Positions 1-64,000 of a DNA stretch of 64,000 bases are shown here, one piece after another (position 1 is the stretch's first letter; every line of letters starts with the position of its first letter). This DNA is from Haloterrigena sp. KLK7 (lineage in GTDB: Archaea; Halobacteriota; Halobacteria; Halobacteriales; Natrialbaceae), in NCBI RefSeq assembly GCF_037914945.1, contig NZ_CP149787.1, positions 1,116,001 to 1,180,000 of the forward strand, written 5' to 3'. The translations under genes were made by a program, and so were the position numbers. A model generated the notes under the pieces. That model ran no database searches and was not told the DNA's origin. It worked only from the letters and a program-made list of their open reading frames with translations.

Positions 1-265
1 TGATCACCTCGAGGTCGACGTCGCGTTCGAACTTCAGCCCGCGGACGACCTCGATTCGGGCCATCGATCGGTACTTGACGGCCTCGAGCTGCGATTCGAT
101 GAGCCGCTCCTCGCCGTCGAACGCGAACGCGTCGTCGTGGGCGTAGTCGCCGACGTAGCCGAGGTCCCGACTCGTATCGAATCGGTCGGGCGAACCGGGC
201 ATCGCACACCCGGAGAGGAAACAGAGGGTGACGAGCGCGATCACCGCGAGACGACGCCGTTGCAT
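1..265 (-). CDS. Hvo_1808-type surface lipoprotein, N-terminal part
   Basis: Only the first 88 codons are in the window; the rest lies beyond position 1. The product begins MQRRRLAVIALVTLCFLSGC, a lipobox-type signal peptide with Cys20 as the likely lipidated residue. The mature part (dLGYVGDYAHDDAF...KYRSMARIEVVRGLKF) aligns with the start of the next gene (305..2080: VGYVEGYWYDDDL...YRSMARVEKIRGLTF), so the two are tandem paralogs transcribed in the same direction, 39 bases apart. By homology the missing part should hold a zinc-metalloprotease HExxH-like motif. The start at 265 is the ATG directly before the signal peptide. The family name is from memory of haloarchaeal annotation; the paralogy itself is visible. 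Confidence 0.75.
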   Translation of the reverse strand, partial: MQRRRLAVIALVTLCFLSGCAMPGSPDRFDTSRDLGYVGDYAHDDAFAFDGEERLIESQLEAVKYRSMARIEVVRGLKFERDVDLEVI

Positions 266-304
266 CGAGGGTCGGTTTCGAGGGCAGGGACAAAGAATCG
301 TCGT

Positions 305-2080
305 TCAGAGACGTCCGCGGTCGGACCGGCCGCCGTCGCTCCCTTCGAGTCCGGCGTCGGGACCGGACGGAGCCGACCGCGGGGAGTCGGCGGTGACCGG
401 CCCCGTCCCTGCCGACGAATCAGAGCCGTCACCGCGTCCGGCTCCGATCCGCCGAGCGCGCGCTCGCGCCGCCAGCAGTGCGATCGCGACGGCGGCGCCC
501 GTTCCGGGGACGGCGAAGCCGGGGAGCGAATCGTCCTCGTCCCCGTCTCCGTTCGCTTCTCCGTCTCCGTCCGCACCCTCGTCTTCCCCCTCGGCGGAGT
601 CGCCGACGGCGACCGGCTCGACCGTATCTCCGCCCTCCGGCGCGGCGGTCGCCGAGATTCCCTCGAGTCCGTCGACCGACGGCGCGTGGACGATCCGCAC
701 CGTCTCGCCGTCGCGCTCGAGGGAGTACGCGCCGGGGTAGTCCTCGTCGTCGATCGCGTAGGTGTCCCGCCGGTCCTCGACGGGATCGGCGCCGTGGATC
801 TCGAGGAGTTCGAGGTAGGCGCCGGCGAACTCCCGGGCGTCGTCGGCCGATCGCCACTCGGTCTCCCAGACGTAGCCGGTTTCGGCGGCCGTCGCGTTTC
901 CGTCGGCGCTCGAACCGGTGTAGGCGACCAGTTCGTCGCCGACCCAGCCGGCCGTGGACGGCTGATCGTAGTCGAAGGTCGTCGGGTCGTCGCCGATGAC
1001 GTCCCCCCGCTCGAGCACCGACGATCGAGTCGACTCGAAGGCGCCGTCGGCGAACATCGCGACCATCGCCGCCTCGCCGACAGTCTCCGTCGCGACTCGG
1101 TCACCGACCTCGAGGGGCCGCCACGACGCGTTCGATCGGTCCTCGACCGTGACGTCGACCGGATCGCGGTCCTCGCGGTGGATCACCGTCGACGAACTCG
1201 CCGGCGGATCGTCGTAGCGCTCGTTGACGGCCGCCCAGCCGTCGCCGGACTCGCGCAGGTGGTCGACGTACGCCGGCCCGTCGTCGTAGGGCTGGTACAG
1301 CGTCAGGTAGATCCCCCAGTTGCTCGGGGTCGCGCCGGCGGACTCGTCGTCGGGGAGACACGACCAGTCGTCCCCGCAGCGCCGTTCGTACTCGGTCTCG
1401 ACGCTGACCGCGTCGCCCTCGATGAGACCGTTCTCCGCCGCCTCCTGATCGATCGTCGCGCGATCGTAGTTCGACAGGTTGAACTGCTGGTCCTGGAGGG
1501 CGTGGGTCAGTTCGTGGCCGAGCACGATCTCGTTCAGTTCGGGCCGCTCGGGCGTATCAGAGACGATGACGATCCGGCCGGTCGACGGCTCGTAGTAGCC
1601 CTCGACGCTCCCGCCGTACATCGACTCGAGTTCGGCCGTCGCGTTGCTCTCGGTGTCGACCATGAACAGCGCCTCGTAGGTGACGTTCTGGACGCGCTCC
1701 TGGCTCTCGTTGACGTCGACGAACGCGCCGTCGCTGGACTGGAACTCCTCGCGGGAGATCACGTCGACCGGCACGTCGTCCTCGAAGGTCAGGCCGCGGA
1801 TCTTCTCGACGCGGGCCATCGATCGGTAGACGACCGCCCGGAGGTCGTCGTCCTCGACGACGGCGTCGTCCCGATCGTCCACGGGGAGGTCGTCGTCGTA
1901 CCAGTAGCCCTCGACGTAGCCGACGGTCCCCTCGGTGGTCGGATCGTCGGGTCGGTCGGAGCGGTCGGGCGAATCGTCCGCGGGCAACAGCGGAACGGCG
2001 ACACCGGACGCGACTGCGATCAGTGCGACCGTCGCGAGCACGGCGAGTGCGGCGGCGACTCGCGTCGAGGAGGGCCTCAT
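305..2080 (-). CDS. Hvo_1808 family surface protein with HELTHALQDQ metalloprotease motif
   Basis: 591 residues, probably exported by Sec (hydrophobic segment at residues 8-32) and displayed on the surface. Around residue 190 it carries HELTHALQDQ, the zincin HExxH motif followed by a conserved downstream acidic region (DQEAAENGLIEGDA), so it is likely a zinc metalloprotease or a derivative of one. Near residue 520 an acidic Asp/Glu-rich linker leads into LPGFAVPGTGAAVAIALLAA followed by Arg residues, which looks like a PGF-CTERM archaeosortase signal. Oddly, about 45 more residues follow before the stop; PGF-CTERM signals normally end at the Arg cluster. It lies next to a lipoprotein paralog (1..265) whose anchor is different. 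The substrate is unknown. A TATA-like run (GCTTTTTGCG) lies roughly 40 bases upstream of the ATG. Confidence 0.8.
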   Translation of the reverse strand: MRPSSTRVAAALAVLATVALIAVASGVAVPLLPADDSPDRSDRPDDPTTEGTVGYVEGYWYDDDLPVDDRDDAVVEDDDLRAVVYRSMARVEKIRGLTFEDDVPVDVISREEFQSSDGAFVDVNESQERVQNVTYEALFMVDTESNATAELESMYGGSVEGYYEPSTGRIVIVSDTPERPELNEIVLGHELTHALQDQQFNLSNYDRATIDQEAAENGLIEGDAVSVETEYERRCGDDWSCLPDDESAGATPSNWGIYLTLYQPYDDGPAYVDHLRESGDGWAAVNERYDDPPASSSTVIHREDRDPVDVTVEDRSNASWRPLEVGDRVATETVGEAAMVAMFADGAFESTRSSVLERGDVIGDDPTTFDYDQPSTAGWVGDELVAYTGSSADGNATAAETGYVWETEWRSADDAREFAGAYLELLEIHGADPVEDRRDTYAIDDEDYPGAYSLERDGETVRIVHAPSVDGLEGISATAAPEGGDTVEPVAVGDSAEGEDEGADGDGEANGDGDEDDSLPGFAVPGTGAAVAIALLAARARARRIGAGRGDGSDSSAGTGPVTADSPRSAPSGPDAGLEGSDGGRSDRGRL

Positions 2081-2203
2081 TGAGAGCGGATAGCGATTCG
2101 TACGGCGGCGAGCGCAAAAAGCCCGCTGATCCGACCGGTTCGGGCCCGCTCGGACGTTCCCGACGTCGCGAACGTTTTTAGGAAGCCGTCCGTAGAGTTA
2201 CAT

Positions 2204-2782
2204 ATGAACCTCGAGCCAGACAGCACGGCGGTCGTGGTCGTCGACATGCAAAACGGCTTCTGCCACCCCGACGGCTCGCTGTACGCGCCCGGCAGCGAGA
2301 CGGTGATCGAACCGATCGCCGACCTCGTCGAGCGGGCCCGCGAGGCCGGGGCGCGGGTGATCTACACCCGGGACGTCCACCCGCCCGAGCAGTTCGAGGA
2401 CGCCCACTACTACGACGAGTTCGAGCGGTGGGGCGAGCACGTCCTCGAGGGCTCCTGGGAGGCCGAGATCGTCGACGAACTTCCCGTCGAGGCCGCCGAC
2501 AACGTCGTCGAGAAACACACCTACGACGCCTTCTACAACACCGAACTCGAGGGGTGGCTGAACGCCCGCGGGATCGACGACCTCGTGATCTGTGGCACGC
2601 TCGCGAACGTCTGCGTGCTCCACACCGGCGGCAGCGCCGGCCTGCGGGACTTCCGCCCGGTCATGGTCGAGGACTGCATCGGCGCCATCGAGGACGAGCA
2701 CAAGGAGTACGCCATCGACCACGCCGGCTGGCTGTTCGGCGAGGTCCGCGAGATGGACGACCTCGAGTTCGCGAGCACCTGA
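2204..2782 (+). CDS. nicotinamidase-like isochorismatase-family hydrolase
   Basis: 192 residues, a single cysteine-hydrolase domain. The catalytic triad of the family is visible: Asp14 (VVVVDMQNGF), Lys104 (VVEKHTYDAF) and Cys137 (GTLANVCVLHT). The metal-site pattern typical of nicotinamidases (Asp-x-His plus a later His) is also present as Asp57, His59 and His68. Likely reaction: nicotinamide to nicotinate plus ammonia, feeding NAD salvage in the cytoplasm; related amidohydrolases such as pyrazinamidases or isochorismatases are the alternative. A TTTTTAGG box at about 2175-2182 sits about 26 bases upstream of the ATG, consistent with a leaderless transcript. Single gene, no evident operon partner. 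Confidence 0.85.
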   Translation: MNLEPDSTAVVVVDMQNGFCHPDGSLYAPGSETVIEPIADLVERAREAGARVIYTRDVHPPEQFEDAHYYDEFERWGEHVLEGSWEAEIVDELPVEAADNVVEKHTYDAFYNTELEGWLNARGIDDLVICGTLANVCVLHTGGSAGLRDFRPVMVEDCIGAIEDEHKEYAIDHAGWLFGEVREMDDLEFAST

Positions 2783-2865
2783 GTCGACTTCACGAGGAGC
2801 CCTCGCCGACTCGAGGCGGGGACTCGAAGGAGAGCGTTTTCAACGTCCCGTTCCAACGACACGGT

Positions 2866-2940
2866 ATGAGAGACGTTCGACTCGCTCGGGCCAACCGACT
2901 CGAGCGACTGATCGCGACGCGAGCGGGTGAGGGCGTATGA
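2866..2940 (+). CDS. 24-residue leading ORF upstream of a small membrane protein
   Basis: A 24-codon ORF (MRDVRLARANRLERL...) begins 26 bases after a TATA-like GCGTTTTCAAC (about 2834-2843), as a leaderless start would. Its stop overlaps the next start in ATGA at 2937-2940, so ribosomes finishing it would be placed on the 53-residue membrane protein that follows. Five of 24 residues are Arg, but Arg is common in off-frame reading of GC-rich DNA, so composition proves nothing. It may be a real micropeptide, a translation leader only, or chance. Confidence 0.4.
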   Translation: MRDVRLARANRLERLIATRAGEGV

Positions 2941-3098
2941 ACGCCCGCCGGCTCCGGTCGATGTACGTATTCGGGATCCTGCTGAACGCGGTCGCGCTGG
3001 TCTACGCGGCCGTAGACGGCGCGATACTGTTCGCGGTGACGTTCGGGATCGTCATGCTCTATCTCGGCGTCCGGTACTGGATGGTCTCGACCGCTTGA
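2937..3098 (+). CDS. 53-residue membrane protein with two helices
   Basis: MNARRLRSMYVFGILLNAVA starts a short protein with a positively charged N-terminus and two hydrophobic stretches (residues about 9-26 and 29-48), ending YLGVRYWMVSTA. It is too short for usual ORF cut-offs but the hydrophobic pattern and placement after a promoter-driven leading ORF support it. The start codon overlaps the leading ORF stop (ATGA). I do not recognise a family; a small inner-membrane accessory protein is all that can be said. Confidence 0.55.
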   Translation: MNARRLRSMYVFGILLNAVALVYAAVDGAILFAVTFGIVMLYLGVRYWMVSTA

Positions 3099-3125
3099 GA
3101 CCCTCGTCTCGAGCGTGAACGGCGC

Positions 3126-3617
3126 TCACTCCACCTCGGGGCGGAAGATGCGGTAGGCGCCCTGACCGGTCGCGACCTCCGTGGTCTCGCCGTCGGGGGT
3201 CGTGCTCTCGACGGTGATCTCGCTGACGCCGACGCTGCGGCCGACCCTGATCACGTCCGCCGTCGCCGACAGATCGCCCGTCGCGGGCCGGAGGTAGTTG
3301 ACGTTCAGGTTGATCGTCGCGATCCGGGCCCCGAACGGCTCGTCCAGTTTCGTTCGGAGCACGAGACCGCCGGCCGTGTCGATCAGCGTCGCGGCGATGC
3401 CGCCGTGAATGTCGGCCCGCTCGTTCGGTTCGGTGTCCGGCCGCGTGTTGCTCAGCTTCTCGTCGTAGGGGAGCGAGAGCGTCATCGTTCCGTCGCCGAC
3501 GTCGTCGACGCGCGTCCCGATCCACGAGAGGAACTCCTGATGTTCGTCGATGAAGTGCTGGATCATCCCCTCGAGATCGTCGAACTGCTCCATTATCGTC
3601 CGCATGTCGTCAGTCAT
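3126..3617 (-). CDS. PaaI-type hotdog thioesterase
   Basis: 163 residues from the ATG at 3617. The hotdog-fold signature of acyl-CoA thioesterases is present: NERADIHGGIAATLIDTAGG (His-Gly-Gly then a helix with an acidic residue), followed by the central strands TINLNVNYLRPATGD and a C-terminal GQGAYRIF. It should hydrolyse acyl- or aryl-CoA thioesters in the cytoplasm as a PaaI/YdiI-like tetramer. The reading frame is open further upstream, but a TATA-like CCATAAAGG (about 3641-3650 read on the minus strand) lies about 27 bases before this ATG, which decides the start. Later Met codons at 3605 and 3593 are possible alternatives. A serpin fragment follows divergently on the other side of this promoter. 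Confidence 0.85.
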   Translation of the reverse strand: MTDDMRTIMEQFDDLEGMIQHFIDEHQEFLSWIGTRVDDVGDGTMTLSLPYDEKLSNTRPDTEPNERADIHGGIAATLIDTAGGLVLRTKLDEPFGARIATINLNVNYLRPATGDLSATADVIRVGRSVGVSEITVESTTPDGETTEVATGQGAYRIFRPEVE

Positions 3618-3765
3618 GTACGCCCATGTCCCTCCGACGGCCTTTATGGCTGCGTTTCTCGCCGTCCGCGTTGTCGACAGTTGTTTCGCGTGGGGCCGAC
3701 TCGAGGACGGCGACTCGGTCTCGTTCCGTCCTAGCCTGACGGGAACTGCTGACGGGACGCGTCGT

Positions 3766-4161
3766 CGACGCAAACTCAAAGAGCGACTTCCGCGGCCGAA
3801 GGTCGACCTCGCGTTCCCGACGTTCGGCATCGAGTCGAAGTTCAGCCTCGTCGAGACGATGCGGGAGTCGGGCATGGAGCGGGCCTTCGACGGCGCCAGT
3901 GCGGACTTCAGCGGGATGGTCGAGAGCGACGAATCGGACCTGTTCGTCGACGACGTCATCCACCAGAGCTTCGTCGAGGTCGACGAGGAGGGGACCGAGG
4001 CGGCGGCCGCGACGATCGTCGTCGTGGCCGACTCCGCCGTCCCGGACCGCGTCGAGCTGACCGTCGACCGACCGTTCCTCTTCTACGTCCGCGATCGGCC
4101 GACCGAGACGCCGCTGTTCGTCGGGCGCGTCGTCGACGGCGAGATGCTCCAGGACGCGTAG
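3766..4161 (+). pseudogene. C-terminal fragment of a serpin (serine protease inhibitor)
   Basis: About 130 residues match the C-terminal third of serpins: PKVDLAFPTFGIESKFSLVE (strand s6A/s2C region), ESGMERAFDGASADFSGM, VIHQSFVEVDEEGTEAAAAT (reactive-centre hinge) and the closing strands VDRPFLFYVRD...LFVGRVVDG. The first two thirds of a serpin (about 250 residues) are missing: upstream in this frame is non-serpin sequence running into the thioesterase promoter, and I found no serpin-like sequence in the other two frames. Counting from the hinge Gly (P15), the scissile bond would fall near Ser-Ala in VVVADSAV. With no plausible start codon or promoter and a missing core it cannot fold as an inhibitor, so it is a remnant. 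The left breakpoint is approximate. Confidence 0.75.
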
Positions 4162-4182
4162 ACCGTCCACCTGATTAGTGCG

Positions 4183-4310
4183 GTGGCGCGCGCCGAGCTG
4201 CGCCGAACGGACAGTGAGGCGCAGTTCGAAAGCGTGCGAGGGATGAGGGAGTATAACGAGCGAATCGGTTGGGGAGGGGGTGGCGATTCCGTGTTGCCAC
4301 GAGAAGCAGA
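4183..4310 (+). repeat. two-hairpin dispersed element, copy 1
   Basis: About 128 bases that recur at 10213..10350. Shared blocks are GTGGCGCGCGC at the 5' end, GCGTGCGAGGGATGAG in the middle, GAGCGAATCGG then TGGGGAGG, and GTGGCGAT...TTGCCACG near the 3' end. A first hairpin CTGCGCC/GGCGCAG (7 bp) and a second GTGGC/GCCAC (5 bp) are conserved between copies although the stem bases differ, which argues for a structured RNA or a palindromic non-autonomous element. No coding potential. It sits just downstream of the serpin remnant. Confidence 0.6.
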
Positions 4311-4376
4311 CCGCTCCGTTCCGGTCTCTTTCCTTTCGAATTACCGCTATTCGATCCTGTACTCACCCGAGACAGC

Positions 4377-5306
4377 TCAATCACCGCCACTCGAGCGAAC
4401 CCGCACCCGGACCCGTTGCCCGACCTCGAGCGCCCGATCGGGACAGATCAGCTTCGCCCCGAAGTCGGCGTCTCGAGCGCAGAACAGCGACAGGCCGGTG
4501 ATCGGCTCGCCGTTCGCCGTGACGACCACGTCGTCCCAGGTGATCGTCCGGCCTCGAGCGACGCCGAGTCGGTCGCCGTTCAACGTAACGACGGACTCTA
4601 CGTCCGGTTCCGACACGGCTAGCAGCCCGCCGCCGTCGTAGTGGGGCAGTCCACCGTCGAGCACGCCACCGTCGGATCGTCGCTCCGACGAGGATCGCCT
4701 CCCCCCGCTCGGCTCACCCCCGCCGTCGGAGCGAACGCCGACGAACGCCTCGCCCGGCGCCGGATGCGTCGGCGCGTCGAGGACGGCGTACGTCTCGCCG
4801 GTCGAAACGACGGTTCCGGTGCCGTCCCACTCGAGCGGCCGGAGGTCGACACCGATCTCGAGCGGGAGCGATCCCGACGCCCGGTGGGGATTCTGGTCCG
4901 GCCGGCGCAGGCCGAGATGGAGGTGGTTGTCGACCCACGGCGCGAAAAAGCCCGCGCGGACGAGTTCGCCCAGCGAGTCGCCGCGCTCGATCCGATCGCC
5001 GGCCTCGACGGCGGGTTCGACGTGGAGGATTCGGGCCGTCAGCCCCTCGAGGTCCCCCGGTCCGTCGCAGTCGATCAGTATCAGGTGGTCGTGCTCGGGC
5101 GCGTAGGGTTTCGGCGGCGCTCTCACGTCGCGGGTCTCGCGGACGGTCCCCGAAACCGGGCTCGGAGCGGCGCTCGTCCGCCCGTCGCGGAGCGTGCCGG
5201 GGTACAGATCGACGGCACAGCCCTCGTCGTGGGCCGGATACGGCGAGTTGTACAGTGAGAAACGCTGGTACCGCGTCAACAGTTCCTCGGGGAGCGTCAC
5301 GGCCAT
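4377..5306 (-). CDS. M23-like (LytM-fold) protein
   Basis: 309 residues. The first ~135 residues hold the four zinc ligands expected of M23/LytM metallopeptidases: His26 and Asp33 in PAHDEGCAVDLYPG, and His128/His130 in VDNHLHLGL; the segment between (SPVSGTVRET, AGDRIERGDSLGEL) has the biotinyl-lipoyl-like beta repeat of that fold. The C-terminal half (Ser/Arg/Gly-rich linker around residue 195, then a beta-rich domain with WDDVVVTANGEPI) is not recognised. No signal peptide is seen, so a cytoplasmic peptidase or a non-peptidase relative is likely; haloarchaea have no murein. It is divergent from the next gene, and one CCTAAAC/GTTTAGG site at about 5338-5345 could serve as TATA box for both directions. 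Confidence 0.65.
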   Translation of the reverse strand: MAVTLPEELLTRYQRFSLYNSPYPAHDEGCAVDLYPGTLRDGRTSAAPSPVSGTVRETRDVRAPPKPYAPEHDHLILIDCDGPGDLEGLTARILHVEPAVEAGDRIERGDSLGELVRAGFFAPWVDNHLHLGLRRPDQNPHRASGSLPLEIGVDLRPLEWDGTGTVVSTGETYAVLDAPTHPAPGEAFVGVRSDGGGEPSGGRRSSSERRSDGGVLDGGLPHYDGGGLLAVSEPDVESVVTLNGDRLGVARGRTITWDDVVVTANGEPITGLSLFCARDADFGAKLICPDRALEVGQRVRVRVRSSGGD

Positions 5307-5375
5307 CGCTTGTCGACTCCGTCTGCGCGGCGAGACCGTTTAGGTCCGTCGGGTCCAATCCCGACGCGACACACG

Positions 5376-6107
5376 ATGCGAGTTTTTCGCGGCCGCGCGG
5401 CGACGATCGAGACCGACCGCGAGGCCAGCCGACGGCTCCTCTCGACGGCCGCCGACGGCGAGCCCGCAGTGCGCGTCTGGACGCCCCACAGACAGGTCGC
5501 CTTCGGCCGCCGGGACCGGCGACTCGAGGGGTTCGGTCGCGCCCGCGAGCGCGCTCGAGAGCGCGGGTTCCCGCCGGTCGAGCGCGACGTCGGCGGCCGG
5601 GCGGTGGCCTACGACGGCGCGACGACGCTCGCCTTCGCCCGCGCGGAGCCTGTCGCGGACTTCCGTCGGGGGACCGACGATCGATACGAACGCGCGACGG
5701 CCGCTGTCGCGGACGCGCTCCGGTCGCTCGAGGGCGGCCTCGAGCCGAGTCGCGGCGAGCCAGACGACTCCTTCTGTCCCGGAACGCACTCGCTGTCGCT
5801 GGCGGCCAGCGACGTCGAAGCGGGTGGAAACGGGCGCCACCGCAAGGTCGTCGGCATCGCTCAGCGCGTCCGGCAGGACGCCGCCGTCGTCGCCGGGATC
5901 GTTCTCGTCGCGAACCGAGATCAGCTCGCGGCCGTCCTCGAGGCGGTCTACGGTGCGCTCGAGGTGCCGTTCGATCCCGGCACGGTCGGGTCCGTCTCGT
6001 CGGCGGGCGGCCCGTCGGACCCCGCCGTCGTCCGCGAGGCGCTCGAGGACGCGCTCGTCGGTGACGAGACCGACGTGACGGTCGCGTCGGTCGCGACGGG
6101 CGAGTGA
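5376..6107 (+). CDS. lipoate-protein ligase A family protein
   Basis: 243 residues from the ATG at 5376. The BPL/LPL fold signatures are present: an N-terminal RVWTPHRQVAFGRRD strand region, the RDVGGRAVAYD motif (equivalent to the RRxSGGGAVYHD loop), and HRKVVGIAQ with the Lys that contacts the acyl-adenylate in LplA. It may attach lipoate (or octanoate) to the E2 subunits of oxoacid dehydrogenases or to GcvH; haloarchaea carry several paralogs whose exact roles are uncertain. It lacks the C-terminal LplA domain, which archaea encode separately or do not need. The start is set by a GTTTAGG box about 32 bases upstream; the longer reading frame to 5310 would cross that promoter. Confidence 0.75.
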   Translation: MRVFRGRAATIETDREASRRLLSTAADGEPAVRVWTPHRQVAFGRRDRRLEGFGRARERARERGFPPVERDVGGRAVAYDGATTLAFARAEPVADFRRGTDDRYERATAAVADALRSLEGGLEPSRGEPDDSFCPGTHSLSLAASDVEAGGNGRHRKVVGIAQRVRQDAAVVAGIVLVANRDQLAAVLEAVYGALEVPFDPGTVGSVSSAGGPSDPAVVREALEDALVGDETDVTVASVATGE

Positions 6108-6157
6108 CGAGTGACCAGAAGACAACGTTTTTCCCCTCGCTGACCACCGACTCGAGT

Positions 6158-6199
6158 ATGGAGACGCGAGCGCGACCGCGGACGGAGGGGGATCGATGA
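6158..6199 (+). CDS. 13-residue leading ORF upstream of the DUF7529-like gene
   Basis: METRARPRTEGDR starts about 30 bases after a TATA-like CAACGTTTTTCCC (6123-6135), so its ATG is probably the leaderless 5' end of the mRNA. The stop TGA overlaps the next start (ATGA, 6196-6199). A Shine-Dalgarno-like GGAGGGGG at about 6184-6191 precedes the second start, so the main protein can be reached by coupling or by direct binding. Confidence 0.4.
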   Translation: METRARPRTEGDR

Positions 6200-6687
6200 C
6201 GACGACCGATCCCGCGCGGTGGACGGAACTCCTCGAGGACGCGGTGGCTATCGCCGAGGAGTATCAGGACAACGGCTGGGATGCGATCGTGTTGGAACCC
6301 GACGCCGTCACGCCGGTCGACCGCGAGGAGCGAACCGGCTTCGACGTCCGCGTCTCGGCGGACGAGTACGACCTCGTAGCGGAGTTGATCGACTGCGGCG
6401 ACGTCACCGTCACCGCCGCCGACGTTTACTACCGGCCGCCCGAGGACGGCGACGAACGGCGAATCGCTCTCGTCGTCGAGCGCGACGAGGACACCGATAC
6501 GGCCGTCTTCCTCCCGCTGACGTACGATCTCGGCGAGTCACGGTCGGTCTTCGAGACGGCACTGGCGGACGGAGAGTTGCTGCTCCACGTGACGACGGCC
6601 GACACCGCGACCGACGGCTGGGTCAGCTTTTCGCACGGAGATCCGTCGCTGTTCCTGGAGGAATCGGACGTCCGGAGCTGGGACTGA
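6196..6687 (+). CDS. conserved haloarchaeal protein (DUF7529-like)
   Basis: 163 residues, very acidic, no membrane segment. It begins MTTTDPARWTELLEDAVAIA and continues with EEYQDNGWDAIVLEPDAVTP and a beta-rich domain (RIALVVERDED...AVFLPLTYD) ending GWVSFSHGDPSLFLEES. I recall this pattern from a haloarchaea-only family (DUF7529); no function is known to me. The start overlaps a leading ORF stop and has its own GGAGGGGG, an uncommon arrangement here since most genes in the window look leaderless. Confidence 0.7.
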   Translation: MTTTDPARWTELLEDAVAIAEEYQDNGWDAIVLEPDAVTPVDREERTGFDVRVSADEYDLVAELIDCGDVTVTAADVYYRPPEDGDERRIALVVERDEDTDTAVFLPLTYDLGESRSVFETALADGELLLHVTTADTATDGWVSFSHGDPSLFLEESDVRSWD

Positions 6688-6773
6688 TAAAACGGAGCGC
6701 TGCGCTCGACCGGCGATGACGCCGACGAGCCGATACGTTTCAGGAGTCGATACGTCTCAGGAGCCGATACGGG

Positions 6774-7733
6774 TCAACACTGATCGAACTCGAGTTTCCC
6801 GTTGAGCGCCATCGAGTGGTCGTCGTAGTAGGCGTAGAGGTTTTGCGGAGCGGTGTACCGTCCGCCGTAGTGCCCGACGGGGCCGGTCGTGTCGATGATG
6901 TTGTCGTCGAGGTCCTCCGTGAACCGAATGTCCTTGCGCTCGAAAATGAGGTCGTCGTCGAGCCAGTATCGAACGATCCCGTCGCGGTTCGCCTCGCCGT
7001 CGGTGATCGTGTTCACACGCACGTAGTATTCAAACTCGTACCACGCGCCGGGTTCGATTTCCGGCGACCCGACCGCGTATTCCTCGCCGTCGATGAGATA
7101 ATCGTGGTCACCGACACCCCCCATGTGGTAGGTGTTCGAGAGGAGGTGGAACGGTCCCTCCGGGTCGCCGTCTCTGGTGGTCACGTACATCCGATTGCTC
7201 CAGCCGTTGGTGCCGTCGGGGGTACCGCCGCCGGCACTCCCTTCGCCCCTCGCGATCGCGCAGTTCCAGAGGCGACAGTTCGTCGGCGCGTCGCGTCCGG
7301 TCATCGCCCAGTCGGAGTTCAGTGCGAAGCTGACGCGTCCGTTGAGTTCGAACAGCCCGTCGTCGAAGTCGTAGTGGGTACTCAGGCCCCAGTGGTCGTC
7401 TTCGCGGACGCGCAACTGTAGTGCGCTCTCCCCGGACGCCGTCGGGCTCGAGACGAGCGTGAGATTGTCGGGATCACCGTTCGACATCCGATAGATATCC
7501 TCCCAGCGATCGTAGTCGTCGTAATCGAGGTGGACGATGTTGTCCGGTCGATCGCAAGCCGCTGCCGAATCGGTTCCAAGCCCGGCGACACCAAGCAGAC
7601 TGCCCGCGCCGAAGAGCCCGCCCATCTGGAGCGTCCGACGTCTAGTCACGCTGGCGCCCGTCGTTTTCTCACTCGATTCGGTTCCGTCGTCGTCTCCCGC
7701 TCGGTTCTCTGCGTCGGTAGTATTCGTTGCCAT
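6774..7733 (-). CDS. Tat-exported polysaccharide-lyase-like protein (PL14-type fold)
   Basis: 319 residues. The N-terminus carries a twin-arginine signal (TRRRTLQMGGLFGAGSLLGV...) behind an unusually long acidic leader of about 30 residues. The mature domain is a beta jelly-roll of the kind seen in PL14 and alginate/glucuronan lyase-like proteins: WYEFEYYVRVNT followed by DGIVRYWLDDDLIFERKDIRF, and a run of short Asp-rich turns. It probably binds or cleaves an acidic polysaccharide outside the cell. Its promoter region is AT-rich, unlike neighbours. Family assignment is by motif shape only; a carbohydrate-binding role without catalysis is possible. It ends convergent to the DUF7529-like gene. 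Confidence 0.6.
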   Translation of the reverse strand: MATNTTDAENRAGDDDGTESSEKTTGASVTRRRTLQMGGLFGAGSLLGVAGLGTDSAAACDRPDNIVHLDYDDYDRWEDIYRMSNGDPDNLTLVSSPTASGESALQLRVREDDHWGLSTHYDFDDGLFELNGRVSFALNSDWAMTGRDAPTNCRLWNCAIARGEGSAGGGTPDGTNGWSNRMYVTTRDGDPEGPFHLLSNTYHMGGVGDHDYLIDGEEYAVGSPEIEPGAWYEFEYYVRVNTITDGEANRDGIVRYWLDDDLIFERKDIRFTEDLDDNIIDTTGPVGHYGGRYTAPQNLYAYYDDHSMALNGKLEFDQC

Positions 7734-8074
7734 CCGGATTGGTGTTGCAGTACAATGGCTAATTGTATCGAATTCTCTACCCAGAATAAGGGCGTAACCA
7801 TATTAGAATACTAACAATTGATGTGTACAAAACTATCGTATCGGTGAGAATATTCGGGATCGCTCGGCCAACGGGTTCGCTCGAGCGCTACGGCGCGACG
7901 CTAGCCGGAATCTGTCCGCCGCTCGGCCGGGAAACGAGTCGGATCTCGGGCGGTACGGCTCTCAGAACGTGTCACGAGAACGGGGGTCTTACTGGGACAC
8001 ATAAGGCGTTTGCTTGCGAATAACAGCGGTCAGGCGCTCCGTTATTACGCGAAGACGGAACGTGAACGACGGCG
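7734..8074. other. intergenic, AT-rich at its left end
   Basis: The first ~120 bases (7740-7860) are AT-rich and contain the presumed promoter of the polysaccharide-lyase-like gene. Short ORFs here (for example 7823-8023) have no recognisable content. Nothing else seen. Confidence 0.5.
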
Positions 8075-8716
8075 TTACTCCTCGTCCTCTCGCTCTCGCA
8101 ACTCCTCGCTCGCCTCGCGAACCTCGCGCATCACGCTCGAGATGCGCTCCTCGGCCTCGAGTTCCTCTTCGACGGAGAGGTCGACGCCCTCGACCTCGAG
8201 CAGGAACTTGGCGACTTCGGTCGACTCGTACATGACGTCGTCGAGCTCCTCGGCGGTGAAGAAGTCGCACATCGCGCCGTAGAGGAAGGTCGCACCGGCC
8301 TTGCGGACCTTCTCCTCGAAGGATGCCCGGGCCTGATTGACCGCTTGCGGGGTGTAGGTGTCGGTCATGAACGGCACCAGTTCCGGCAGGTTCTCGCCGA
8401 TCTTCGTCATCTCGACGCCGGTCTCGGTCCGGAAGTCGGAACAGAGGCGGGCGATGGCCCACTCGCGGGCGGTGACGTAGGTCCGATCCCGGAGGAACTC
8501 GTTGACCCGGTCGTACTGCGCGCCGTCCATCTTCGTAAAGCGGGCGTACTTCCGTACGTCCTCCGGCACGTCGTTCTCCTGGGGATCGGGATCCGGAACG
8601 TTCGGCATCGGCCCGTCGCCGTCCGCGTCGTCGCTCGCGTCGGGGTCGGCGTCCGCTTCGGAGGGCGATTCGTCGTCGGCAGCGAACCGGGAAGCGTCCA
8701 GTCCGTCCTCGTCCAT
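8075..8716 (-). CDS. conserved haloarchaeal protein DUF5806
   Basis: 213 residues: an Asp/Glu-rich disordered N-terminus (1-45), then a compact helical core with YARFTKMDGAQYDRVNEFL, REWAIARLCSDF, GVEMTKIGENLPELVPFM and FEEKVRKAGATFLYGAMCDF, and an acidic coiled C-terminus (EELEAEERISSVMREVREAS). This core is highly conserved in haloarchaea and I recall it as DUF5806; no activity is known. Two Cys in the core are not arranged as a zinc site. A GCTTATCTC box about 30 bases upstream of the ATG supports the start. Divergent from the thiolase gene. Confidence 0.75.
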   Translation of the reverse strand: MDEDGLDASRFAADDESPSEADADPDASDDADGDGPMPNVPDPDPQENDVPEDVRKYARFTKMDGAQYDRVNEFLRDRTYVTAREWAIARLCSDFRTETGVEMTKIGENLPELVPFMTDTYTPQAVNQARASFEEKVRKAGATFLYGAMCDFFTAEELDDVMYESTEVAKFLLEVEGVDLSVEEELEAEERISSVMREVREASEELREREDEE

Positions 8717-8983
8717 GGCCGCGTATTACCAGCAATCCGAGATAAGCGTTCGGAAGGGTGCTCTCGAGTCGTCGGCGACGGTCGCGGTCCGGACGACCTG
8801 ACTCCCGTCGAATCGCGCGGCCGGTGGTGCAGTCGTGTTCCGATAGACGAGACGTCAACGCTCGGTCCCAGTATCCGATATCGACCGGAAAGTCGGGATA
8901 CGGGCCTCGAGCGTCGCGTAAACGGTTCGAACGTGTACGGGAGTTCGACCGGATTTAAGTCCGTGAGGAATGTTCGGTAGTAC

Positions 8984-10120
<1,137 letters not shown>

Positions 10121-10212
10121 CGCGTCACCCGTCGGCCGAGTCGGTCAGCTCAGATTCTGCAGTTCTTTGCGAACGGACCAGCTGACGAGTAGCGAGAGCA
10201 ATCGACGTGGTG

Positions 10213-10350
10213 GTGGCGCGCGCTGACGGTGCGCCTGAGTACTGCGAAGGCGCGCCGGTGAATGCGTGCGAGGGATGAGTGAGCGACCAGCGGGAGCGAG
10301 CGAATCGGCTGGGGAGGACGTGGCGATCCCCGTTGCCACGGTAGCAGAGA
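10213..10350 (+). repeat. two-hairpin dispersed element, copy 2
   Basis: Second copy of the element at 4183..4310, about 138 bases and slightly longer in the middle (extra GAGCGACCAGCGG-type segment). First hairpin GTGCGCC/GGCGCGC has two stem pairs different from copy 1 but still pairing (one as G-U); second hairpin is again GTGGC/GCCAC. The rest of the 10121-10522 gap holds only the thiolase 3' flank and the promoter of the next gene. Confidence 0.6.
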
Positions 10351-10522
10351 GACTACCTCTTCATCACCACTCGGAACGCTCGAAGTCGAACAGATAGCAC
10401 CGCCAGCGCGCTCGAGTCCGCGCCATCGGAGCGATTGTTGTCACGAACGACCGACGAAGAGAAACGACTCGCACCCGCCGTATGACCGTGTATTTAGATA
10501 GCTCGAGACCGTCGACACGAGT

Positions 10523-10924
10523 ATGAGCGCGCCCTTGCTGGCGGTGATCGTGGGGATTCCCCTCGCCTGGCACCTCGGGCTCACCGCGGTCGCCTACTGG
10601 GACGCCGGTCGGGTCGGTCTCGAACCGCCGACGAAGTGGGCGGCGATCACGTTCTGTATCCCGCTGTTCGGCTTCTTCATCTATCTCTTCGAGCGCAGCG
10701 AGCTCTCCTACGAACCGGACGACGACCCCTACCGCGGGAACAACTTCAACATCCACCCCTCGAGGGCCGACGACGCGCCGCTGCCCTCCCGCGGGGACGA
10801 CCGGCTGTCGGTCGACGAGGACGACTGGGACGAGACCGACACCGCAGACGAGCTTCGAGACCGGGCAGAACCTCGAGACCGGGCGGAACGACGGGGCGAA
10901 GACCACGATCGCGACGATCGCTAA
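10523..10924 (+). CDS. two-helix membrane protein with acidic tail (PLDc_N-like)
   Basis: 133 residues. Two hydrophobic helices (residues about 3-25 and 38-55, with GIPLAWHLGL and FCIPLFGFFIYLF) are followed by a long charged tail rich in Asp, Glu and Arg. The helix pair with a Pro-Phe-Gly turn resembles the phospholipase D-nuclease N-terminal (PLDc_N) membrane module, here without any nuclease domain. Function unknown; it may anchor or gate a partner. TATTTAGATA at 10491-10500 lies about 28 bases upstream of the ATG. Confidence 0.65.
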   Translation: MSAPLLAVIVGIPLAWHLGLTAVAYWDAGRVGLEPPTKWAAITFCIPLFGFFIYLFERSELSYEPDDDPYRGNNFNIHPSRADDAPLPSRGDDRLSVDEDDWDETDTADELRDRAEPRDRAERRGEDHDRDDR

Positions 10925-11248
10925 CGGTTCGACGCCCGCTGGCGCTTAAAATAACGGGACAGGTGCAGACGAACGGTCATCTCGTCGCGGTCGAAGGAAC
11001 GACTGTCCCGCGGATACCATCGATTGCCTCTCACTCTCCGTGTCCGCGGGATCCTCCTCCCTCTCCACGGTTTTCGCGGCTGTCGAACGACGATGCGCTC
11101 GAGCAGTCGCTCTCGAGCGAGGCCAGCCTCTCGAGAAAATCATCGGTTCGAAAGAGCCGCAGCCTCGCGTCCGTCGCCGAACGGGCCGATTCGAAACGCC
11201 GCCACCCGACGACGGGTTCACGTCACCGAACGGACTCCCTGTGGCCGT
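10925..11248. other. intergenic between convergent genes
   Basis: A short AT-rich patch (GCTTAAAATAAC near 10943) follows the membrane-protein gene and could act as a 3' end signal. The rest shows no coding or structural feature I can support. Confidence 0.4.
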
Positions 11249-12940
11249 TCAGTCGTCTGCCGGCGCCGCGCCGAAGTCGGCGTCCTCGAAGCGCTCGGCG
11301 GGCACCGTCCCGTCGGCCTCCCAGCCGCGCTCGTCGTAGTACTCCGCGAGGCCCGCCTCGAAGTCCGGAATCTCGTAGGGCAGGGTGTCGTCGCTCCGGT
11401 CGAAGCCGCGCTGGTTGTTGAAGTGGCGCTCGAGGGAGACGACGGTGCCGCCCAACTCGAGCAGGGCCTCGTAGTCGGCGTCCAGCAGCGTCTCCATGCG
11501 CTCCTCGGTGATGAAGTCCCGCGAGAACTTACAGAGGACGGCGCTGTCCTTGATGGCGTTGATGTTCTCGTGTTCGACGATCGCCGGCGGCTTGCCCTCC
11601 AGGCCCGCCTTGTCGAAGGCGTCCTCGGCGTCGACGAGCGGGTACTCGTAGGGATAGAACTCGGCGTACATGTGGTCGGCGCCGCGGTTAGAGGTGGCGA
11701 AGGACAGCCCCTGTCCGTTCAGGGTACGGCCGTCGTGGGCGGGAAACTCCATCCCCTTGACGGTCCAGTTCTCGACGCCGAGGTCGTCGTGGAAGCGGTC
11801 GATCCCCTCGGCGAGCCGGTCGCCGACGCCCTCGCGGTAGGCGATCTGCTCGACGAGGTCGTGGATCAGGTCGACGTTGCCGAACTCGTCCTCGCTGGCG
11901 AGGTAGGCCGCGACGGCGTCGCCGGCCGAAATGGTGTCGAGGCCGAGTTCGTCGCAGATCTGGTTCGACTTCATCACGTCGACGATATCGTCGACGCCGG
12001 AGTTCGGGCCGAACGCCATCAGCGTCTCGAACTCCGGCCCCTCGGTTTCGACGCCGGACTCCTCGTCCCGCGTCGGTAGCTTACAGGCGAAGGCGCAGGC
12101 CGAACAGGTGCCCTTCTTGTACTTCTTCTCGGCGACGCGGTCGCCGTTGACGCCGTCGATCCCCTCGAAGGAGAGCTCCGAGAAGTAGTAGCTGGGCAGC
12201 GCCTCGACCATGTTGGCGTACTCCGTGACGGAGGTCGTCCCCGACTCCTTCATCGGGTGGTCGGCCTGGGCGGCCTCGCCGTGGATCTCCATCTGGACCG
12301 GCGGAATCTCGACCTCGCGGGTCGAGTCGCCGTCGAAGGTGATCGCCTTGACGTTCTTCGCGCCCAGGACGGCGCCCAGTCCGCCGCGGCCGAAGGCGCG
12401 TTCCTCCGAGGTCATCATCGAAGCGAAGCGAACCCCGTTCTCGCCCGCGGGCCCGATGACGACCGTGTGCTCGGACTCGAGGCCGTGTTCCGACTCGATA
12501 TAGTCACAGGTCTCCGGGACGGTCGCCTGCTCGAGGTCCGGCACCGGTTCGAACTCCGCCCCGTCGTCGGTGACGTGAACGATGACGAGCTCGTCGCTCG
12601 CGCCGGTGACCTCGACGGCGCTGTAGCCCGTTCCGATGAAGTTCCGCGAGAGGAAGCCGCCGGCGTTCGAGGAGAGCAGGCCGTCCGTCAGCGGCGAGAC
12701 GCCCGTCGCCGACATCCGGCCGGTGAAGCTCATGGTCGAGTGCTGGAGCGGGCCGGTGGCGAAGAACAGGCGATTGTCGGCCCCCAGCGGATCGACGTCG
12801 AACGGGATCCGATCGTGGGCGAGCTTCGTTCCGAGCGCACGCCCGCCGAGGAACGACTCGAGGACGTCGTCGATCGCCTCGGTCTCGACCGTTCGCTCCC
12901 CGACGTCGATCGTACACAGCGGTCCCTGGACGTGTTTCAT
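11249..12940 (-). CDS. tungsten-dependent aldehyde:ferredoxin oxidoreductase
   Basis: 563 residues from the ATG at 12940. All three AOR regions are present: N-terminal tungstopterin-binding domain (FLGGRALGTKL, HSTMSFTGRMSATG, GRGGLGAVLGAKNVKAI), the first cluster Cys motif C279-x2-C282-x3-C286 (CSACAFAC), and the fourth Cys in SAVLCKFSRDF near residue 480. It should oxidise aldehydes to acids with a W-bispterin cofactor, a [4Fe-4S] cluster and ferredoxin as acceptor, e.g. in amino-acid or sugar fermentation. The open frame extends 25 codons further upstream, but the AGCATTTTTGCGG box about 28 bases before 12940 marks MKHVQG as the start. Confidence 0.9.
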   Translation of the reverse strand: MKHVQGPLCTIDVGERTVETEAIDDVLESFLGGRALGTKLAHDRIPFDVDPLGADNRLFFATGPLQHSTMSFTGRMSATGVSPLTDGLLSSNAGGFLSRNFIGTGYSAVEVTGASDELVIVHVTDDGAEFEPVPDLEQATVPETCDYIESEHGLESEHTVVIGPAGENGVRFASMMTSEERAFGRGGLGAVLGAKNVKAITFDGDSTREVEIPPVQMEIHGEAAQADHPMKESGTTSVTEYANMVEALPSYYFSELSFEGIDGVNGDRVAEKKYKKGTCSACAFACKLPTRDEESGVETEGPEFETLMAFGPNSGVDDIVDVMKSNQICDELGLDTISAGDAVAAYLASEDEFGNVDLIHDLVEQIAYREGVGDRLAEGIDRFHDDLGVENWTVKGMEFPAHDGRTLNGQGLSFATSNRGADHMYAEFYPYEYPLVDAEDAFDKAGLEGKPPAIVEHENINAIKDSAVLCKFSRDFITEERMETLLDADYEALLELGGTVVSLERHFNNQRGFDRSDDTLPYEIPDFEAGLAEYYDERGWEADGTVPAERFEDADFGAAPADD

Positions 12941-13145
12941 GAACTGTAATGACAGAGCCGACCGCAAAAATGCTACCGGTTCGGGTGACGGAAGCGGTCG
13001 CTCGCCTGCGCTCACCGCGGACGCACGGACGTTTGCGAGTCGACCGACACGCGGTGGCGCCGGCCTCGATTCGCCCGCCGATCGCCGTCCGAGCGAGCCG
13101 CCATCGGTCGGCGCGTTTTTACGGTCGTGGCGTCCCTGATCAGGT

Positions 13146-13721
13146 ATGTCCGGCTCGGAATCCGCGGTGCCGCCCGACGAGGAGACGCTCGAGGAGCTCT
13201 ACGACCAACTCGAGGCCCTCGAGGAGACCGTCGACACGGCCGACGAGCGAACCGAGGTGCGCCGGGCGCGCAGGCTCGTCAACCGACTTTCGCACAACGC
13301 CATGGTCGGCAGAGTGATCACGCGGTTCACCCGCAAGGACAAGGCCGAGGCGTTCGTCGGCAGCGTGGTGATCGGACTGCCGATGCTCGTCGAGGACGGC
13401 GTCTTCGAAATCGGCCGGTTCCTCGCGGCACACCCGCCGCTCTTCGCCGTGAACATAGCGATGGCGGTCGCGCTGGTCGTCGGCATCCTCTACGTCGCCG
13501 ACTTCCGAGAGATCCAGATCCACAATCCCTACTTCGGCGTGATTCCGCGCCGTCCCGTCTGGGTGTGTGGAATCGCCTTCGCGACCGCGGCCGTCCTGAT
13601 GACGCTCTGGGGACGGATCGCGTGGGACGAACCCTGGGTGAACGTCTGTCAGGTATCGGTCGTCTTCACCGCAATGGCGCTGGGCGGTTCGCTGGGTGAC
13701 ATCCTGCCCGGCGAGACGTGA
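13146..13721 (+). CDS. DUF2391 family membrane protein
   Basis: 191 residues: a charged N-terminal helix with coiled-coil character (LEELYDQLEALEETV), then about four membrane helices, with the conserved AEAFVGSVVIGLPMLVEDGV and DFREIQIHNPYFGVIPRRPV between them. This is the DUF2391 layout (putative integral membrane protein, TIGR02587-like). Function unknown. CGTTTTTACGG at about 13113-13122 gives a leaderless start at 13146. Confidence 0.8.
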   Translation: MSGSESAVPPDEETLEELYDQLEALEETVDTADERTEVRRARRLVNRLSHNAMVGRVITRFTRKDKAEAFVGSVVIGLPMLVEDGVFEIGRFLAAHPPLFAVNIAMAVALVVGILYVADFREIQIHNPYFGVIPRRPVWVCGIAFATAAVLMTLWGRIAWDEPWVNVCQVSVVFTAMALGGSLGDILPGET

Positions 13722-13937
13722 GCGAGCGCGAGATCGTTCTCAGTTTACTCACAGTCGTTCCGGCTTGGCTAGCAGGAGGAGGAGTACGGTTCCGCTCTTC
13801 AGCAGACGTCACGAAACACGTGGCACGTCTAGCCGGTTGATCTATTCAATCCGCACCAGATGATCGCTGGTGGATGAATGGAGGTCGCGATACAGTACCG
13901 GACAGTGCTTAACTACGATCGGTACGAAATCTCACCT

Positions 13938-14294
13938 ATGAATGACGATCCGAACGAACCGACTCCACCAGAGGGGTTACCCGAACGACTCGTTTCGGAC
14001 TTGAACGGACTCACCGCCGAGGAACTCCACAAGGCGATCATTCACGCGCAGGAACTCCTCAATTTTCGAAACGAGGGTCCGTCCGCGATCGATCCGCAGC
14101 CCGGTGATGACATCATTCGAGTCACCGAATACGACGGATATACCGAAGTGGTGAAACAGGTGTACTGCGGCGAGAACTGCGACGACTGCCCGCACGGTCC
14201 GTACCTCTACCGCGTTACGCGGGAACGCCATCCCGATGGCACGACATCGGCGTACTGGAGATTCATTGGGGACGTTCGACTTGACGACGAGTGA
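13938..14294 (+). CDS. small Cys-containing haloarchaeal protein
   Basis: 118 residues from ATG 13938. An N-terminal helix (LPERLVSDLNGLTAEELHKA) precedes a compact C-terminal domain with YCGENCDDCPHGPYLYRVTRE, a Cys-x3-Cys-x2-Cys plus His arrangement that resembles the DUF6788-type CPHGPYxY motif and may bind zinc, and HPDGTTSAYWRFIGDV. The open frame starts at 13878, but GCTTAACTAC about 27 bases upstream supports 13938. Acts presumably in the cytoplasm; possibly nucleic-acid related, which I infer only from the zinc-like motif. Confidence 0.6.
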   Translation: MNDDPNEPTPPEGLPERLVSDLNGLTAEELHKAIIHAQELLNFRNEGPSAIDPQPGDDIIRVTEYDGYTEVVKQVYCGENCDDCPHGPYLYRVTRERHPDGTTSAYWRFIGDVRLDDE

Positions 14295-14369
14295 CGCAGG
14301 GACGGTCGATCGAACGCCGGACGACCAATCCGCCGAATCGTTATAGTGGCGGACTCCCTCGCGTCTCGT

Positions 14370-14810
14370 ATGAGCAACGCGAGCGACTCCACTCGGAGTG
14401 ATCTCCTCGATCACGTCCTCGTTCCGGTCGCACACGAGGACGACGCCCTGAAGACAGCGAGAGCGCTCGAGCCGTACGATCCCGACCGTGTGACGGCACT
14501 CCACGTCGTCGAAAAGGGAGGTGGAGTGCCGGACAAAACGCCCGTCGAGCAATCCGAGGAGTTGGCCGCGGAGTCGTACGCCGCCGTCCGGCAGGTGTTT
14601 CCCGACGCCGACACCCACACTGCGTACGCTCGCGACGTCGTCGGAGCGATCTTCGAGGCTGCCAACGACGTCAACGCGAGCGCCATCGCGTACCGTTCCC
14701 GCGGTGGTAACCGGATCATGCAGTTTCTCTCGGGCGATCTATCGCTCAAACTCGTTACTCAGGCAGATCGGCCCGTCATCGCCCTTCCACGAACAGATAC
14801 GAACGACTGA
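14370..14810 (+). CDS. universal stress protein (UspA fold)
   Basis: 146 residues with the Usp alpha/beta layout: HVLVPVAHEDDALKTA at the N-terminus, VTALHVVEKGG at strand 2, and a C-terminal RPVIALP. The nucleotide-binding GxxGx9GS segment is altered (SRGGNRIMQFLSGDLSLKL), so ATP binding is doubtful. GTTATAGT at 14339-14346 sits about 27 bases before the ATG. Its stop codon directly abuts the right end of the IS200/IS605 element; the C-terminus looks complete, so the gene was probably not disrupted. Confidence 0.8.
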   Translation: MSNASDSTRSDLLDHVLVPVAHEDDALKTARALEPYDPDRVTALHVVEKGGGVPDKTPVEQSEELAAESYAAVRQVFPDADTHTAYARDVVGAIFEAANDVNASAIAYRSRGGNRIMQFLSGDLSLKLVTQADRPVIALPRTDTND

Positions 14811-14930
14811 CATCCTCCTACGGCTAAAGCCGTGGGGTTCCCCCACTGGGGGTTGCACCCACGGAAACGGAGAGGTTCGCAGGTTCGTCGTCACGCTGGA
14901 CGATGACCTGCGTTTCGGGCTGTGCCAGTA
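14811..14930 (-). ncRNA. putative omega/reRNA at the tnpB 3' end
   Basis: In characterised IS200/IS605 elements the guide RNA overlaps the 3' end of tnpB and runs through the right end into flanking DNA, which supplies the guide. Here the last codons of tnpB and the right-end hairpins (14815-14860) fill that position; the guide would then be read from the usp 3' end. Boundaries are inferred from family knowledge, not from a recognised covariance model. Confidence 0.4.
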
Positions 14931-15978
14931 CAGCCCCCGCCTCGGACAGCGGTTTCGAGAACTTGCCCAAGGCTCGTTTGCCGATATTGAGCGCACCGTT
15001 CTTGTCCGCATTCTCGTCCAGCCCACATTCAGGACACTCGAAGCGTCCCTGCGTCTCTCTGACGCCCTCGCAGGCACATCGATTGCACGTCTTCGACGTG
15101 TCGTACTCCTCGACCAACTGTACATCGACGCCCGAGTCGTGGGCTTTGTACTCGATGTAGTTGAGCAGGCGGGCGAACGGCATCTTGTGGGTCTTGTCGT
15201 TGACGTACCGCCCCTTGTCGTTGTCCTTACGAATCCCGCTGAGGTCGCCCACGACGATGATCGCATTCCGTTCTTCGGCATCCTCTACGATTTGGCGAGC
15301 AATCTTGTGGAGGCGGTCGTCTACCTTCCGCGCTTCGGCGTCACCGATACGCTCCACGACCTGCTGGCCCTGTCGGGGTTTCGCCTTCCCGATGGACTTC
15401 CGGAGTTGCTTGTAGTGTTCGCGGATACGACGCACTTCCTCGCCATAGAAGGAGGTCTTACGGTCGGAGAGGAACGCGCAGGTGGCGACCCAGCGTGCGC
15501 CCATGTCGATAGCCAGTACGTCGTCGTACTCGTCTTGGACGGTCACAGACCGCTTGACGACGAGATGGACGTACCAGTCACCGTCACGACGCACCAGTTC
15601 GCTGTCTCGAACGTCGCCCTCGCGGATGAGTTGTTCGTCCTTCCGAGGGATGTGGGCGGGACACCAGATGGAGTTGCCCCGTCCCCGTTTGGGGTCGTAG
15701 ACAGGGACTTTGACCCACCACGACGAGAGAACGGTGTCCTCGTCGTGGGCTACATCGAACACGTCGTTGCGGAGGACGACAGGTTGTTCGGTGTCGGGGT
15801 TCGGGTCTTTCTGCCGTTGTACCTTCGACGCCTGCTGGTCGGTCGCGGAGTAGAGGTCGGCGTCTCCGCCGTGAACAGCCGTCTGGAACGCCTCGTACTC
15901 ACGGCTGAGCAGGTCGGCTTTCCTGTTGGTCAGCGAGTGGAGTTTGACCTGCACCGTGGTTGAGACGTTCTGTTGCAT
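14824..15978 (-). CDS. tnpB: TnpB, RNA-guided RuvC-like nuclease of IS605
   Basis: 384 residues, near full family length. RuvC-I Asp158 (LAIDMGARW), zinc-ribbon Cys298, Cys301, Cys315, Cys318 (SKTCNRC...FECPEC) and RuvC-III Asp325 (DENADKNGALNI) are present. At the RuvC-II position the usual Glu of xVxEDL is Gly244 (IIVVGDLSGIR); acidic Glu290/Glu291 just before the zinc ribbon (QLVEEYDTSKTC) could substitute. As a family, TnpB cleaves DNA next to a transposon-adjacent motif using an RNA made from the element's right end, helping the element persist. ATG 15978 lies two bases after the tnpA stop, so the genes are co-transcribed. Confidence 0.92.
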   Translation of the reverse strand: MQQNVSTTVQVKLHSLTNRKADLLSREYEAFQTAVHGGDADLYSATDQQASKVQRQKDPNPDTEQPVVLRNDVFDVAHDEDTVLSSWWVKVPVYDPKRGRGNSIWCPAHIPRKDEQLIREGDVRDSELVRRDGDWYVHLVVKRSVTVQDEYDDVLAIDMGARWVATCAFLSDRKTSFYGEEVRRIREHYKQLRKSIGKAKPRQGQQVVERIGDAEARKVDDRLHKIARQIVEDAEERNAIIVVGDLSGIRKDNDKGRYVNDKTHKMPFARLLNYIEYKAHDSGVDVQLVEEYDTSKTCNRCACEGVRETQGRFECPECGLDENADKNGALNIGKRALGKFSKPLSEAGAVLAQPETQVIVQRDDEPANLSVSVGATPSGGTPRL

Positions 15979-15980
15979 GA

Positions 15981-16418
15981 CTACTCACCTGCTTGGGCGT
16001 CGATGTACTCCTCGATTACCTCGCTGGATACGTCGCCCGCGCTTGAAACGAAGTATGAGCGCGCCCACAGCGACGGCAAGCCGAAATCGAACTCGTCGCG
16101 GAGATGGCGAGAGGAGTAGCCCTTGCCCTGTTGCATGATTTTGTTCGGGGCGAGTGTCGGGTCGCCCGTGATGAACAGGTGTACGTGGTCGGGGCGAATC
16201 GCCAACTCCAAGATTTCGAGCTCGAGTTCGTCAGCTTTCATCTCGATGAGTGCTTCGAGACGGTCGCGTACCTCGCCCTCAAGCAACGATTTGCGGTATT
16301 TTGGACACCAGATGAAGTGGTATTGGAGTTTGTGAACGGTGGTACGTTCCCTGTCGAACCCCGAGGCATCGTCAGTATATAGAAACTTCTCACCTAAGGG
16401 TATTATGCAAATATCCAA
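15981..16418 (-). CDS. tnpA: TnpA, IS200-type HUH Y1 transposase
   Basis: About 145 residues. Family motifs are clear: KLQYHFIWCPKYRK at the start of the fold, the HUH motif in RPDHVHLFI, and the catalytic Tyr in helix D (VIEEYIDAQ). It excises and inserts single-stranded element DNA via the left- and right-end hairpins. The start is uncertain: no ATG or GTG exists in frame before the conserved core, and the only usual alternative is TTG at 16418, giving an atypical N-terminus (MDICIIPLGEKFLY). The true ATG may have been lost, or TTG may be used. It is upstream of tnpB with no real gap. Confidence 0.85.
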   Translation of the reverse strand: MDICIIPLGEKFLYTDDASGFDRERTTVHKLQYHFIWCPKYRKSLLEGEVRDRLEALIEMKADELELEILELAIRPDHVHLFITGDPTLAPNKIMQQGKGYSSRHLRDEFDFGLPSLWARSYFVSSAGDVSSEVIEEYIDAQAGE

Positions 16419-16496
16419 CCCCAGCTGTGGCTACGAACGTGGCCAGCCGTGGCTACGGGCGTGGATAGATTCCCAGTTGTCGGCTTCATCCCACCC

Positions 16497-16709
16497 CTAA
16501 AGTGTGGGCTTTCGCCTCGCTACCGCTGTAACGCTACGCGATCGGAGACGCCAGGTCTCTCCTGAATTGCTCGTGAGAAACGAGCAACATTCGTAGAGAG
16601 CGATCTCTCGTGATTCGCAGATGGGGCACTCGCCACCGTCACTGTCGAGTTTCGCACCGCAATCTCGGCACTCGTACAGCTCTGTTTTGCTGTACGAGTT
16701 TCGCCGGTG
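16497..16709 (-). pseudogene. zinc-ribbon (rubrerythrin-like) ORF without start codon
   Basis: Read on the minus strand, this frame gives ELYECRDCGAKLDSDGG then ECPICESREIALYEC, a two-knuckle Cys-x2-Cys zinc ribbon like the small haloarchaeal rubrerythrin-like proteins of about 45-60 residues. The frame opens right after a stop (16710-16712) with no ATG, GTG or TTG before the ribbon, and its 3' end runs into the left end of the IS200/IS605 element. It looks like a broken gene, possibly damaged at both ends. Confidence 0.5.
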
Positions 16710-16976
16710 TTAGATAAATACATCCCTACTCAATTGGTATATGAATACATATAATTACTCAAGTGACTTATCCGAGAAACGTTCCGAAGCCAGAGACTGT
16801 GTTAATCGGTGTCTACTTCGATCGAGATGCTCTCGAGCGGATTTCCCGACCTGTCCGAACGTGATCGCGCCGTTTCATACGCGGATGCGCTCACCGAACT
16901 AGCCGATTCAGTTTCGGAGTCTATTTTGAATAACGGGATCGGAGTACCGACTGCGACTAGACGACAGCAAGTCCCC

Positions 16977-17246
16977 TTAGTCCGACCGCAGCAGTTCCGG
17001 TTCGTCGTCCGGCAGGTGCATCTCGTCGTCGAGGACGACCTCGAGGCGGTCGTCCTCGAGCAGGCGATCGATCTGGTCGTGGGTGAACCGGCCGTCGCAG
17101 TCCGACCCGACGAAGGTCACGAACCGGTCGGTGCGTTCGACGACGGTCGCCAGCGAGTCGCCGGTGCGGTAGTGATAGCGGACGGTCGTCCCGGGGAAGA
17201 GGGCAGTCGCGGTCGTCCGAAACGACGACCGGCGGGGAGCGATCAT
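16977..17246 (-). CDS. small conserved haloarchaeal protein
   Basis: 89 residues from ATG 17246 (MIAPRRSSFRTTATALFPGT). The middle, VRYHYRTGDSLATVVERTDR then FVTFVGSDCDGRFTHDQIDR, suggests a small beta barrel followed by a helix; the acidic tail is LPDDEPELL. No known family recognised. A GTG at 17258 is in frame, but GCTTTATTGG (17268-17277 on the minus strand) lies about 26 bases before the ATG, favouring 17246. Divergent from the MgtE-like pair, whose members are also single-domain. Confidence 0.55.
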   Translation of the reverse strand: MIAPRRSSFRTTATALFPGTTVRYHYRTGDSLATVVERTDRFVTFVGSDCDGRFTHDQIDRLLEDDRLEVVLDDEMHLPDDEPELLRSD

Positions 17247-17471
17247 GTCGGCGGCCACTCAGCGGACCCAATAAAGCGGCGGGGCGAACGAGTGCAGCCA
17301 TTATAGCGCGTCGGCGAGCGACGACGCGAGCGGAACCGATACGCCGACGGTCGCCGACGGGACTCGAAGGCCTCGCTGTCGTCCGCGCTCTCATCGCAAC
17401 CCGTGAACGGGACGGGGCGCGGCCATCGGAGAGACCAACGCTTAATGGGGCGGCCACGGACCTTCAGACAG

Positions 17472-18044
17472 ATGCTGGGCCAGGACTCGGCCATCGACGT
17501 CTACAGGCAGGCGCTGCCGATCATTCTCGTCAGCCTCGTTGCGGGACTGTTCTCCGGCACGCTGCTGGGTACCGAGACCATGCGCGAGGGGATCGAGAGC
17601 GTCCCCGGAATCCTGCTGTTGCTGCCGGCCTTTCTCGCGACGCGGGGCGGCGTCTACGGCTCGCTCGGCGCGCGCCTCTCGAGCGGCCTCCATCAGGGGC
17701 TGATCGATCCCCACTTCGAGTGGAACGACCGGCTGCGCAACGCCGTCGTCGCCTCCTTTTGTAACGGGATGATCGTCTCCGTGTTCATCGCGGTGTTGAG
17801 CTGGGGCGTCTCGCTCGCGCTGGGACGGGAGGCGAATCTGCTCGAGTTGCTCATCGTCCTGATCGTCGCCGCCGTGCTCTCCGCGTTCGCGATGCTGGGC
17901 GTGTTGCTGACGGTGATCTTCAAGGGCTACCGCCGCGGCCTCGATCCGGACAACGTCATCGGGCCGGTCGTGACGACCGTCGGCGACGTCTTCGGCGTCG
18001 CCTTCCTGCTGATCGGCATCTGGGTCGCGGGGGTGGTGCTGTGA
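17472..18044 (+). CDS. MgtE-type divalent cation transporter subunit, first half
   Basis: 190 residues, about five membrane helices, matching the MgtE transmembrane domain (PF01769 type): GILLLLPAFLATRGGVYGSL near residue 58 and DPDNVIGPVVTTVGDVFG near residue 165, the latter carrying the conserved pore Asp. The MgtE cytosolic N-domain and CBS pair are absent, as in archaeal/eukaryotic SLC41-like forms. It should form a channel with the next gene for Mg2+ or another divalent ion. The start at 17472 is set by CTTAAT at 17441-17446; the frame is open further upstream but would include the promoter. Confidence 0.85.
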   Translation: MLGQDSAIDVYRQALPIILVSLVAGLFSGTLLGTETMREGIESVPGILLLLPAFLATRGGVYGSLGARLSSGLHQGLIDPHFEWNDRLRNAVVASFCNGMIVSVFIAVLSWGVSLALGREANLLELLIVLIVAAVLSAFAMLGVLLTVIFKGYRRGLDPDNVIGPVVTTVGDVFGVAFLLIGIWVAGVVL

Positions 18045-18643
18045 GCGCCGGCGGCGACGAACCGGAGGAGGAACTCCCGCAGGAGGGCCTCCCGAACGAG
18101 TGGACTATCACCGGAATCGTCTCGACGCTCGTCCCGCTGCTGATCGGGCTGTCGATCCTGCAGATGGTCTCGGGGACCGTCCTCGAGTCGTTCGAGGAGC
18201 AGTTGCTGTCGTACCCGTCGCTGCTCGTCCTCGTTCCGGTGATGATCGGCACGGCGGGCAACCTGGGCTCGATCATGTGCGCGCGGCTGTCGACCCAGTT
18301 ACACCTCGGGACCCTCGAGTTTTCGCCGACCAACCCCGACATCCGGGCGAACGTCGGCGCCGTGATCGGGCTGGCGGCGACCGTCTTCGTCCTGCTGGGG
18401 TTCGCCTCGTGGGGGATCGGCCGAGCCCTCGGCGGGAGCCTCGGACTCGGAACGCTGCTGGTGATTACGATCGTCAGCGGGATGCTGCTGGCGATCTGGG
18501 TCGTTCTCGTCAGTACCGTTTCGGTCTACCTCTCCTACCGGCTCGGCTACGATCCCGACGACACGACGATCCCCGTCGTCACGAACGTCTGCGACATCAC
18601 GGGCGTGCTCATCCTCTTCGGCGTCGTCGCGGTCGTGCTCTGA
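18041..18643 (+). CDS. MgtE-type divalent cation transporter subunit, second half
   Basis: 200 residues, GTG start overlapping the previous stop (GTGA at 18041-18044), so the pair is translationally coupled. It repeats the MgtE membrane layout: LLVLVPVMIGTAGNLGSIMCARLS and the closing DPDDTTIPVVTNVCDITGVL with the pore Asp. The two proteins resemble each other as the two halves of a duplicated transporter (SLC41-like), and a heterodimer is the simplest reading. No CBS regulatory domain is present in either. Confidence 0.85.
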   Translation: MSAGGDEPEEELPQEGLPNEWTITGIVSTLVPLLIGLSILQMVSGTVLESFEEQLLSYPSLLVLVPVMIGTAGNLGSIMCARLSTQLHLGTLEFSPTNPDIRANVGAVIGLAATVFVLLGFASWGIGRALGGSLGLGTLLVITIVSGMLLAIWVVLVSTVSVYLSYRLGYDPDDTTIPVVTNVCDITGVLILFGVVAVVL

Positions 18644-18691
18644 CCGCCGCGATCCGCTACCGGAGTCGGCGGACGATCGCTGGACGGCCGG

Positions 18692-20635
18692 CTACACCGG
18701 CTCGCCGTACCGCTCGATCGCCTCGCTGACCGCCTCGCTGCGACCGATGAGCGTGATGTGGTCGCCCCGCTGCAACTCGACGTCGGGCGTGGGCACCTCG
18801 CTGGTGCCGTTCCGGCTCACGAGCGCGATGAGGACGCCGTTGGGGAGGTCGCCGCCGATGTCGACGATCTGCTTGCCGACGAGGGCGTCGTCGGTGATTT
18901 CGATCTCCTGGACGTCGCCGGAGCGGCCGAGTTCGGACATCCAGTTCGAGAGCGCCGGCCGTTCGATCTGGTTGTCGATCGCCCACGCGGTCGACTCGGC
19001 CGCCGAGATGGTCTCGACGCCGAGGTCCTCGAACGCCGACGCGTTCGACGGGTTGTTCGCTCGAGCGATCACGTTCTCGACGTCGAAGTTCGACTTCGCG
19101 AGCTGTGCCACGAGCAGGTTCGCGTCGTCGTCGCCGGTCGCCGCGACGACGGTCTTGGCGTTCTCGGCGCCCGCCTCGCGTAACACGTCCACGTCGGTCC
19201 CGTCACCCCGGCGGGCGGTGAACCCCTCGTTGCGAAGGGCCTCGAGGGTAGCGAGGTCCTCCTCGATGATGACCACGTTTTCGCCGCGCGCTTCGAGTCG
19301 TTCTGCCAGCGAGCGACCGACGCGGCCGCCGCCGATGATGAGTACACGCATTGGTATCACGTCGAGTTTCTCCGCGATCTGTCTGGCGAATCCGCCTTCG
19401 AGGACGACCGTCACGAGGATAACGAGAAAGACCGTCCCGACGAGCAGGTCCGCGCTGGCCTGATTCCCCTCGTTCTGCAGTCGGATGGCGAACAGGGTCG
19501 CGACCGACGCCGGGATGATTCCCCGCGGGCCGACGAAGCTCATGAACAGCATCTCCCGAACCGTGAATCGGTCGCCCCGCGTCGAGAGAAAGACCAGTAG
19601 CGGTCGCAAGACGAACATCACGACCGCGACGACGGCGAGGCCGCCGAGGCCGAGCGCGAACAGCTGGTCGAAGTTGAGCAGCGCCGCGAGCGTAATGAAG
19701 ACGAACGAGAGAACGAGCAGGGTGATATCGCCCTTGAACGCCTCGATCTCCTTCTCGTAGGGGAGGTTCGCGTTGCCGAGGATCAGCCCGGCCGTCGCGG
19801 CGGCCGCGACGCCCGCCTCGTGGAAGATGGAATCGGCGACGCCGAAGGCGATGATCGCTCCCGCCAGGGTGAGCAACCGCGCGTTCCGCGGTGCGTCGTC
19901 GGGCGAGATGTCGACGTACTGGAGCACCGCCCAGATGACCGCGGCGACGACGAGACCGACGAGCAGCCCCGTCCCGAGCCGTTCGGCGAACAGCTGGAGG
20001 TAGTTGAGCGACTCTCCGTCGACGACCATCGCCTCGAACAGCACGATCGCGAGGATCGCCGCCGTCACGTCGTTGACGATCCCCTCCGTCTCGAGGGCCG
20101 CCGCGACCCGGTCGCGGACGGGAACGACCTTCAGAATCGGCGTGATGACCGTCGGCCCCGTCGCGACGAGGAGCGCGCCGATCAACAGCGAGATGTCCCA
20201 GTTCGCGTCGAGGAAGAACCGAACCGAGGCGGCGGTCCCCAGCAGCGCGATCGCTGCTCCGATCGTCGTCAGCCGCAGGACGGCCGACGGCGCTTCCCTG
20301 ATCTTGTCGATCTTGAGGTGGAAGGCGCCCTCGAAGACGATGATCGCGACCGAGAGCCCGACGATGGTGGAGAGCGCGGGACCGAACGTTTCCTGAGTGA
20401 CGAACGGGTCCATCGTCGCGATCCACCCGGGGACGTCGCCGGGACCGACGATCGCCTCCGCGGCGGTCGGGAGCCATTTCCCGATCCCTTCCGGACCCAG
20501 GAGGACGCCCGCCGTGAGCAGGAAGATGATGCTCGGAACCCGAAAGCGCGCCGAAAGGAGCTGTGAGAAAACGCCGAGGCCGACGATTGCGGCGACCAGT
20601 ATGAGCAGATTGCCGCCCGTTTCGATACTCGTCAT
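18692..20635 (-). CDS. NhaP-type Na+/H+ antiporter with TrkA-N and TrkA-C domains
   Basis: 647 residues. Residues 1-400 are about 12 membrane helices of the CPA1 family (LLTAGVLLGPEGIG; ATGPTVITPILKVVPVRDRV; EGIVNDVTAAILAIVLFE; FVGPRGIIPASVATL). Residues about 405-530 form a TrkA-N Rossmann domain (RVLIIGGGRVGRSLAERL, VVIIEED, NLLVAQLAKS) and 560-640 a TrkA-C domain. It likely exports Na+ against H+ under nucleotide or redox control. An in-frame ATG 48 bases upstream (20683) is possible, but it sits directly against the T-rich TATA candidate (about 20688-20700), so 20635 is preferred. Confidence 0.88.
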   Translation of the reverse strand: MTSIETGGNLLILVAAIVGLGVFSQLLSARFRVPSIIFLLTAGVLLGPEGIGKWLPTAAEAIVGPGDVPGWIATMDPFVTQETFGPALSTIVGLSVAIIVFEGAFHLKIDKIREAPSAVLRLTTIGAAIALLGTAASVRFFLDANWDISLLIGALLVATGPTVITPILKVVPVRDRVAAALETEGIVNDVTAAILAIVLFEAMVVDGESLNYLQLFAERLGTGLLVGLVVAAVIWAVLQYVDISPDDAPRNARLLTLAGAIIAFGVADSIFHEAGVAAAATAGLILGNANLPYEKEIEAFKGDITLLVLSFVFITLAALLNFDQLFALGLGGLAVVAVVMFVLRPLLVFLSTRGDRFTVREMLFMSFVGPRGIIPASVATLFAIRLQNEGNQASADLLVGTVFLVILVTVVLEGGFARQIAEKLDVIPMRVLIIGGGRVGRSLAERLEARGENVVIIEEDLATLEALRNEGFTARRGDGTDVDVLREAGAENAKTVVAATGDDDANLLVAQLAKSNFDVENVIARANNPSNASAFEDLGVETISAAESTAWAIDNQIERPALSNWMSELGRSGDVQEIEITDDALVGKQIVDIGGDLPNGVLIALVSRNGTSEVPTPDVELQRGDHITLIGRSEAVSEAIERYGEPV

Positions 20636-20815
20636 AGTTGTGCCCGTCACCAGTTGGCACGACGATACTGCAAACACGTCCATTCGTATTGAAAAAATCA
20701 GCCCACCCGGTTAACTCCTGTGAGAAACGCGCGCGAGTGGTCGAGTCGTCTCGAGCCGTCGGGGCCGACCGGAACCCGCGAGGGAGCGCGACGACCGCCG
20801 TCGCGACGGGAGCGA

Positions 20816-22774
20816 TCAGTCGTCCGCGTAGATCCGGTCGACGCGGTCCTCGAACTGCTCGAGGATGACGCGGCGCTTCTTCTTCATCGTCGGCGTCAGC
20901 ATGTCGTTCTCCTCGGTGAACTCCTGTGGGACGAGTTCGAACCGCTTGATCGTCTCGTGTTTCTCGAAGTTCCGGTTGACGCGGTTGACCTCCGCCTGAA
21001 TGTGCTCGCGGACGCGCTCGTCGTCGCACATCGCCTCGGGATCGTCGGGGAGGTCGATCCCCTCTTCCGTGGCCCATTCGCGAATGTGGGCCGTGTTGGG
21101 CACGAGCAGGGCGCCGATAAATTTCTCGCCGTCGCCGACGACCATCGCCTGCTCGACGACCTCGCTGGCCGCGAAGGCGTCCTCGATCGGCCCCGGCGCG
21201 ACGTTCTTCCCCGTCGAGAGCACGATGATCTGCTTGAGCCGGTCGCGGAACTCGAGGTAGCCGTCGGGCCGGCGGTGGACGATGTCGCCGGTGCGGAACC
21301 ACCGTTTTCCGTCGTCGTCCTCCGTGAACGCGCCCTGGGTCGCGCCGGGCTTGTCCCAGTAGCCCTCGGTGACGCTCGGTCCCGCGACGAGGAGTTCGCC
21401 GACGTCGCCGGGATCACCGTCGAACGCCTCCTGATCGGCGACGGTCTCGTCGATCTCGAGTTCGACGTTGGACAGGGGCGGGCCGATGGTGCCGATCTCC
21501 GCGGCGTCCGGGGGATTCGTCGAGACGACCGGTGAGGTCTCGGTCAGTCCGTACCCTTCGAAGATGGGCAGCCCCATGGCGTGATAGAGCCGACAGAGCT
21601 CCGGCGAGAGGCTGCCGCCGCCGCTGATCAGCAGTTCGATGTTGCCGCCCAGCGCCTCGCGGACCGTCGAGAAGACGAGTCTGTCGGCGAGCGCCCGTTT
21701 GGCGTTCAGGATCGGCCCGGGCGAGTCCGCCCGCTGGTACTCGACGCCGACGTCGGTCGCCCACTCGAAGATCCGCTGTTTCGCGCCGGACTCGCTGGCC
21801 TGCTCGCGGATCCCATCGTAGATCTTCTCGTAGACGCGGGGGACGCTCGTGGCCGTCGTCGGCCCGACGATACTGAAGTCCTCCTGGAGCGTGTCCGGAC
21901 TCTCCGCGTAGGCGACGCAGGCGCCGCTGGCGAACAGCACGAAGTGGCCGGCCGTCCGCTCGAAGACGTGGGCCAGCGGCAGGTACGACATCGCCAGCGA
22001 CTCCTCGTCTAACGTCGGTACGTCGTCGTCCCGATCCGGTCGGCTCGCGAGCCGCTTGCGGATGCCGTTGACGTTCGATCGGAAGTTCCAGTGGGAGAGC
22101 TGGACGCCCTTCGGCTGGCCGGTCGTCCCGCTGGTGTAGATGAGACTCGCCAGATCGTCCAGTTCGACCGCCTCGAGCCGGTCCTCGTAGGCCTCGAGGT
22201 CGAAGGTCTCCGCGCCGCGGTCGTAGACCTCGTCTAGGGTGTAGACGTCGTCGCGGTCGTCGTACCCCTCGATCTCGTCGATCGAGACGATGAACTCGAG
22301 ATCGAGTTCGTCCTCGACCTCGAGGACCGTCTCGAGGAGATCGCCGTTCTCGACGACGACGGCGTCGGCGTCGGGATCGTCGAGCAGGTACTCGACCTGA
22401 CTCGGCGACGAACCCGTGTAGACGGTGGTGACGACGGCACCCGTACTGAGCAGGGCGAAGTCACACTGGGCCCACTCCATCCGGGTGTTCGCGAACAGGC
22501 CCACGCGGTCGCCGGACTCGACGCCGAGGTCGTGAAAGCCCGCCGAGAGCTTGCGCACGATATCGCGCATCTCGGCGTAGGAGAGCGGACGGAACTCGCC
22601 GGGAGTCGCGGCCGAGATCACCGAATCGGTCAGCGACCGGTCGTAGATGCCGCCCTTGTACCGCTGGGCCGGACGGTTCGAGTTTCGCTCGGCCGACCGT
22701 TCGAACATCCGTCCGAGCGTCGTCTCCCGGATCGTCTCGTCCTCGTACTCTCGTTCCGCGTCCCGCCAGTCCAT
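20816..22774 (-). CDS. long-chain acyl-CoA synthetase (AMP-forming)
   Basis: 652 residues, the FadD/FAA-type length with the eukaryote-like insert. Motifs: LIYTSGTTGQPKGVQLSHWN (P-loop-like AMP motif), SYLPLAHVFERT, GYGLTETSPVVS, and GDIVHRRPDGYLEFRDRLKQ with the catalytic Lys region KNVAPGPIEDAF. It activates fatty acids to acyl-CoA with ATP in the cytoplasm, feeding beta-oxidation enzymes such as the thiolase at 8984. ACGTTTTATCGC about 29 bases upstream supports the ATG at 22774. No operon partner; 237 bases separate it from the MBL gene. Confidence 0.92.
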   Translation of the reverse strand: MDWRDAEREYEDETIRETTLGRMFERSAERNSNRPAQRYKGGIYDRSLTDSVISAATPGEFRPLSYAEMRDIVRKLSAGFHDLGVESGDRVGLFANTRMEWAQCDFALLSTGAVVTTVYTGSSPSQVEYLLDDPDADAVVVENGDLLETVLEVEDELDLEFIVSIDEIEGYDDRDDVYTLDEVYDRGAETFDLEAYEDRLEAVELDDLASLIYTSGTTGQPKGVQLSHWNFRSNVNGIRKRLASRPDRDDDVPTLDEESLAMSYLPLAHVFERTAGHFVLFASGACVAYAESPDTLQEDFSIVGPTTATSVPRVYEKIYDGIREQASESGAKQRIFEWATDVGVEYQRADSPGPILNAKRALADRLVFSTVREALGGNIELLISGGGSLSPELCRLYHAMGLPIFEGYGLTETSPVVSTNPPDAAEIGTIGPPLSNVELEIDETVADQEAFDGDPGDVGELLVAGPSVTEGYWDKPGATQGAFTEDDDGKRWFRTGDIVHRRPDGYLEFRDRLKQIIVLSTGKNVAPGPIEDAFAASEVVEQAMVVGDGEKFIGALLVPNTAHIREWATEEGIDLPDDPEAMCDDERVREHIQAEVNRVNRNFEKHETIKRFELVPQEFTEENDMLTPTMKKKRRVILEQFEDRVDRIYADD

Positions 22775-23011
22775 ATACGCGTGACAGTACCTCCCGAGCG
22801 ATAAAACGTGCTGAAACTGCGGTCAGTCACCCCGCGGCGCGTCCCGATCGCCGAATCGGTTCGAGCGGGACTGTACGGCCCGATCGATCGCCAGTGGGAG
22901 AAACTCACAACGGGTTGCATCGCTCTTCGGTGCGCTCCCGTCGGTGCGCCCGAGTCCGCCCGAGGAGTCGAGGACCGAGCGCGAAGTCGAGCGGACCCCG
23001 ATCGAGTCGGC

Positions 23012-23938
23012 TCAGTCGCGCTCGTCGAGGTAGCCGAGGACGCCCCGCGCGTTCATCGCGGCCTCGGCGCCGGCCTTGCGCTCCCCCCAGACGTCGGCCA
23101 TCGCCTCGGAGTCGGCGAAGTGGTCGATCACGGCCGCGTCGTCCCCGAGTTCCGCGCGTATTTCCGCGACGGTCTCGACCCACTCCTCGAGGACGGTCGC
23201 GTACGCCTCGAGCGCCGCCGCGGCGTCGTCGCCGACCTCGCGGGGCCCGAAGTGCGTGTAGAGCAGGACGTCCGGATCGATCGATTTGAGGGTCTCGACG
23301 TCCTCGAGGCACTGCTCTAGGTGGAAGTCGGACGGCGGCGAGGTCTCGCGGATCTCCTCGGTCTCGGGGACCCAGATGCCCGCGGCGTCGCCCGTGAAGA
23401 CGGCGTCGTTCGCGGGGTCCTCGAAGACGACCTGGTGGAAGGCGTGGCCCGGCGCCTCGTGGACGCGCAGTTCGTGAGCGCCGAGATCGACGGTGTCGCC
23501 GTCTTCGATCTCGACGATGCGCTCTTCCGGGATCGGTTCCGGTTCGACGTAGTACTCCCACTGGTCGCCGACGGCGGCTTTCGTCCCCTCGACCAGCCGC
23601 GTCGGATCGACGAGCAGTCCCGCGCCCGGCGACGGGACGTAGACGTCCGCGTTCGGACACGCCTCGGCGAGGTAGCCCGCGCCGCCGGCGTGATCGAGGT
23701 GGATGTGCGTGACCGCGACGGCCGCGAGCTCCTCGCGGTCGATGTCGAGTTCGGCGAGCGCCTCGAGGATCAGTTCGTGGTTCGTTCCGAGCCCGGTCTC
23801 GACGACGGCGGGCCGCTCGTCGTCGACGATGTAGACGGCGCCGTACTCCGGGGTATCGTACATTCCCGTGTCGAGATAGTAACAGTCCGTGCAGTCGCCG
23901 GCCGTCACCTCGTGAACCGCACCGGTCTCCGTGGCCAT
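23012..23938 (-). CDS. MBL-fold metallo-hydrolase
   Basis: 308 residues. The HxHxDH metal motif is His78-x-His80-x-Asp82-His83 (THIHLDHAGG), with later ligands in EAPGHAFHQVVF, AVFTGDAAGIW and LLYTHFGPREV, so both metal sites look complete. Similar proteins act as glyoxalase II-like or lactonase-like hydrolases. The C-terminal helical region (EAYATVLEEWVETVAEIRAE) is typical of the haloarchaeal branch. A GCTTTTATC box lies about 28 bases before the ATG. Substrate unknown. Confidence 0.85.
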   Translation of the reverse strand: MATETGAVHEVTAGDCTDCYYLDTGMYDTPEYGAVYIVDDERPAVVETGLGTNHELILEALAELDIDREELAAVAVTHIHLDHAGGAGYLAEACPNADVYVPSPGAGLLVDPTRLVEGTKAAVGDQWEYYVEPEPIPEERIVEIEDGDTVDLGAHELRVHEAPGHAFHQVVFEDPANDAVFTGDAAGIWVPETEEIRETSPPSDFHLEQCLEDVETLKSIDPDVLLYTHFGPREVGDDAAAALEAYATVLEEWVETVAEIRAELGDDAAVIDHFADSEAMADVWGERKAGAEAAMNARGVLGYLDERD

Positions 23939-24117
23939 ACAGGTACCCCGTCAGCGCCGGAGATAAAAGCTGGCACCGTCTCCGCGAACGACCGGCGACG
24001 GTGAGGAACGCGGGACTGCCGGCGGGGACCGTCGCCGCGAGGCGGCGACCGGGGTTCCGGACGGACCGATCGCCGAGTCGTTACAAACTTCACATCGGGC
24101 TGAGTTGGCTACCGCAG

Positions 24118-24162
24118 ATGCCGTCACCGTCCGCGACAGGATCGTCGGTGAGGAGAGCATGA
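24118..24162 (+). CDS. 14-residue leading ORF upstream of the histidine kinase
   Basis: MPSPSATGSSVRRA begins about 33 bases after a TTACAAACTT box (24081-24090); its TGA overlaps the kinase ATG (ATGA, 24159-24162), and GAGGAG lies six bases before that ATG. Third case in this window of the same arrangement. Could be a coupling device or chance. Confidence 0.35.
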   Translation: MPSPSATGSSVRRA

Positions 24163-25544
24163 GCGGTGCGCCGAGACGCCGACGGACGGAACGGACGACG
24201 CGGCTACACCCGTGGACGGTCTGCGCGTTCGGTCTCCTGTCGGCCGGGTTTTTCGTCGCGTGGTGTCTCCGATTCCGATCACTGCTCACCGCGACGGCCG
24301 TCGTCATCGGTTTCTGTACGGTCGCCGTCCCCGCGCTCGCGCTCGTCTGGGCCGGCGTTCGGCTCGACCGGAGCGATATCGGCGGCGACCGATACGAACG
24401 GATCGTCCGGTGGAGTTCCGGCGGCGCGATCGTCTTTCTGGCGGTCAACGCCCTCGTGATGGCCTTCTTTCCCTGGTACAGCTTCGCCGGCAACGTCGCC
24501 TGGGCGCACTTCTCGCTGAACGTCGGTGCCGCGGGCGGGTTTCTCGTCGGCTACCTCGAAGCGCGGGCGATCCAGCGCGAGGTCGTGGCGACGGCCGCGG
24601 TCGTCCGCGCCGAGCAACTCGAGGAGGACCGCGAACTCCTCGCGTATCTCAGCGATCTACTGCGCCACGAGGTCCTCAACAGCACCCAGATCATCGGCGG
24701 CCACGCGACGTTGCTCCTCGAGGACGCCGACGACTCGACGCGGGCGTCCCTCGAGACGATCGACCGCGAGAGCGAGGAACTGACCGCGGTGATCGACGAT
24801 ATCCGCGCGATGTTGAACGCGACGCGGACGTCGACGGGCCGGGCCGTCGTCGCGCTCGACGACGTCCTGTCCGACGAGGTGACGGAACTGGAACGGCAGT
24901 TCGACGACGTCGAGATCGAGGTCGAACTCGAGGCGACGGTTCCGGACGACGTCCGCGTCGTGGGCAACGAGGGAATCAGGTGGATCTTCGCGAACGTCCT
25001 CGAGAACGCCGTCGAACACAACGACAGCGAACCGGCCCGCGTCGAGGTGGCGGTCGCTGCGACGGACGAAACCGTGACCGTCCGCATCGCGGACAACGGG
25101 CCCGGAATTCCGACGCCCGTCCGAGAGACGCTGTTCGAACGGCGATCCGATAACCACGGACTGGGGCTGTACCTCGTCCGGATTCTGGCGACGCGATACG
25201 GCGGGCGCGTCGATCTCGCGGAGACCGGGCCCGAGGGGAGCGTCTTCACCGTGACGCTGCCACGGGCCGACGCCGAGCGAGCGGCCGAGGCCGCAGATCG
25301 GAGGCGGCGTCGGACCGGTTCGAACCCGCCGGCGGCGGCCGTCGAATCGCGGTTGACAGCCGCCGCTGGAACGGCGCCCGCCGCTGGCGGGAAGCGAGAA
25401 CGGAAGCCAGCGGCGGAGACGGGCTCGAATAATCGGACAGCGGGAGAGACGAACTCGAGCGATCGGGACCCGGCCGACACGGATCCGAACGACCGGGATG
25501 ATATCGAATCGGAACCGACGGATTCTACGACGAAACCGCCCTGA
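24159..25544 (+). CDS. membrane-bound sensor histidine kinase
   Basis: 461 residues from ATG 24159. Four membrane helices (about 20-38, 42-66, 88-105, 115-133) form a 4TM sensor without an extracellular domain. The kinase core follows: His170 in SDLLRHEVLNSTQIIGGHA (HisKA), NVLENAVEHND (N box), DNGPGIP (G1) and HGLGLYLV (G2). The last ~75 residues are a low-complexity Ser/Asp/Arg tail after the ATPase domain. The stimulus and partner regulator are not adjacent. A TTG at 24105 is in frame but GAGGAG before 24159 and the overlap with the leading ORF favour this start. Confidence 0.85.
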   Translation: MSGAPRRRRTERTTRLHPWTVCAFGLLSAGFFVAWCLRFRSLLTATAVVIGFCTVAVPALALVWAGVRLDRSDIGGDRYERIVRWSSGGAIVFLAVNALVMAFFPWYSFAGNVAWAHFSLNVGAAGGFLVGYLEARAIQREVVATAAVVRAEQLEEDRELLAYLSDLLRHEVLNSTQIIGGHATLLLEDADDSTRASLETIDRESEELTAVIDDIRAMLNATRTSTGRAVVALDDVLSDEVTELERQFDDVEIEVELEATVPDDVRVVGNEGIRWIFANVLENAVEHNDSEPARVEVAVAATDETVTVRIADNGPGIPTPVRETLFERRSDNHGLGLYLVRILATRYGGRVDLAETGPEGSVFTVTLPRADAERAAEAADRRRRRTGSNPPAAAVESRLTAAAGTAPAAGGKRERKPAAETGSNNRTAGETNSSDRDPADTDPNDRDDIESEPTDSTTKPP

Positions 25545-25553
25545 GGCCGGCCG

Positions 25554-26465
25554 TCACCGCTCGTCGAGACACTCCTTCCACTCGCCGATCCCCGACGGAT
25601 CGAGGTGGACGTGGGCGTCTCCGACGTCCTCGAGGCCGCGCACCCGATCGACCAGGTCCGACTCGACGTCGTGGGCCTTCCGGAACGGCATGTCGCCGTC
25701 GACCTCGACGTGGACCTCGACCTCGAGGACGGTGCCGTCGTAGAAGACGGTCAGATCGTGGACGCCCTCGACGTCGGGGTGGCTGCGGAGGGCGTCGACG
25801 ATTTCCGTCCGCTTCTCCGGGCTCGCCGCGGCGCCGATGAGGTAGTCGACGTTCTCGCGGCCGATCTCGACGCCCTGGTAGACGACCAGCAGGCTGACGA
25901 AGCCGCCGGCGATCGGATCGAGCAGCGGCTGGCCCAGCAGGACGCCGACGACGCCGACGACGGCGGCGAAGGAGGTGTAGATGTCGTTGAGACAGTCGAC
26001 CGCCAGCGCCTTGAGTGCGGTCGAGTTCAGCGCCTCGTTGATCACCGTCGTGTACCGGTAGACGAGGTACATATCGACGATCGAGAACGCGAGCGCGGCG
26101 AGCAGGAGCGGGCTGAACTCGACCTCGACGCCGTAGAGGATCCCCTGGGCGGACTCGTAGAGCAGGTTCAGACCGAGCAACGCGATGACCGCACCGACGA
26201 ACAGCGCCGTCAGGGGTTCGATCCGGTCGTGACCGTGCGGGTGAGTGTCGTCGGGTTCGGCGTAGGAACTGCGGCCCCAGACGAGCACGACGAGGCTCGC
26301 GATCAGATCGGCGATCGAGTGGGCCGCGTCGGCCAGCAGGGCGACGCTACCGAAGAGCAGCCCCGCGGCCCCCTCGACGACGATCTTCACCGCGTTCCCG
26401 AGGACGTTGACTACCGCCGCTCGCGTGAAGCCCCGTCGCCCGCTCCCGGCACCGTCGGTGGCCAT
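25554..26465 (-). CDS. cation diffusion facilitator metal exporter
   Basis: 303 residues, six membrane helices plus a C-terminal cytosolic ferredoxin-like domain. CDF signatures: LLADAAHSIADLIASLVVL (metal-site helix II), HPHGHDRIEPLTALFVG (His-rich start of helix III region), and DCLNDIYTSFAAVVG (helix V with Asp). It probably exports Zn2+, Co2+, Fe2+ or Mn2+ in exchange for H+; the residues seen do not fix the metal. A TATA-like AGGTTAGAC about 24 bases upstream supports ATG 26465 over the longer open frame. It ends ten bases from the kinase gene, convergent. Confidence 0.88.
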   Translation of the reverse strand: MATDGAGSGRRGFTRAAVVNVLGNAVKIVVEGAAGLLFGSVALLADAAHSIADLIASLVVLVWGRSSYAEPDDTHPHGHDRIEPLTALFVGAVIALLGLNLLYESAQGILYGVEVEFSPLLLAALAFSIVDMYLVYRYTTVINEALNSTALKALAVDCLNDIYTSFAAVVGVVGVLLGQPLLDPIAGGFVSLLVVYQGVEIGRENVDYLIGAAASPEKRTEIVDALRSHPDVEGVHDLTVFYDGTVLEVEVHVEVDGDMPFRKAHDVESDLVDRVRGLEDVGDAHVHLDPSGIGEWKECLDER

Positions 26466-26713
26466 GGCTCGGTCTAGAGCCAGTCTAACCTTGGCTCTTT
26501 TCCTTCCGTCGGTGGGACCGACGCGCCCCCGGTCCGCTCCCCGCTTCGTGTCCTCGAGCGCGGGCGCGTTCCTCGCCGTGGGGGCGACCGGGTCGCCCAT
26601 CCGAGTCGATCAGACGGCCGGTTCCTCGAGGGACCGTTTCGCAATCCTGATATCGACCGTGTGAGAACTCCGCACCGTATCGGTCCCGAGACCGACCGTC
26701 CCACCGATCACCG

Positions 26714-27127
26714 ATGACCGCCGACCATCCGCTCGTTCGCCTCGAGACGCTCGCGCTGATCGCCGTCGGAGCGTTCGCCGGGGCGAACCTCCGCTACGTC
26801 GCGATGGGGCTGGGGTCCGACGTCCGGGCGGTGCTGGCGGTCAACGCCCTCGGAAGCGCCGCGCTCGGATTTCTCGTGTACGAAGCCGAGTACGCGGGAC
26901 TCTTGGGCCGGCGGTCGCGGCTCCTCCTCTCGACCGGCTTCCTCTCGTCGCTGACGACCTACAGCACGTTCGCGCTCCAGACCGCGCTAGCGGCCGACCC
27001 CGTCGTCCTCGTCGCCATCGTCGCCGGCAACTACGGGTTCGGCTTCGCCGGCGTTCTCGTCGGACGTGCCGTCGCGCGTCGACTCGGCGCGGGCCTCGAG
27101 TCCGGAACGGGCGGTGAGACGGCGTGA
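26714..27127 (+). CDS. crcB: CrcB/Fluc fluoride channel subunit 1
   Basis: 137 residues, four membrane helices. Fluc signatures: AVGAFAGANLRYVAMGLG (GxxxGxxxRY), VNALGSAALGFLVYE (conserved Asn), and STGFLSSLTTYSTFALQ (Thr-x-Ser-Thr-Phe Phe-box region). It forms a dual-topology fluoride export channel, here most likely a heterodimer with the next gene. The pair is coupled through a tiny bridging ORF (27124..27144). Confidence 0.9.
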   Translation: MTADHPLVRLETLALIAVGAFAGANLRYVAMGLGSDVRAVLAVNALGSAALGFLVYEAEYAGLLGRRSRLLLSTGFLSSLTTYSTFALQTALAADPVVLVAIVAGNYGFGFAGVLVGRAVARRLGAGLESGTGGETA

Positions 27128-27144
27128 GCGGTGATCGCACGTGA
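27124..27144 (+). CDS. six-codon bridging ORF between the crcB genes
   Basis: GTG AGC GGT GAT CGC ACG TGA: its GTG overlaps the crcB1 stop (GTGA) and its TGA overlaps the crcB2 GTG (GTGA). It would let terminating ribosomes step across the 13-base gap. Short enough to be chance; listed because both junctions fit the same overlap rule. Confidence 0.25.
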   Translation: MSGDRT

Positions 27145-27569
27145 TCCTCGAGTCGGTCCCGGACGTCACCGTCGCCGTCCTCGTCCTCGTCCTCGCGGCC
27201 GCCGCGTTCGACCTCGATCCGGCACTGATCGTGGGGATCGGTGGCGCGATCGGCGCGGTGCTTCGCCACTGGGTCTCGCTCCGGGTAGCCAGCGAGCGGT
27301 TCCCGTGGCCCACGCTGGTCGTGAACGTCCTCGGCAGTTTCGGCTTCGCGCTCGCCCTCTTCGGGGGCGTCGGCGAGTCGACGCTTCGACTGGTCGGGAC
27401 CGGAATCTGCGGCGCGTTCACGACGTTCTCGTCGTTTTCGGTCGAGACCGTCCAGTTGTACGAGCGCGGTGACCGCCGCCTCGCCGTCGCTAACGCGGCC
27501 GGAAACCTCGCGCTCTCGCTGTCGGCGATCGGGATCGCGTGGGTAATCGTCGACGTCTGGCCGCTGTAA
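27141..27569 (+). CDS. crcB: CrcB/Fluc fluoride channel subunit 2
   Basis: 142 residues, GTG start at 27141. Motifs parallel subunit 1: GIGGAIGAVLRHWVSL, PTLVVNVLGSFGFAL (conserved Asn), and GTGICGAFTTFSSFSVET (TFSSFS Phe-box). The two subunits differ enough to suggest fixed opposite orientations in a heterodimer, as in other organisms with paired Fluc genes. It ends 21 bases before a convergent membrane-protein gene. Confidence 0.9.
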   Translation: MILESVPDVTVAVLVLVLAAAAFDLDPALIVGIGGAIGAVLRHWVSLRVASERFPWPTLVVNVLGSFGFALALFGGVGESTLRLVGTGICGAFTTFSSFSVETVQLYERGDRRLAVANAAGNLALSLSAIGIAWVIVDVWPL

Positions 27570-27590
27570 CGGCTCGAGAACGACGATCGG

Positions 27591-27941
27591 TCACGCGAAC
27601 GGAACGCCGATCGCCTCGTAGGTCGCGAACCCGAGGGAGGCGAGGACGGTCAGCACGACCAGGGTGACGACCCAGGCGATGAGAGCGATCGAGACGGCGT
27701 TACGCCAGCCGCCCGGATACCGGCGGTCGACCATCCACGCGTAGACGGCCAGCACGAGCAGTTGGCCGAGCAGGGGGATCCACCCGAGGAGGACGCCGCC
27801 GACCACCCAGACGACTGCCCCGAGCAGTCCCGTCAGGATCGCGTGCAGGGGTTCCTCTTCCCCGACGACCAGCCGCGCGCCGACGTAGATTCCCAGTCCG
27901 CCGGTCAGCAGACTAACGACGAAGAGCGTGCCGACGACCAT
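27591..27941 (-). CDS. four-helix membrane protein of unknown function
   Basis: 116 residues from ATG 27941 (MVVGTLFVVSLLTGGLGIYV). Four hydrophobic segments with GEEEPLHAILTGLLGAVVWV, WIPLLGQLLVLAVYAWMVDR and RNAVSIALIAWVVTLVVLTV. The frame is open to 28046, but that extension is polar and Arg/Pro-rich, so the Met before the first helix is preferred. No family recognised. Confidence 0.65.
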   Translation of the reverse strand: MVVGTLFVVSLLTGGLGIYVGARLVVGEEEPLHAILTGLLGAVVWVVGGVLLGWIPLLGQLLVLAVYAWMVDRRYPGGWRNAVSIALIAWVVTLVVLTVLASLGFATYEAIGVPFA

Positions 27942-28134
27942 GACCGACGTTCGGGTATCCGACGGTGAACGGTTGAGCCTGCACACGCGCATCGACTGCG
28001 GGTTCGACGCGACCGTCGGCGTCTCGGGAGGTCGTCGTGTCGCCACAGCGACACCGTACCGACGACAGTGCGGTAGTCACTGCGCCCGACTCGAGCGATT
28101 CGAGACGCGTCCCAGAACGGGACCGACGGGACGA

Positions 28135-29238
28135 TCAGAGACGCGGCGTCTCGAGGCGACGTTCCTCAGCGTCCGCTTCCGCTTCCGACGCCGCGGCGTC
28201 GACGCTCGAGTCGCGGCCGCTCCGCAGCAGTCTGTACCCCGCGTAGACGGCTCCCGCGACGAGTCCGGCGCCGAGCGCGCTCGAGCCGGGGAGTTCCCGC
28301 CGCTGCCGGAGACTCGTGTAGAGGCTCGTCTCGGAAACGTGGCCCTCGTAGCCGCCGCGTTGCTCGAGGTCGCCGGTCGGCTCCTCGAGGCCGTCGGCGG
28401 CGTCGGGGCGCGGCGGGTCGCCGGTGCGCTGCTGGCGGTAGAAGACGGTCTCCATCAGCTTGTCCATCGCCCTCGAGGCGAACTCCCCGAGGACGGTCAT
28501 CTGCTTCCCGCCGGCCCCGACGGTCACCTCGTGCTGGGGGTGTTCGGCGGCGTGGCAGATCGCCCGGGCGACCGTCTCCGGCGCGTAGACCGGGGCCGGC
28601 AGCGTCGCTTCCTCGTCCATGTGATTTTTCGCGTGATCGGGGAACGGCGTATCGATCGCGCTCGGCTTGATCAGCGTCACCGAGACGGGGGCGCCCTCGC
28701 GCTCGAGTTCCATCCGAAGCGTCTCGGTAAAGCCCTTCACGGCGTGTTTCGAGGCCGAATAGCTGCCCTGCAGGAGGACGGCGCGCTCGGAGACGATGCT
28801 GCCGACGTTGATGATCGCCCCCTCCCGTCCCCGGGATTTGAAGTGATCGGCGGCCTCGAGCGAGCCGTAGAGCAGTCCCCAGACGTTGACGTCGAACTGC
28901 TCGCGCATCTCCTCGACGGGGACCTCGTCGAGTTCGCCGTAGATGGAGACGGCCGCGCCGTTGACCCAGGTGTCGAAGCCGCCGTAGGTCTCCTCGGCGA
29001 CCCGCCGGATCTCGCGGACGTCCTCGCGGTCGCTGACGTCGGCGGCGACGGCCGTCGCCTCGCCGCCGTCGGCCTCGATCTCCGCGGTCAACTCCCGGAG
29101 GGCGCCCTCGCTCCGGGCGGCGACTACGACGCGGGCGCCCCGCTCGGCGGCCATCCGCGCGGTCGTCAGCCCGATCCCCGACGACGCGCCGGTGATCACG
29201 ATCACCTGCTCCTCGAGCGGCTTCAGCTCTGCGTTCAT
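28135..29238 (-). CDS. short-chain dehydrogenase/reductase with C-terminal membrane tail
   Basis: 367 residues. A classical SDR domain occupies 1-250: TGASSGIGLTTARMAAERGA (NAD(P) loop), AADVSD, VNGAAVS, the catalytic Ser in INVGSIVS, and YSASKHAVKG with the Tyr-x3-Lys pair. An Arg residue after the second strand (VVAARSEG) favours NADP. Residues 250-367 add a charged linker and a hydrophobic segment (GAGLVAGAVYAGYRLL), so it is probably membrane-tethered and reduces a lipid-like carbonyl. Substrate unknown. Confidence 0.88.
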   Translation of the reverse strand: MNAELKPLEEQVIVITGASSGIGLTTARMAAERGARVVVAARSEGALRELTAEIEADGGEATAVAADVSDREDVREIRRVAEETYGGFDTWVNGAAVSIYGELDEVPVEEMREQFDVNVWGLLYGSLEAADHFKSRGREGAIINVGSIVSERAVLLQGSYSASKHAVKGFTETLRMELEREGAPVSVTLIKPSAIDTPFPDHAKNHMDEEATLPAPVYAPETVARAICHAAEHPQHEVTVGAGGKQMTVLGEFASRAMDKLMETVFYRQQRTGDPPRPDAADGLEEPTGDLEQRGGYEGHVSETSLYTSLRQRRELPGSSALGAGLVAGAVYAGYRLLRSGRDSSVDAAASEAEADAEERRLETPRL

Positions 29239-29475
29239 GGTTCGTCCCCGTACTACGGGTTCGAGCCGCCTTGCACTCGCCCCTGTATGGGCATGGCCGC
29301 GGCCGCTGCGGGCGGAGAGACGGACTCGCGCGCTGACGTCCGCTTCGGCCGATCCCGATCGCCGGGCGATCGGGGCGATCCGCGAGACCGGTGTCGGTTC
29401 CGCGTCGGCCGGGCGTCAACCCGTCAGTCGAGCGTCTGACTGAGTTTCAAGTGTTCGACCGTGGGTCCGATTCGT

Positions 29476-29592
29476 ATGGACCCAGCCCGACCGTCCCGCG
29501 GCCGACCGCATCGAGAAGCCCGTACTCGACGGTGCCGAGACGCCCACCACGCGGAGCGTCCGCTGCGAACGGAACGGAGGTTCGGGCGATGA
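29476..29592 (+). CDS. 38-residue leading ORF upstream of a small membrane protein
   Basis: An Arg/Pro/His-rich ORF (MDPARPSRGRPHREART...) whose ATG is about 27 bases after GTTTCAAGTG (29446-29455) and whose TGA overlaps the next ATG (ATGA, 29589-29592). GGAGG at about 29576 precedes the second start. Fourth case of this arrangement. Composition is typical of off-frame GC-rich DNA, so peptide function is unproven. Confidence 0.35.
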   Translation: MDPARPSRGRPHREARTRRCRDAHHAERPLRTERRFGR

Positions 29593-29729
29593 TCGGCTTC
29601 TTCCGGGCGATCCCGATTCGAAAACAGAGCGAGACGCTCGTGCCGTTTGCGCTGGCCGCGGTAATCGCCATCCTCGGGGCCGTCGTCTACCTCGAGCTGG
29701 TGACCGCGCTGGTCGAGTACGCCGGTTGA
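29589..29729 (+). CDS. 46-residue single-helix membrane protein
   Basis: MIGFFRAIPIRKQSETLVPF then a helix ALAAVIAILGAVVYLELVTA. One membrane helix with a basic N-terminal segment. Start supported by GGAGG 8-13 bases upstream and the ATGA overlap. Unknown family; it resembles the many tiny membrane proteins of haloarchaea. Confidence 0.5.
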   Translation: MIGFFRAIPIRKQSETLVPFALAAVIAILGAVVYLELVTALVEYAG

Positions 29730-29796
29730 CGCGACTGCCGACGGCGACGGCAGACGAGGCTCGGAGACGAACTCCACGGCGGCGCTCGTCGGACGA

Positions 29797-31005
29797 TCAG
29801 GCCTGCGCGAGTTCCTCGAACGCCGCCGCCGACGTCCGGGTACCCTTCGAGATGAGGACGTCGCCCCCCTGTAACTCGGCGTCGGCGTCGGTGACCAGCA
29901 GCCACCCCTCGCCGGGTCGGCGGATGGCGATCACCGACATCGTCGACTCGACGTCCGGAACGCCGCCGGTCACTTCGATACCGTCGAGGTCGCTGTCGGG
30001 CTCGACCTCGACGCGCGTGATGATCTCGTCGCTCTCCTGGACCGCCAGCTGAACGACCGGGTGGACGTCGATGTCCCGGAGCACGCCCTCGCTGATGTCG
30101 ATCGCCGCGTCGCTGATGACCTCCGTGCTGGTCCCCAGCCGGATGAGTCCCCGCAGCACCACCGGATCCTCCGCGTCGGCGGCCGCCCGGAGCGTCCAGG
30201 CCTCGAACCGCGACTGCATGGCGTCGACTTCGACCTCGAGGTTTCGGACCTCTTCGGCCAGCTCCGCGCTGTCGAACAGCACGCTGCTGTAGGCCAGATC
30301 GACCGCCAGTTCCGAGAGGTTCTTCATGTGGATGATGGTGTCGACCGCCCGCTCGAGATCGGGAACTGTGGGGTCGTCGATCGACGGCAACTCGTAGACG
30401 TCGCCGGTCAGTTCCTCACAGACGTCGCCGATCGACGGGTCGGGGCCGCGCAGCAGTGCGACGTCCCCGCTGGCGACGGTCGTCTCCGGGCCGGGGTTGA
30501 GCAGCCAGTCCTCGCCCCGGCGAAGCGCGATCACGCGCACGCCCGTCTCGGACTCGAGGTCGATGTCCTGGAGGGTGCGGTCCGCGTAGACGGAGTCGGG
30601 ATCGACGACGCCCCGAACCAGCGTCTCGGCCGCTTCGGGCAGCGCCGCGCGCATGGCCTCCGGGAGCCCCATCTCCTCTAAGACGATCTTCGCGATATCG
30701 CCGGCCGCGTCGCTGATCTCGTCGGCGGCGGCGACGATCCCCAGCACGGGCGCGAGTTCCTCCGCGTCGGCCGGCTTGCGGACGGCCATCATGAGGCTCA
30801 TCCGCGCCCGGAGCTTGAGGATGTCCATCCGCTCCTCCAAGCGAAGCACTTCCCGCGCGAGATCGGCGTTGCGGTGGAGGACCGCCGAGTACGAGAGGTC
30901 GATGAGCAGCTCCGCCGTGTCCTTCATCTCGACGAGCACGTCCTTGACGCTGACCGGCTCGTACTCGACCGATACCGACGACGCTTCGCCCTCGAGCGGG
31001 TCCAT
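29797..31005 (-). CDS. tandem PhoU-like / TrkA-C protein
   Basis: 402 residues with an internal duplication. Each half has a PhoU-like helical bundle (VKDVLVEMKDTAELLIDLSY at ~18-37; VDTIIHMKNLSELAVDLAYS at ~225) followed by a TrkA-C (RCK_C) domain (TGVRVIALRRGEDWLLNPGP; MSVIAIRRPGEGWLLVTDAD). Such proteins bind ligands and control potassium or magnesium transporters; none is adjacent. Start at 31005 is placed about 26 bases after a CTTTTTTCGCC box; the longer open frame would run through it. Confidence 0.8.
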   Translation of the reverse strand: MDPLEGEASSVSVEYEPVSVKDVLVEMKDTAELLIDLSYSAVLHRNADLAREVLRLEERMDILKLRARMSLMMAVRKPADAEELAPVLGIVAAADEISDAAGDIAKIVLEEMGLPEAMRAALPEAAETLVRGVVDPDSVYADRTLQDIDLESETGVRVIALRRGEDWLLNPGPETTVASGDVALLRGPDPSIGDVCEELTGDVYELPSIDDPTVPDLERAVDTIIHMKNLSELAVDLAYSSVLFDSAELAEEVRNLEVEVDAMQSRFEAWTLRAAADAEDPVVLRGLIRLGTSTEVISDAAIDISEGVLRDIDVHPVVQLAVQESDEIITRVEVEPDSDLDGIEVTGGVPDVESTMSVIAIRRPGEGWLLVTDADAELQGGDVLISKGTRTSAAAFEELAQA

Positions 31006-31122
31006 AGCACGAACTCGGTTACGCGGCGAAAAAAGCGTTTCCCGCACCGGTATCCGCGAGCCGTGCGAGCGGTTCACCGCCGGAACGGGCGAAGCCCGTG
31101 ACGGCGGCCTTTTTAGCGTAGA

Positions 31123-31172
31123 TTTTTATGCTGAGTGATTCCTCGCGGAGCGAGAAATCCGAAGCATAAAAA
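31123..31172 (+). promoter_or_regulatory. long inverted repeat with TATA-like ends upstream of serS
   Basis: Perfect 10-base arms TTTTTATGCT (31123-31132) and AGCATAAAAA (31163-31172) enclose further pairing bases (GATT-CCTCGC / GCGAG-AAATC). The right arm ATAAAAAGG can be the serS TATA box (about 45-50 bases before the ATG), and the left arm is its mirror image for the opposite direction. It may act as operator, bidirectional promoter or hairpin terminator. Confidence 0.5.
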
Positions 31173-31217
31173 GGTACTTCGACACGGTTTTGGCGGGGCA
31201 CAGAGAACCCACGGGCA

Positions 31218-32597
31218 ATGATCGATCGGACCTATCTGCGCGAGAACCCCGAGGAGGTACGCGAGGCCCTCGACGATCGCGGCGCCGACGTCGACCTCGA
31301 CGAGGTCCTCGAGATCGACGAACGCTGGCGCGAGCTGAAGGCCAAGGGCGACGAACTCCGCCACGAGCGCAACCAGATCACCCAGCAGATCGGCGAACTG
31401 GTCGCCGAGGGGAAAGACGAGGAGCGCGAGGAAGCCATCGAGCAGTCGAAGGAGCTCAAATCGGAGATCGAGGACGTCGAGGCCGAGGCCGACGAGCTCA
31501 AGGACGAACTCGAGGAGCGGCTGCTCGAGGTCCCCCAGATCCCCCACGAGAGCGTTCCGAAGGGGGTCGACGAGTGCCACAACGTCGAGGACCGCCGCTG
31601 GGGCTTCGACGACCGCCGCGACGTCCCCGCCGACGTCGTCCCGCACTACGACCTCGGCGAGGAGATGGACATCATCGACGAGCAACGCGGCGCGAAGACG
31701 ACCGGCAGCGGCTTCTACTTCCTGAAGGGCGACGGCGCCCGCTTAGAGCACGCGCTGATCCAGTTCATGCTGGACGTCCACCGCGAGCAGGGCTACGTCG
31801 ATATCTTCCCGCCGGTGCCGATCAACAGCGAGTCGATGCAGGGGACCGGACAGCTTCCGAAGTTCGCCGACGACGCCTACCGCATCGGCGGCGACAACGA
31901 GGAGGACTACGACGACGACGACCTCTGGCTCTGTCCCACCGCCGAGGTGCCGGTCACCAACATGTACGCCGACGACATCCTCCTCGAGGACGACCTGCCG
32001 CTGAAACACCAGGCCTACACGCCGAACTTCCGGCGCGAGGCCGGTGAACACGGCACCGAGACCAGAGGGATCGTCCGCGTCCACCAGTTCAACAAGGTCG
32101 AACTCGTCAACTTCGTCGAACCCGAGGACAGCTACGATCGCCTCGAGGAACTGCTCGGCGAGGCCGAGGAGGTCCTCCAGCGTCTGGGCCTGCCCTACCG
32201 CGTGCTCGAGCTCTGTACCGGCGACCTCGGGTTCAAGGCCGCCAAACAGATCGACCTCGAGGTCTGGGCCCCCGCAGACGACATGGACGACGGCCCCGAG
32301 GAAGGCGGCCGCTGGCTCGAGGTCTCGACGGCCTCGAACTTCGAGGCCTTCCAGGCCCGCCGTGCCGGCCTGCGCTACCGCCCCGAGCGCCACGAGTCGG
32401 CGGAGTACCTCCACACGCTGAACGCCTCGGGCGTCGCGATTCCGCGCGTGATGGTCGCTATCCTCGAGTACTACCAGAACGAGGACGGCACCGTGACGAT
32501 TCCCGAGCCCCTGCGGCCGTACATGGGCGGCCAGGAGGTCATCGAGGGCCACGAGAAGGTCGGCGAGGCCGCGCTCGGTGCGGGCGAACGGGAGTAA
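31218..32597 (+). CDS. serS: seryl-tRNA synthetase
   Basis: 459 residues, standard bacterial-type class II SerRS. N-terminal coiled-coil tRNA-binding arm (DEVLEIDERWRELKAKGDEL to about residue 105), then motif 2 (TPNFRREAGEHGTETRGIVR), and motif 3 near VAIPRVMVAILEYYQ. CTGDLGFKAAKQIDLEVWAP is the serine-binding region. It charges tRNA-Ser, and tRNA-Sec where present, in the cytoplasm. The mRNA leader contains no strong Shine-Dalgarno site. Confidence 0.97.
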   Translation: MIDRTYLRENPEEVREALDDRGADVDLDEVLEIDERWRELKAKGDELRHERNQITQQIGELVAEGKDEEREEAIEQSKELKSEIEDVEAEADELKDELEERLLEVPQIPHESVPKGVDECHNVEDRRWGFDDRRDVPADVVPHYDLGEEMDIIDEQRGAKTTGSGFYFLKGDGARLEHALIQFMLDVHREQGYVDIFPPVPINSESMQGTGQLPKFADDAYRIGGDNEEDYDDDDLWLCPTAEVPVTNMYADDILLEDDLPLKHQAYTPNFRREAGEHGTETRGIVRVHQFNKVELVNFVEPEDSYDRLEELLGEAEEVLQRLGLPYRVLELCTGDLGFKAAKQIDLEVWAPADDMDDGPEEGGRWLEVSTASNFEAFQARRAGLRYRPERHESAEYLHTLNASGVAIPRVMVAILEYYQNEDGTVTIPEPLRPYMGGQEVIEGHEKVGEAALGAGERE

Positions 32598-32857
32598 GCG
32601 AGTCCTCGGCGCTGGCAGTACCTCACTTCTCGAACGCTTCTCGAGTCCGTTTCACTCGTTCGTCGCCGCGGCCGGCGAGCCGTCGGCTTCGATTCGCGCC
32701 GGCTTCGAGCGAGCGCGAAAATAATTCCCTCGAGCGGCGACGAACCGATCGGATCGGTGGCAGACGGGTCGGCTTCTGAAATCGTCGAGAGACGGAGTCA
32801 GCACTCGAGGCGAAAAATAACGGAAGAAATCGACCGGTTGCGAGCGGCGAGTCGACG

Positions 32858-35044
32858 TTACAGGTAGTCGATGCTCGGCGGCAGCTCGAGCTTCATGCCC
32901 TTGCGCTCGCGGATCTCCATGATCTTGTCACGCTGGAGGGAGTCGGACATGACCTCGAAGCCGGCGTTCTCGGTGTTCCAGGAGGCACGGCCCTCGGTCG
33001 CGGAGCGGATGTCGCTCGCGAAGCCGATCATCTCGCCGACGGGCGCGATACCCTCGACGACCATGAGGTCCCCTTCCTGGTACATGTCGTCGACGCGGCC
33101 ACGACGACCCTGGATCTCGCCGGAGGCGGCGCCCATGTGGTCGTTGGGCACGTCGATGCGGACGTCCTGCATCGGCTCGAGCATCTTGATCTTCCCGTCG
33201 ATCAGGGCCTTGTGGACGGCCTCGCGGGTCGCCGGGATGACCTGTGCCGGACCGCGGTGGATGGTGTCCTCGTGGAGCCGGGCGTCGTGGAGCCGGATGA
33301 GCGTCCCCTGAACCGGCTCGTTGGCCAGCGGACCGTTGTCGAGGGCCTCCTCGAGCCCCTCGACGACGAGTTCCATCGTCTCGTTGAGGTGCTGGATACC
33401 CTTCGTGTCGTCGATGAGGATGTTCGTCCCGTGGATGTGCTCGACGTTCTGGGACGTGTCCTTGTCCATGCCGGCTTCCTGCAGGGCCTCGCGGCGTTCC
33501 TGCTCGGGCATGTCCATGGAGGCCTCGCCGAGCTTGATGGTGTCGACGAGTTCGTCCGTCATCGGCTCGATGGAGATGTAGAAGCGGTTGTGGCGGTTCG
33601 GCGAGATGCCCTCGACCTCGTCGCTGGGGTTCTGGGGCTGCTCGCGGTAGACGACGATCGGTTCGCCGGTGTTGACCGGAATGCCCTGGTTCTTCTCGAT
33701 ACGCTGGGTGATGACCTCGAGGTGGAGTTCACCCTGTCCGGAGATCAGGTGTTCGCCGGTGTCCTCGTTGATGTTGATCTGGATCGTCGGGTCCTCCTTG
33801 GAGACCTGTCGGAGCGTCTCGATCAGCTTCGGCAGGTCGTCCATGTTCTGGGCCTCGACGGACTTCGTAATGACCGGCTCGGAGATGTGCTCGATCGACT
33901 CGAACGGCGTCATCTCGACGCTCGAGACGGTCGAGCCGGCGATGGCGTCCTTGAGGCCGGTGACGGCGGCGATGTTCCCGGCGGGAACTTCGTCGACCTC
34001 CTCGCGTTCGCCACCCATGTAGATGCCGACCGACTGGATGCGGTTCTTGCCCGCGGTCCCGGAGACGTACAGCTCCTGGCCCTTCTCGAGCGATCCCGAG
34101 AAGACGCGACCGGAGGCGATCTCGCCCGCGTGGGGGTCCATCGAGATGTCGGTGACCATGAAGACGACCTCGCCGTCCTCGTCGACCAGCTGCATCGATT
34201 CGGCCAGCTCCGACTCGTCGTCGCCGCGCCAGATGCGCGGAATACGACGGGGCTGAGCGTCGACCGGGTTCGGGAAGTGCTCACAGACCATGTCGAGCAC
34301 GACGTCCGACAGCGGCGTCCGCTCGTGGAGCTCCTGGCGCTTGTCGTTGCGCTCGAGTTCCATGATCTCGCCGAAGTCCATCCCGGTGCGCTGCATCGAG
34401 GGCATCGAGACGCCCCACTTGTACAGCGCGGACCCGAATCCGACGGTGCCGTCCTCGACGGAGACGGTCCAGTCCTCGATGTCGTCCATGTCCTGAGTCA
34501 TCCCGCGGATGAGCTCGTTGACGTCGTGGATGACCGACAGCAGGCGCTGCTGCATCTCTTCGGGCCCTTCCTGCAGTTCGGAGATCAGGCGGTCGACCTT
34601 GTTGATGAACAGGGTCGGCTTGACGCCCTCGCGCAGGGCCTGTCGAAGCACCGTCTCGGTCTGGGGCATGGCCCCTTCGACGGCGTCGACGACGACCAGC
34701 GCACCGTCGACGGCGCGCATCGCGCGGGTGACGTCGCCACCGAAGTCGACGTGGCCCGGCGTGTCGATGAGGTTGATGAGGTGGTTGGTGCCCTCGTACT
34801 CGTGGGTCATCGAAACGTTCGCCGCGTCGATGGTGATCCCACGTTCCTGCTCGTCTTCCTCCGTGTCCATCGCGAGCTGTTCGCCGGCAGTCTCGTCGGA
34901 GATCATGCCTGCACCCGCGAGGAGGTTGTCAGAAAGCGTTGTTTTCCCGTGGTCGACGTGAGCGGCGATGGCGATGTTCCGGATGTTCTCCGGTTCGTCC
35001 ATCAACCGTTCACACTCTTGGACGATCTTCTTGCGTCGGCCCAT
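32858..35044 (-). CDS. translation elongation factor aEF-2
   Basis: 728 residues from ATG 35044 ([16 protein letters not shown]). GTPase motifs: [16 protein letters not shown] (P-loop), ITIDAAN (switch I region), [14 protein letters not shown], and INKVDR. The C-terminal region has [13 protein letters not shown], where the His is the diphthamide target. It drives ribosomal translocation. CCCTTTTGAC about 28 bases upstream fixes the start; the open frame running to 35179 is not needed. In most haloarchaea rps7 lies directly upstream; here DUF5781 and a 6-kb island intervene. Confidence 0.97.
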
Positions 35045-35401
35045 ATACCCCCCATTACCGCCAGCGGGGTCAAAAGGGTAGTGTTTCGTCGCCGCCGGAA
35101 TCCGTCGCGTTTCCGGGTTCCAGCGGTGGAATATCCAATTTGAGTGAGTGAATGCCTCGCACAATTCTCCCGTCGGCATCGCGAGCGACGCTCGTCGAAC
35201 CCACGGTTCCGCGCGGTATCGACGAGAGAACCGCGTGATCCCACGTATTCGTCCCGGCCAACTGCCCGATTCCGAACCGGTCCGTCATCGGTCCGGTATC
35301 GATTCGAGCCCACGCGCGCTGCGCGGCCGGACCGACCGGCCGACCATCGCACGCGAACGCACAAAAGAGTCAAATCCTTCGGTCCCTTGCTATCCGTACA
35401 C
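35045..35401. other. intergenic between divergent aEF-2 and DUF5781 genes
   Basis: Holds the aEF-2 promoter box (about 35070-35080) and, near 35366-35375 (GAGTCAAATCC), a possible promoter for the DUF5781 gene. No other feature seen. Confidence 0.5.
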
Positions 35402-36172
35402 ATGAATATACGCGTACAGGGACCCGGTCCGACCTCTCCATTCCTCAGCGCCCGCGACCTCTTCGAAACCGAGCACGACCTCTCGCTACCGGTCGACGTC
35501 CAGCTCCGGGACGATCCCGACGAACGAACCTGGGCCGGCCACTACGACGACCGCCACGTCCTGAACATCTCGCGGCAGGCCGCCTCGAGCGCCATGGCCC
35601 GCGAACTGGCCCTCCACGAGTTCGCCCACATGGCCAGACACGAACAGGAACACCCCTCGCACACCCAGTCCACCGAGGAAGTGCTCTTCCTCGCGCTGGC
35701 CGGCAAGAGCGTCGAACGGCGAAAACTCGCTCACTGCTACCAGATCGCCAACCACATGAAGGACATCTACGCCGACGACATCACGCTCGCGGTCGGCCCC
35801 GGCGAGAAACTGCTCTCCTTTCTCGAGTCGAGCCTCGCGATGGCCGTCGCCGACCGCCCCGAGACGCCGTCCCGACCCGGTTTCGAGCGCCTCTCCGCGA
35901 GCTCCGATCCCGAGATTACGGCCGTCAACGCCGCGTTCGCACTGGCGCTGGCCGAACGGCACGACCTCGTCGCCGACGACCACCGACTGTACGACCTCGC
36001 ACACGCCGCCGCGATGGACGCACCGGACGTCGATTTCGAGGGGTTCAAACGCCGTTTCCGGGAACTCGCCCGCGACCCCGACTCGAGTACCTACCGGCAG
36101 GTTCTCGTCGACGCCACTCGCGCGTACGTCAGTAGCCCGGAACCGCGAGCGGACGGCCCCGCGGCGGACTGA
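35402..36172 (+). CDS. DUF5781 family protein with HEFAH motif
   Basis: 256 residues. The segment ELALHEFAHMARHEQEHPSH near residue 78 matches a zincin HExxH helix (His-Glu-Phe-Ala-His), and a downstream Glu-rich helix (STEEVLFLALAGK) could give a third ligand; later parts are helical (ANHMKDIYADDITLAVGPGE). I recall this as DUF5781, a haloarchaeal family commonly encoded near the aEF-2/rps7 genes. Protease activity is plausible but unproven. ATG 35402 is preferred over the longer open frame because the conserved sequence starts there. Confidence 0.75.
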   Translation: MNIRVQGPGPTSPFLSARDLFETEHDLSLPVDVQLRDDPDERTWAGHYDDRHVLNISRQAASSAMARELALHEFAHMARHEQEHPSHTQSTEEVLFLALAGKSVERRKLAHCYQIANHMKDIYADDITLAVGPGEKLLSFLESSLAMAVADRPETPSRPGFERLSASSDPEITAVNAAFALALAERHDLVADDHRLYDLAHAAAMDAPDVDFEGFKRRFRELARDPDSSTYRQVLVDATRAYVSSPEPRADGPAAD

Positions 36173-36304
36173 TCGGCACCAGCGTTCCCGGCTGAAAGCC
36201 GACAGCCGGTCTGCAGGTCCGCTCGAGGCGATACCCCGCACACACGGGTTCACTTCAACCCGAACATTTAATGTTTGATCCCGCTAATAGGCTAACATAT
36301 ATTG

Positions 36305-37030
36305 ATGTTCTCGCGCAAAGGCTGGGGTAGCGGGTCCGACGACGAGCAATTCACGACGGAGCTATCGCAGTTGAAACGCCAAGGGGCGAGCGTGCTCGTC
36401 GTCGGCGCCGTCCGAACCGAACAGCGACGGGACGTCTGTCAACGCCTGCTGGGGCAGGCGACCGCCCAGCCGCGCCGACGCGTCCTCGTCTCGACGACCG
36501 GCGAGGGTCACAATATGTCTCACCTCGTCGACACTGACGACAGCGAGCCAGCGACGACCACACGCGTTAGCTACGAGACGCATTCTCGGAGCGCTGCCGC
36601 CAGCGACAACAGCGCACAGTCGATGGAGTCCGTCTCCGTCTCGGACGACGAGTCGCCGATCACTACCGCTACGCTCGCTGACCTCGGGATCGCCATCTCG
36701 GACGCCATCAAGGAGTTCGAACACGACGACACCAGCCTCGCACCCGGAGAGCTACGTGTCGCCGTCGACTCGCTGGTTCCGCTGCTCGAGGAGTACGGCG
36801 CCGAACGCGTCTTCAAGTTCGCCCATCTGACCAACGGCCGCACGCGAGACGCCGACGGGATGATCCACTACCACCTCCCCATGGACCGCGACTCCGACGT
36901 CGTATCGGTCCTGACGCCGGTATTCGATATCGTTATCGAACTCCGGGAGCGAAACGGCGTCTTCCAGGAGCGCTGGACGATCAACGACGGCGACCACAGC
37001 TCGGGCTGGCTCTCGATTGAGCAGTCGTAA
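36305..37030 (+). CDS. DUF7504-like haloarchaeal protein
   Basis: 241 residues. The start, TTELSQLKRQGASVLVVGAV then RRDVCQRLLGQ and RRRVLVSTTGE, resembles a degenerate nucleotide-binding or RecA/KaiC-like first strand without a Walker P-loop. The C-terminal half (LGIAISDAIKEFEHDDTSLA, VDSLVPLLEEYGAERVFKFA, HYHLPMDRDSDVV) is a compact alpha/beta domain. I associate this with DUF7504, usually near signalling genes. It lies 80 bases before CHAT protease 1 on the same strand with no obvious promoter between, so they may be one transcript. Confidence 0.6.
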   Translation: MFSRKGWGSGSDDEQFTTELSQLKRQGASVLVVGAVRTEQRRDVCQRLLGQATAQPRRRVLVSTTGEGHNMSHLVDTDDSEPATTTRVSYETHSRSAAASDNSAQSMESVSVSDDESPITTATLADLGIAISDAIKEFEHDDTSLAPGELRVAVDSLVPLLEEYGAERVFKFAHLTNGRTRDADGMIHYHLPMDRDSDVVSVLTPVFDIVIELRERNGVFQERWTINDGDHSSGWLSIEQS

Positions 37031-37109
37031 CGCCTATCGGCCACTCGAGCGTCACGTCCACTATCTCGTCCAGTGATCAGCCACAGCCCCCCTCTCACTC
37101 GCCGATGCT

Positions 37110-39173
37110 ATGAAACCGAAATTCGCCCCCCTCGACGACGGCCTCGAGATCATCGATCCGATCGAACGTCACCGGTATCAGTTGACGACACACGATCCGG
37201 TAGATCCCGAGCCAGTGGATACGGACCGGATCCAGTTTCCAGTGACCACTGCCGTCGAGATCACGACGGAGATGATCACGTTACCCACGAATGAGAGCGT
37301 CTATGTGCGTGATGAAAATGGGTCAATGATTGCTGAAGTTCGCCCCAACAAACAATCGTCACTGCCCGCGGGCACCTACACGCTCGATTTATCTGGGCCG
37401 TTGAAAGTCTACGCTCGCGTCGAGAGTTCTGTCTATATCTACTCCGATAACGAGCGAACGTACATTACGCTCGATGAATCGACCCGAACTACTATCGGAG
37501 CACGATCCTACCACAGACGTCCAGCAGGAACAATCACAACTACCTCTGAGGCGACCGATGTGATGCAAGCGGTCTCGACGTTTGGCTCTGCACTCAAGTC
37601 AACGACGCCTGAACGTTCCTATCCGACTCTTCGAGGTCACCCGCCAGTTGTTGAACTCGGTGCTGAACTGAGCATTCCCGATAAATTCGAGCGACCAGAT
37701 ACTGGCATCCAGATCGAAGTTCCGCCGGACCTCGGCAGTATATTTGTTGTTACGCCGTTAGCATACTACCTCGGTGCTGAAGTCGTTCAGGGTTCGGACC
37801 CACGCCTGTCCACAGAAAACGGTTTCACATATCATCTAGATAGAAATGATGGACTCGAGTCGTCAGTAGAACGCATTCTCAAACTAATATTCTTCCTCGA
37901 CTGTGTGGTTCGAACTGAGGGGACAACTCCCCTTCCACTCTACGAACAACAACTAGCTGAGCCGAAACTCGAATTTGATCTCCAAGAAATATATGAGATG
38001 GACATTGCTGACCAAGTAGAAGAATATCTCCACGTTGATTACAGAGATATGGAACCCCATATTCCAAAATGGAGATCAAAGACAGAAATCCATGAAAATC
38101 CCTCAGAAGTCGAATTTTTGCCGTTTCTCGCGGATTCACTCTCCCTCATGAGTAGACAAAAGGAAACGGCACAGGCAACAGAAACCCAAATTCAGGCTGT
38201 TGAGGAGTTTACAAGAGGCGATTTCACACGAAGTACAGATCCAATTCGAGGAACATCTGACCCATATACCCTAGAGATACAATCAGATACACCAACGATA
38301 AAACAGCACTGGGACTGCTTAGGAACAACCAGTATAACGAGTATCACACCCCTTTCTGCCTATTATACCAGTGTCGGCCAAACACCAAGAGACGATCCCA
38401 TTGAGATTGTTGTTGTTTGTAATGATTCAGAGATGCGAGAAGAGCTTAAAGCGGTTGATAGTATTTATGGAAACCGCGCTGAACTACCATTTGACGTTTC
38501 TATACATTACAATACTAATACAGAAGAATTGAGATCAATATTGTCAAGAGAAGTAGACTTCTTTCATTTTATCGGCCATATAGATGAGAAGGGGTTCCAG
38601 TGCCCAGATGGAAAGCTAGATGTGTCTATGATAGGGGAAATAAATATTAAAGCATTTTTCCTTAATGCATGCCAATCCCATGATCAGGGGTTACAATTAG
38701 TAAGGGCAGGGAGTATGGGGGGAATAGTAACTATATCAGAGATTATCAACAGTAGTGCAGTTGAGATTGGTGATACGATCGCCCGTCTATTGAACCGAGG
38801 ATTCCCACTTCACGCTGCATTAGATGTTGCCCGGAAAGATAATTTAGTTGGTGAACAGTATTGCGTAGTCGGGAACAGCAAGACAACAATAGCGCAATCA
38901 GAAACTGCTCCTCCATTCGTATGCATGCTTGAGACCGAAGGCGAATCGTTCAACATGCATATAGAGACATATACGAAAAAGGAATTCCGAAAAGGGAGTC
39001 TATTTATACCCTATCTGGATGGTGAAGACGATTATTTTCTTGTCTCTGGAAGATCGGGCGATTACTCGCTCACCAGAGAACAGATCGCTGATTTCTTAGA
39101 TATGGAAATGTTTCCCGTAGTGATTGACGGGAAAGTTGTCTGGAGCAAGGAGATCGACGTAGAGCGTCTATAA
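37110..39173 (+). CDS. CHAT-domain caspase-like protease 1
   Basis: 687 residues. The C-terminal half has the CHAT dyad: His490 in FFHFIGHIDEKGF and Cys521 in FFLNACQSHDQGLQL, 31 residues apart, followed by the usual AGSMGGIVTIS and LHAALDVAR helices. Residues 1-220 form a beta-rich domain (LPAGTYTLDLSG; TDVMQAVSTFGSALK; RSYPTLRGHPP) shared only with the paralog at 40224. A ~100-residue C-terminal module (KGSLFIPYLDGEDDYFLVS...MFPVVIDGK) is also shared. No TPR, NACHT or transmembrane segment is seen. CHAT proteins are Cys proteases of the separase/caspase clan, several of which act in prokaryotic immunity. The 3' two thirds are visibly AT-rich. Confidence 0.85.
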   Translation: MKPKFAPLDDGLEIIDPIERHRYQLTTHDPVDPEPVDTDRIQFPVTTAVEITTEMITLPTNESVYVRDENGSMIAEVRPNKQSSLPAGTYTLDLSGPLKVYARVESSVYIYSDNERTYITLDESTRTTIGARSYHRRPAGTITTTSEATDVMQAVSTFGSALKSTTPERSYPTLRGHPPVVELGAELSIPDKFERPDTGIQIEVPPDLGSIFVVTPLAYYLGAEVVQGSDPRLSTENGFTYHLDRNDGLESSVERILKLIFFLDCVVRTEGTTPLPLYEQQLAEPKLEFDLQEIYEMDIADQVEEYLHVDYRDMEPHIPKWRSKTEIHENPSEVEFLPFLADSLSLMSRQKETAQATETQIQAVEEFTRGDFTRSTDPIRGTSDPYTLEIQSDTPTIKQHWDCLGTTSITSITPLSAYYTSVGQTPRDDPIEIVVVCNDSEMREELKAVDSIYGNRAELPFDVSIHYNTNTEELRSILSREVDFFHFIGHIDEKGFQCPDGKLDVSMIGEINIKAFFLNACQSHDQGLQLVRAGSMGGIVTISEIINSSAVEIGDTIARLLNRGFPLHAALDVARKDNLVGEQYCVVGNSKTTIAQSETAPPFVCMLETEGESFNMHIETYTKKEFRKGSLFIPYLDGEDDYFLVSGRSGDYSLTREQIADFLDMEMFPVVIDGKVVWSKEIDVERL

Positions 39174-39176
39174 CGA

Positions 39177-39305
39177 TTAGATCCCGGTGAACCCGGCTCC
39201 AGCTCCAGCTGCCGCGGTTCCAGCCTGTGATAAGGCCACTGCAATCGTGAACAGAACGCCGATCATTCGTGGGTGCTTCTTCAGGTACTGGGTTAGGTCG
39301 TCCAT
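39177..39305 (-). CDS. 42-residue single-helix peptide (DUF7503-like)
   Basis: MDDLTQYLKKHPRMIGVLFT followed by a hydrophobic Ala/Gly-rich helix (IAVALSQAGTAAAGAGAG) and FTGI. The layout, a short charged head NPRM/HPRM then one helix, fits the haloarchaeal DUF7503 family as I recall it. Its stop lies three bases past the stop of CHAT protease 1, tail to tail, and an AT-rich promoter (TTTATAG about 30 bases before the ATG) drives it. Candidate partner, substrate or effector of the CHAT proteins; none of this is shown by sequence alone. Confidence 0.65.
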   Translation of the reverse strand: MDDLTQYLKKHPRMIGVLFTIAVALSQAGTAAAGAGAGFTGI

Positions 39306-39453
39306 GGTACACCTTAGACATACCCGCCGGCTACTATAAATTTATTTTAATATATCCGATGAATAAATAATAGTGTTATTGTATAACATGATCGTTTGAA
39401 AATCAACGCAAAACAATCGCTGCTACGGAAACCAGCTTCTCCGGACAGAGATA

Positions 39454-40020
39454 CTACTCGAGCAATTGTCGAAGTGCCTGATCGAATTCGTCACTCGAAA
39501 GTTCGTCGCGAATCGCTGCTGCCCGTTCACGAGCGTCGTAGAGGTCACAGATGACGGACTGGTATCGCTCGATGACGTCGAGTCCGGACTGGAGTTCGCT
39601 CTCGAGAAGGGCGCGCTCGGTCGAGAGGCGAAAGAATTCGTCCATCGCCGTCTCGTAGGCTTGCTGGAGAAGCAGACGCTCGATCGTCGACTGCAACGTC
39701 TCGTCGGAGAGAGGGCGAACGAGAAGTTCGTCTGCACCACGGTCAACGGGATCGTCGCTAGGGACGTCGTCAGCAAGTACAAGTACCTGCGTGTTCGGAG
39801 CCTGTTGTCGAAACGCATCGAGAACACCGCGAGCATCAGGCGTCTCGAGTTCCCAATCGAGAACGAGGAGATCGTAACAGTCGTCGATCTGATCGAGGAT
39901 CGATCGATCGAAGTCTGCTTGCCGCGTCGTCGCCGTAATCCGCGACTGGTCGGTTTCTAGACTAGTAAGAGAGAGAGTAGGATGGACGATGAACAGTTGA
40001 GAGGTAGATTTCAGCAACAC
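39454..40020 (-). CDS. receiver-HalX signalling protein
   Basis: 188 residues, GTG start at 40020. A receiver domain covers 1-112 with the phospho-acceptor Asp55 (DLLVLDWELET); the conserved Lys before Pro is Arg102 (LLVRPLSDE), which may alter switching. A HalX domain follows (AMDEFFRLSTERALLESELQ ... YQSVICDLYDAR), as in haloarchaeal response regulators. No DNA-binding domain. It lies between the two CHAT genes, antiparallel to both, with an AT-rich promoter CATTTAATAGT at about 40052-40062. Confidence 0.8.
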   Translation of the reverse strand: MLLKSTSQLFIVHPTLSLTSLETDQSRITATTRQADFDRSILDQIDDCYDLLVLDWELETPDARGVLDAFRQQAPNTQVLVLADDVPSDDPVDRGADELLVRPLSDETLQSTIERLLLQQAYETAMDEFFRLSTERALLESELQSGLDVIERYQSVICDLYDARERAAAIRDELSSDEFDQALRQLLE

Positions 40021-40223
40021 AGTTCCTACCAGTACTGGGCGGGCAGATACTATTAAATGTGGTCAGGTCCAAACGGGAACCTTCTGAGTCTATGACTCGA
40101 TACACATAAATATAGAAAGTATGAAACATATTGATAGCCATAACGTATATTCCCTATAGCACATACATATTTTGATACGAAAGACGAGGGCTCCGAGTAA
40201 TCTTTCGTCAAACACTACGACTG

Positions 40224-42230
40224 ATGAGACCAAAATTTGAGGCAGTTGAAAAGGGATTGGTTGTCAAAGATCCGATCGAACGGAGACAGTGTATACTGGA
40301 AACGAATACTCCTCTTTCACCGGAACTAGTCACCGATAGTAAAATACCATACACGATGGATTCTGCGGTGGAGATTGCGACAGATGGATTCGAACTCTCG
40401 AGTAACAATGTCGTCTACATCCGGGACTCTGATTGGGAGTTAATAGATGAAGTCCAACTTAACGAACGACGTAACCTACCAGCAAAGGAATATACGCTCG
40501 ATATATCTACAGGTATCAAACTATATATCAACGTGAATAGTGAGGTGGAAATTCAAAATAGCAATAGAAAGACGGCTATTGCATTCGGACAACCAAGCCA
40601 AATAACCGTAAGCGCGCGGTCTCATCATACACGACCAGCGACGACAGTTACGACGACTACAAAGCCAACCGATGTAATGCAAGCAGTCTCGACGTTCGGT
40701 TCGGCTTTGAAGACGACAGGGTCCGAACGATCGTATCCGACACTCCGTGGACATCCACCCACGATAACGGTGGACAGCAAACTTGACGTTCCAGACGAAT
40801 TGACCCTCCCGAATACGGGGGTGAGAATTGAAGTACCACCATCCCTTCGCCACGTCTTCATTGCTGCACCGCTAGCGTACTACCTTGGGGCAGAGATCGT
40901 CCAAGGGTCTACGCCCCGACTCATTACTGATAGTGGGTTTTCCTATTCGCTCGAATCAGAGTATGAGTTTGACAAGACGGTTAGCCGTATTGTAAGGCAG
41001 GTTTTTCTTCTCGACTGTATTGTTCGGACGGAAGGATCAACCCCAATTCGGTTACACGAACGTCAAGCGCTCGAGCCAGTACTTGAATTCGATATTGAAG
41101 GGGTTTACGGTCAACCATTAACAGAACAACTTGAGGCATATCTCAGTGTACCCTTTGAGAAGATAGCGCCGTATCTTCCGGAATGGCGTCTTGAAACTCA
41201 ACTAAGAACGATTCCGGACCATATAGAATTCCTTCCATTTACTGTAGCAGATCTCGGGACAATCACTGTCGAAAACAAGGGTACTCCATCTCCTTCGATA
41301 GATCTCCGAGAAACAGGGACTGATACGACCGGCGAATACGAATCAAAAGCCGCTACCGCATCGCAATCGTGGGACGATGGAAATACCGAAATCACGAGCA
41401 CGGTATCGCTCTCGGCATATGAAAACGGGATAGATCAGACGCCTCGTAACGGACCACTTGAAATCGTCGTCGTTTGTAACGACCAAGCAATGCGCGAGGA
41501 ACTCGTGACGGTCTACAGTACATACGGGGATCGTGATTACCTTCCGTTCAATATTACGGTCTACCAAGACCTTACAACAGCCGAATTCGAAGAGGTACTC
41601 GCTCGGGAGAGTGATTTGCTCCACTATATTGGCCATATTGATACAGACGGGTTCCGGTGCTCGAACGGACAATTTGATGCCACGACCGTCGAATCAGTTG
41701 GTGCGAAAACCTTCCTTCTTAATGCATGTCAATCACATGATCAGGGGTTACAACTCATCGAAGCGGGGAGTATCAGTGGAATCGTTACACTCGATTCGGT
41801 TGCTAACAAAGAGGCAGTCCGAATCGGACGTACCATTTCGCATCTACTCAATCACGGCTACTCACTCTATGCGTCACTAGATATTACACGGATGGAAACC
41901 GATGTCGGGAACCAATATCATATTCTCGGTAATGGGAAGAAAACGATAACACAGTCAGAGACCGGACTCTGGAATATATACTCTATCGATACTCACGAAG
42001 ATACGTATTCTATTAGTATCAAATCGTATTCCGGAAATAGAGAGCAAAAAGGGAGTCTTTTCATTCCGTACTTAGATCCAATAGAAGAGTATCATATCTC
42101 ACCTAATCAGATCGGTCCTATTTCCGTCGAAAAACCACAGTTAGTCAAATTCATCAATTCAGACCGGTTTCCAGTTCTGCTAGACGGGAAATTCCAATTA
42201 AGTGATGGAATACAGCTAAAGGACCTATAA
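40224..42230 (+). CDS. CHAT-domain caspase-like protease 2
   Basis: 668 residues, paralog of the protease at 37110 along its whole length. Dyad: His471 in LLHYIGHIDTDGF and Cys502 in FLLNACQSHDQGLQL, with the same 31-residue spacing. The N-terminal beta domain keeps TDVMQAVSTFGSALK and ERSYPTLRGHPP; the C-terminal module keeps QKGSLFIPYLDPIEEYHIS and RFPVLLDGK. Differences are spread through the middle linker (residues ~330-400), which could be substrate-specific or flexible. AT-rich codon use and a long AT-rich 5' flank suggest transfer. It is followed immediately by a fragment of a third family member. Confidence 0.85.
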   Translation: MRPKFEAVEKGLVVKDPIERRQCILETNTPLSPELVTDSKIPYTMDSAVEIATDGFELSSNNVVYIRDSDWELIDEVQLNERRNLPAKEYTLDISTGIKLYINVNSEVEIQNSNRKTAIAFGQPSQITVSARSHHTRPATTVTTTTKPTDVMQAVSTFGSALKTTGSERSYPTLRGHPPTITVDSKLDVPDELTLPNTGVRIEVPPSLRHVFIAAPLAYYLGAEIVQGSTPRLITDSGFSYSLESEYEFDKTVSRIVRQVFLLDCIVRTEGSTPIRLHERQALEPVLEFDIEGVYGQPLTEQLEAYLSVPFEKIAPYLPEWRLETQLRTIPDHIEFLPFTVADLGTITVENKGTPSPSIDLRETGTDTTGEYESKAATASQSWDDGNTEITSTVSLSAYENGIDQTPRNGPLEIVVVCNDQAMREELVTVYSTYGDRDYLPFNITVYQDLTTAEFEEVLARESDLLHYIGHIDTDGFRCSNGQFDATTVESVGAKTFLLNACQSHDQGLQLIEAGSISGIVTLDSVANKEAVRIGRTISHLLNHGYSLYASLDITRMETDVGNQYHILGNGKKTITQSETGLWNIYSIDTHEDTYSISIKSYSGNREQKGSLFIPYLDPIEEYHISPNQIGPISVEKPQLVKFINSDRFPVLLDGKFQLSDGIQLKDL

Positions 42231-42238
42231 CAGACCCG

Positions 42239-42417
42239 GAGTCGATCTATACACCATATCTCTCAGTCCCGGATTCCTCCTCTCTCGTTCTAGGAGGATA
42301 TCATTCCAGCACGTTCCGAAGGCGGACCTCATCGACTTCCTCAACAGAGAAACGTTTCCAGTCCTCCTCGAGGGAGAGCTCCGCTGGAGTACCGAGATCA
42401 AGACCAGCGAACTGTAG
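42239..42417 (+). pseudogene. C-terminal remnant of a third CHAT-family gene
   Basis: Two reading frames together rebuild the family C-terminus: ESIYTPYLSVPDSSSLVLGG in one frame (compare GSLFIPYLDGEDDYFLVSGR) and, after a frameshift near 42305, KADLIDFLNRETFPVLLEGE in another (compare QIADFLDMEMFPVVIDGK), ending WSTEIKTSEL and a stop at 42417. Unlike the two intact genes it is GC-rich like the host genome. Everything upstream, including the His/Cys dyad, is gone. Confidence 0.7.
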
Positions 42418-42484
42418 CCGACCGTCTCGAGACCCGCTGCTGGACGGTCGAGAGAACGAATCGAAGAGAGAAACCGGCGATCGC

Positions 42485-43093
42485 TTAGCGTGCAGCCGCC
42501 GCGACGCGCTCTTTCTCTTCTTTCTGACTGACTGCGTAGGTCTGGACGTCGTAGTTGGCCGCGCCGACGAGCTGGTTGGCGATGGCCTCTTCGACCGGCG
42601 TGGGCGTCTTGAACGAGTCGTTGTAGACGCCTTCGGCGAGGAACTTCAGGGCCTGGTCGACGCGACGCTGGGGCGCGACGTCGACGGCCTTGGGGACCGA
42701 GATGCCGCCGTACTTCAGGCGGACGGTCTCCTCGCGGGGAGCGGCGTTCTCGACGGCGGTCACGAGCACCTGAATGGGGTTCTCGTCGGTGCGCTCGTGG
42801 ATGAGTTCGAACGCGTCACGGACGTGGTTGAGCGTCTTCTGTTTCTTGCCCGTGTTCTCCTCGGTCTGCATCAGACGGTTGATGAACCGCTCGACGATCG
42901 AGATCTGAGACTTCTTGAACTGCTTGCTGGCGTGACGACCGGCGGTGTGTGCGACCGGGGTCACCGTGATGTAGCGTTCGGTCGAGGGGTCCTCGTAGGC
43001 GATCTCTTCGATCTCCCAGGTACCGAACAGCTTCGCACCGACGTCCGCCCCGCCCGCGGGGGCGTCCGGATCGGGTTGGTCTTCTGCCGCCAT
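42485..43093 (-). CDS. 30S ribosomal protein S7 (uS7)
   Basis: 202 residues, archaeal/eukaryotic-type S7: KLFGTWEIEEIAYEDPSTER, HTAGRHASKQFKKSQISIVE, NPIQVLVTAVENAAPREETV, and the C-terminal NYDVQTYAVSQKEEKERVAA. An acidic Ala/Asp-rich extension starts the protein. It binds the 3' domain of 16S rRNA and nucleates head assembly. ATG 43093 is two bases after the rps12 stop, so they are co-transcribed and likely coupled. The usual next gene, aEF-2, is displaced 7.4 kb away. Confidence 0.97.
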   Translation of the reverse strand: MAAEDQPDPDAPAGGADVGAKLFGTWEIEEIAYEDPSTERYITVTPVAHTAGRHASKQFKKSQISIVERFINRLMQTEENTGKKQKTLNHVRDAFELIHERTDENPIQVLVTAVENAAPREETVRLKYGGISVPKAVDVAPQRRVDQALKFLAEGVYNDSFKTPTPVEEAIANQLVGAANYDVQTYAVSQKEEKERVAAAAR

Positions 43094-43095
43094 GG

Positions 43096-43524
43096 TTATC
43101 GCACCGGTTTCTCCGCGTTTCCGCGAACGAGTTCCTTCAGTGCGACGCCGTTGACCTTGTCGACCTTGTAGTTGACGCCGGAGAGGTCGCCCATCGCACG
43201 ACCCTTCGCCCCACCGATCCCGGCGATGGTGACTTCGTCGTGTTCGTCGATGAACGAGATGGCGCCGTCACCGGGACAGAACGCGGTGACCTGTTTGCCG
43301 TTCTTGATCAGCTGCACTCGGACGCACTTTCGGATCGCCGAGTTGGGCTGTTTGGCTTCGATACCAACTTTTTCGAGGACGATGCCGCGGCCCTGCGGAG
43401 CACCCTCGAGCGGGTCGGACTTCTCGCGGAGGCCTCGTGCGCGGCGCGCATAGTCGGAGTCGGACCACCGCTGGTTCTGGCGGTCCTTCTTGAGTTTGCG
43501 CGCGGCGTATTTGCCGTTTGCCAT
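43096..43524 (-). CDS. 30S ribosomal protein S12 (uS12)
   Basis: 142 residues from ATG 43524 ([20 protein letters not shown]). Conserved [40 protein letters not shown] (decoding-centre loop) and [10 protein letters not shown]. It lines the decoding site. The open frame continues upstream to 43710, but GCTTAAGTG about 28 bases before 43524 provides a separate leaderless promoter, so rps12-rps7 no longer depends on read-through from the RNA polymerase operon. Confidence 0.97.
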
Positions 43525-43898
43525 GGGCGTCGCTATCCGACGAAGGCACTTAAGCGACCCGTTTCGAATCGGCGTTACGGCTCGAGAGCGCCCAATCGGG
43601 GTCGACGAAGGAATCTGAGCGGGTTTCGCCAGCAAGTAACAGCTCTCGGGCCGTCCGCGCCAGTTCGATACCCGAGCTACGACGGATGAATCCCGCTCTG
43701 AAGGGGACACTCGACACAGAACTGAGACCGGTACTGCCCCGAGAGGAGCGACGAACCGACGGGAAATTACTGCAGGAGCAGTCGGAAGACTCCGTGGCTT
43801 TCGATCGTTCTGCCTCGGAAACGTCGGTCGCTACTCATTATCAAATATAATAACTTACTAGAAGTTATTAGTTAGATTGGTTGTGATCTCTACTCGTT
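43525..43898. other. intergenic between divergent rps12 and V4R-like genes
   Basis: Contains the rps12 promoter (about 43548-43557) on one side and an AT-rich palindromic promoter region on the other. No gene seen in the middle. Confidence 0.5.
43849..43869 (+). promoter_or_regulatory. palindrome AATAACTT-ACTAG-AAGTTATT
   Basis: Perfect 8-base inverted repeat with a 5-base spacer, centred 40 bases before the ATG at 43899 and overlapping or adjoining the likely TATA element (AAATATAATAA). Its size and position suit a dimeric repressor or activator site for the V4R-like gene. Confidence 0.45.
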
Positions 43899-44552
43899 AT
43901 GGCTACAACCAATACGGTATTCGTTACCACGTCCTTGTTCAAGCGACTCGTCGGTCTCTCTGGCGATGAGTCTCAGTCTAATGATGAATCACCGACGGTA
44001 GACGGTCGAATCGGATTCGACGGGTCGCTCGAGGACTCGGAAGTGATCGGTCGGAGTCCCCTGTCGTACGTCGCTGCGGGCGAATCGGTCTCCTCGTTCG
44101 TAGGCAAACAGATCGCCAATAAACTCGCCGAGTACGGACTCGAGGACATCGAGCCCGATGAGTGGTATCCGCTCGAGATTCCGCTCGCCATGCTGTACGA
44201 TATGCGCGACGAATACGGCGGCGTCAGAATGCGGAATATGGGACAAAACGTCCCGGAGCACGTCGAATTTCCACCGGAGCTTTCCGAGGTCGATAACGCG
44301 CTACGGGGGATCGATACGGCGTATCAGCAGAACCACCGCGGCAGCGAAATCGGTTCCTATGAGTTCCAACAGGAAGGGCCGAACGAGGGCATTATGATCT
44401 GTGAGAACCCCTATCCGTGCGAATTCGATAAGGGGCTGATCAGGGGCGTCGCGAAGAAGTTCGCCGACAATCCCGTCGAGGTCGAGGAAGTCGGCGACCA
44501 GTGTCGATCGGACGGAGATCGCCACTGCGAGTATCGCGTCGAGTGGCTCTGA
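43899..44552 (+). CDS. V4R-like sensor-domain protein
   Basis: 217 residues, soluble and acidic. The C-terminal part ends with GLIRGVAKKFADNPVEVEEV then CRSDGDRHCEYRVEWL, the Cys-x6-Cys-x-Tyr/Phe pattern that closes V4R (4-vinyl reductase) and related heme-NO-binding folds; ENPYPCEFDKGL is a preceding Cys segment. Such domains bind small hydrophobic or aromatic ligands and regulate partners. The first ~45 residues are polar linker. It is divergent from rps12 and convergent with the aldehyde dehydrogenase, which could process a ligand. Confidence 0.55.
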   Translation: MATTNTVFVTTSLFKRLVGLSGDESQSNDESPTVDGRIGFDGSLEDSEVIGRSPLSYVAAGESVSSFVGKQIANKLAEYGLEDIEPDEWYPLEIPLAMLYDMRDEYGGVRMRNMGQNVPEHVEFPPELSEVDNALRGIDTAYQQNHRGSEIGSYEFQQEGPNEGIMICENPYPCEFDKGLIRGVAKKFADNPVEVEEVGDQCRSDGDRHCEYRVEWL

Positions 44553-44617
44553 TTACAGCCCCATCGTGACTGGCGTCACGGGTATCCGAAACGATCCGGT
44601 TCAGGAGCGATAGCCGG

Positions 44618-46129
44618 TCAGTACGGGTACTCTCGAGGTTCGCGTTGGATCGAAATCCACTTCATCGACGTCAAGGTTTCCAAGATCCACTCGTCGTTGT
44701 ACCGACCCATTCCCGACGCGCCGACGCCGCCGAACGCGACGTGCGGTTCGTCGTTCAACGGCTGGTCGTTGATGTGGACCATGCCCGTCTCCATCGCGTC
44801 GGCCACGTCGCGCGCCCGAGCGACGTCTGTCGAGTGAACCGATCCCGACAGGCCGTACTCGGTGTCGTTAACCAGCCGGATCGCTTCCTCGTCGGTCTCG
44901 AAGGGGATGACCGGCGCGACCGGCCCGAAGTGCTCGTTGCAGGCGACCGGCATATCGTTGGTGACGTCCGACAACACCGTGGGCTCGACGAACAGACCGT
45001 CGTGGCCGCCACCGGCCTCGACCGTCGCACCCCGCTCTAGGGACTCCTCGATGAAGCCGACGATCTTGTCGCGCTGGCTCTCGTTGATGACCGGTCCGAC
45101 GAGGGTTCCCTCCTCGAGCGGATCACCGATTGGGAGTTGTTCGGCGCGGTCGGCCAGCCCCGCCACGTACTCCTCGTACAGCGATTCGTGGACGAGGTGA
45201 CGATTGATCGAGATGCACTCCTGTCCCTGATGGGTGAACGACCCGAACGCGCCGGCATCGATCGCCCGCTCCAGATCGGCGTCCGAAAGGACGACGTGAG
45301 CGTTGTTCCCGCCCAGTTCGAGCGCGGGTTCCGTGTACGATCCGACGGCACGCTGGCCGACGCCTCGTCCGACTTCCGAGGAACCGGTAAACGACATCAC
45401 CGATGGGACCGGATGTCCCGAGAAGTGATCGCCGATCTCGTGGCCGTAGCCGGGGACGACGTTCAGGACGCCCTCAGGGAGACCGGCCTCTTCGAAGGCC
45501 CTTGCCAGCACGAGTCCGCCCGTCAGCGGAGTGTGCTCGTCCGGCTTTACCACCACGCTATTGCCCAGTGCGATCGCGGGCGCGACGACCCGGCTGGTGA
45601 GGTACAGCGGGAAGTTCCACGGCGTGATAACGCCGACGACGCCGGCCGGTTCGCGCACGAGCAGGTTCTCCTTTCCGGGCGTGACCGAGTCCTTACGCCG
45701 GCCGCCGTCGCGCATCGCCAGTCCGGCACCGACGTCCATCGTGCCCTGTGCGAGCTGGATCTCGAAATCGGCTTTCAACTGGACGCCGCCACATTCGACC
45801 GCGAACAGCGTCGAGAGGTCGTCGGCGTACTCGCCCAGCAGTTCGCAGGCCTCGGACACGACCGCGGCCCGCTCTTGGGGCGGACGCTCCGCCCACTCCG
45901 CTTGCGCCGCATCCGCGATCGCGTACGCCTCGTCGACGTCGTCTTCGGTACCCGAGGGAACCGTCGTCAGGGTCGTGCGTGTCGCGGGGTTTTCGACGTC
46001 GATCAGGTCTCGATCGCCGGCGGGGACCCACTCTCCGTCGAGATACAGGGCGTTCCACCCGTTTTCCGGCGCGATTCCGAGTTCGTCTACGTCACTCCCC
46101 CTAGCGGCTGAGTTGCTCGTATCCGTCAT
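44618..46129 (-). CDS. aldehyde dehydrogenase (NAD(P)-dependent)
   Basis: 503 residues from ATG 46129. Motifs: VITPWNFPLYLTSRVVAPAI (cofactor and oxyanion Asn region), FTGSSEVGRGVG, ELGGNNAHVVLSDAD with the general-base Glu, and the catalytic Cys in FTHQGQECISINR. Sequence around ECGGVQLKADFEIQLAQGTM resembles benzaldehyde/vanillin-type dehydrogenases. It oxidises an aldehyde to the acid. GAATTAATAAG about 28 bases upstream supports the start against the longer open frame to 46195. Inserted between nusA and rps12, which are normally adjacent. Confidence 0.92.
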   Translation of the reverse strand: MTDTSNSAARGSDVDELGIAPENGWNALYLDGEWVPAGDRDLIDVENPATRTTLTTVPSGTEDDVDEAYAIADAAQAEWAERPPQERAAVVSEACELLGEYADDLSTLFAVECGGVQLKADFEIQLAQGTMDVGAGLAMRDGGRRKDSVTPGKENLLVREPAGVVGVITPWNFPLYLTSRVVAPAIALGNSVVVKPDEHTPLTGGLVLARAFEEAGLPEGVLNVVPGYGHEIGDHFSGHPVPSVMSFTGSSEVGRGVGQRAVGSYTEPALELGGNNAHVVLSDADLERAIDAGAFGSFTHQGQECISINRHLVHESLYEEYVAGLADRAEQLPIGDPLEEGTLVGPVINESQRDKIVGFIEESLERGATVEAGGGHDGLFVEPTVLSDVTNDMPVACNEHFGPVAPVIPFETDEEAIRLVNDTEYGLSGSVHSTDVARARDVADAMETGMVHINDQPLNDEPHVAFGGVGASGMGRYNDEWILETLTSMKWISIQREPREYPY

Positions 46130-46460
46130 ACGAATACTCCCTCTCGATGGAATCTTCTTATTAATTCTGTTATGACATTCTCTACTTCCGATCACTTTCC
46201 GATACTCTCAGATGTCGATAGGAAATCGACGCGGTACGGTCTCGCCGCTAGATCCGTAGTCTCTCTACCGTTCCGTGAGCGCGCTCGAGCGATTATTTCG
46301 TCGTTGCGCCCGCGAGTTCGGTACTACGAGGCTACTTGCCCGTCAGTTTCGCGGGGCACGGATCGCATTTGCTACCACTGCGAGTCCGCGACCGATTCCG
46401 GTTGCAGGGAGAACCGTCCGGTCAACGGGGAGTTCGCTGGAGAGAAATCGATAGCGCGTC
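46130..46460. other. intergenic between aldehyde dehydrogenase and nusA-like genes
   Basis: Contains the aldehyde dehydrogenase promoter at its left end (46150-46165). The rest has no supported gene; ORFs on the plus strand are compositional. Confidence 0.5.
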
Positions 46461-46470
46461 GAAAAAGTTA
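46461..46470 (-). terminator. T-run at the end of the RNA polymerase operon
   Basis: Read on the minus strand, the nusA-like stop codon TAA is followed at once by CTTTTTC. U-rich tracts are the usual archaeal transcription stop, so the operon probably ends here instead of running into rps12. Confidence 0.5.
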
Positions 46471-46908
46471 GATGAGCTGTACGTCGTCGATCCCGAAATG
46501 ACGGTCCGCGAGCGTCCGCGCGGTGTCGATCGTTCGGCCGTTCGAACCGATGGCGACGCCGCGGTCCTCTTCGGCGACCTCGACGTAGGCGACGGTGTCC
46601 TCGTTTTCGCTGATCGTCACGTTGTACACCGCCGCCGGCGAGAGCGCGTTGGCGACGAACGCCTCCGGATCGTCGGCGTCTTCGACGAGTCTGACGGGCT
46701 TGCCGACGCGTTCCTCGTACCGCTTGACGGTTCGACCGCCGGGACCGATCGCCTCGCTCATCTGTCCGCTCGAGACGACGACGGTCAGTCGCTCGTCGGC
46801 GTCGGCCGCCGGCGCGTCGGTGACCAGACAGTCCTGGCCGCTGACGTCGGTGACGTCCTCGAAGGCGGCCAGGTACTGACGGGCGTCGTCGTCGAGGGTG
46901 ACGCCCAT
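46468..46908 (-). CDS. nusA: NusA-like transcription factor, KH domains only
   Basis: 146 residues, two KH domains: VVSSGQMSEAIGPGGRTVKRYEE (GxxG loop Gly-Pro-Gly-Gly) and EEDRGVAIGSNGRTIDTART (Gly-Ser-Asn-Gly). Archaeal NusA lacks the bacterial N-terminal and S1 domains, so this is full length. It binds nascent RNA and affects elongation or termination. Three bases separate it from the rpoA'' stop; last gene of the operon here. Confidence 0.9.
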   Translation of the reverse strand: MGVTLDDDARQYLAAFEDVTDVSGQDCLVTDAPAADADERLTVVVSSGQMSEAIGPGGRTVKRYEERVGKPVRLVEDADDPEAFVANALSPAAVYNVTISENEDTVAYVEVAEEDRGVAIGSNGRTIDTARTLADRHFGIDDVQLI

Positions 46909-46911
46909 CGA

Positions 46912-48105
46912 TTAGTCGGCCTGGCTGCTTCCGGAACTCGTCGATCCCATCCGGAGGTCGACGTCGCCGGTGCCGAGCTTGATCGGTTTCCCGACGATGA
47001 CGTTCTCCGTGACGCCGTCGAGCTCGTCGACTTCGCCGTGGATCGCGGCGTTGAGCAGGTGGTTGACCGTGACCTCGAAGGCCGCGCGGGCGAGCACGGA
47101 CTCCTTCGAGCCCGAGATGCCGTGGCGACCGATCGACTCGATCTCGCCCCGGTTGGTCATGATGTCGGCGACGAGCATCAGGTGGCGGACGTTGACGTCG
47201 TCCAGCCCCTGCTCGGCCAGCGTGTTGTTCGTCTCCTCGATGATCGCTTCGCGGGCGGCCTCGATGCCGAGGTTGCGGTGGATCTCGTGGATGTTGTTAC
47301 ACGTCGTCCGCGAGGCGTCGACGCCCTCGATCTCCAAGACGTCGCCGAAGGCCGACCCCTCGGTGTAGAGGACGAACTGCTCGCCCTCCTCGAGTTCCTC
47401 GCGGCGGATGACGACCCGGGAGATCTCCTCGATCCCCTTGAACGTGATGTCGCGGAGTTCCTCGACCAGCTGGAGCAGGTCCCGGTAGGACGGTTCCTCG
47501 GGACCGAACTGGATCTCGGTCCCCTGCTGGACCGTGCTCACGCCGAGGTTGTCCTCGATGATCTCGGCGACTTCCTCGGGCGTGATCATTCGCTCGCGGA
47601 GCGTGTCCTCGTTGAGCGAGATCTGGACGCGCATGTCCGCGACGTTCGTCGAGACGTCGCCCAGCGCGAGGATCTTGGTGGCCTCGATGTTCCAGACGAC
47701 CTCGTGGGCCTTCTCGCGCTCGGTCGCGTACTCGTCCTCGAGGTAGACGGTCATCATCGGCGTGTCCGGGGTCTTCCGGGCGTCGACCAGCTCGATCAGC
47801 CGCGGCAGCCCCTGGGTCACGTCGATCTCGGCGACCCCCGCGTAGTGGAACGTGTTCATCGTCAGCTGGGTCCCGGGTTCGCCGATCGACTGGGCCGAGA
47901 CGGTCCCGACGGGGTCGAGCGGATCGACGCGGGTGTCGAGGTAGCGGTCCTCGACGGCCTTCGCGAGTTCGTCGGCGTCCTCGACGGTGGCGTCGCCGCG
48001 ACCCTCGAGGGTCTCGTAGACCTCGTCCTTGAGCCGGCGCGGGAGGTCGGTGTCCTCGACGACCGCGATCGTGTCGTCGTCGACGTCGTACTCGACGTTA
48101 GTCAT
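46912..48105 (-). CDS. rpoA2: DNA-directed RNA polymerase subunit A''
   Basis: 397 residues, the C-terminal part of the largest subunit. It contains [20 protein letters not shown] (trigger-loop region, GEPGTQ) and [20 protein letters not shown], the bridge to the clamp. Acidic Ser-rich C-terminus. Its ATG lies inside the end of the A' gene (8-base overlap), so synthesis of the two halves is probably coupled. Confidence 0.97.
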
Positions 48106-51022
48106 CGGAGGTCACCTCCGAGCCCTCGAGCAGGCGATTGTCCGCGTGCTCGGAGAGGTTCGTCGGCTCCGTTCTGAGGCCGAGGAACTCGTCTCGCTCT
48201 TCCTCGGAGGCGAACTCCGAGTCGAGGACGCGGTCGGCGATCGCTTCGACGTCGATCTCGTTGTCGTTGTCGGAGGAGACCTTGACCGGCGAGGTGCCGT
48301 CCTCGCCGAACTCGAACTGGACGATCGTGTCCGAAGTGTCGCGGACGGTGCCGTCGTACTGGGTCTCGAGCTCCGACAGCGCGTTGATCAGCCGGCGCTG
48401 CAGGTAGCCGGACTTGGAGGTACGGACTGCGGTGTCGACCAGGCCCTCGCGGCCACCCATCGCGTGGAAGAAGAACTCCCGCGGGGTCAGGCCGCTGGTG
48501 TAGGAGTTCTCGACGAAGCCGTGGGCCTCCGCGGAGAGGTCGTTCGGTTCGTAGTGGCTGAGGGTCCGATCCTCGTAGCCGCGGTTGATCCGTTCGCCCC
48601 GAACCGCCTGCTGGCCGACGGCGCCGGCCATCTGAGTCAGGTTCAGCATCGATCCGCGCGCACCGGAGTCGGCCATGACGACCGCGGGGTTGTCGTTGTC
48701 GAAGTGCTCGTCGGCGATGTTCCCCGCGTTGTCACGCGCACGCGAGAGCGTCTGCATGATCTTCATCTCGAGGGTCTCGTCGATCGTCCGACCCGGCAGG
48801 CTCTCGAGTTCGTTGTTCTCGTAGGCTTCGATGAGCTCTTCGACGCGGTCGTTGGCGTCCTCGATGGTCTCGTCGATGCGTTCCCGGGCCTCCTCGGGGA
48901 TGGTCTCGTCGTCGATCCCGATCGAGAACCCGAAGTGCATGATCGCGCGCATCGCCAGCGTCGAGACCTCGTTGACGAAGATCCGGGCGCGGGTGTTGCC
49001 GTAGACCTTCGTGATGGTGTCGACGATCTCGCCGCCGAACTCGCCGACCTCGTCCTCGGCGATGGTGCCCTCGATGAGCTGGCCGTCCTCGATGACGACC
49101 GGCTCGCCGATCGTACCCGTAAACTCGAGGTTCAGATCGTCGGGCAGCAGTTCGGAGAAGACGTCGTGGCCGGTCCAGAACGGCTCGCCCTCGTCGTCGA
49201 TGCCGCTCGGCTCCGGCAGTTCGTCGATTCGGGTCGCGCGCAGGAGGTCGAGGGCCTGCGTCTCGTTGAACCGCGGGTTGTCGTGGGTGAGCAGGTACGT
49301 CCCACTGATGTGGTCCTGAATTGCGCCGATGATGTTCTCCCCGAAGCGCGGGCTCAGGATCTGTTCCTGGACGCGCATGAGCACGCGGGCCTCGGCCCGG
49401 GCCTCCTCGTTCTGGAGGGCGTGCATGTTCATCTCGTCGCCGTCGAAGTCGGCGTTGTACGGCGGACAGACGACGGTGTTCAGCCGGAAGGTCTTGTACG
49501 GCATGACCACGACCTCGTGGGCCATGATCGACATCCGGTGGAGCGACGGCTGGCGGTTGAAGATGACGATGTCGCCGTCGATGAGGTGGCGGTTGACCTC
49601 CCAGCCGGCCTCGACCTTCTCGGCGAGCTGTTCGCAGTTCTTCTCGGTGACCTTCAGTCGGCGGCCGTCCGGTCGCCGGACGTAGTTCGCGCCGGGGTGA
49701 CCCTCGGGGCCGTTCGAGACGAACCGACGGGCCTCATCGAGGTTCCGCTCGGTGACGTTCATCGTCTGGGTCATCTCCTTGGCGACCCGGTCCGGAACCC
49801 CGACCTCGTTGAGCGAGAGGGTCGGGTCCGGGGAGATGACGGTCCGAGCCGAGAAGTTCACGCGCTTCCCGGAGAGCGAACCGCGGAAGCGCCCCTCCTT
49901 GCCCTTCAGGCGCTGGGAGAGGGTCTTGAGCGGCCGGCCGGAGCGGTGGCGAGCCGGCGGCGTACCCGAGATCTCGTTGTCCATGAAGGTGGTGACGTGG
50001 TACTGGAGCAGCTCCCAGAGGTCCTCGATGATCAGCTGGGGCGCTCCCGCCTCGCGGTTCTCCATGAACCGCTGGTTGATCCGGATGATGTCGACCAGCT
50101 TGTGGGTCAGGTCGTCCTCGGAGCGCTGGCCGTTGTCGAGCGTGATCGACGGCCGTGCGGTGACCGGCGGAACGGGCAGCACCGTCAGGATCATCCACTC
50201 CGGTCGGGACTTCTCGGGATCGATCCCGAGTACCTTGATGTCCTCGTCCGGGATGTTCTCGAACCAGTCCCGGATGTCCGAGGGCATCAGCTTGTTCGTG
50301 TCCTCCTCGGTGAGATCGATGTCCAGGGCCTTCTCGATGGCCTTGCGCTGGCTCTCGCGGGGACGGAACGACCCCGAGAGGATCTCGTTGATCCGGGTGA
50401 GGTCGATGTCGGTCTGCTCGGCGAGTTCGTCGGGCGACATCCGCTCGGCGTCCTCGCCCTCGCCCTGCATCGCGGCCGCGATCTCCTGGGAGTACTCGCT
50501 GGTCAGGACCTGCTGGACCTCGTAGTAGGTGGTCGGCTTCTCGTGGTCGATGTCGTACTGGATCTCGCCGCAGAACGGACAGCGATCCTTCTTGCGGGCC
50601 TGCCGGATCGCGGCCTTGGTGACGTCGTTCAGGTCGCGACCGAGCTTGCGCGACTCCGTGATATCCGCGCGGAACTCGTCGCGCTCGTCCTCGGTGAGCA
50701 GGAGTTTCGAACACTCCCGACAGGTCCCCCGCAGGAGCCGTCGGATGAGCTTCGTGAAGCCGACGTGGATGACCGGCGCGGCCAGTTCGATGTGTCCGAA
50801 GTGTCCGTTACACGAACCCGAGTGCTTGCCGCAGGTCTTGCACTCGAGGCCGGGGTCGATCACGCCGAGTCGCGGATCCATCAACCCCATGTCGATGGGG
50901 AAGCCGTCGTCGTCGTAGGTGTCGGCGGTGATGATCTTCGTCGCGCTCATCTCCCGGTACTCTTCGGGCTGCATGAGCCCGAACGAGAGTTGTCCGATGT
51001 CTTTGGGTGTACTGTTTTGCAT
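48098..51022 (-). CDS. rpoA1: DNA-directed RNA polymerase subunit A'
   Basis: 974 residues. The zinc-binding clamp head is near the start ([20 protein letters not shown] and CRECSKLL), and the catalytic Mg motif [12 protein letters not shown] is in the middle. An internal acidic segment ([20 protein letters not shown]) is typical of haloarchaea. Stop and next start overlap with A''. Main catalytic subunit of transcription; split A'/A'' is an archaeal trait. Confidence 0.97.
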
Positions 51023-51025
51023 TGT

Positions 51026-52855
51026 TTAGACGGCGTCTTCCAGTTCCAGTCGCGGTGCGATACCCAGCGCCTTCATCTCGTCGAGCAGGAGCTTGAACGC
51101 GTAGCTCATCTCGATCTCGTGGATATCGGTTTCCTCGTCGCAGTTCGGACAGTAGACGCGCCGTTGTTCGACGTTTTCGACCGCGCTCATCCCGCAGTTC
51201 GCACAGACGTGGATGAACTCGCGGTCGGACTCGTCCAGCAGTCGTTCCTTCAGCGTCATCGCGGCCCCGTGGCCGATGAACACGTCGCGTTCCATCTCCC
51301 CGATACGGAGTCCGCCCTCGCGGGCGCGTCCCTCCGTCGGCTGGCGGGTCAGCACCTGCACCGGCCCGCGAGAGCGGGCGTGCAGTTTGTTCGAGACCAT
51401 GTGGTAGAGCTTCTGGTAGAAGATCACGCCGACGAAGATCTCGGCCTCGATCTTTTCGCCGGTGACCCCGGAGTACATGGTCTCCTTCCCCGCGGAGTCG
51501 AAGCCGGCCTCCTCGAGGCCCTCGCGGAGTTCGTCCTCGTCCTCGCCGAGGAACGGCGTCCCGTCGACGCGTCGACCCTCCATCGAGCCGAGTTTGCCGC
51601 CGATCATCTCGAGGATGTGTCCGACGGTCATCCGCGATGGAAGCGCGTGCGGGTTGAGCACGAGGTCGGGGACGACGCCCTCCTCGGTGAAGGGCATGTC
51701 CTCCTGTGGTGCGAGGTGGCCGACGACGCCCTTCTGGCCGTGCCGGCTGGCGAACTTGTCCCCGAGTTCGGGGATCCGTTCGTCGCGCACGGAGACCTTC
51801 GAGAGCTTCGAGCCGTCCTCGCCCTCCATGAGAGTGACGGTGTCGACGACGCCCGATTCACCGGATCGCATGGTGACGGACGTCTCGCGGCGCTTCTGGG
51901 GCGAGAGCCCGCCCATGTCGTCGGGCTCCTCTAAGAACCGCGGCGGGGAGGTCTTCCCCAGCAGGACGGAGTTTTCGTCGACCTCCGTCTCCGGGTTCAC
52001 GAGTCCGTCCTCGTCCAAGTGGTTGTACGCGTCCTCGCCGCGAGCTCCGCGGACGTCCTGGGAGGGGATCTCGAAGCGGTCTTCCTGGCCGCCGGGGTAG
52101 CGACGTTCCTCGCCCTCGTAGGTCCGGAAGAAGTGCGACCGGGCGAGCGCGCGCTCGACGGACGCTTTGTTCATGACCAGCGCGTCCTCGATGTTGAACC
52201 CCTCGTAGCTCATCACGGCGACGACGAAGTTCTGCGCCGCGGGGCGCTCGTCGTAGCCGATCTGTTCGGTCGTCTGGGTTTTCACCATCGAGAGCTGCGG
52301 GTAGTGCAGCAGGTGCTGGCGCGTGTCCGGCCGGATTCGGTAGTTCGCGCTCGGCAGTCCCAGCGACTGCTTGATCATCCCCGCACCCATCGTAATACGC
52401 GGCGAGGCGTTGTGCTCGGGGTAGGGGATCATCCCCGCACCGATCGAGAAGATCAGCGACGGGTCGATCTCGAGGTGGGTGTGCTTCTCGGTGAGGTGTT
52501 CCTCGTCGACGGCCACGAGGATGTCCTCTTCCTCCTCGGCGTCGATGAACTCGACGTAGCCGTGCTCGACGAGGTCCTCGAACTCGAGATCACCGTCCTG
52601 CAACGCCTCGATCTCCTGCTGGGAGACTCGCGGTTCGCCGTTTTCGACGACCAGCAGCGGTCGTCGCGCGCGGCCGGCGTCGGCGTTGACGATCACTTCG
52701 CGGGTGCGCTCTTTCACCGAGACGTTGACCATCTCGCTGACGTCGCCGATGCGTCGCGCTTCGCGGATCTGTTCGGCTAGCTCGTGCGGGTCCGGGTGTG
52801 TCCCCACCAGCGACCCGTTGACGTATACCTTCGCGTCTCGTTGTTGGCTGCTCAT
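51026..52855 (-). CDS. rpoB1: DNA-directed RNA polymerase subunit B'
   Basis: 609 residues, the C-terminal half of the second-largest subunit: [20 protein letters not shown] (hybrid-binding, catalytic lobe), [35 protein letters not shown], and a zinc ribbon [13 protein letters not shown]...YCPNCDEE near the end. Three bases separate it from the A' start. Confidence 0.97.
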
Positions 52856-52861
52856 GATTGA

Positions 52862-54436
52862 TCAGTCGTCTGCGGTCGATCGTTCGATGCCCTCGAGGCC
52901 GGGAATCCCCTCGACGCCCATCGATGCCAGTTCGCGTTTGAGTTCCTGTTCGTCCTCGACGTTCTGGGAGAGCTCCATCGACTGCGCGAAGTTCTTCACC
53001 AGTCCACAGTTCGGGCCCTCCGGCGTCTCGGAGGGACCGATGCGACCCCATTGGGTCGCGTGCAGGTCCCGCGCCTCGAAGTGCGGTTGCGAGCGCGACA
53101 GCGGCGAGCGAAGGCGCCGCAGGTGGCTCAGAACGCCCATGAAGTCGGTCCGGTCGACCAGCTGCGAGACGCCGGAGCGGCCGCCGACCCAGTTGCCCGT
53201 CGCGATCGGGTGCTCGAGTCGCTCGGTCAGGACGTCCGAGCGGACGACCGTCGAGACCGAGAGGTTCCGGTTGCGCATGTTGGCGCGCTCGAGCTGGTAC
53301 TTGACGTCCCGGGCCAGCTTGTTCAGCGCGGTCCGGAAGAGGTCCTTCATCAGGTCGCCGCTGACCTTCAGGCGCTTGTTCGCGTAGTGGTCCTTGTCGT
53401 CCGAGTCGCGCCGACCCAGTGCGAGCTCGAAGCAGGCCTCGGCCATCCGGCAGAGGTAGTGGGCCTTGTTGATCCGAACGTCCTCCTCCTCGACGCCGTC
53501 CTCGTGGAGGTGCGGCAGGAGGTAGCGGTCGATGACGTAGTTCGCGCGCTTGAGCTGGTAGTTCTTGCCCTGACCGGAAGCGACGCGCTTCCCGAGCTCC
53601 TCGATGGCCTCCTCCTCGCTCTGGACCTCGGCGGCCTCGAGGTTCTCGAGCATGTACTTGACGACCTCGGGATCGTTCGAGACCTTGTGGACGATCTCCT
53701 CGTCGCTCTCGAGGCCCAGCGCGCGGACGAGCGTGACGAAGTTGATCGAGCCCGATACCGACGGGAACGAGACCTCGAGCAGGCCCTCGCGGTTTCGCTC
53801 ACAGAGAACGAGTGCGCGGTAGCCGCGGCGCTGAGAGAAGGTCTTGGCGACCTGGATCTCGTCGCCGTACTTGGTGTCGTATTCGGCGAGGATCTTGTTG
53901 GGTGCGAGGTCCTCGCTGGTCATCAGCACCCGCTCGGAGCCGTTGACGATGAAGTACCCGCCTGGGTCTGCAGGGTCCTCGCCGATCTCGACGAGTTCCT
54001 CGTCCGAGAAGCCGGCGATGTTACACTTGTCGGAGCCGACCATGATCGGCATCCGGCCGATCTTCGTCTCCGTGGAGTCGACGACCCGCTGGTCGCCCTC
54101 CTCGCCCTTGACGATGGACATCTCCATGAACACCGGCGCGGAGTAGGTGATGTTCCGTAGTCGGGCTTCCTGCGGGTAGAGCAGTTCCTCCGAGCCGTCC
54201 GCCTCCCTGACGCGGGGCGTCACGACGCGGACGTCGCCGAGCTTGACGTGAACGGGCTCCTCCCCTTCCTTGTCACCGATGTCCGTGTCGATCGTCTCCT
54301 TCTCGTCGACGACCTCCTGCATCCCTCGGTTGAGGAAGGCGTTGAACGATCGGTAGTGGTGTTCGGCGATCCGTTCCTTCGCGAAGTATTCGCGCGAGAT
54401 CTCTCGCCGTTTCTCGCGATCGAGTTCCATTGACAT
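52862..54436 (-). CDS. rpoB2: DNA-directed RNA polymerase subunit B''
   Basis: 524 residues, the N-terminal half of the second-largest subunit: YFAKERIAEHHYRSFNAFLN at the start, GYFIVNGSERVLMTSEDLAP, and the fork/lobe end QWGRIGPSETPEGPNCGLVK. The B''/B' split is seen in halophiles and methanogens. Six bases before B' and directly after rpoH. Confidence 0.97.
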   Translation of the reverse strand: MSMELDREKRREISREYFAKERIAEHHYRSFNAFLNRGMQEVVDEKETIDTDIGDKEGEEPVHVKLGDVRVVTPRVREADGSEELLYPQEARLRNITYSAPVFMEMSIVKGEEGDQRVVDSTETKIGRMPIMVGSDKCNIAGFSDEELVEIGEDPADPGGYFIVNGSERVLMTSEDLAPNKILAEYDTKYGDEIQVAKTFSQRRGYRALVLCERNREGLLEVSFPSVSGSINFVTLVRALGLESDEEIVHKVSNDPEVVKYMLENLEAAEVQSEEEAIEELGKRVASGQGKNYQLKRANYVIDRYLLPHLHEDGVEEEDVRINKAHYLCRMAEACFELALGRRDSDDKDHYANKRLKVSGDLMKDLFRTALNKLARDVKYQLERANMRNRNLSVSTVVRSDVLTERLEHPIATGNWVGGRSGVSQLVDRTDFMGVLSHLRRLRSPLSRSQPHFEARDLHATQWGRIGPSETPEGPNCGLVKNFAQSMELSQNVEDEQELKRELASMGVEGIPGLEGIERSTADD

Positions 54437-54664
54437 TTATTCCACCACGAGTCGGTATACGACTGCCTGATCGGTTGTGCGTGAGTTCCGAACGATCTTG
54501 ATAACGTCGCCGATCTCCGCCTCGTCCGGGAGGGCGGGATCGCTGCGCTTGATTTTCGGCAGGTCTGTGCGGTCGATGGCATACTCGTCGAGGACCTCGT
54601 CGAGCGTGTCCTCGTCGAGTACGGTGTGCTCCGGAACGAGTTCGTGTTGGCTTACGTCTACCAT
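54437..54664 (-). CDS. rpoH: DNA-directed RNA polymerase subunit H
   Basis: 75 residues, full-length archaeal Rpb5 C-terminal homolog: [20 protein letters not shown], then [20 protein letters not shown] and VVYRLVVE. First gene of the polymerase operon. Its stop abuts the rpoB'' start. The leader upstream is long (about 65-90 bases) compared with the leaderless genes nearby. Confidence 0.96.
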
Positions 54665-54980
54665 GTGTTGGGGTTAGTGTGCGTGTCGGCTATCGGGAGA
54701 GAAGCGGCTGTCACGAGATACTACAGCAGAATACCGCCGGGACGCATTTAACGGTTACTAACTCGACCGGGAAGCGCCGCTATCCGACCGGGGCGGCCCT
54801 GACCGGAGGCACCGATCACATGCGATACTACCTCGGTATCAGTTAAATTCCTTGTGGAGCATGTGAAGAGGTTACACAGGACGGCTCGAGAGCGGCGCTG
54901 TGGCTCGAGTCGCCCTACCACACGGTAATCGATTGAAAAGCCTTAATACTATCACCGGGAAACGATGAGTTGCGTTGGAA
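54665..54980. other. intergenic: RNA polymerase operon promoter and tRNA-Asp promoter
   Basis: CGTTAAATGCG at about 54748-54757 (minus strand) is the best polymerase-operon TATA candidate. CCTTAATACT near 54938-54950 with the flank GGGAAACGATGAGTTGCGTT is the tRNA promoter region and is repeated before the second tRNA. Nothing else seen. Confidence 0.5.
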
Positions 54981-55053
54981 GCCCGGATGGTGTAGTGGCC
55001 CATCATACAACCCTGTCACGGTTGTGACGCGGGTTCAAATCCCGCTCCGGGCG
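54981..55053 (+). tRNA. tRNA-Asp (anticodon GTC), copy 1
   Basis: 73 bases. Acceptor GCCCGGA pairs TCCGGGC with discriminator G; D-arm TGGTGTAGTGG; anticodon loop CTGTCAC with GTC between the arms CAACC/GGTTG; T-arm GCGGG-TTCAAAT-CCCGC. No intron. Identical to the copy at 55505. Confidence 0.96.
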
Positions 55054-55200
55054 CTTTCTCGAAATTCAAACCCATGAGCAACCAGCTTGCTGTGTTGCGA
55101 ACAATCGAATTTCGGGAAACGCCGAATGGGATTTGAAAACAAAGAGTCGCACGCCCGGACCGGTCGAACGGAGTGAGACCGCAGCCCGGAACGTCTCTGC

Positions 55201-55245
55201 CGGGTTCAAATCCCGCTCCGGGCGTCTTCTTCCGCGAACCATTCT
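55201..55245 (+). repeat. tRNA-Asp 3' fragment with copied downstream flank
   Basis: CGGGTTCAAATCCCGCTCCG then GGCG repeats the last 24 bases of tRNA-Asp, followed by TCTTCTTCCGCGAACCATTC, which repeats (with one mismatch) the flank after tRNA copy 2 (55578 on). It is a scrap of a third tRNA locus, either from unequal recombination or an att-type scar of an element that used the tRNA 3' end. Confidence 0.7.
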
Positions 55246-55504
55246 ATATCATGAACGGTTCGTGTACTCAGTATTCGAGTCTCTTGGAGGCAGTGTTGCT
55301 GACACTGATTCGCCGAGGGACAATCGACGAGCGATCGCTGGCATCAGCAAATACGTAAGTTTCAATTCAACGCCAGAGTTCTCCGGAGTCAGCTCGCCTA
55401 GTCGTTCCATACGGAGATCGACTCTAAAAATGATAAGGTAGCTGAATAATATCCAGAACACAACCCTTAATACCGTCACCGGGAAACGATGAGTTGCGTT
55501 GGAA

Positions 55505-55577
55505 GCCCGGATGGTGTAGTGGCCCATCATACAACCCTGTCACGGTTGTGACGCGGGTTCAAATCCCGCTCCGGGCG
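55505..55577 (+). tRNA. tRNA-Asp (anticodon GTC), copy 2
   Basis: Identical 73-base gene to copy 1. The duplicated block also includes about 40 bases of upstream flank (TTAATACCGTCACCGGGAAA then CGATGAGTTGCG), so the promoter was copied with it. Downstream flank differs from copy 1 but matches the 55201 fragment. Confidence 0.96.
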
Positions 55578-55668
55578 TCTTCTTCCGCGAATCATTCTGA
55601 TCAGTATCGTGTAACATATCATATTGTTCAACCGAGGATTGTTATTCGATACGCTATCCAATCGCGGT

Positions 55669-56082
55669 ATGCGTAACTCGAAGGAAGTCGGCGACGAGAC
55701 TGAGTCGAGAGCGCTTTCGACACTGATCGAGCACGGATACAGCGTCTCGATTCCGTTCGGGGATAACGACAAGTACGATCTCGTCGTTGACGATGGGGAG
55801 GAACTCTACCGGCTTCAGTGCAAAACGGCGTGGTCCAATAAGGACCAGACGATACGCTTCAATACGCATTCCCAGACGACGAAAGACGGAACGTACCACG
55901 AACAGACGTATCAGGGCGATATCGATGCGTTTCTGGTCTATTATCCGGAAAGCGATCAGTTCTATTGGATCGACGCGGCCGACGCGACCGAACAGAAGAT
56001 GGAGCTTCGATTCACGGCCGAAATCGATCATCCCTCGATAAACTGGGCCGAAGCGTACGAGTTCGACGGGACGATTCCCTGA
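55669..56082 (+). CDS. PD-(D/E)XK-fold endonuclease-like protein
   Basis: 137 residues from ATG 55669. Layout of the group-I-intron-associated PD-(D/E)XK family: KEVGDETESRALSTLIEHGY (Glu10/Glu12 helix), Asp37 in NDKYDLVVDDG, and Gln50-x-Lys52 in YRLQCKTAW, then a beta sheet with DIDAFLVYYPESDQFYWIDA. The active site Asp...Gln-x-Lys looks complete. It could be a Holliday-junction or homing-type nuclease, or a standalone restriction/repair factor. It sits 92 bases after the second tRNA-Asp, a common landing site. GTTATTCGATAC about 27 bases upstream supports the start. Confidence 0.75.
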   Translation: MRNSKEVGDETESRALSTLIEHGYSVSIPFGDNDKYDLVVDDGEELYRLQCKTAWSNKDQTIRFNTHSQTTKDGTYHEQTYQGDIDAFLVYYPESDQFYWIDAADATEQKMELRFTAEIDHPSINWAEAYEFDGTIP

Positions 56083-56207
56083 ACGCTCGAGTCCGGAGAA
56101 CACTACCGGTGACGACGACTAGAGTCGATCACTCGAGAACGCTAATTACTTAGTACCCACTCGGTCATCCATCAGTGGACCGCAACGATTTGCGACACTG
56201 GTAACCA

Positions 56208-58310
56208 ATGACGAAACCGATTACCGTTCTCATCGTCGACAACGAACCGGGGTTCGCCGATCTCGCCGGCGAGATGCTCGAGCGCGAACGCGACGCGATC
56301 GTCGCCGAGTCGGCGACGAACGCGGCGGCGGCGCTGGAGATCCTCGAACAGCGAGAGATCGACTGCATCGTCAGCGATTACGAGATGCCCCAGATGACGG
56401 GGCTGGAGCTCTTGGAACGGGTTCGCGAGGACGATCCGGATCTGCCGTTCATTCTGTTTACCGGTCGCGGCTCGGAAGAGATCGCCAGCGAGGCGATCGC
56501 CGCCGGCGTGACTCAGTATCTCCAGAAGGAGTCCGGCGAGGAGCAGTACGCGCTGCTGGCCAACCAGATCACGAACGCGGTCTCCCAGTACCGGACCGAG
56601 ACGGAACTGCGAGAGAGCGAGCGGCGGTACGAACGGACGCTGACGACGTTACACGAGACGACTCGAGATCTGATGCGGGCGAGTACGAAACGGGAGATCT
56701 ACCGGTCAGCGGTCGATACCGCGAGCGAGATCCTCGACGTCCCGATCGTCGCGGCGTACACGTTCGAACCGACCGACGGGATCCTGAAGCACGCGGCGTC
56801 GACGCGGGAGTCGCGGAAACTCGCCGATCCGGAGGTACAGTTCGAGCAGGGAGAAGGACACGTCTGGGAGGTGTTTTCGGAGGGCGAGAGCGACTACTAC
56901 GAGGACGTGGCGCGGGACACCGAGGACAAGACGCTGAGTCGAAGCGAACTGATCGTCCCGCTTGGGACCCACGGCGTGTTGGTCGCGGGGACCGAAGACG
57001 TCGACGGCTTCGACGAGACGATGACCGAACTGTTGCACATCCTGGCGGCCAACACCGAGGCGGCGCTCGATCGGGCCGAACGCGAGCAACTCCTCCGAGA
57101 ACACGATCGGACGCTTACCCAGCAAAACGAGGAGTTAACGCGGCTCAATCACACCAACGAGATCGTCCGCGAGATCAACCACGGGGTCGCCCAGGCCTCG
57201 ACGCGGACCGAAATCGAGACGACGGTGTGCGAGCGGTTGGCCGACACCGAGCGCTACTGCTTCGCCTGGATCGCCTCGAGCGACGACGAGCCGCCCGAAC
57301 CGACGGCCTGGGCCGGCATCGACGCGGCCTTTATCGACCGGGTCCGGGACGACGGAGAGTGTGCGCCGGAGCTCGCGCTGGTCACGGAGACGCTCGAGAC
57401 CGGACGTGTACAGATCGTCCGAAACGTGCTCGAGACCGACGGCTGGGATCGCCGCCGAAAGGAGGCGTTGACCTACGGGTATCAGACGATACTGGCGGTG
57501 CCGTTGACCGATACGGAACGCCAGTACGGCGTCCTGCTCGTCCACGTGACGGGTGTCGACTCGGTCGGTGACAGCGAGCTGGAGGTGCTCGGCGAACTCG
57601 GCGAGACGATCGGCCACGCGATCCGATCGGTCGAGCGGACGCGAGCCATGCTGACGGACAGTCGACTCGAGCTCGAACTCGCCGTTCACGACTCGCGACT
57701 GCTGTTGAATCGATTCGCCGAGCACGTCGACGGGCAGGTGACTATCGAGGGGGTTATCGAGCGAGACGACGACGTCGTCATGTTCGTCAGCGCGCCGAAG
57801 ACGGCCGATCTCACGCCGCTCGAACAGTGGGCGTCGCTCGAGACGGTCTCGATCGTTTCGGAGGGCGACGACGAGATCCTCTTCGAGGTGACGGTCACCT
57901 CGTCACCGATCCTGGAGATCCTGCGGACCTTCGACGTCCAGTTGCGGACCGCGACCGCGCAGAACGGATCGACGACGCTCGTCCTCGAGGTTCCCCAGCG
58001 AGTCGAAACCCGTTCGCTGGTCGAAGCGATCAGGGACGGGTATCCCGAGACGGAACTCGAGGCGCGGCGCGAGACGACCAGCGCGCGGTCGGCCCGGCAA
58101 CTCGACACGCACCTCGAGGAACGACTCACGGACAAGCAGTTCGAGGCGCTACAGGCGGCCCATTACAGCGGCTTCTTCGAGTGGCCCCGCGAGAGCACCG
58201 GCGAGGACCTCGCCGACGCGCTCGACGTCACGCCGCCAACGTACCATTACCACTTGCGAGCGGCCGAGCGAAAGCTCGTCACGCTGGCGTTCGACGGACA
58301 CTCTAGTTGA
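56208..58310 (+). CDS. receiver-GAF-GAF-HTH_10 (Bat-like) transcription regulator
   Basis: 700 residues. Domains: receiver 1-120 with Asp57 (CIVSDYEMPQ) and Lys107 (YLQKES); a linker helix; GAF 1 about 150-290 (IVAAYTFEPTDGILKHAAST ... LGTHGVLVAGTEDVDGFDET); coiled coil; GAF 2 about 310-475 (RYCFAWIASSDDEPPEPTAW ... LAVPLTDTERQYGVLLVHVT); bacterio-opsin-activator beta domain about 480-630; and HTH_10 at the C-terminus (LTDKQFEALQAAHYSGFFEW ... TPPTYHYHLRAAERKL). It should combine phosphorylation and ligand input to control transcription. The partner kinase is not adjacent. Confidence 0.92.
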   Translation: MTKPITVLIVDNEPGFADLAGEMLERERDAIVAESATNAAAALEILEQREIDCIVSDYEMPQMTGLELLERVREDDPDLPFILFTGRGSEEIASEAIAAGVTQYLQKESGEEQYALLANQITNAVSQYRTETELRESERRYERTLTTLHETTRDLMRASTKREIYRSAVDTASEILDVPIVAAYTFEPTDGILKHAASTRESRKLADPEVQFEQGEGHVWEVFSEGESDYYEDVARDTEDKTLSRSELIVPLGTHGVLVAGTEDVDGFDETMTELLHILAANTEAALDRAEREQLLREHDRTLTQQNEELTRLNHTNEIVREINHGVAQASTRTEIETTVCERLADTERYCFAWIASSDDEPPEPTAWAGIDAAFIDRVRDDGECAPELALVTETLETGRVQIVRNVLETDGWDRRRKEALTYGYQTILAVPLTDTERQYGVLLVHVTGVDSVGDSELEVLGELGETIGHAIRSVERTRAMLTDSRLELELAVHDSRLLLNRFAEHVDGQVTIEGVIERDDDVVMFVSAPKTADLTPLEQWASLETVSIVSEGDDEILFEVTVTSSPILEILRTFDVQLRTATAQNGSTTLVLEVPQRVETRSLVEAIRDGYPETELEARRETTSARSARQLDTHLEERLTDKQFEALQAAHYSGFFEWPRESTGEDLADALDVTPPTYHYHLRAAERKLVTLAFDGHSS

Positions 58311-58333
58311 TTAGTACTCGATTCTCGAGGCCA

Positions 58334-58440
58334 CTAATAGATTAGAAGCTATACTTACCACCTCCCGGTACATACGGATAAATGGCGATCTGCGATAGTC
58401 TATCGCCACCCCCAATCCCCCCACCCCCCAACTTTCCCCC
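58334..58440 (+). repeat. promoter-hairpin-C-rich cassette, copy 1
   Basis: TATA-like CTATACTTA, about 30 bases, then ATGGCGATCTGCGATAGTCT and ATCGCC (a hairpin, GGCGAT...ATCGCC with inner GCGATAG/CTATCGC), then a C-run (CCCCCAATCCCCCCACCCCC). About 40 bases are identical to the copy at 58774. Could encode a small RNA, a 20-residue Pro-rich peptide, or be a mobile repeat. Confidence 0.5.
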
Positions 58441-58725
58441 CTGAACGAACGTCCGAGAGCCATCAGTCGGTTTTCGCCGTCGGTTCGCGATCGGGAGAGT
58501 TCGATCACTCCTCGTTGTATGCATCGGTTGAATCCTCTCACGAGTCCCGCAATCCCAGTGGGAGTATCGCGTTCGAACTGCGGATCGACCGGCCGTTGCC
58601 AGTTTCCGTTTCGAGCCGAATCCGCTCCCCTTGCAAGCAGAACGAAACGACTCACTACTCCGACGAGACGTCTCGGCGTCCCGTCTCGCTGACCTTAATT
58701 AATTAGATGAGGGGCGCAGCAGCCC

Positions 58726-58830
58726 ACTAATTACAGAGGAAGTATATTTAATCCCAGGCAGCGCGTACGAATCGATGGCGATCTGCGATAGTCTATCGCC
58801 ACCCCCAATCCCCCACCCCCACTTTTCCCA
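58726..58830 (+). repeat. promoter-hairpin-C-rich cassette, copy 2
   Basis: TATATTTAATCC (58743-58754) is followed, at the same spacing as in copy 1, by the identical hairpin block starting at 58774 and a C-rich tract that diverges after about 40 bases (CCCACCCCCACTTTTCCC). The 48 bases upstream of both blocks align without gaps and share the TATA position, so the promoter was duplicated with the body. Confidence 0.5.
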
Positions 58831-58877
58831 GGACGACGCCGGGAGCGACGGCTGTTCGGCTCAGACCGGCAGATCGA

Positions 58878-59627
58878 TCACTGCGAACCGATCGACTCCT
58901 CCCACTCGATCCAGTCCTGTTCCCAGCCGCGCCGGGATTCGGCGCGGCGCACGGCGTGTTCTCGATCCTCGCGGGCCGTCCGGTTGCGTTCGACGGCGCC
59001 CGACTGTTCGCCCTCGACCAGTAGCGGGGCGAACGAGACGGGGTCGAACTGCGATCGCCCGCCGTCGGCCGAGACGGCCTCGAGTCGCTGTCCCTGGGTC
59101 CCGCGCGGGAACACCAGTCGCCCGTCGTCGGCCAGTTGCTCGAGCAGGGCTCGCGGCGGCTCGACGGCCGCGGCTTCGAGGAGTACTCGATCGAACGGCG
59201 CGTACTCGGGGAGGCCGTCCGCGCCGTCGCGGCGGTCGACGAGGACGCCCTCGTAGCCCGCTCGAGCGAGGTTCCGGCGGGCTTCGACGACCAGCGGTCG
59301 AGAGATGTCGATGGCGTGAACGTTGGTCTCACCGACGACTTCGGCCACGACGGCGGCCGTGTAGCCGACGCCGGCGCCGACGATCAGTACCTCGTCGTCG
59401 TCCTCGAGCGCCAGTGCTTGCAGTAATCGGGCGGCCGTGCTCGGAGCGAGGACGCGCGTCCCCAGCACCACGTGTTCCCGATCGGCGTAGGCCGATCGGT
59501 CGTCCTCGAGGAACTCGTGGCGGGGGACGTCCCGCATCGCGACGGCGACGACCTCGTCGTGGAGGACGTCCTTGGCCGCGGACTCGAGGCCGTCGACCAT
59601 GTCCTCGCGCAGTACCGCAGGGTCCAT
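58878..59627 (-). CDS. protein-L-isoaspartate O-methyltransferase paralog
   Basis: 249 residues. SAM-binding motif VLIVGAGVGYTAAVVAEVVG, then VHAIDISRPLVVEARRNLAR and post-motif DRVLLEAAAVEPPRALLEQL. The N-terminal motif VPRHEFLEDD and LGTRVLAPSTAARLLQALAL match Pcm proteins, but the substrate loop SAP/H region is altered (PSTAA in place of SAPHM), so activity on isoaspartate is uncertain. Directly downstream of a more standard Pcm on the same strand, 75 bases apart. Confidence 0.8.
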   Translation of the reverse strand: MDPAVLREDMVDGLESAAKDVLHDEVVAVAMRDVPRHEFLEDDRSAYADREHVVLGTRVLAPSTAARLLQALALEDDDEVLIVGAGVGYTAAVVAEVVGETNVHAIDISRPLVVEARRNLARAGYEGVLVDRRDGADGLPEYAPFDRVLLEAAAVEPPRALLEQLADDGRLVFPRGTQGQRLEAVSADGGRSQFDPVSFAPLLVEGEQSGAVERNRTAREDREHAVRRAESRRGWEQDWIEWEESIGSQ

Positions 59628-59702
59628 ACTCGAGGTATCCCTCGGGCCGTTATCAATGGCGCGCTTGCGCCGCCCGGCGGGTATTGAGCGATCAATACGA
59701 CG

Positions 59703-60380
59703 TTACTCGCCGCGTATTTCCACGAATCGGACCCCGCCGTGCTCGGTGCGCTCGAGGCTCCCGTCCTCGCGTTTCGTGGCCTCGACGAGGGTCTGGAATC
59801 CGGACCCGATCGGCGCGAGGAGCGTGCCACCGGTGCGCACCTGTTCGATGACCGGATCGGGGAACGCCGCGGTCGCACACGTGAAGTACGCGGCGTCGTA
59901 GGGCGCGTGTTCGGGCCATCCCTCGCGTCCGTCGCCCGTCCGAACGTCGACCCCGTCGTAGCCGACGTCCGCGAGTCGCTCGCGGGCCCGTTCGGCGAGA
60001 TCCGCGCTGTATTCGACGGTCGCGACCGACTCGTCGCCGACGATCTCGGCCGTGACCGCGGCGTGGTAGCCACAGCCGGTGCCGATCTCGAGGACCTCGT
60101 CGCCGGGCGCGAGATCGAGCGTATCGGCCATCACGGCGACCATGTGAGGCGCGCTGATCGTCTGTCCGTCCCCGATCGGGAGGGGGCGATCATCGTAGGC
60201 GCTCGATCGGCGATCCGGCGGGACGAAGGCGTGGCGGGGGACCGATTCCATGGCCTCGAGAACGCGGTCGTCGTCGACGCGGGACGCGATGGTCCGAACC
60301 ATGCGCTCGCGTGCGGCCTCGTAGTCGTCAGCGCCGGAGTCGGAATCAGCGCCGGAGCCGGAGCGGAAGTTTCGGAACAT
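59703..60380 (-). CDS. pcm: protein-L-isoaspartate O-methyltransferase
   Basis: 225 residues with standard Pcm motifs: VPRHAFVPPDRRSSAYDDRP, LPIGDGQTISAPHMVAVMAD, VLEIGTGCGYHAAVTAEIVG, and GWPEHAPYDAAYFTCATAAF. It methylates L-isoaspartyl and D-aspartyl residues with SAM, starting their repair; useful in acidic, Asp-rich proteomes. Ser/Asp-rich linker at residues 8-20. Confidence 0.9.
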   Translation of the reverse strand: MFRNFRSGSGADSDSGADDYEAARERMVRTIASRVDDDRVLEAMESVPRHAFVPPDRRSSAYDDRPLPIGDGQTISAPHMVAVMADTLDLAPGDEVLEIGTGCGYHAAVTAEIVGDESVATVEYSADLAERARERLADVGYDGVDVRTGDGREGWPEHAPYDAAYFTCATAAFPDPVIEQVRTGGTLLAPIGSGFQTLVEATKREDGSLERTEHGGVRFVEIRGE

Positions 60381-60503
60381 GTTCCGACGTACCGCCTCGC
60401 GAGCAATAGGCCGTGGGTGGCGAGTGCTGGCACGGTCCGAACGATTCGCGGCCGCCGGCCGAACGATTCTCGAGCGACTCGCGACCGGGTCCCGAACGCG
60501 ACC

Positions 60504-61157
60504 CTACCAGGCCGACCAGGCGCTGGTCTGCTGGTCGTAGGCGTAGACGCGCTTCGCGTCCTTCGCGAGGATCGAATCGCCCTCCATCTCGTAGCGGTCC
60601 CGGTCGTAGGTGGCGGCGTCGCTGCGGACGACGAACGCGTCGATCTCGAACTCGTCGTCGCCGAACTGTTCGACCTCGCCGACCTCGAACTCGTAGTCGC
60701 CGGGCACGTGGACCGTGATACTGCGGCTATCGTCGCGCGAGCCGTCCTGCGGATGGACCGTGACGTTGACCGCGACGTTGTCGACCTCGCGGGTCCAGAC
60801 GGTCTCGATGTCCTCGGCCGAGGCCTCCTCGCGTCGCTTGTGACCGTCGAGTTCGACGCTCGTGACCCGAACCGTCGAGAGCACTTCCTCGGTCTCGAGG
60901 ATGAACTCGTCGCCGACCGCGACGGTCTCGTCTTCGGGCGTCGTCACGTTCGCCGTGAAGGACTCGCCGCCCTGAGAGACGACGACGTCGAGGGTGACCT
61001 CTCGCTCGCGCTCGGGCTGGATCTTGTGGACGTGACTGCACTCGCTACAACGAACCGTGAGGGTGCCGCCGCCTTCCGTGAGTACCTCGTGGACCGTCTC
61101 GAGGTCCGGCGAGCACGAAGGACAGGGCGTCGGAACCCGATCCGGAATTTCGCTCAT
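60504..61157 (-). CDS. HVO_0476 family zinc-finger protein
   Basis: 217 residues from ATG 61157. Zinc finger at the N-terminus: PTPCPSCSPDLETVHEVLTE ... VRCSECSHVHKI (two Cys-x2-Cys pairs, 24 residues apart). The rest is beta-rich with EDIETVWTREVDNVAVNVTV and a C-terminal AKRVYAYDQQTSAWSAW. I recall the family from Haloferax (HVO_0476); role unknown, likely nucleic-acid or ribosome binding. CTTTTTAGGTGCG about 27 bases upstream supports the start over the much longer open frame. Confidence 0.75.
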   Translation of the reverse strand: MSEIPDRVPTPCPSCSPDLETVHEVLTEGGGTLTVRCSECSHVHKIQPEREREVTLDVVVSQGGESFTANVTTPEDETVAVGDEFILETEEVLSTVRVTSVELDGHKRREEASAEDIETVWTREVDNVAVNVTVHPQDGSRDDSRSITVHVPGDYEFEVGEVEQFGDDEFEIDAFVVRSDAATYDRDRYEMEGDSILAKDAKRVYAYDQQTSAWSAW

Positions 61158-61288
61158 AACCGCTCTAGACGCTACGCACCTAAAAAGCGATTGAAGCCGT
61201 CGTCCCCCCGACCGCCGAGCGAGATCGCATCGGACGAGGTCGAGTCGACCGCGGAAGCGGTTCGGCCCACGACTCGTCTCGAGACGAT

Positions 61289-61870
61289 CTAGTTCCCCTG
61301 AATCGCGTCGATGACCATCGCCGCGGCGACGACGGGCTCTTTCGGGACGGAACTGGCGTCGTCGATAGTGATATCGTAGCGATCGCGCAGCGAGAGTCGT
61401 CCGCTGATCGAGCCGACGTGAGCGCCCGCCGCGTCGGTGATCTCGTACTTGTGCGGAATCCACTCGCCGAACGGGACGACGTTCCGGACCAGCGTCACGA
61501 GCGCACCGCGGGAGTTGATCTCGGCCAGTCTCTCCTCGGTAATCGCGTCGCGGATCGTCCACGTGTCCCGAAGCAGCGAGTAGTCGTTATCCAAAACGAC
61601 GAGGTCTTCACCGGTCTGGGCGTCCGAGAGCACATAGTTGCCCGCGACGTCCATGATCCCTCCGGCCTTCACGGTGAACACCTCGTTGCCGTCCCCGTCG
61701 GTGAACGGGAACTCCTCCTTCAGCTTGAACATCTTCTGTTTCCCCTTGAGGACGGTGTTCCCGCCGGCGTCGAGCGCCCTGTACTTGTTCCGAACGAGTC
61801 CCTGTTCGACCGTGTATCGATCGTCGACGAGTTCGATCCCCTGAATATCGTACTCCCGAGTGTCGCGCAT
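61289..61870 (-). CDS. LURP-one-related / scramblase-fold protein
   Basis: 193 residues. The 12-stranded barrel pattern of the LURP-one (Tubby-like/scramblase-like) family: YTVEQGLVRNKYRALDAGGN, VLKGKQKMFKLKEEFPFTDG, EVFTVKAGGIMDVAGNYVLS, then WIPHKYEITDAAGAHVGSIS and a C-terminal hydrophobic helix (EPVVAAAMVIDAIQGN). Members may bind lipids; archaeal function unknown. Short tandem-like GGACC/CAGGCC repeats lie in its upstream region. Confidence 0.8.
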   Translation of the reverse strand: MRDTREYDIQGIELVDDRYTVEQGLVRNKYRALDAGGNTVLKGKQKMFKLKEEFPFTDGDGNEVFTVKAGGIMDVAGNYVLSDAQTGEDLVVLDNDYSLLRDTWTIRDAITEERLAEINSRGALVTLVRNVVPFGEWIPHKYEITDAAGAHVGSISGRLSLRDRYDITIDDASSVPKEPVVAAAMVIDAIQGN

Positions 61871-61990
61871 TGGTCCGAACTCTCCCTGTCACCGCTTGAA
61901 TCCACTAGGTTCTCACGGATTGTCGAGATCAGGTATCGTTCAGACGAGACAGAAGTTCGGTCCGTGCGTTCAGTTCGAGGCCGGAACGAC

Positions 61991-62039
61991 CCAGGCTCAG
62001 GCCCAGGCCCAGACCTGGACCCGGACTCGGACCTGGACC
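61991..62039. repeat. short GC-rich near-tandem repeat
   Basis: CAGGCTCAGGCCCAGGCCCA followed by GACCTGGACCCGGACTCGGA-type units, 6- to 12-base imperfect repeats with some internal complementarity. Lies between the aminopeptidase stop and the LURP-one start. Confidence 0.4.
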
Positions 62040-62058
62040 GCTCGAGTCGCGCCGTCGA

Positions 62059-63015
62059 TCAGCCGTCGGTCGCGTTCGGAAGGTCGATCGGCTCGCCGTC
62101 GGCGTACACCGACGGTTCCCGCAGGATTCCGTCGAGGTGGATCGGCGCCTCCGTCTCGCCGCCGATCCCCGCGTTGTCGCCGATCGCGATGTGGACGGTG
62201 CCGCCGGCCTTCTCGTCCAGGAGGACGGAGCCGACGAGGTCGGTGACGGCGACGTTCGTCCCGATCCCTAGTTCCGCGAGGTTGTAGGCGGCATCACCCA
62301 CGTCTTCGGCGGCGCCCTCGACCGTTTCCCGGATCTCGTCGTCGGAGATGTGCGTGACCAGTCCGTCCTCGACCTCGAAAGTGAGTCGCTGCCCGTCCTC
62401 GAGCAGACCGTGGGGGCGCATCGTCCCGTCGACGACGAACGTCCCGTCGGCGGTCTCGGGGCTGACGAAGACCTCGCCGGCCGGCAGGTTCGACATCTGG
62501 CCGGCCTCGTGGACGATCCCGGTATCCGAGAGCCACTCCCGGTCGCCGATGCCGAACGTGACGTCCGTCCCGGCGGACGTGGTCACGCGGACCTCGTCGG
62601 CGTCGGCCACCTGCTCGAGGACGTCCTCGCAGTGGGCGGCGATCGACTCGTAGTCGGCCGCCAGTCCCGTCGTGAAGACGTCCTCGGTGATCCCCGGGAG
62701 CGTCGCGACGCGGGCGCCGGCCTCGTTCGCCTCGGTGCGGGCGCGCGTGTGACTCAAACTCTTCGTCGTCGGCGCGAGGACGACGTCCGCGCCGGACATC
62801 GCCGCGGCGACGGGTTCGGGCGGTTCGCCGCCGTGGGTCTCGCCGGGCGGATAGCGGACGATGACCGCGTCGTCGGTGATCTCGCCGGCGACGTCGTACA
62901 GCGCCTCCCCGATCGGTTCGCGCTCGTCGTCGGTGACGATCGCACACGATTCCGTTGCCTCGAGGGCCAGACACTGCCGCACGGCCGTCTCGGCGGCACC
63001 GCGCAGTTCGGACAT
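62059..63015 (-). CDS. M29-type (AmpS-like) aminopeptidase
   Basis: 318 residues from ATG 63015. Similar to thermophilic aminopeptidase T/AmpS relatives (COG2309): VVLAPTTKSLSHTRARTEAN, the metal-binding stretch SNLPAGEVFVSPETADGTFV with Glu, and GTVHIAIGDNAGIGG with His/Asp near the C-terminus. It is shorter than bacterial M29 enzymes (~410 residues), as usual for the archaeal branch. It should remove N-terminal residues from peptides in the cytoplasm using two metals. Confidence 0.8.
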   Translation of the reverse strand: MSELRGAAETAVRQCLALEATESCAIVTDDEREPIGEALYDVAGEITDDAVIVRYPPGETHGGEPPEPVAAAMSGADVVLAPTTKSLSHTRARTEANEAGARVATLPGITEDVFTTGLAADYESIAAHCEDVLEQVADADEVRVTTSAGTDVTFGIGDREWLSDTGIVHEAGQMSNLPAGEVFVSPETADGTFVVDGTMRPHGLLEDGQRLTFEVEDGLVTHISDDEIRETVEGAAEDVGDAAYNLAELGIGTNVAVTDLVGSVLLDEKAGGTVHIAIGDNAGIGGETEAPIHLDGILREPSVYADGEPIDLPNATDG

Positions 63016-63167
63016 ACGCGTATATGTGAGTAGGGGGCCGAAAGCTATTGCCCTTGGCGTCACGTCGCGCTGTAGGTCTGATTCCCGGCGGTATCAGCGG
63101 TGAACGCGGCGGCTGCCGCGGTCGTCCCGTCTCGAGTGACGCGCCCATCTGAGTATCGATTCGCCGC

Positions 63168-64000
63168 CTATGACGTCGCTTCCGGCGGTTCGTCCGTGTC
63201 CACCTCCGGCATCGTGTCATCCGCGTCCGAGGGCGACCCCTCGAGTTCGGCGGGCGTCCCGAAGACGTGGATCCTGTCGCCGGCCTCGAGCGGTTCCCTG
63301 TCGGCCGGCAGCGACACGATCTCGTCGCCGCGTTCGATCGCGAGCACGCGTCCCGGCACCCAGCCGGCGAACTCGTTCTCGAGCGGACCGCCTCCCTGGA
63401 CGGTCGTCACCGTCACTGTCTCGTCGCTGGTCCTGATCGCGGCGACGAGCGCGTGGCCGCCACTCGGCGTCTCCGGACGCGTCGTGAGGCGATACCGCTG
63501 GCCGGGTTCGAACGCCTCGGCGTCGTCCGCGTCGACGAGCAGCGTCGTGATCGGTCCCCTGCTCGCTCGCAGCGTCCCCGTCGCGACGTACCGTCGCGAA
63601 CCGGTCGCACTGGTCCAGACCTCGACCGGATCGCCGGTGCTCGCCCGCGCCGGCGGATCGGCGACGATCGCGACGGCGACCCGATCCGGCCCCAGCGCGG
63701 GGCTGATTCCGGGCCGTCGATCGCCGACCGCGACGGCCTCGACGGCACCGTCCTCGGCGAGTTCCGCGCGGACATAGCCGATGCCGAAGTCGGACTCGAG
63801 GCGCGTCTCGAGTCGGGACCGAAGGTCGGGGACCGACAGGTCGTTGGGGAACAGGAATCGCCGCCCCGCGAGGTCTCGCTTGAGACCCTTGTCGACGGAG
63901 GGGTACCCCTCGGCGTCGTCGATCGACTCGGGGAGGGTGATCGCGACGGCGAGTCCGGCCGAGCGGACGAGGTCAGTGGCCGGTCCGTCGGTCTCGAGTC
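63168..64000 (-). CDS. TrkA-C (RCK_C) domain protein, C-terminal part
   Basis: The frame from the stop at 63168 stays open through 277 codons to the right edge, with no start in the window, so this is the 3' part of a larger gene. Visible segments: VRSAGLAVAITLPESIDDAE, LAGRRFLFPNDLSVPDLRSR, GIGYVRAELAEDGAVEAVAV, VAVAIVADPPARASTGDPVE, then a C-terminal TrkA-C-like domain (GGPLENEFAGWVPGRVLAIE, DEIVSLPADREPLEAGDRIHV) and an acidic tail. Probably a haloarchaeal potassium-channel regulator of the TrkA-C type with N-terminal membrane or nucleotide-binding domains outside the window. Confidence 0.75.
   Translation of the reverse strand, partial: LETDGPATDLVRSAGLAVAITLPESIDDAEGYPSVDKGLKRDLAGRRFLFPNDLSVPDLRSRLETRLESDFGIGYVRAELAEDGAVEAVAVGDRRPGISPALGPDRVAVAIVADPPARASTGDPVEVWTSATGSRRYVATGTLRASRGPITTLLVDADDAEAFEPGQRYRLTTRPETPSGGHALVAAIRTSDETVTVTTVQGGGPLENEFAGWVPGRVLAIERGDEIVSLPADREPLEAGDRIHVFGTPAELEGSPSDADDTMPEVDTDEPPEATS

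Follow-up and report, generated by a model that had tools for sequence, protein, structure and literature searches.

What do two similar cassettes, placed one behind the other at the end of a regulator gene in a haloarchaeal genome, produce? The locus was analysed within a stretch of 64,000 nucleotides from Haloterrigena sp. KLK7 (contig NZ_CP149787.1; hereafter, the window), in which the cassettes sit between the gene for a Bat-like transcription regulator and a convergent methyltransferase-like gene (Table 1). They had been described as duplicated units of promoter, hairpin and C-rich run, from which a small structured RNA or a short peptide might be made. Judged by sequence and its conservation, it is likely that they represent a two-copy gene for a regulated non-coding hairpin RNA with a C-rich tail, of approximately 50–55 nt. 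The locus lies downstream of a gene whose product we take to resemble RNA polymerase B''. Two tRNA-Asp genes with the same anticodon are also present upstream (window positions 54981–55054 and 55505–55577), approximately 450 nt apart.

The duplication is real. A direct repeat of 100 nt (58328–58427 and 58721–58820) shows 75% identity at a spacing of 393 nt, and includes a core of 32 bases that is 100% identical between the copies (58382–58413 and 58775–58806). The original prediction gave the spacing as 392 nt and placed the second core start at 58774; its coordinates were otherwise right. The core (ATGGCGAT..CCCCC) was matched twice in the window at three or fewer mismatches, and in none of 100 dinucleotide shuffles. 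The genome-wide search for the core, which the original prediction had called for, likewise returned two matches, and both the DNA search and the covariance model identified only two cassette copies in the KLK7 genome (4.64 Mb, five contigs).

Table 1. Features of the cassette locus, in window positions.
Feature	Position	Strand	Remarks
Operator-like box CTAATTACTTAG, regulator gene promoter region	56142..56153	.	Exact same box (CTAA-N4-TTAG, ≤260 nt upstream of the regulator) at 26/35 regulator loci; absent from 72,888 nt of regulator ORFs
REC-GAF-GAF-BAT-HTH_10 transcription regulator (Bat-like) gene, 700 aa	56208..58310	+	Pfam Response_reg, GAF, BAT, HTH_10; ortholog (E ≤ 1e-150) in 87/111 family genomes
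Copy 1 distal operator-like box CTAGTTGATTAG	58303..58314	.	Overlaps regulator stop codon; conserved at −80..−67 in the 59-stretch alignment
Copy 1 proximal operator-like box CTAATAGATTAG, 31 nt from distal box	58334..58345	.	Conserved at −48..−37
Copy 1 TATA box TATACTTA	58350..58357	+	T, T, A at −27..−25 in 97–100% of 59 stretches
Predicted small RNA copy 1, ~55 nt: hairpin, C-tracts, CTTTC end	58382..58436	+	
Copy 1 hairpin, 7-bp stem TGGCGAT/ATCGCCA	58383..58408	+	98.7% of 224 pair cells retain the stem (32 aligned members)
Copy 2 distal operator-like box TTAATTAATTAG	58695..58706	.	
Copy 2 proximal box CTAATTACAGAG, right half degenerate	58727..58738	.	
Copy 2 TATA box TATATTTA	58743..58750	+	
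Predicted small RNA copy 2	58775..58827	+	
Copy 2 hairpin, same 7-bp stem	58776..58801	+	
Protein-isoaspartate methyltransferase-like gene, convergent; syntenic neighbour, outside RNA	58878..59627	−	Pfam PCMT; in 26/30 homologous loci

The anatomy of the cassette was read from an alignment of 59 stretches, comprising 60 model matches over 52 chosen sources minus one duplicate. Across these stretches, which are non-independent (several come from one genome and related species are included), the register is fixed, with box CTAAtTAaTTAG at −80 to −67, box CTAANNANTTAG at −48 to −37, TTA at −27 to −25 and TA at −9/−8 (92–98%), followed by RTGGCG. The TATA position common to both copies was confirmed, in the same register. 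The cassette therefore has the basal promoter of its own (TATA near −26, WW near −10) that is expected of a haloarchaeal intergenic small RNA. Based on the accessible text of PMC4983044, haloarchaeal promoters carry a WW element at −10, with which the predicted TA pair at −9/−8 is consistent. A T-run follows the tail in 54 of the 59 stretches, and its form with TC would match the mapped intergenic terminators of Haloferax, reported as T-stretches with TC in the accessible text of PMC7237163.

The copy 1 hairpin has a folding energy of −11.5 kcal/mol (z −3.6), with 0 of 200 shuffles equally good. The hairpin of copy 2 is identical, although the 69-nt stretch holding it is unexceptional (z −1.1, 30 of 200 shuffles equally good) because the flank is GC-rich. 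The outer stem is nearly invariant, while the top changes freely. Within the family, none of the pairs changed on both sides among 32 aligned members, because the stem hardly varies. For an alternative stem with an apical helix in the 32-sequence alignment, one pair changed on both sides, and 63 of 500 shuffles scored as high. In the tail, the C-tracts are kept and the spacers between them (AAT, TAAT, TTT, CACC) vary, both within and between families. At least four tracts of C3 or longer, which make the other strand G-quadruplex-prone, are present in 33 of the 59 homologous stretches, so that the G-quadruplex potential ascribed to the complement of the C-run is common but not universal. During preparation of the alignments, L002 was dropped as it represents the same place as L001, and L003:1099, L004:1918 and L013:1497 were re-trimmed by a few bases. 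L029, L025:1139 and L026:1895 were left out of alignments A1 and A2; L030 was excluded from A2 and included in A1, A4, A5 and A7; and L075 was removed from A5, where its stem was misaligned.

The gene upstream of copy 1 was analysed at 35 regulator loci, chosen to span genera among the genomes with the regulator, three of them at only 50–51% identity. The RNA stem was identified downstream of the regulator on the same strand in all 35, at 76–309 nt from the last aligned codon (median 77). Among the 89 family genomes listed by both searches, 71 had both RNA and regulator, four the RNA only, three the regulator only and 11 neither (Fisher p = 1.2e-8, uncorrected for shared ancestry); together with the linkage at 35 of 35 loci, this ties a BAT-HTH_10 regulator to its putative targets in the manner of a Bat-controlled regulon. 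On inspection, the three regulator-only genomes contained a diverged RNA with box and TATA. The four genomes holding the RNA without a detected regulator ortholog are a point against the regulator link. In favour of the link, G264, in which no ortholog was detected, has kept the RNA and TATA and lost the boxes. The RNA-only genomes G106, G208 and G288 have kept the boxes whole or in part.

The exact box is absent upstream of nine of the 35 regulators, which is a point against a circuit. In the KLK7 genome (4.64 Mb), 18 sites matched CTAATTAATTAG at two or fewer mismatches, four of them at the RNA/regulator locus; a control pattern gave the same number and is uninformative because the box is a palindrome. 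The two other boxes at one mismatch in this genome were counted against the circuit: one falls within a coding stretch of HTH_10 type, the other upstream of a gene for a transporter (genes named by eye). Because the regulator carries the same box upstream of its own gene and co-occurs with the RNA, we infer that it probably switches the RNA gene beside it. On the second contig, box CTAATGAATTAG (G000:C2:90591-90602, L323) is located upstream of a TRAP-transporter-like binding protein gene, named by eye, which is a possible further target of the regulator.

These data bear on three other readings of the cassettes. Duplication and a hairpin would fit the end of a mobile element or a MITE, which typically occurs in many copies with terminal repeats. 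The genome holds only two copies, however, the same regulator adjoins the cassette in 28 of 30 homologous loci, and the promoter is conserved in register; with two copies per genome at one conserved locus, the core is not part of a transposon end, and a mobile origin is scarcely credible. It is also extremely unlikely that the product is a Pro-rich peptide of 20 residues translated from a leaderless ATG, as had been proposed. Both copies do have an ATG at the predicted start (translation MAICDSLSPPPIP..), but neither the start codon nor the frame is conserved, as would be expected of a leaderless small protein and not of a non-coding RNA. The first codon is ATG in 22, GTG in 13, TTG in 11 and another codon in 13 of the 59 stretches; 25 of 59 have an in-frame stop among the first 29 codons, frequently giving MAI-stop; and the loop and tail show one-base length changes. 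A conserved peptide function was therefore refuted. The element could, lastly, be nothing more than the 3' end of the regulator mRNA, as untranslated region or terminator, given that it lies approximately 77 nt past the regulator in most loci. This is very unlikely, as copy 2, the unlinked copies and the four genomes without a detected regulator ortholog keep the TATA and hairpin, most of them with boxes, and the promoter register is fixed in the 59 stretches.

The small RNA with its own promoter and C-rich tail, present in duplicate, was thus the part of the original prediction that was supported, both by the sequence and by family-wide conservation of the predicted RNA. That prediction had included neither the paired operator boxes, nor the neighbouring regulator bearing the same box, nor a wider RNA class. 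By sequence and comparison, the promoter comprises two palindromic CTAA-N4-TTAG boxes 31 nt apart, followed by the TATA and the predicted RNA 5' end. The predicted RNA begins with the kept-stem hairpin, continues into three or four single-stranded CCCCC tracts split by A, AAT or similar, and ends in a short T-run terminator. In the mechanism we propose, the REC-GAF-GAF-BAT-HTH_10 regulator would use its REC and GAF domains to sense a signal, bind the boxes, and control the RNA as well as itself. The hairpin may protect or present the 5' end, with the C-tract tail as the presumed working part, and having two copies would raise the RNA dose or provide a promoter with different tuning.

The distribution of the RNA was analysed using both DNA and covariance-model searches. 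With a 70-base DNA query, 41 of 293 genomes in the order gave a match, and with covariance model R1, built from 32 sequences, 120 of 392 did so at E ≤ 0.1. Of the 96 genomes listed for the family to which the window belongs, Natrialbaceae (f1), 81 matched R1 at E ≤ 0.01 and 77 at E ≤ 1e-4. No covariance-model match to Rfam 15 (4227 families) was found at 58250–58900, even at E ≤ 5, and Rfam 15 identified only tRNAs in the window and 16 homologous loci. A scan of viral contigs gave 32 matches, of which one passed the C-count filter and resembles chance coding sequence. A scan of named genomes gave at least 120 stretches, mostly chance matches in bacteria; among the matches listed, six haloarchaeal stretches had a C-tail, including L201 and L205. 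Sequences L076 and L077, of genome G262, contain C-tracts after a different hairpin (TTGCCCC..GGGGC), approximately 25 nt past a TATA box, and are perhaps another RNA of the C-tail class.

Weak matches in a second haloarchaeal family (f4) prompted a further model, R2, built from three sequences. R2 matched 104 of 146 f4 genomes at E ≤ 0.05, in 21 of 22 genera and with one to six matches each, the weaker of which may include chance. An alignment of 30 of the best loci plus L030 showed a TATA, a stem of GGCACC/GGTGCC or GGCACAG/CTGTGCC, and a C-tract tail. The promoter box differs, being TC-N5-7-GATAA at −55 to −57 in 21 of 31. Succinate dehydrogenase flavoprotein genes are the neighbours in 20 of 31 loci and a lyase or TFB gene in others, some with an HVO_2718-like regulator. 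Hairpin and C-tract RNAs near succinate dehydrogenase and HVO_2718-like regulator genes are found in L398–L426, with the match near 1501 in most. The GGCACAG/CTGTGCC stem is found in the subset L030, L407, L421 and L422; both L030 and L407 contain GDPD genes, and L030 adjoins a TFB gene.

Members of the class we propose, defined by a GGC../..GCC stem, C-tract tail, T-run and own promoter, are thus found in both f1 and f4. Across 21 members chosen from the two families, both partners had changed at three pairs of the stem. The two-family covariation was 0.388, compared to 0.178 in shuffled alignments (sd 0.030; 0 of 500 shuffles as high), with slid controls at or below 0.155, a comparison that rests on aligning RNAs whose shared descent is unproven and which may have one ancestor or have converged. 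A further model, R3, matched four of 39 genomes (31 from other families and eight f1 genomes without the RNA), and all six weak places were chance-like.

What the tail acts upon was addressed through its complement. No long antisense target was supported in the KLK7 genome, where four non-self sites matched the 15-base complement at two or fewer mismatches, compared to five for the control. A slight excess over the control was noted in G240 (5 vs. 3), G189 (7 vs. 3) and G223 (6 vs. 1). The G-rich strand of the cassette had also been likened to a two-hairpin element at 4.2 and 10.3 kb. This proved to be a separate dispersed G-rich repeat (GTGCGAGGGATGAGCGAGCGA..GCGAATCGGYTGGGGAGGGTGTGGCGATTCCC..GTTGCCACG; window positions 4222–4301 and 10260–10340), with 42 matches in the KLK7 genome (among the matches listed, all on contig C1), and it was found in 15 of 30 other chosen genomes. 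The repeat consensus contains GGGTGTGGCGATT, complementary to the RNA over 8 nt and, in addition, part of the C-run. Its presence does not track the RNA, as the repeat was unmatched in four genomes of two genera and in G128, all with the RNA, and present in G005, in which no RNA was found. It was discounted as kin or target of the RNA, and the 8-base complementarity was treated as coincidence.

Because no long antisense target was supported and the G-rich repeat was set aside, the tail probably works via short G-runs or via a protein. The protein route would make the RNA a sponge, whose C-tracts bind and titrate a C-tract-recognising RNA-binding protein at a dose set by the regulator; CsrB-type RNAs titrate CsrA in this way. 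The conservation of the C-tracts while the spacers vary, within and between families, and the lack of a long complementary target for the 15-base complement in the KLK7 genome are consistent with a sponge, but the RNA is short and has only three or four tracts, and we regard this as a tentative, rather unlikely reading. The favoured route is for the tail to pair with several mRNAs at short G-runs, at a probability slightly below an even chance. A Shine-Dalgarno model of such pairing is weakened because most mRNAs of haloarchaea lack a leader (72% in Haloferax, from the accessible text of PMC4983044). Alternatively, the convergent methyltransferase mRNA could be overlapped in its 3' untranslated region by copy 2, which would act in cis, as antisense, on that neighbour alone. 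The methyltransferase gene ends 50 nt from copy 2 and is present at most homologous loci (Table 1); however, in one genus (three loci) the regulator-linked RNA has no methyltransferase neighbour in the stretch examined and a second copy is unlinked, the f4 RNAs have other neighbours, and the RNA has its own regulated-looking promoter. Action on this neighbour alone is thus distinctly unlikely.

To our knowledge, the regulator or the working part has been identified for very few archaeal small RNAs, and very few are deeply conserved. In the C-tailed hairpin RNA proposed here, a single RNA family would be accompanied by its linked regulator and operator, both conserved. A second family shows the same layout, and a broader class is defined in this way. 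All four components, regulator, signal, RNA and target, can be tested directly at one locus, and the clear question raised by the C-tract tail is whether its partner is RNA or protein. A bolder reading, which we consider speculative and somewhat improbable, is that the C-tract hairpin RNAs of at least two haloarchaeal families are the output arm of dedicated signalling circuits, each with its own operator and neighbouring regulator (Bat-like, or HVO_2718-like in some f4 loci), all converging on one target, either a C-tract-binding protein or G-run mRNAs. If true, this would give archaea a counterpart to the sponge or multi-target small RNA systems of bacteria.

No description of a haloarchaeal hairpin with a C-tract tail was found in the accessible text of the open PMC literature, including PMC7002113, PMC5867862, PMC8155600, PMC7237163, PMC4983044 and PMC5847659, the last of which mentions Bat. 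Conserved, unnamed intergenic RNAs of Halobacteria are reported in the accessible text of PMC7002113, and these could include the C-tailed hairpin RNA. The predicted RNA resembles sRNA132 and s479 of Haloferax volcanii in being a short intergenic RNA of a haloarchaeon with its own TATA promoter. It differs from s479, which is CRISPR-linked with a crRNA-like 5' handle in the accessible text of PMC8155600. It also differs from sRNA132, which, in the accessible descriptions, concerns a phosphate transporter; those of both RNAs include neither a 5' hairpin with C-tract tail nor a dedicated Bat-like regulator.

In the Bat/bop system of Halobacterium, a regulator of the BAT-HTH_10 kind acts on a short palindromic box just upstream of the TATA. 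The same kind of regulator and box placement are predicted here; unlike in Bat/bop, the regulator is predicted to act on small RNA genes and on its own promoter, and the CTAA-N4-TTAG boxes come in pairs 31 nt apart. Sponges of the CsrB/CsrC type contain many GGA loops. The C-tailed RNA shares with them a series of short repeated motifs, which would allow one protein to be bound many times over, but in place of many loops it would have one hairpin and three or four single-stranded tracts. Bacterial C-rich small RNAs (RsaE type, RepG) pair with G-rich ribosome-binding sites and, as predicted here, combine a hairpin with an unpaired C-rich stretch and are likely multi-target; in contrast, the RNA described here is archaeal, among mostly leaderless mRNAs, and has tandem pure-C tracts and putative targets.
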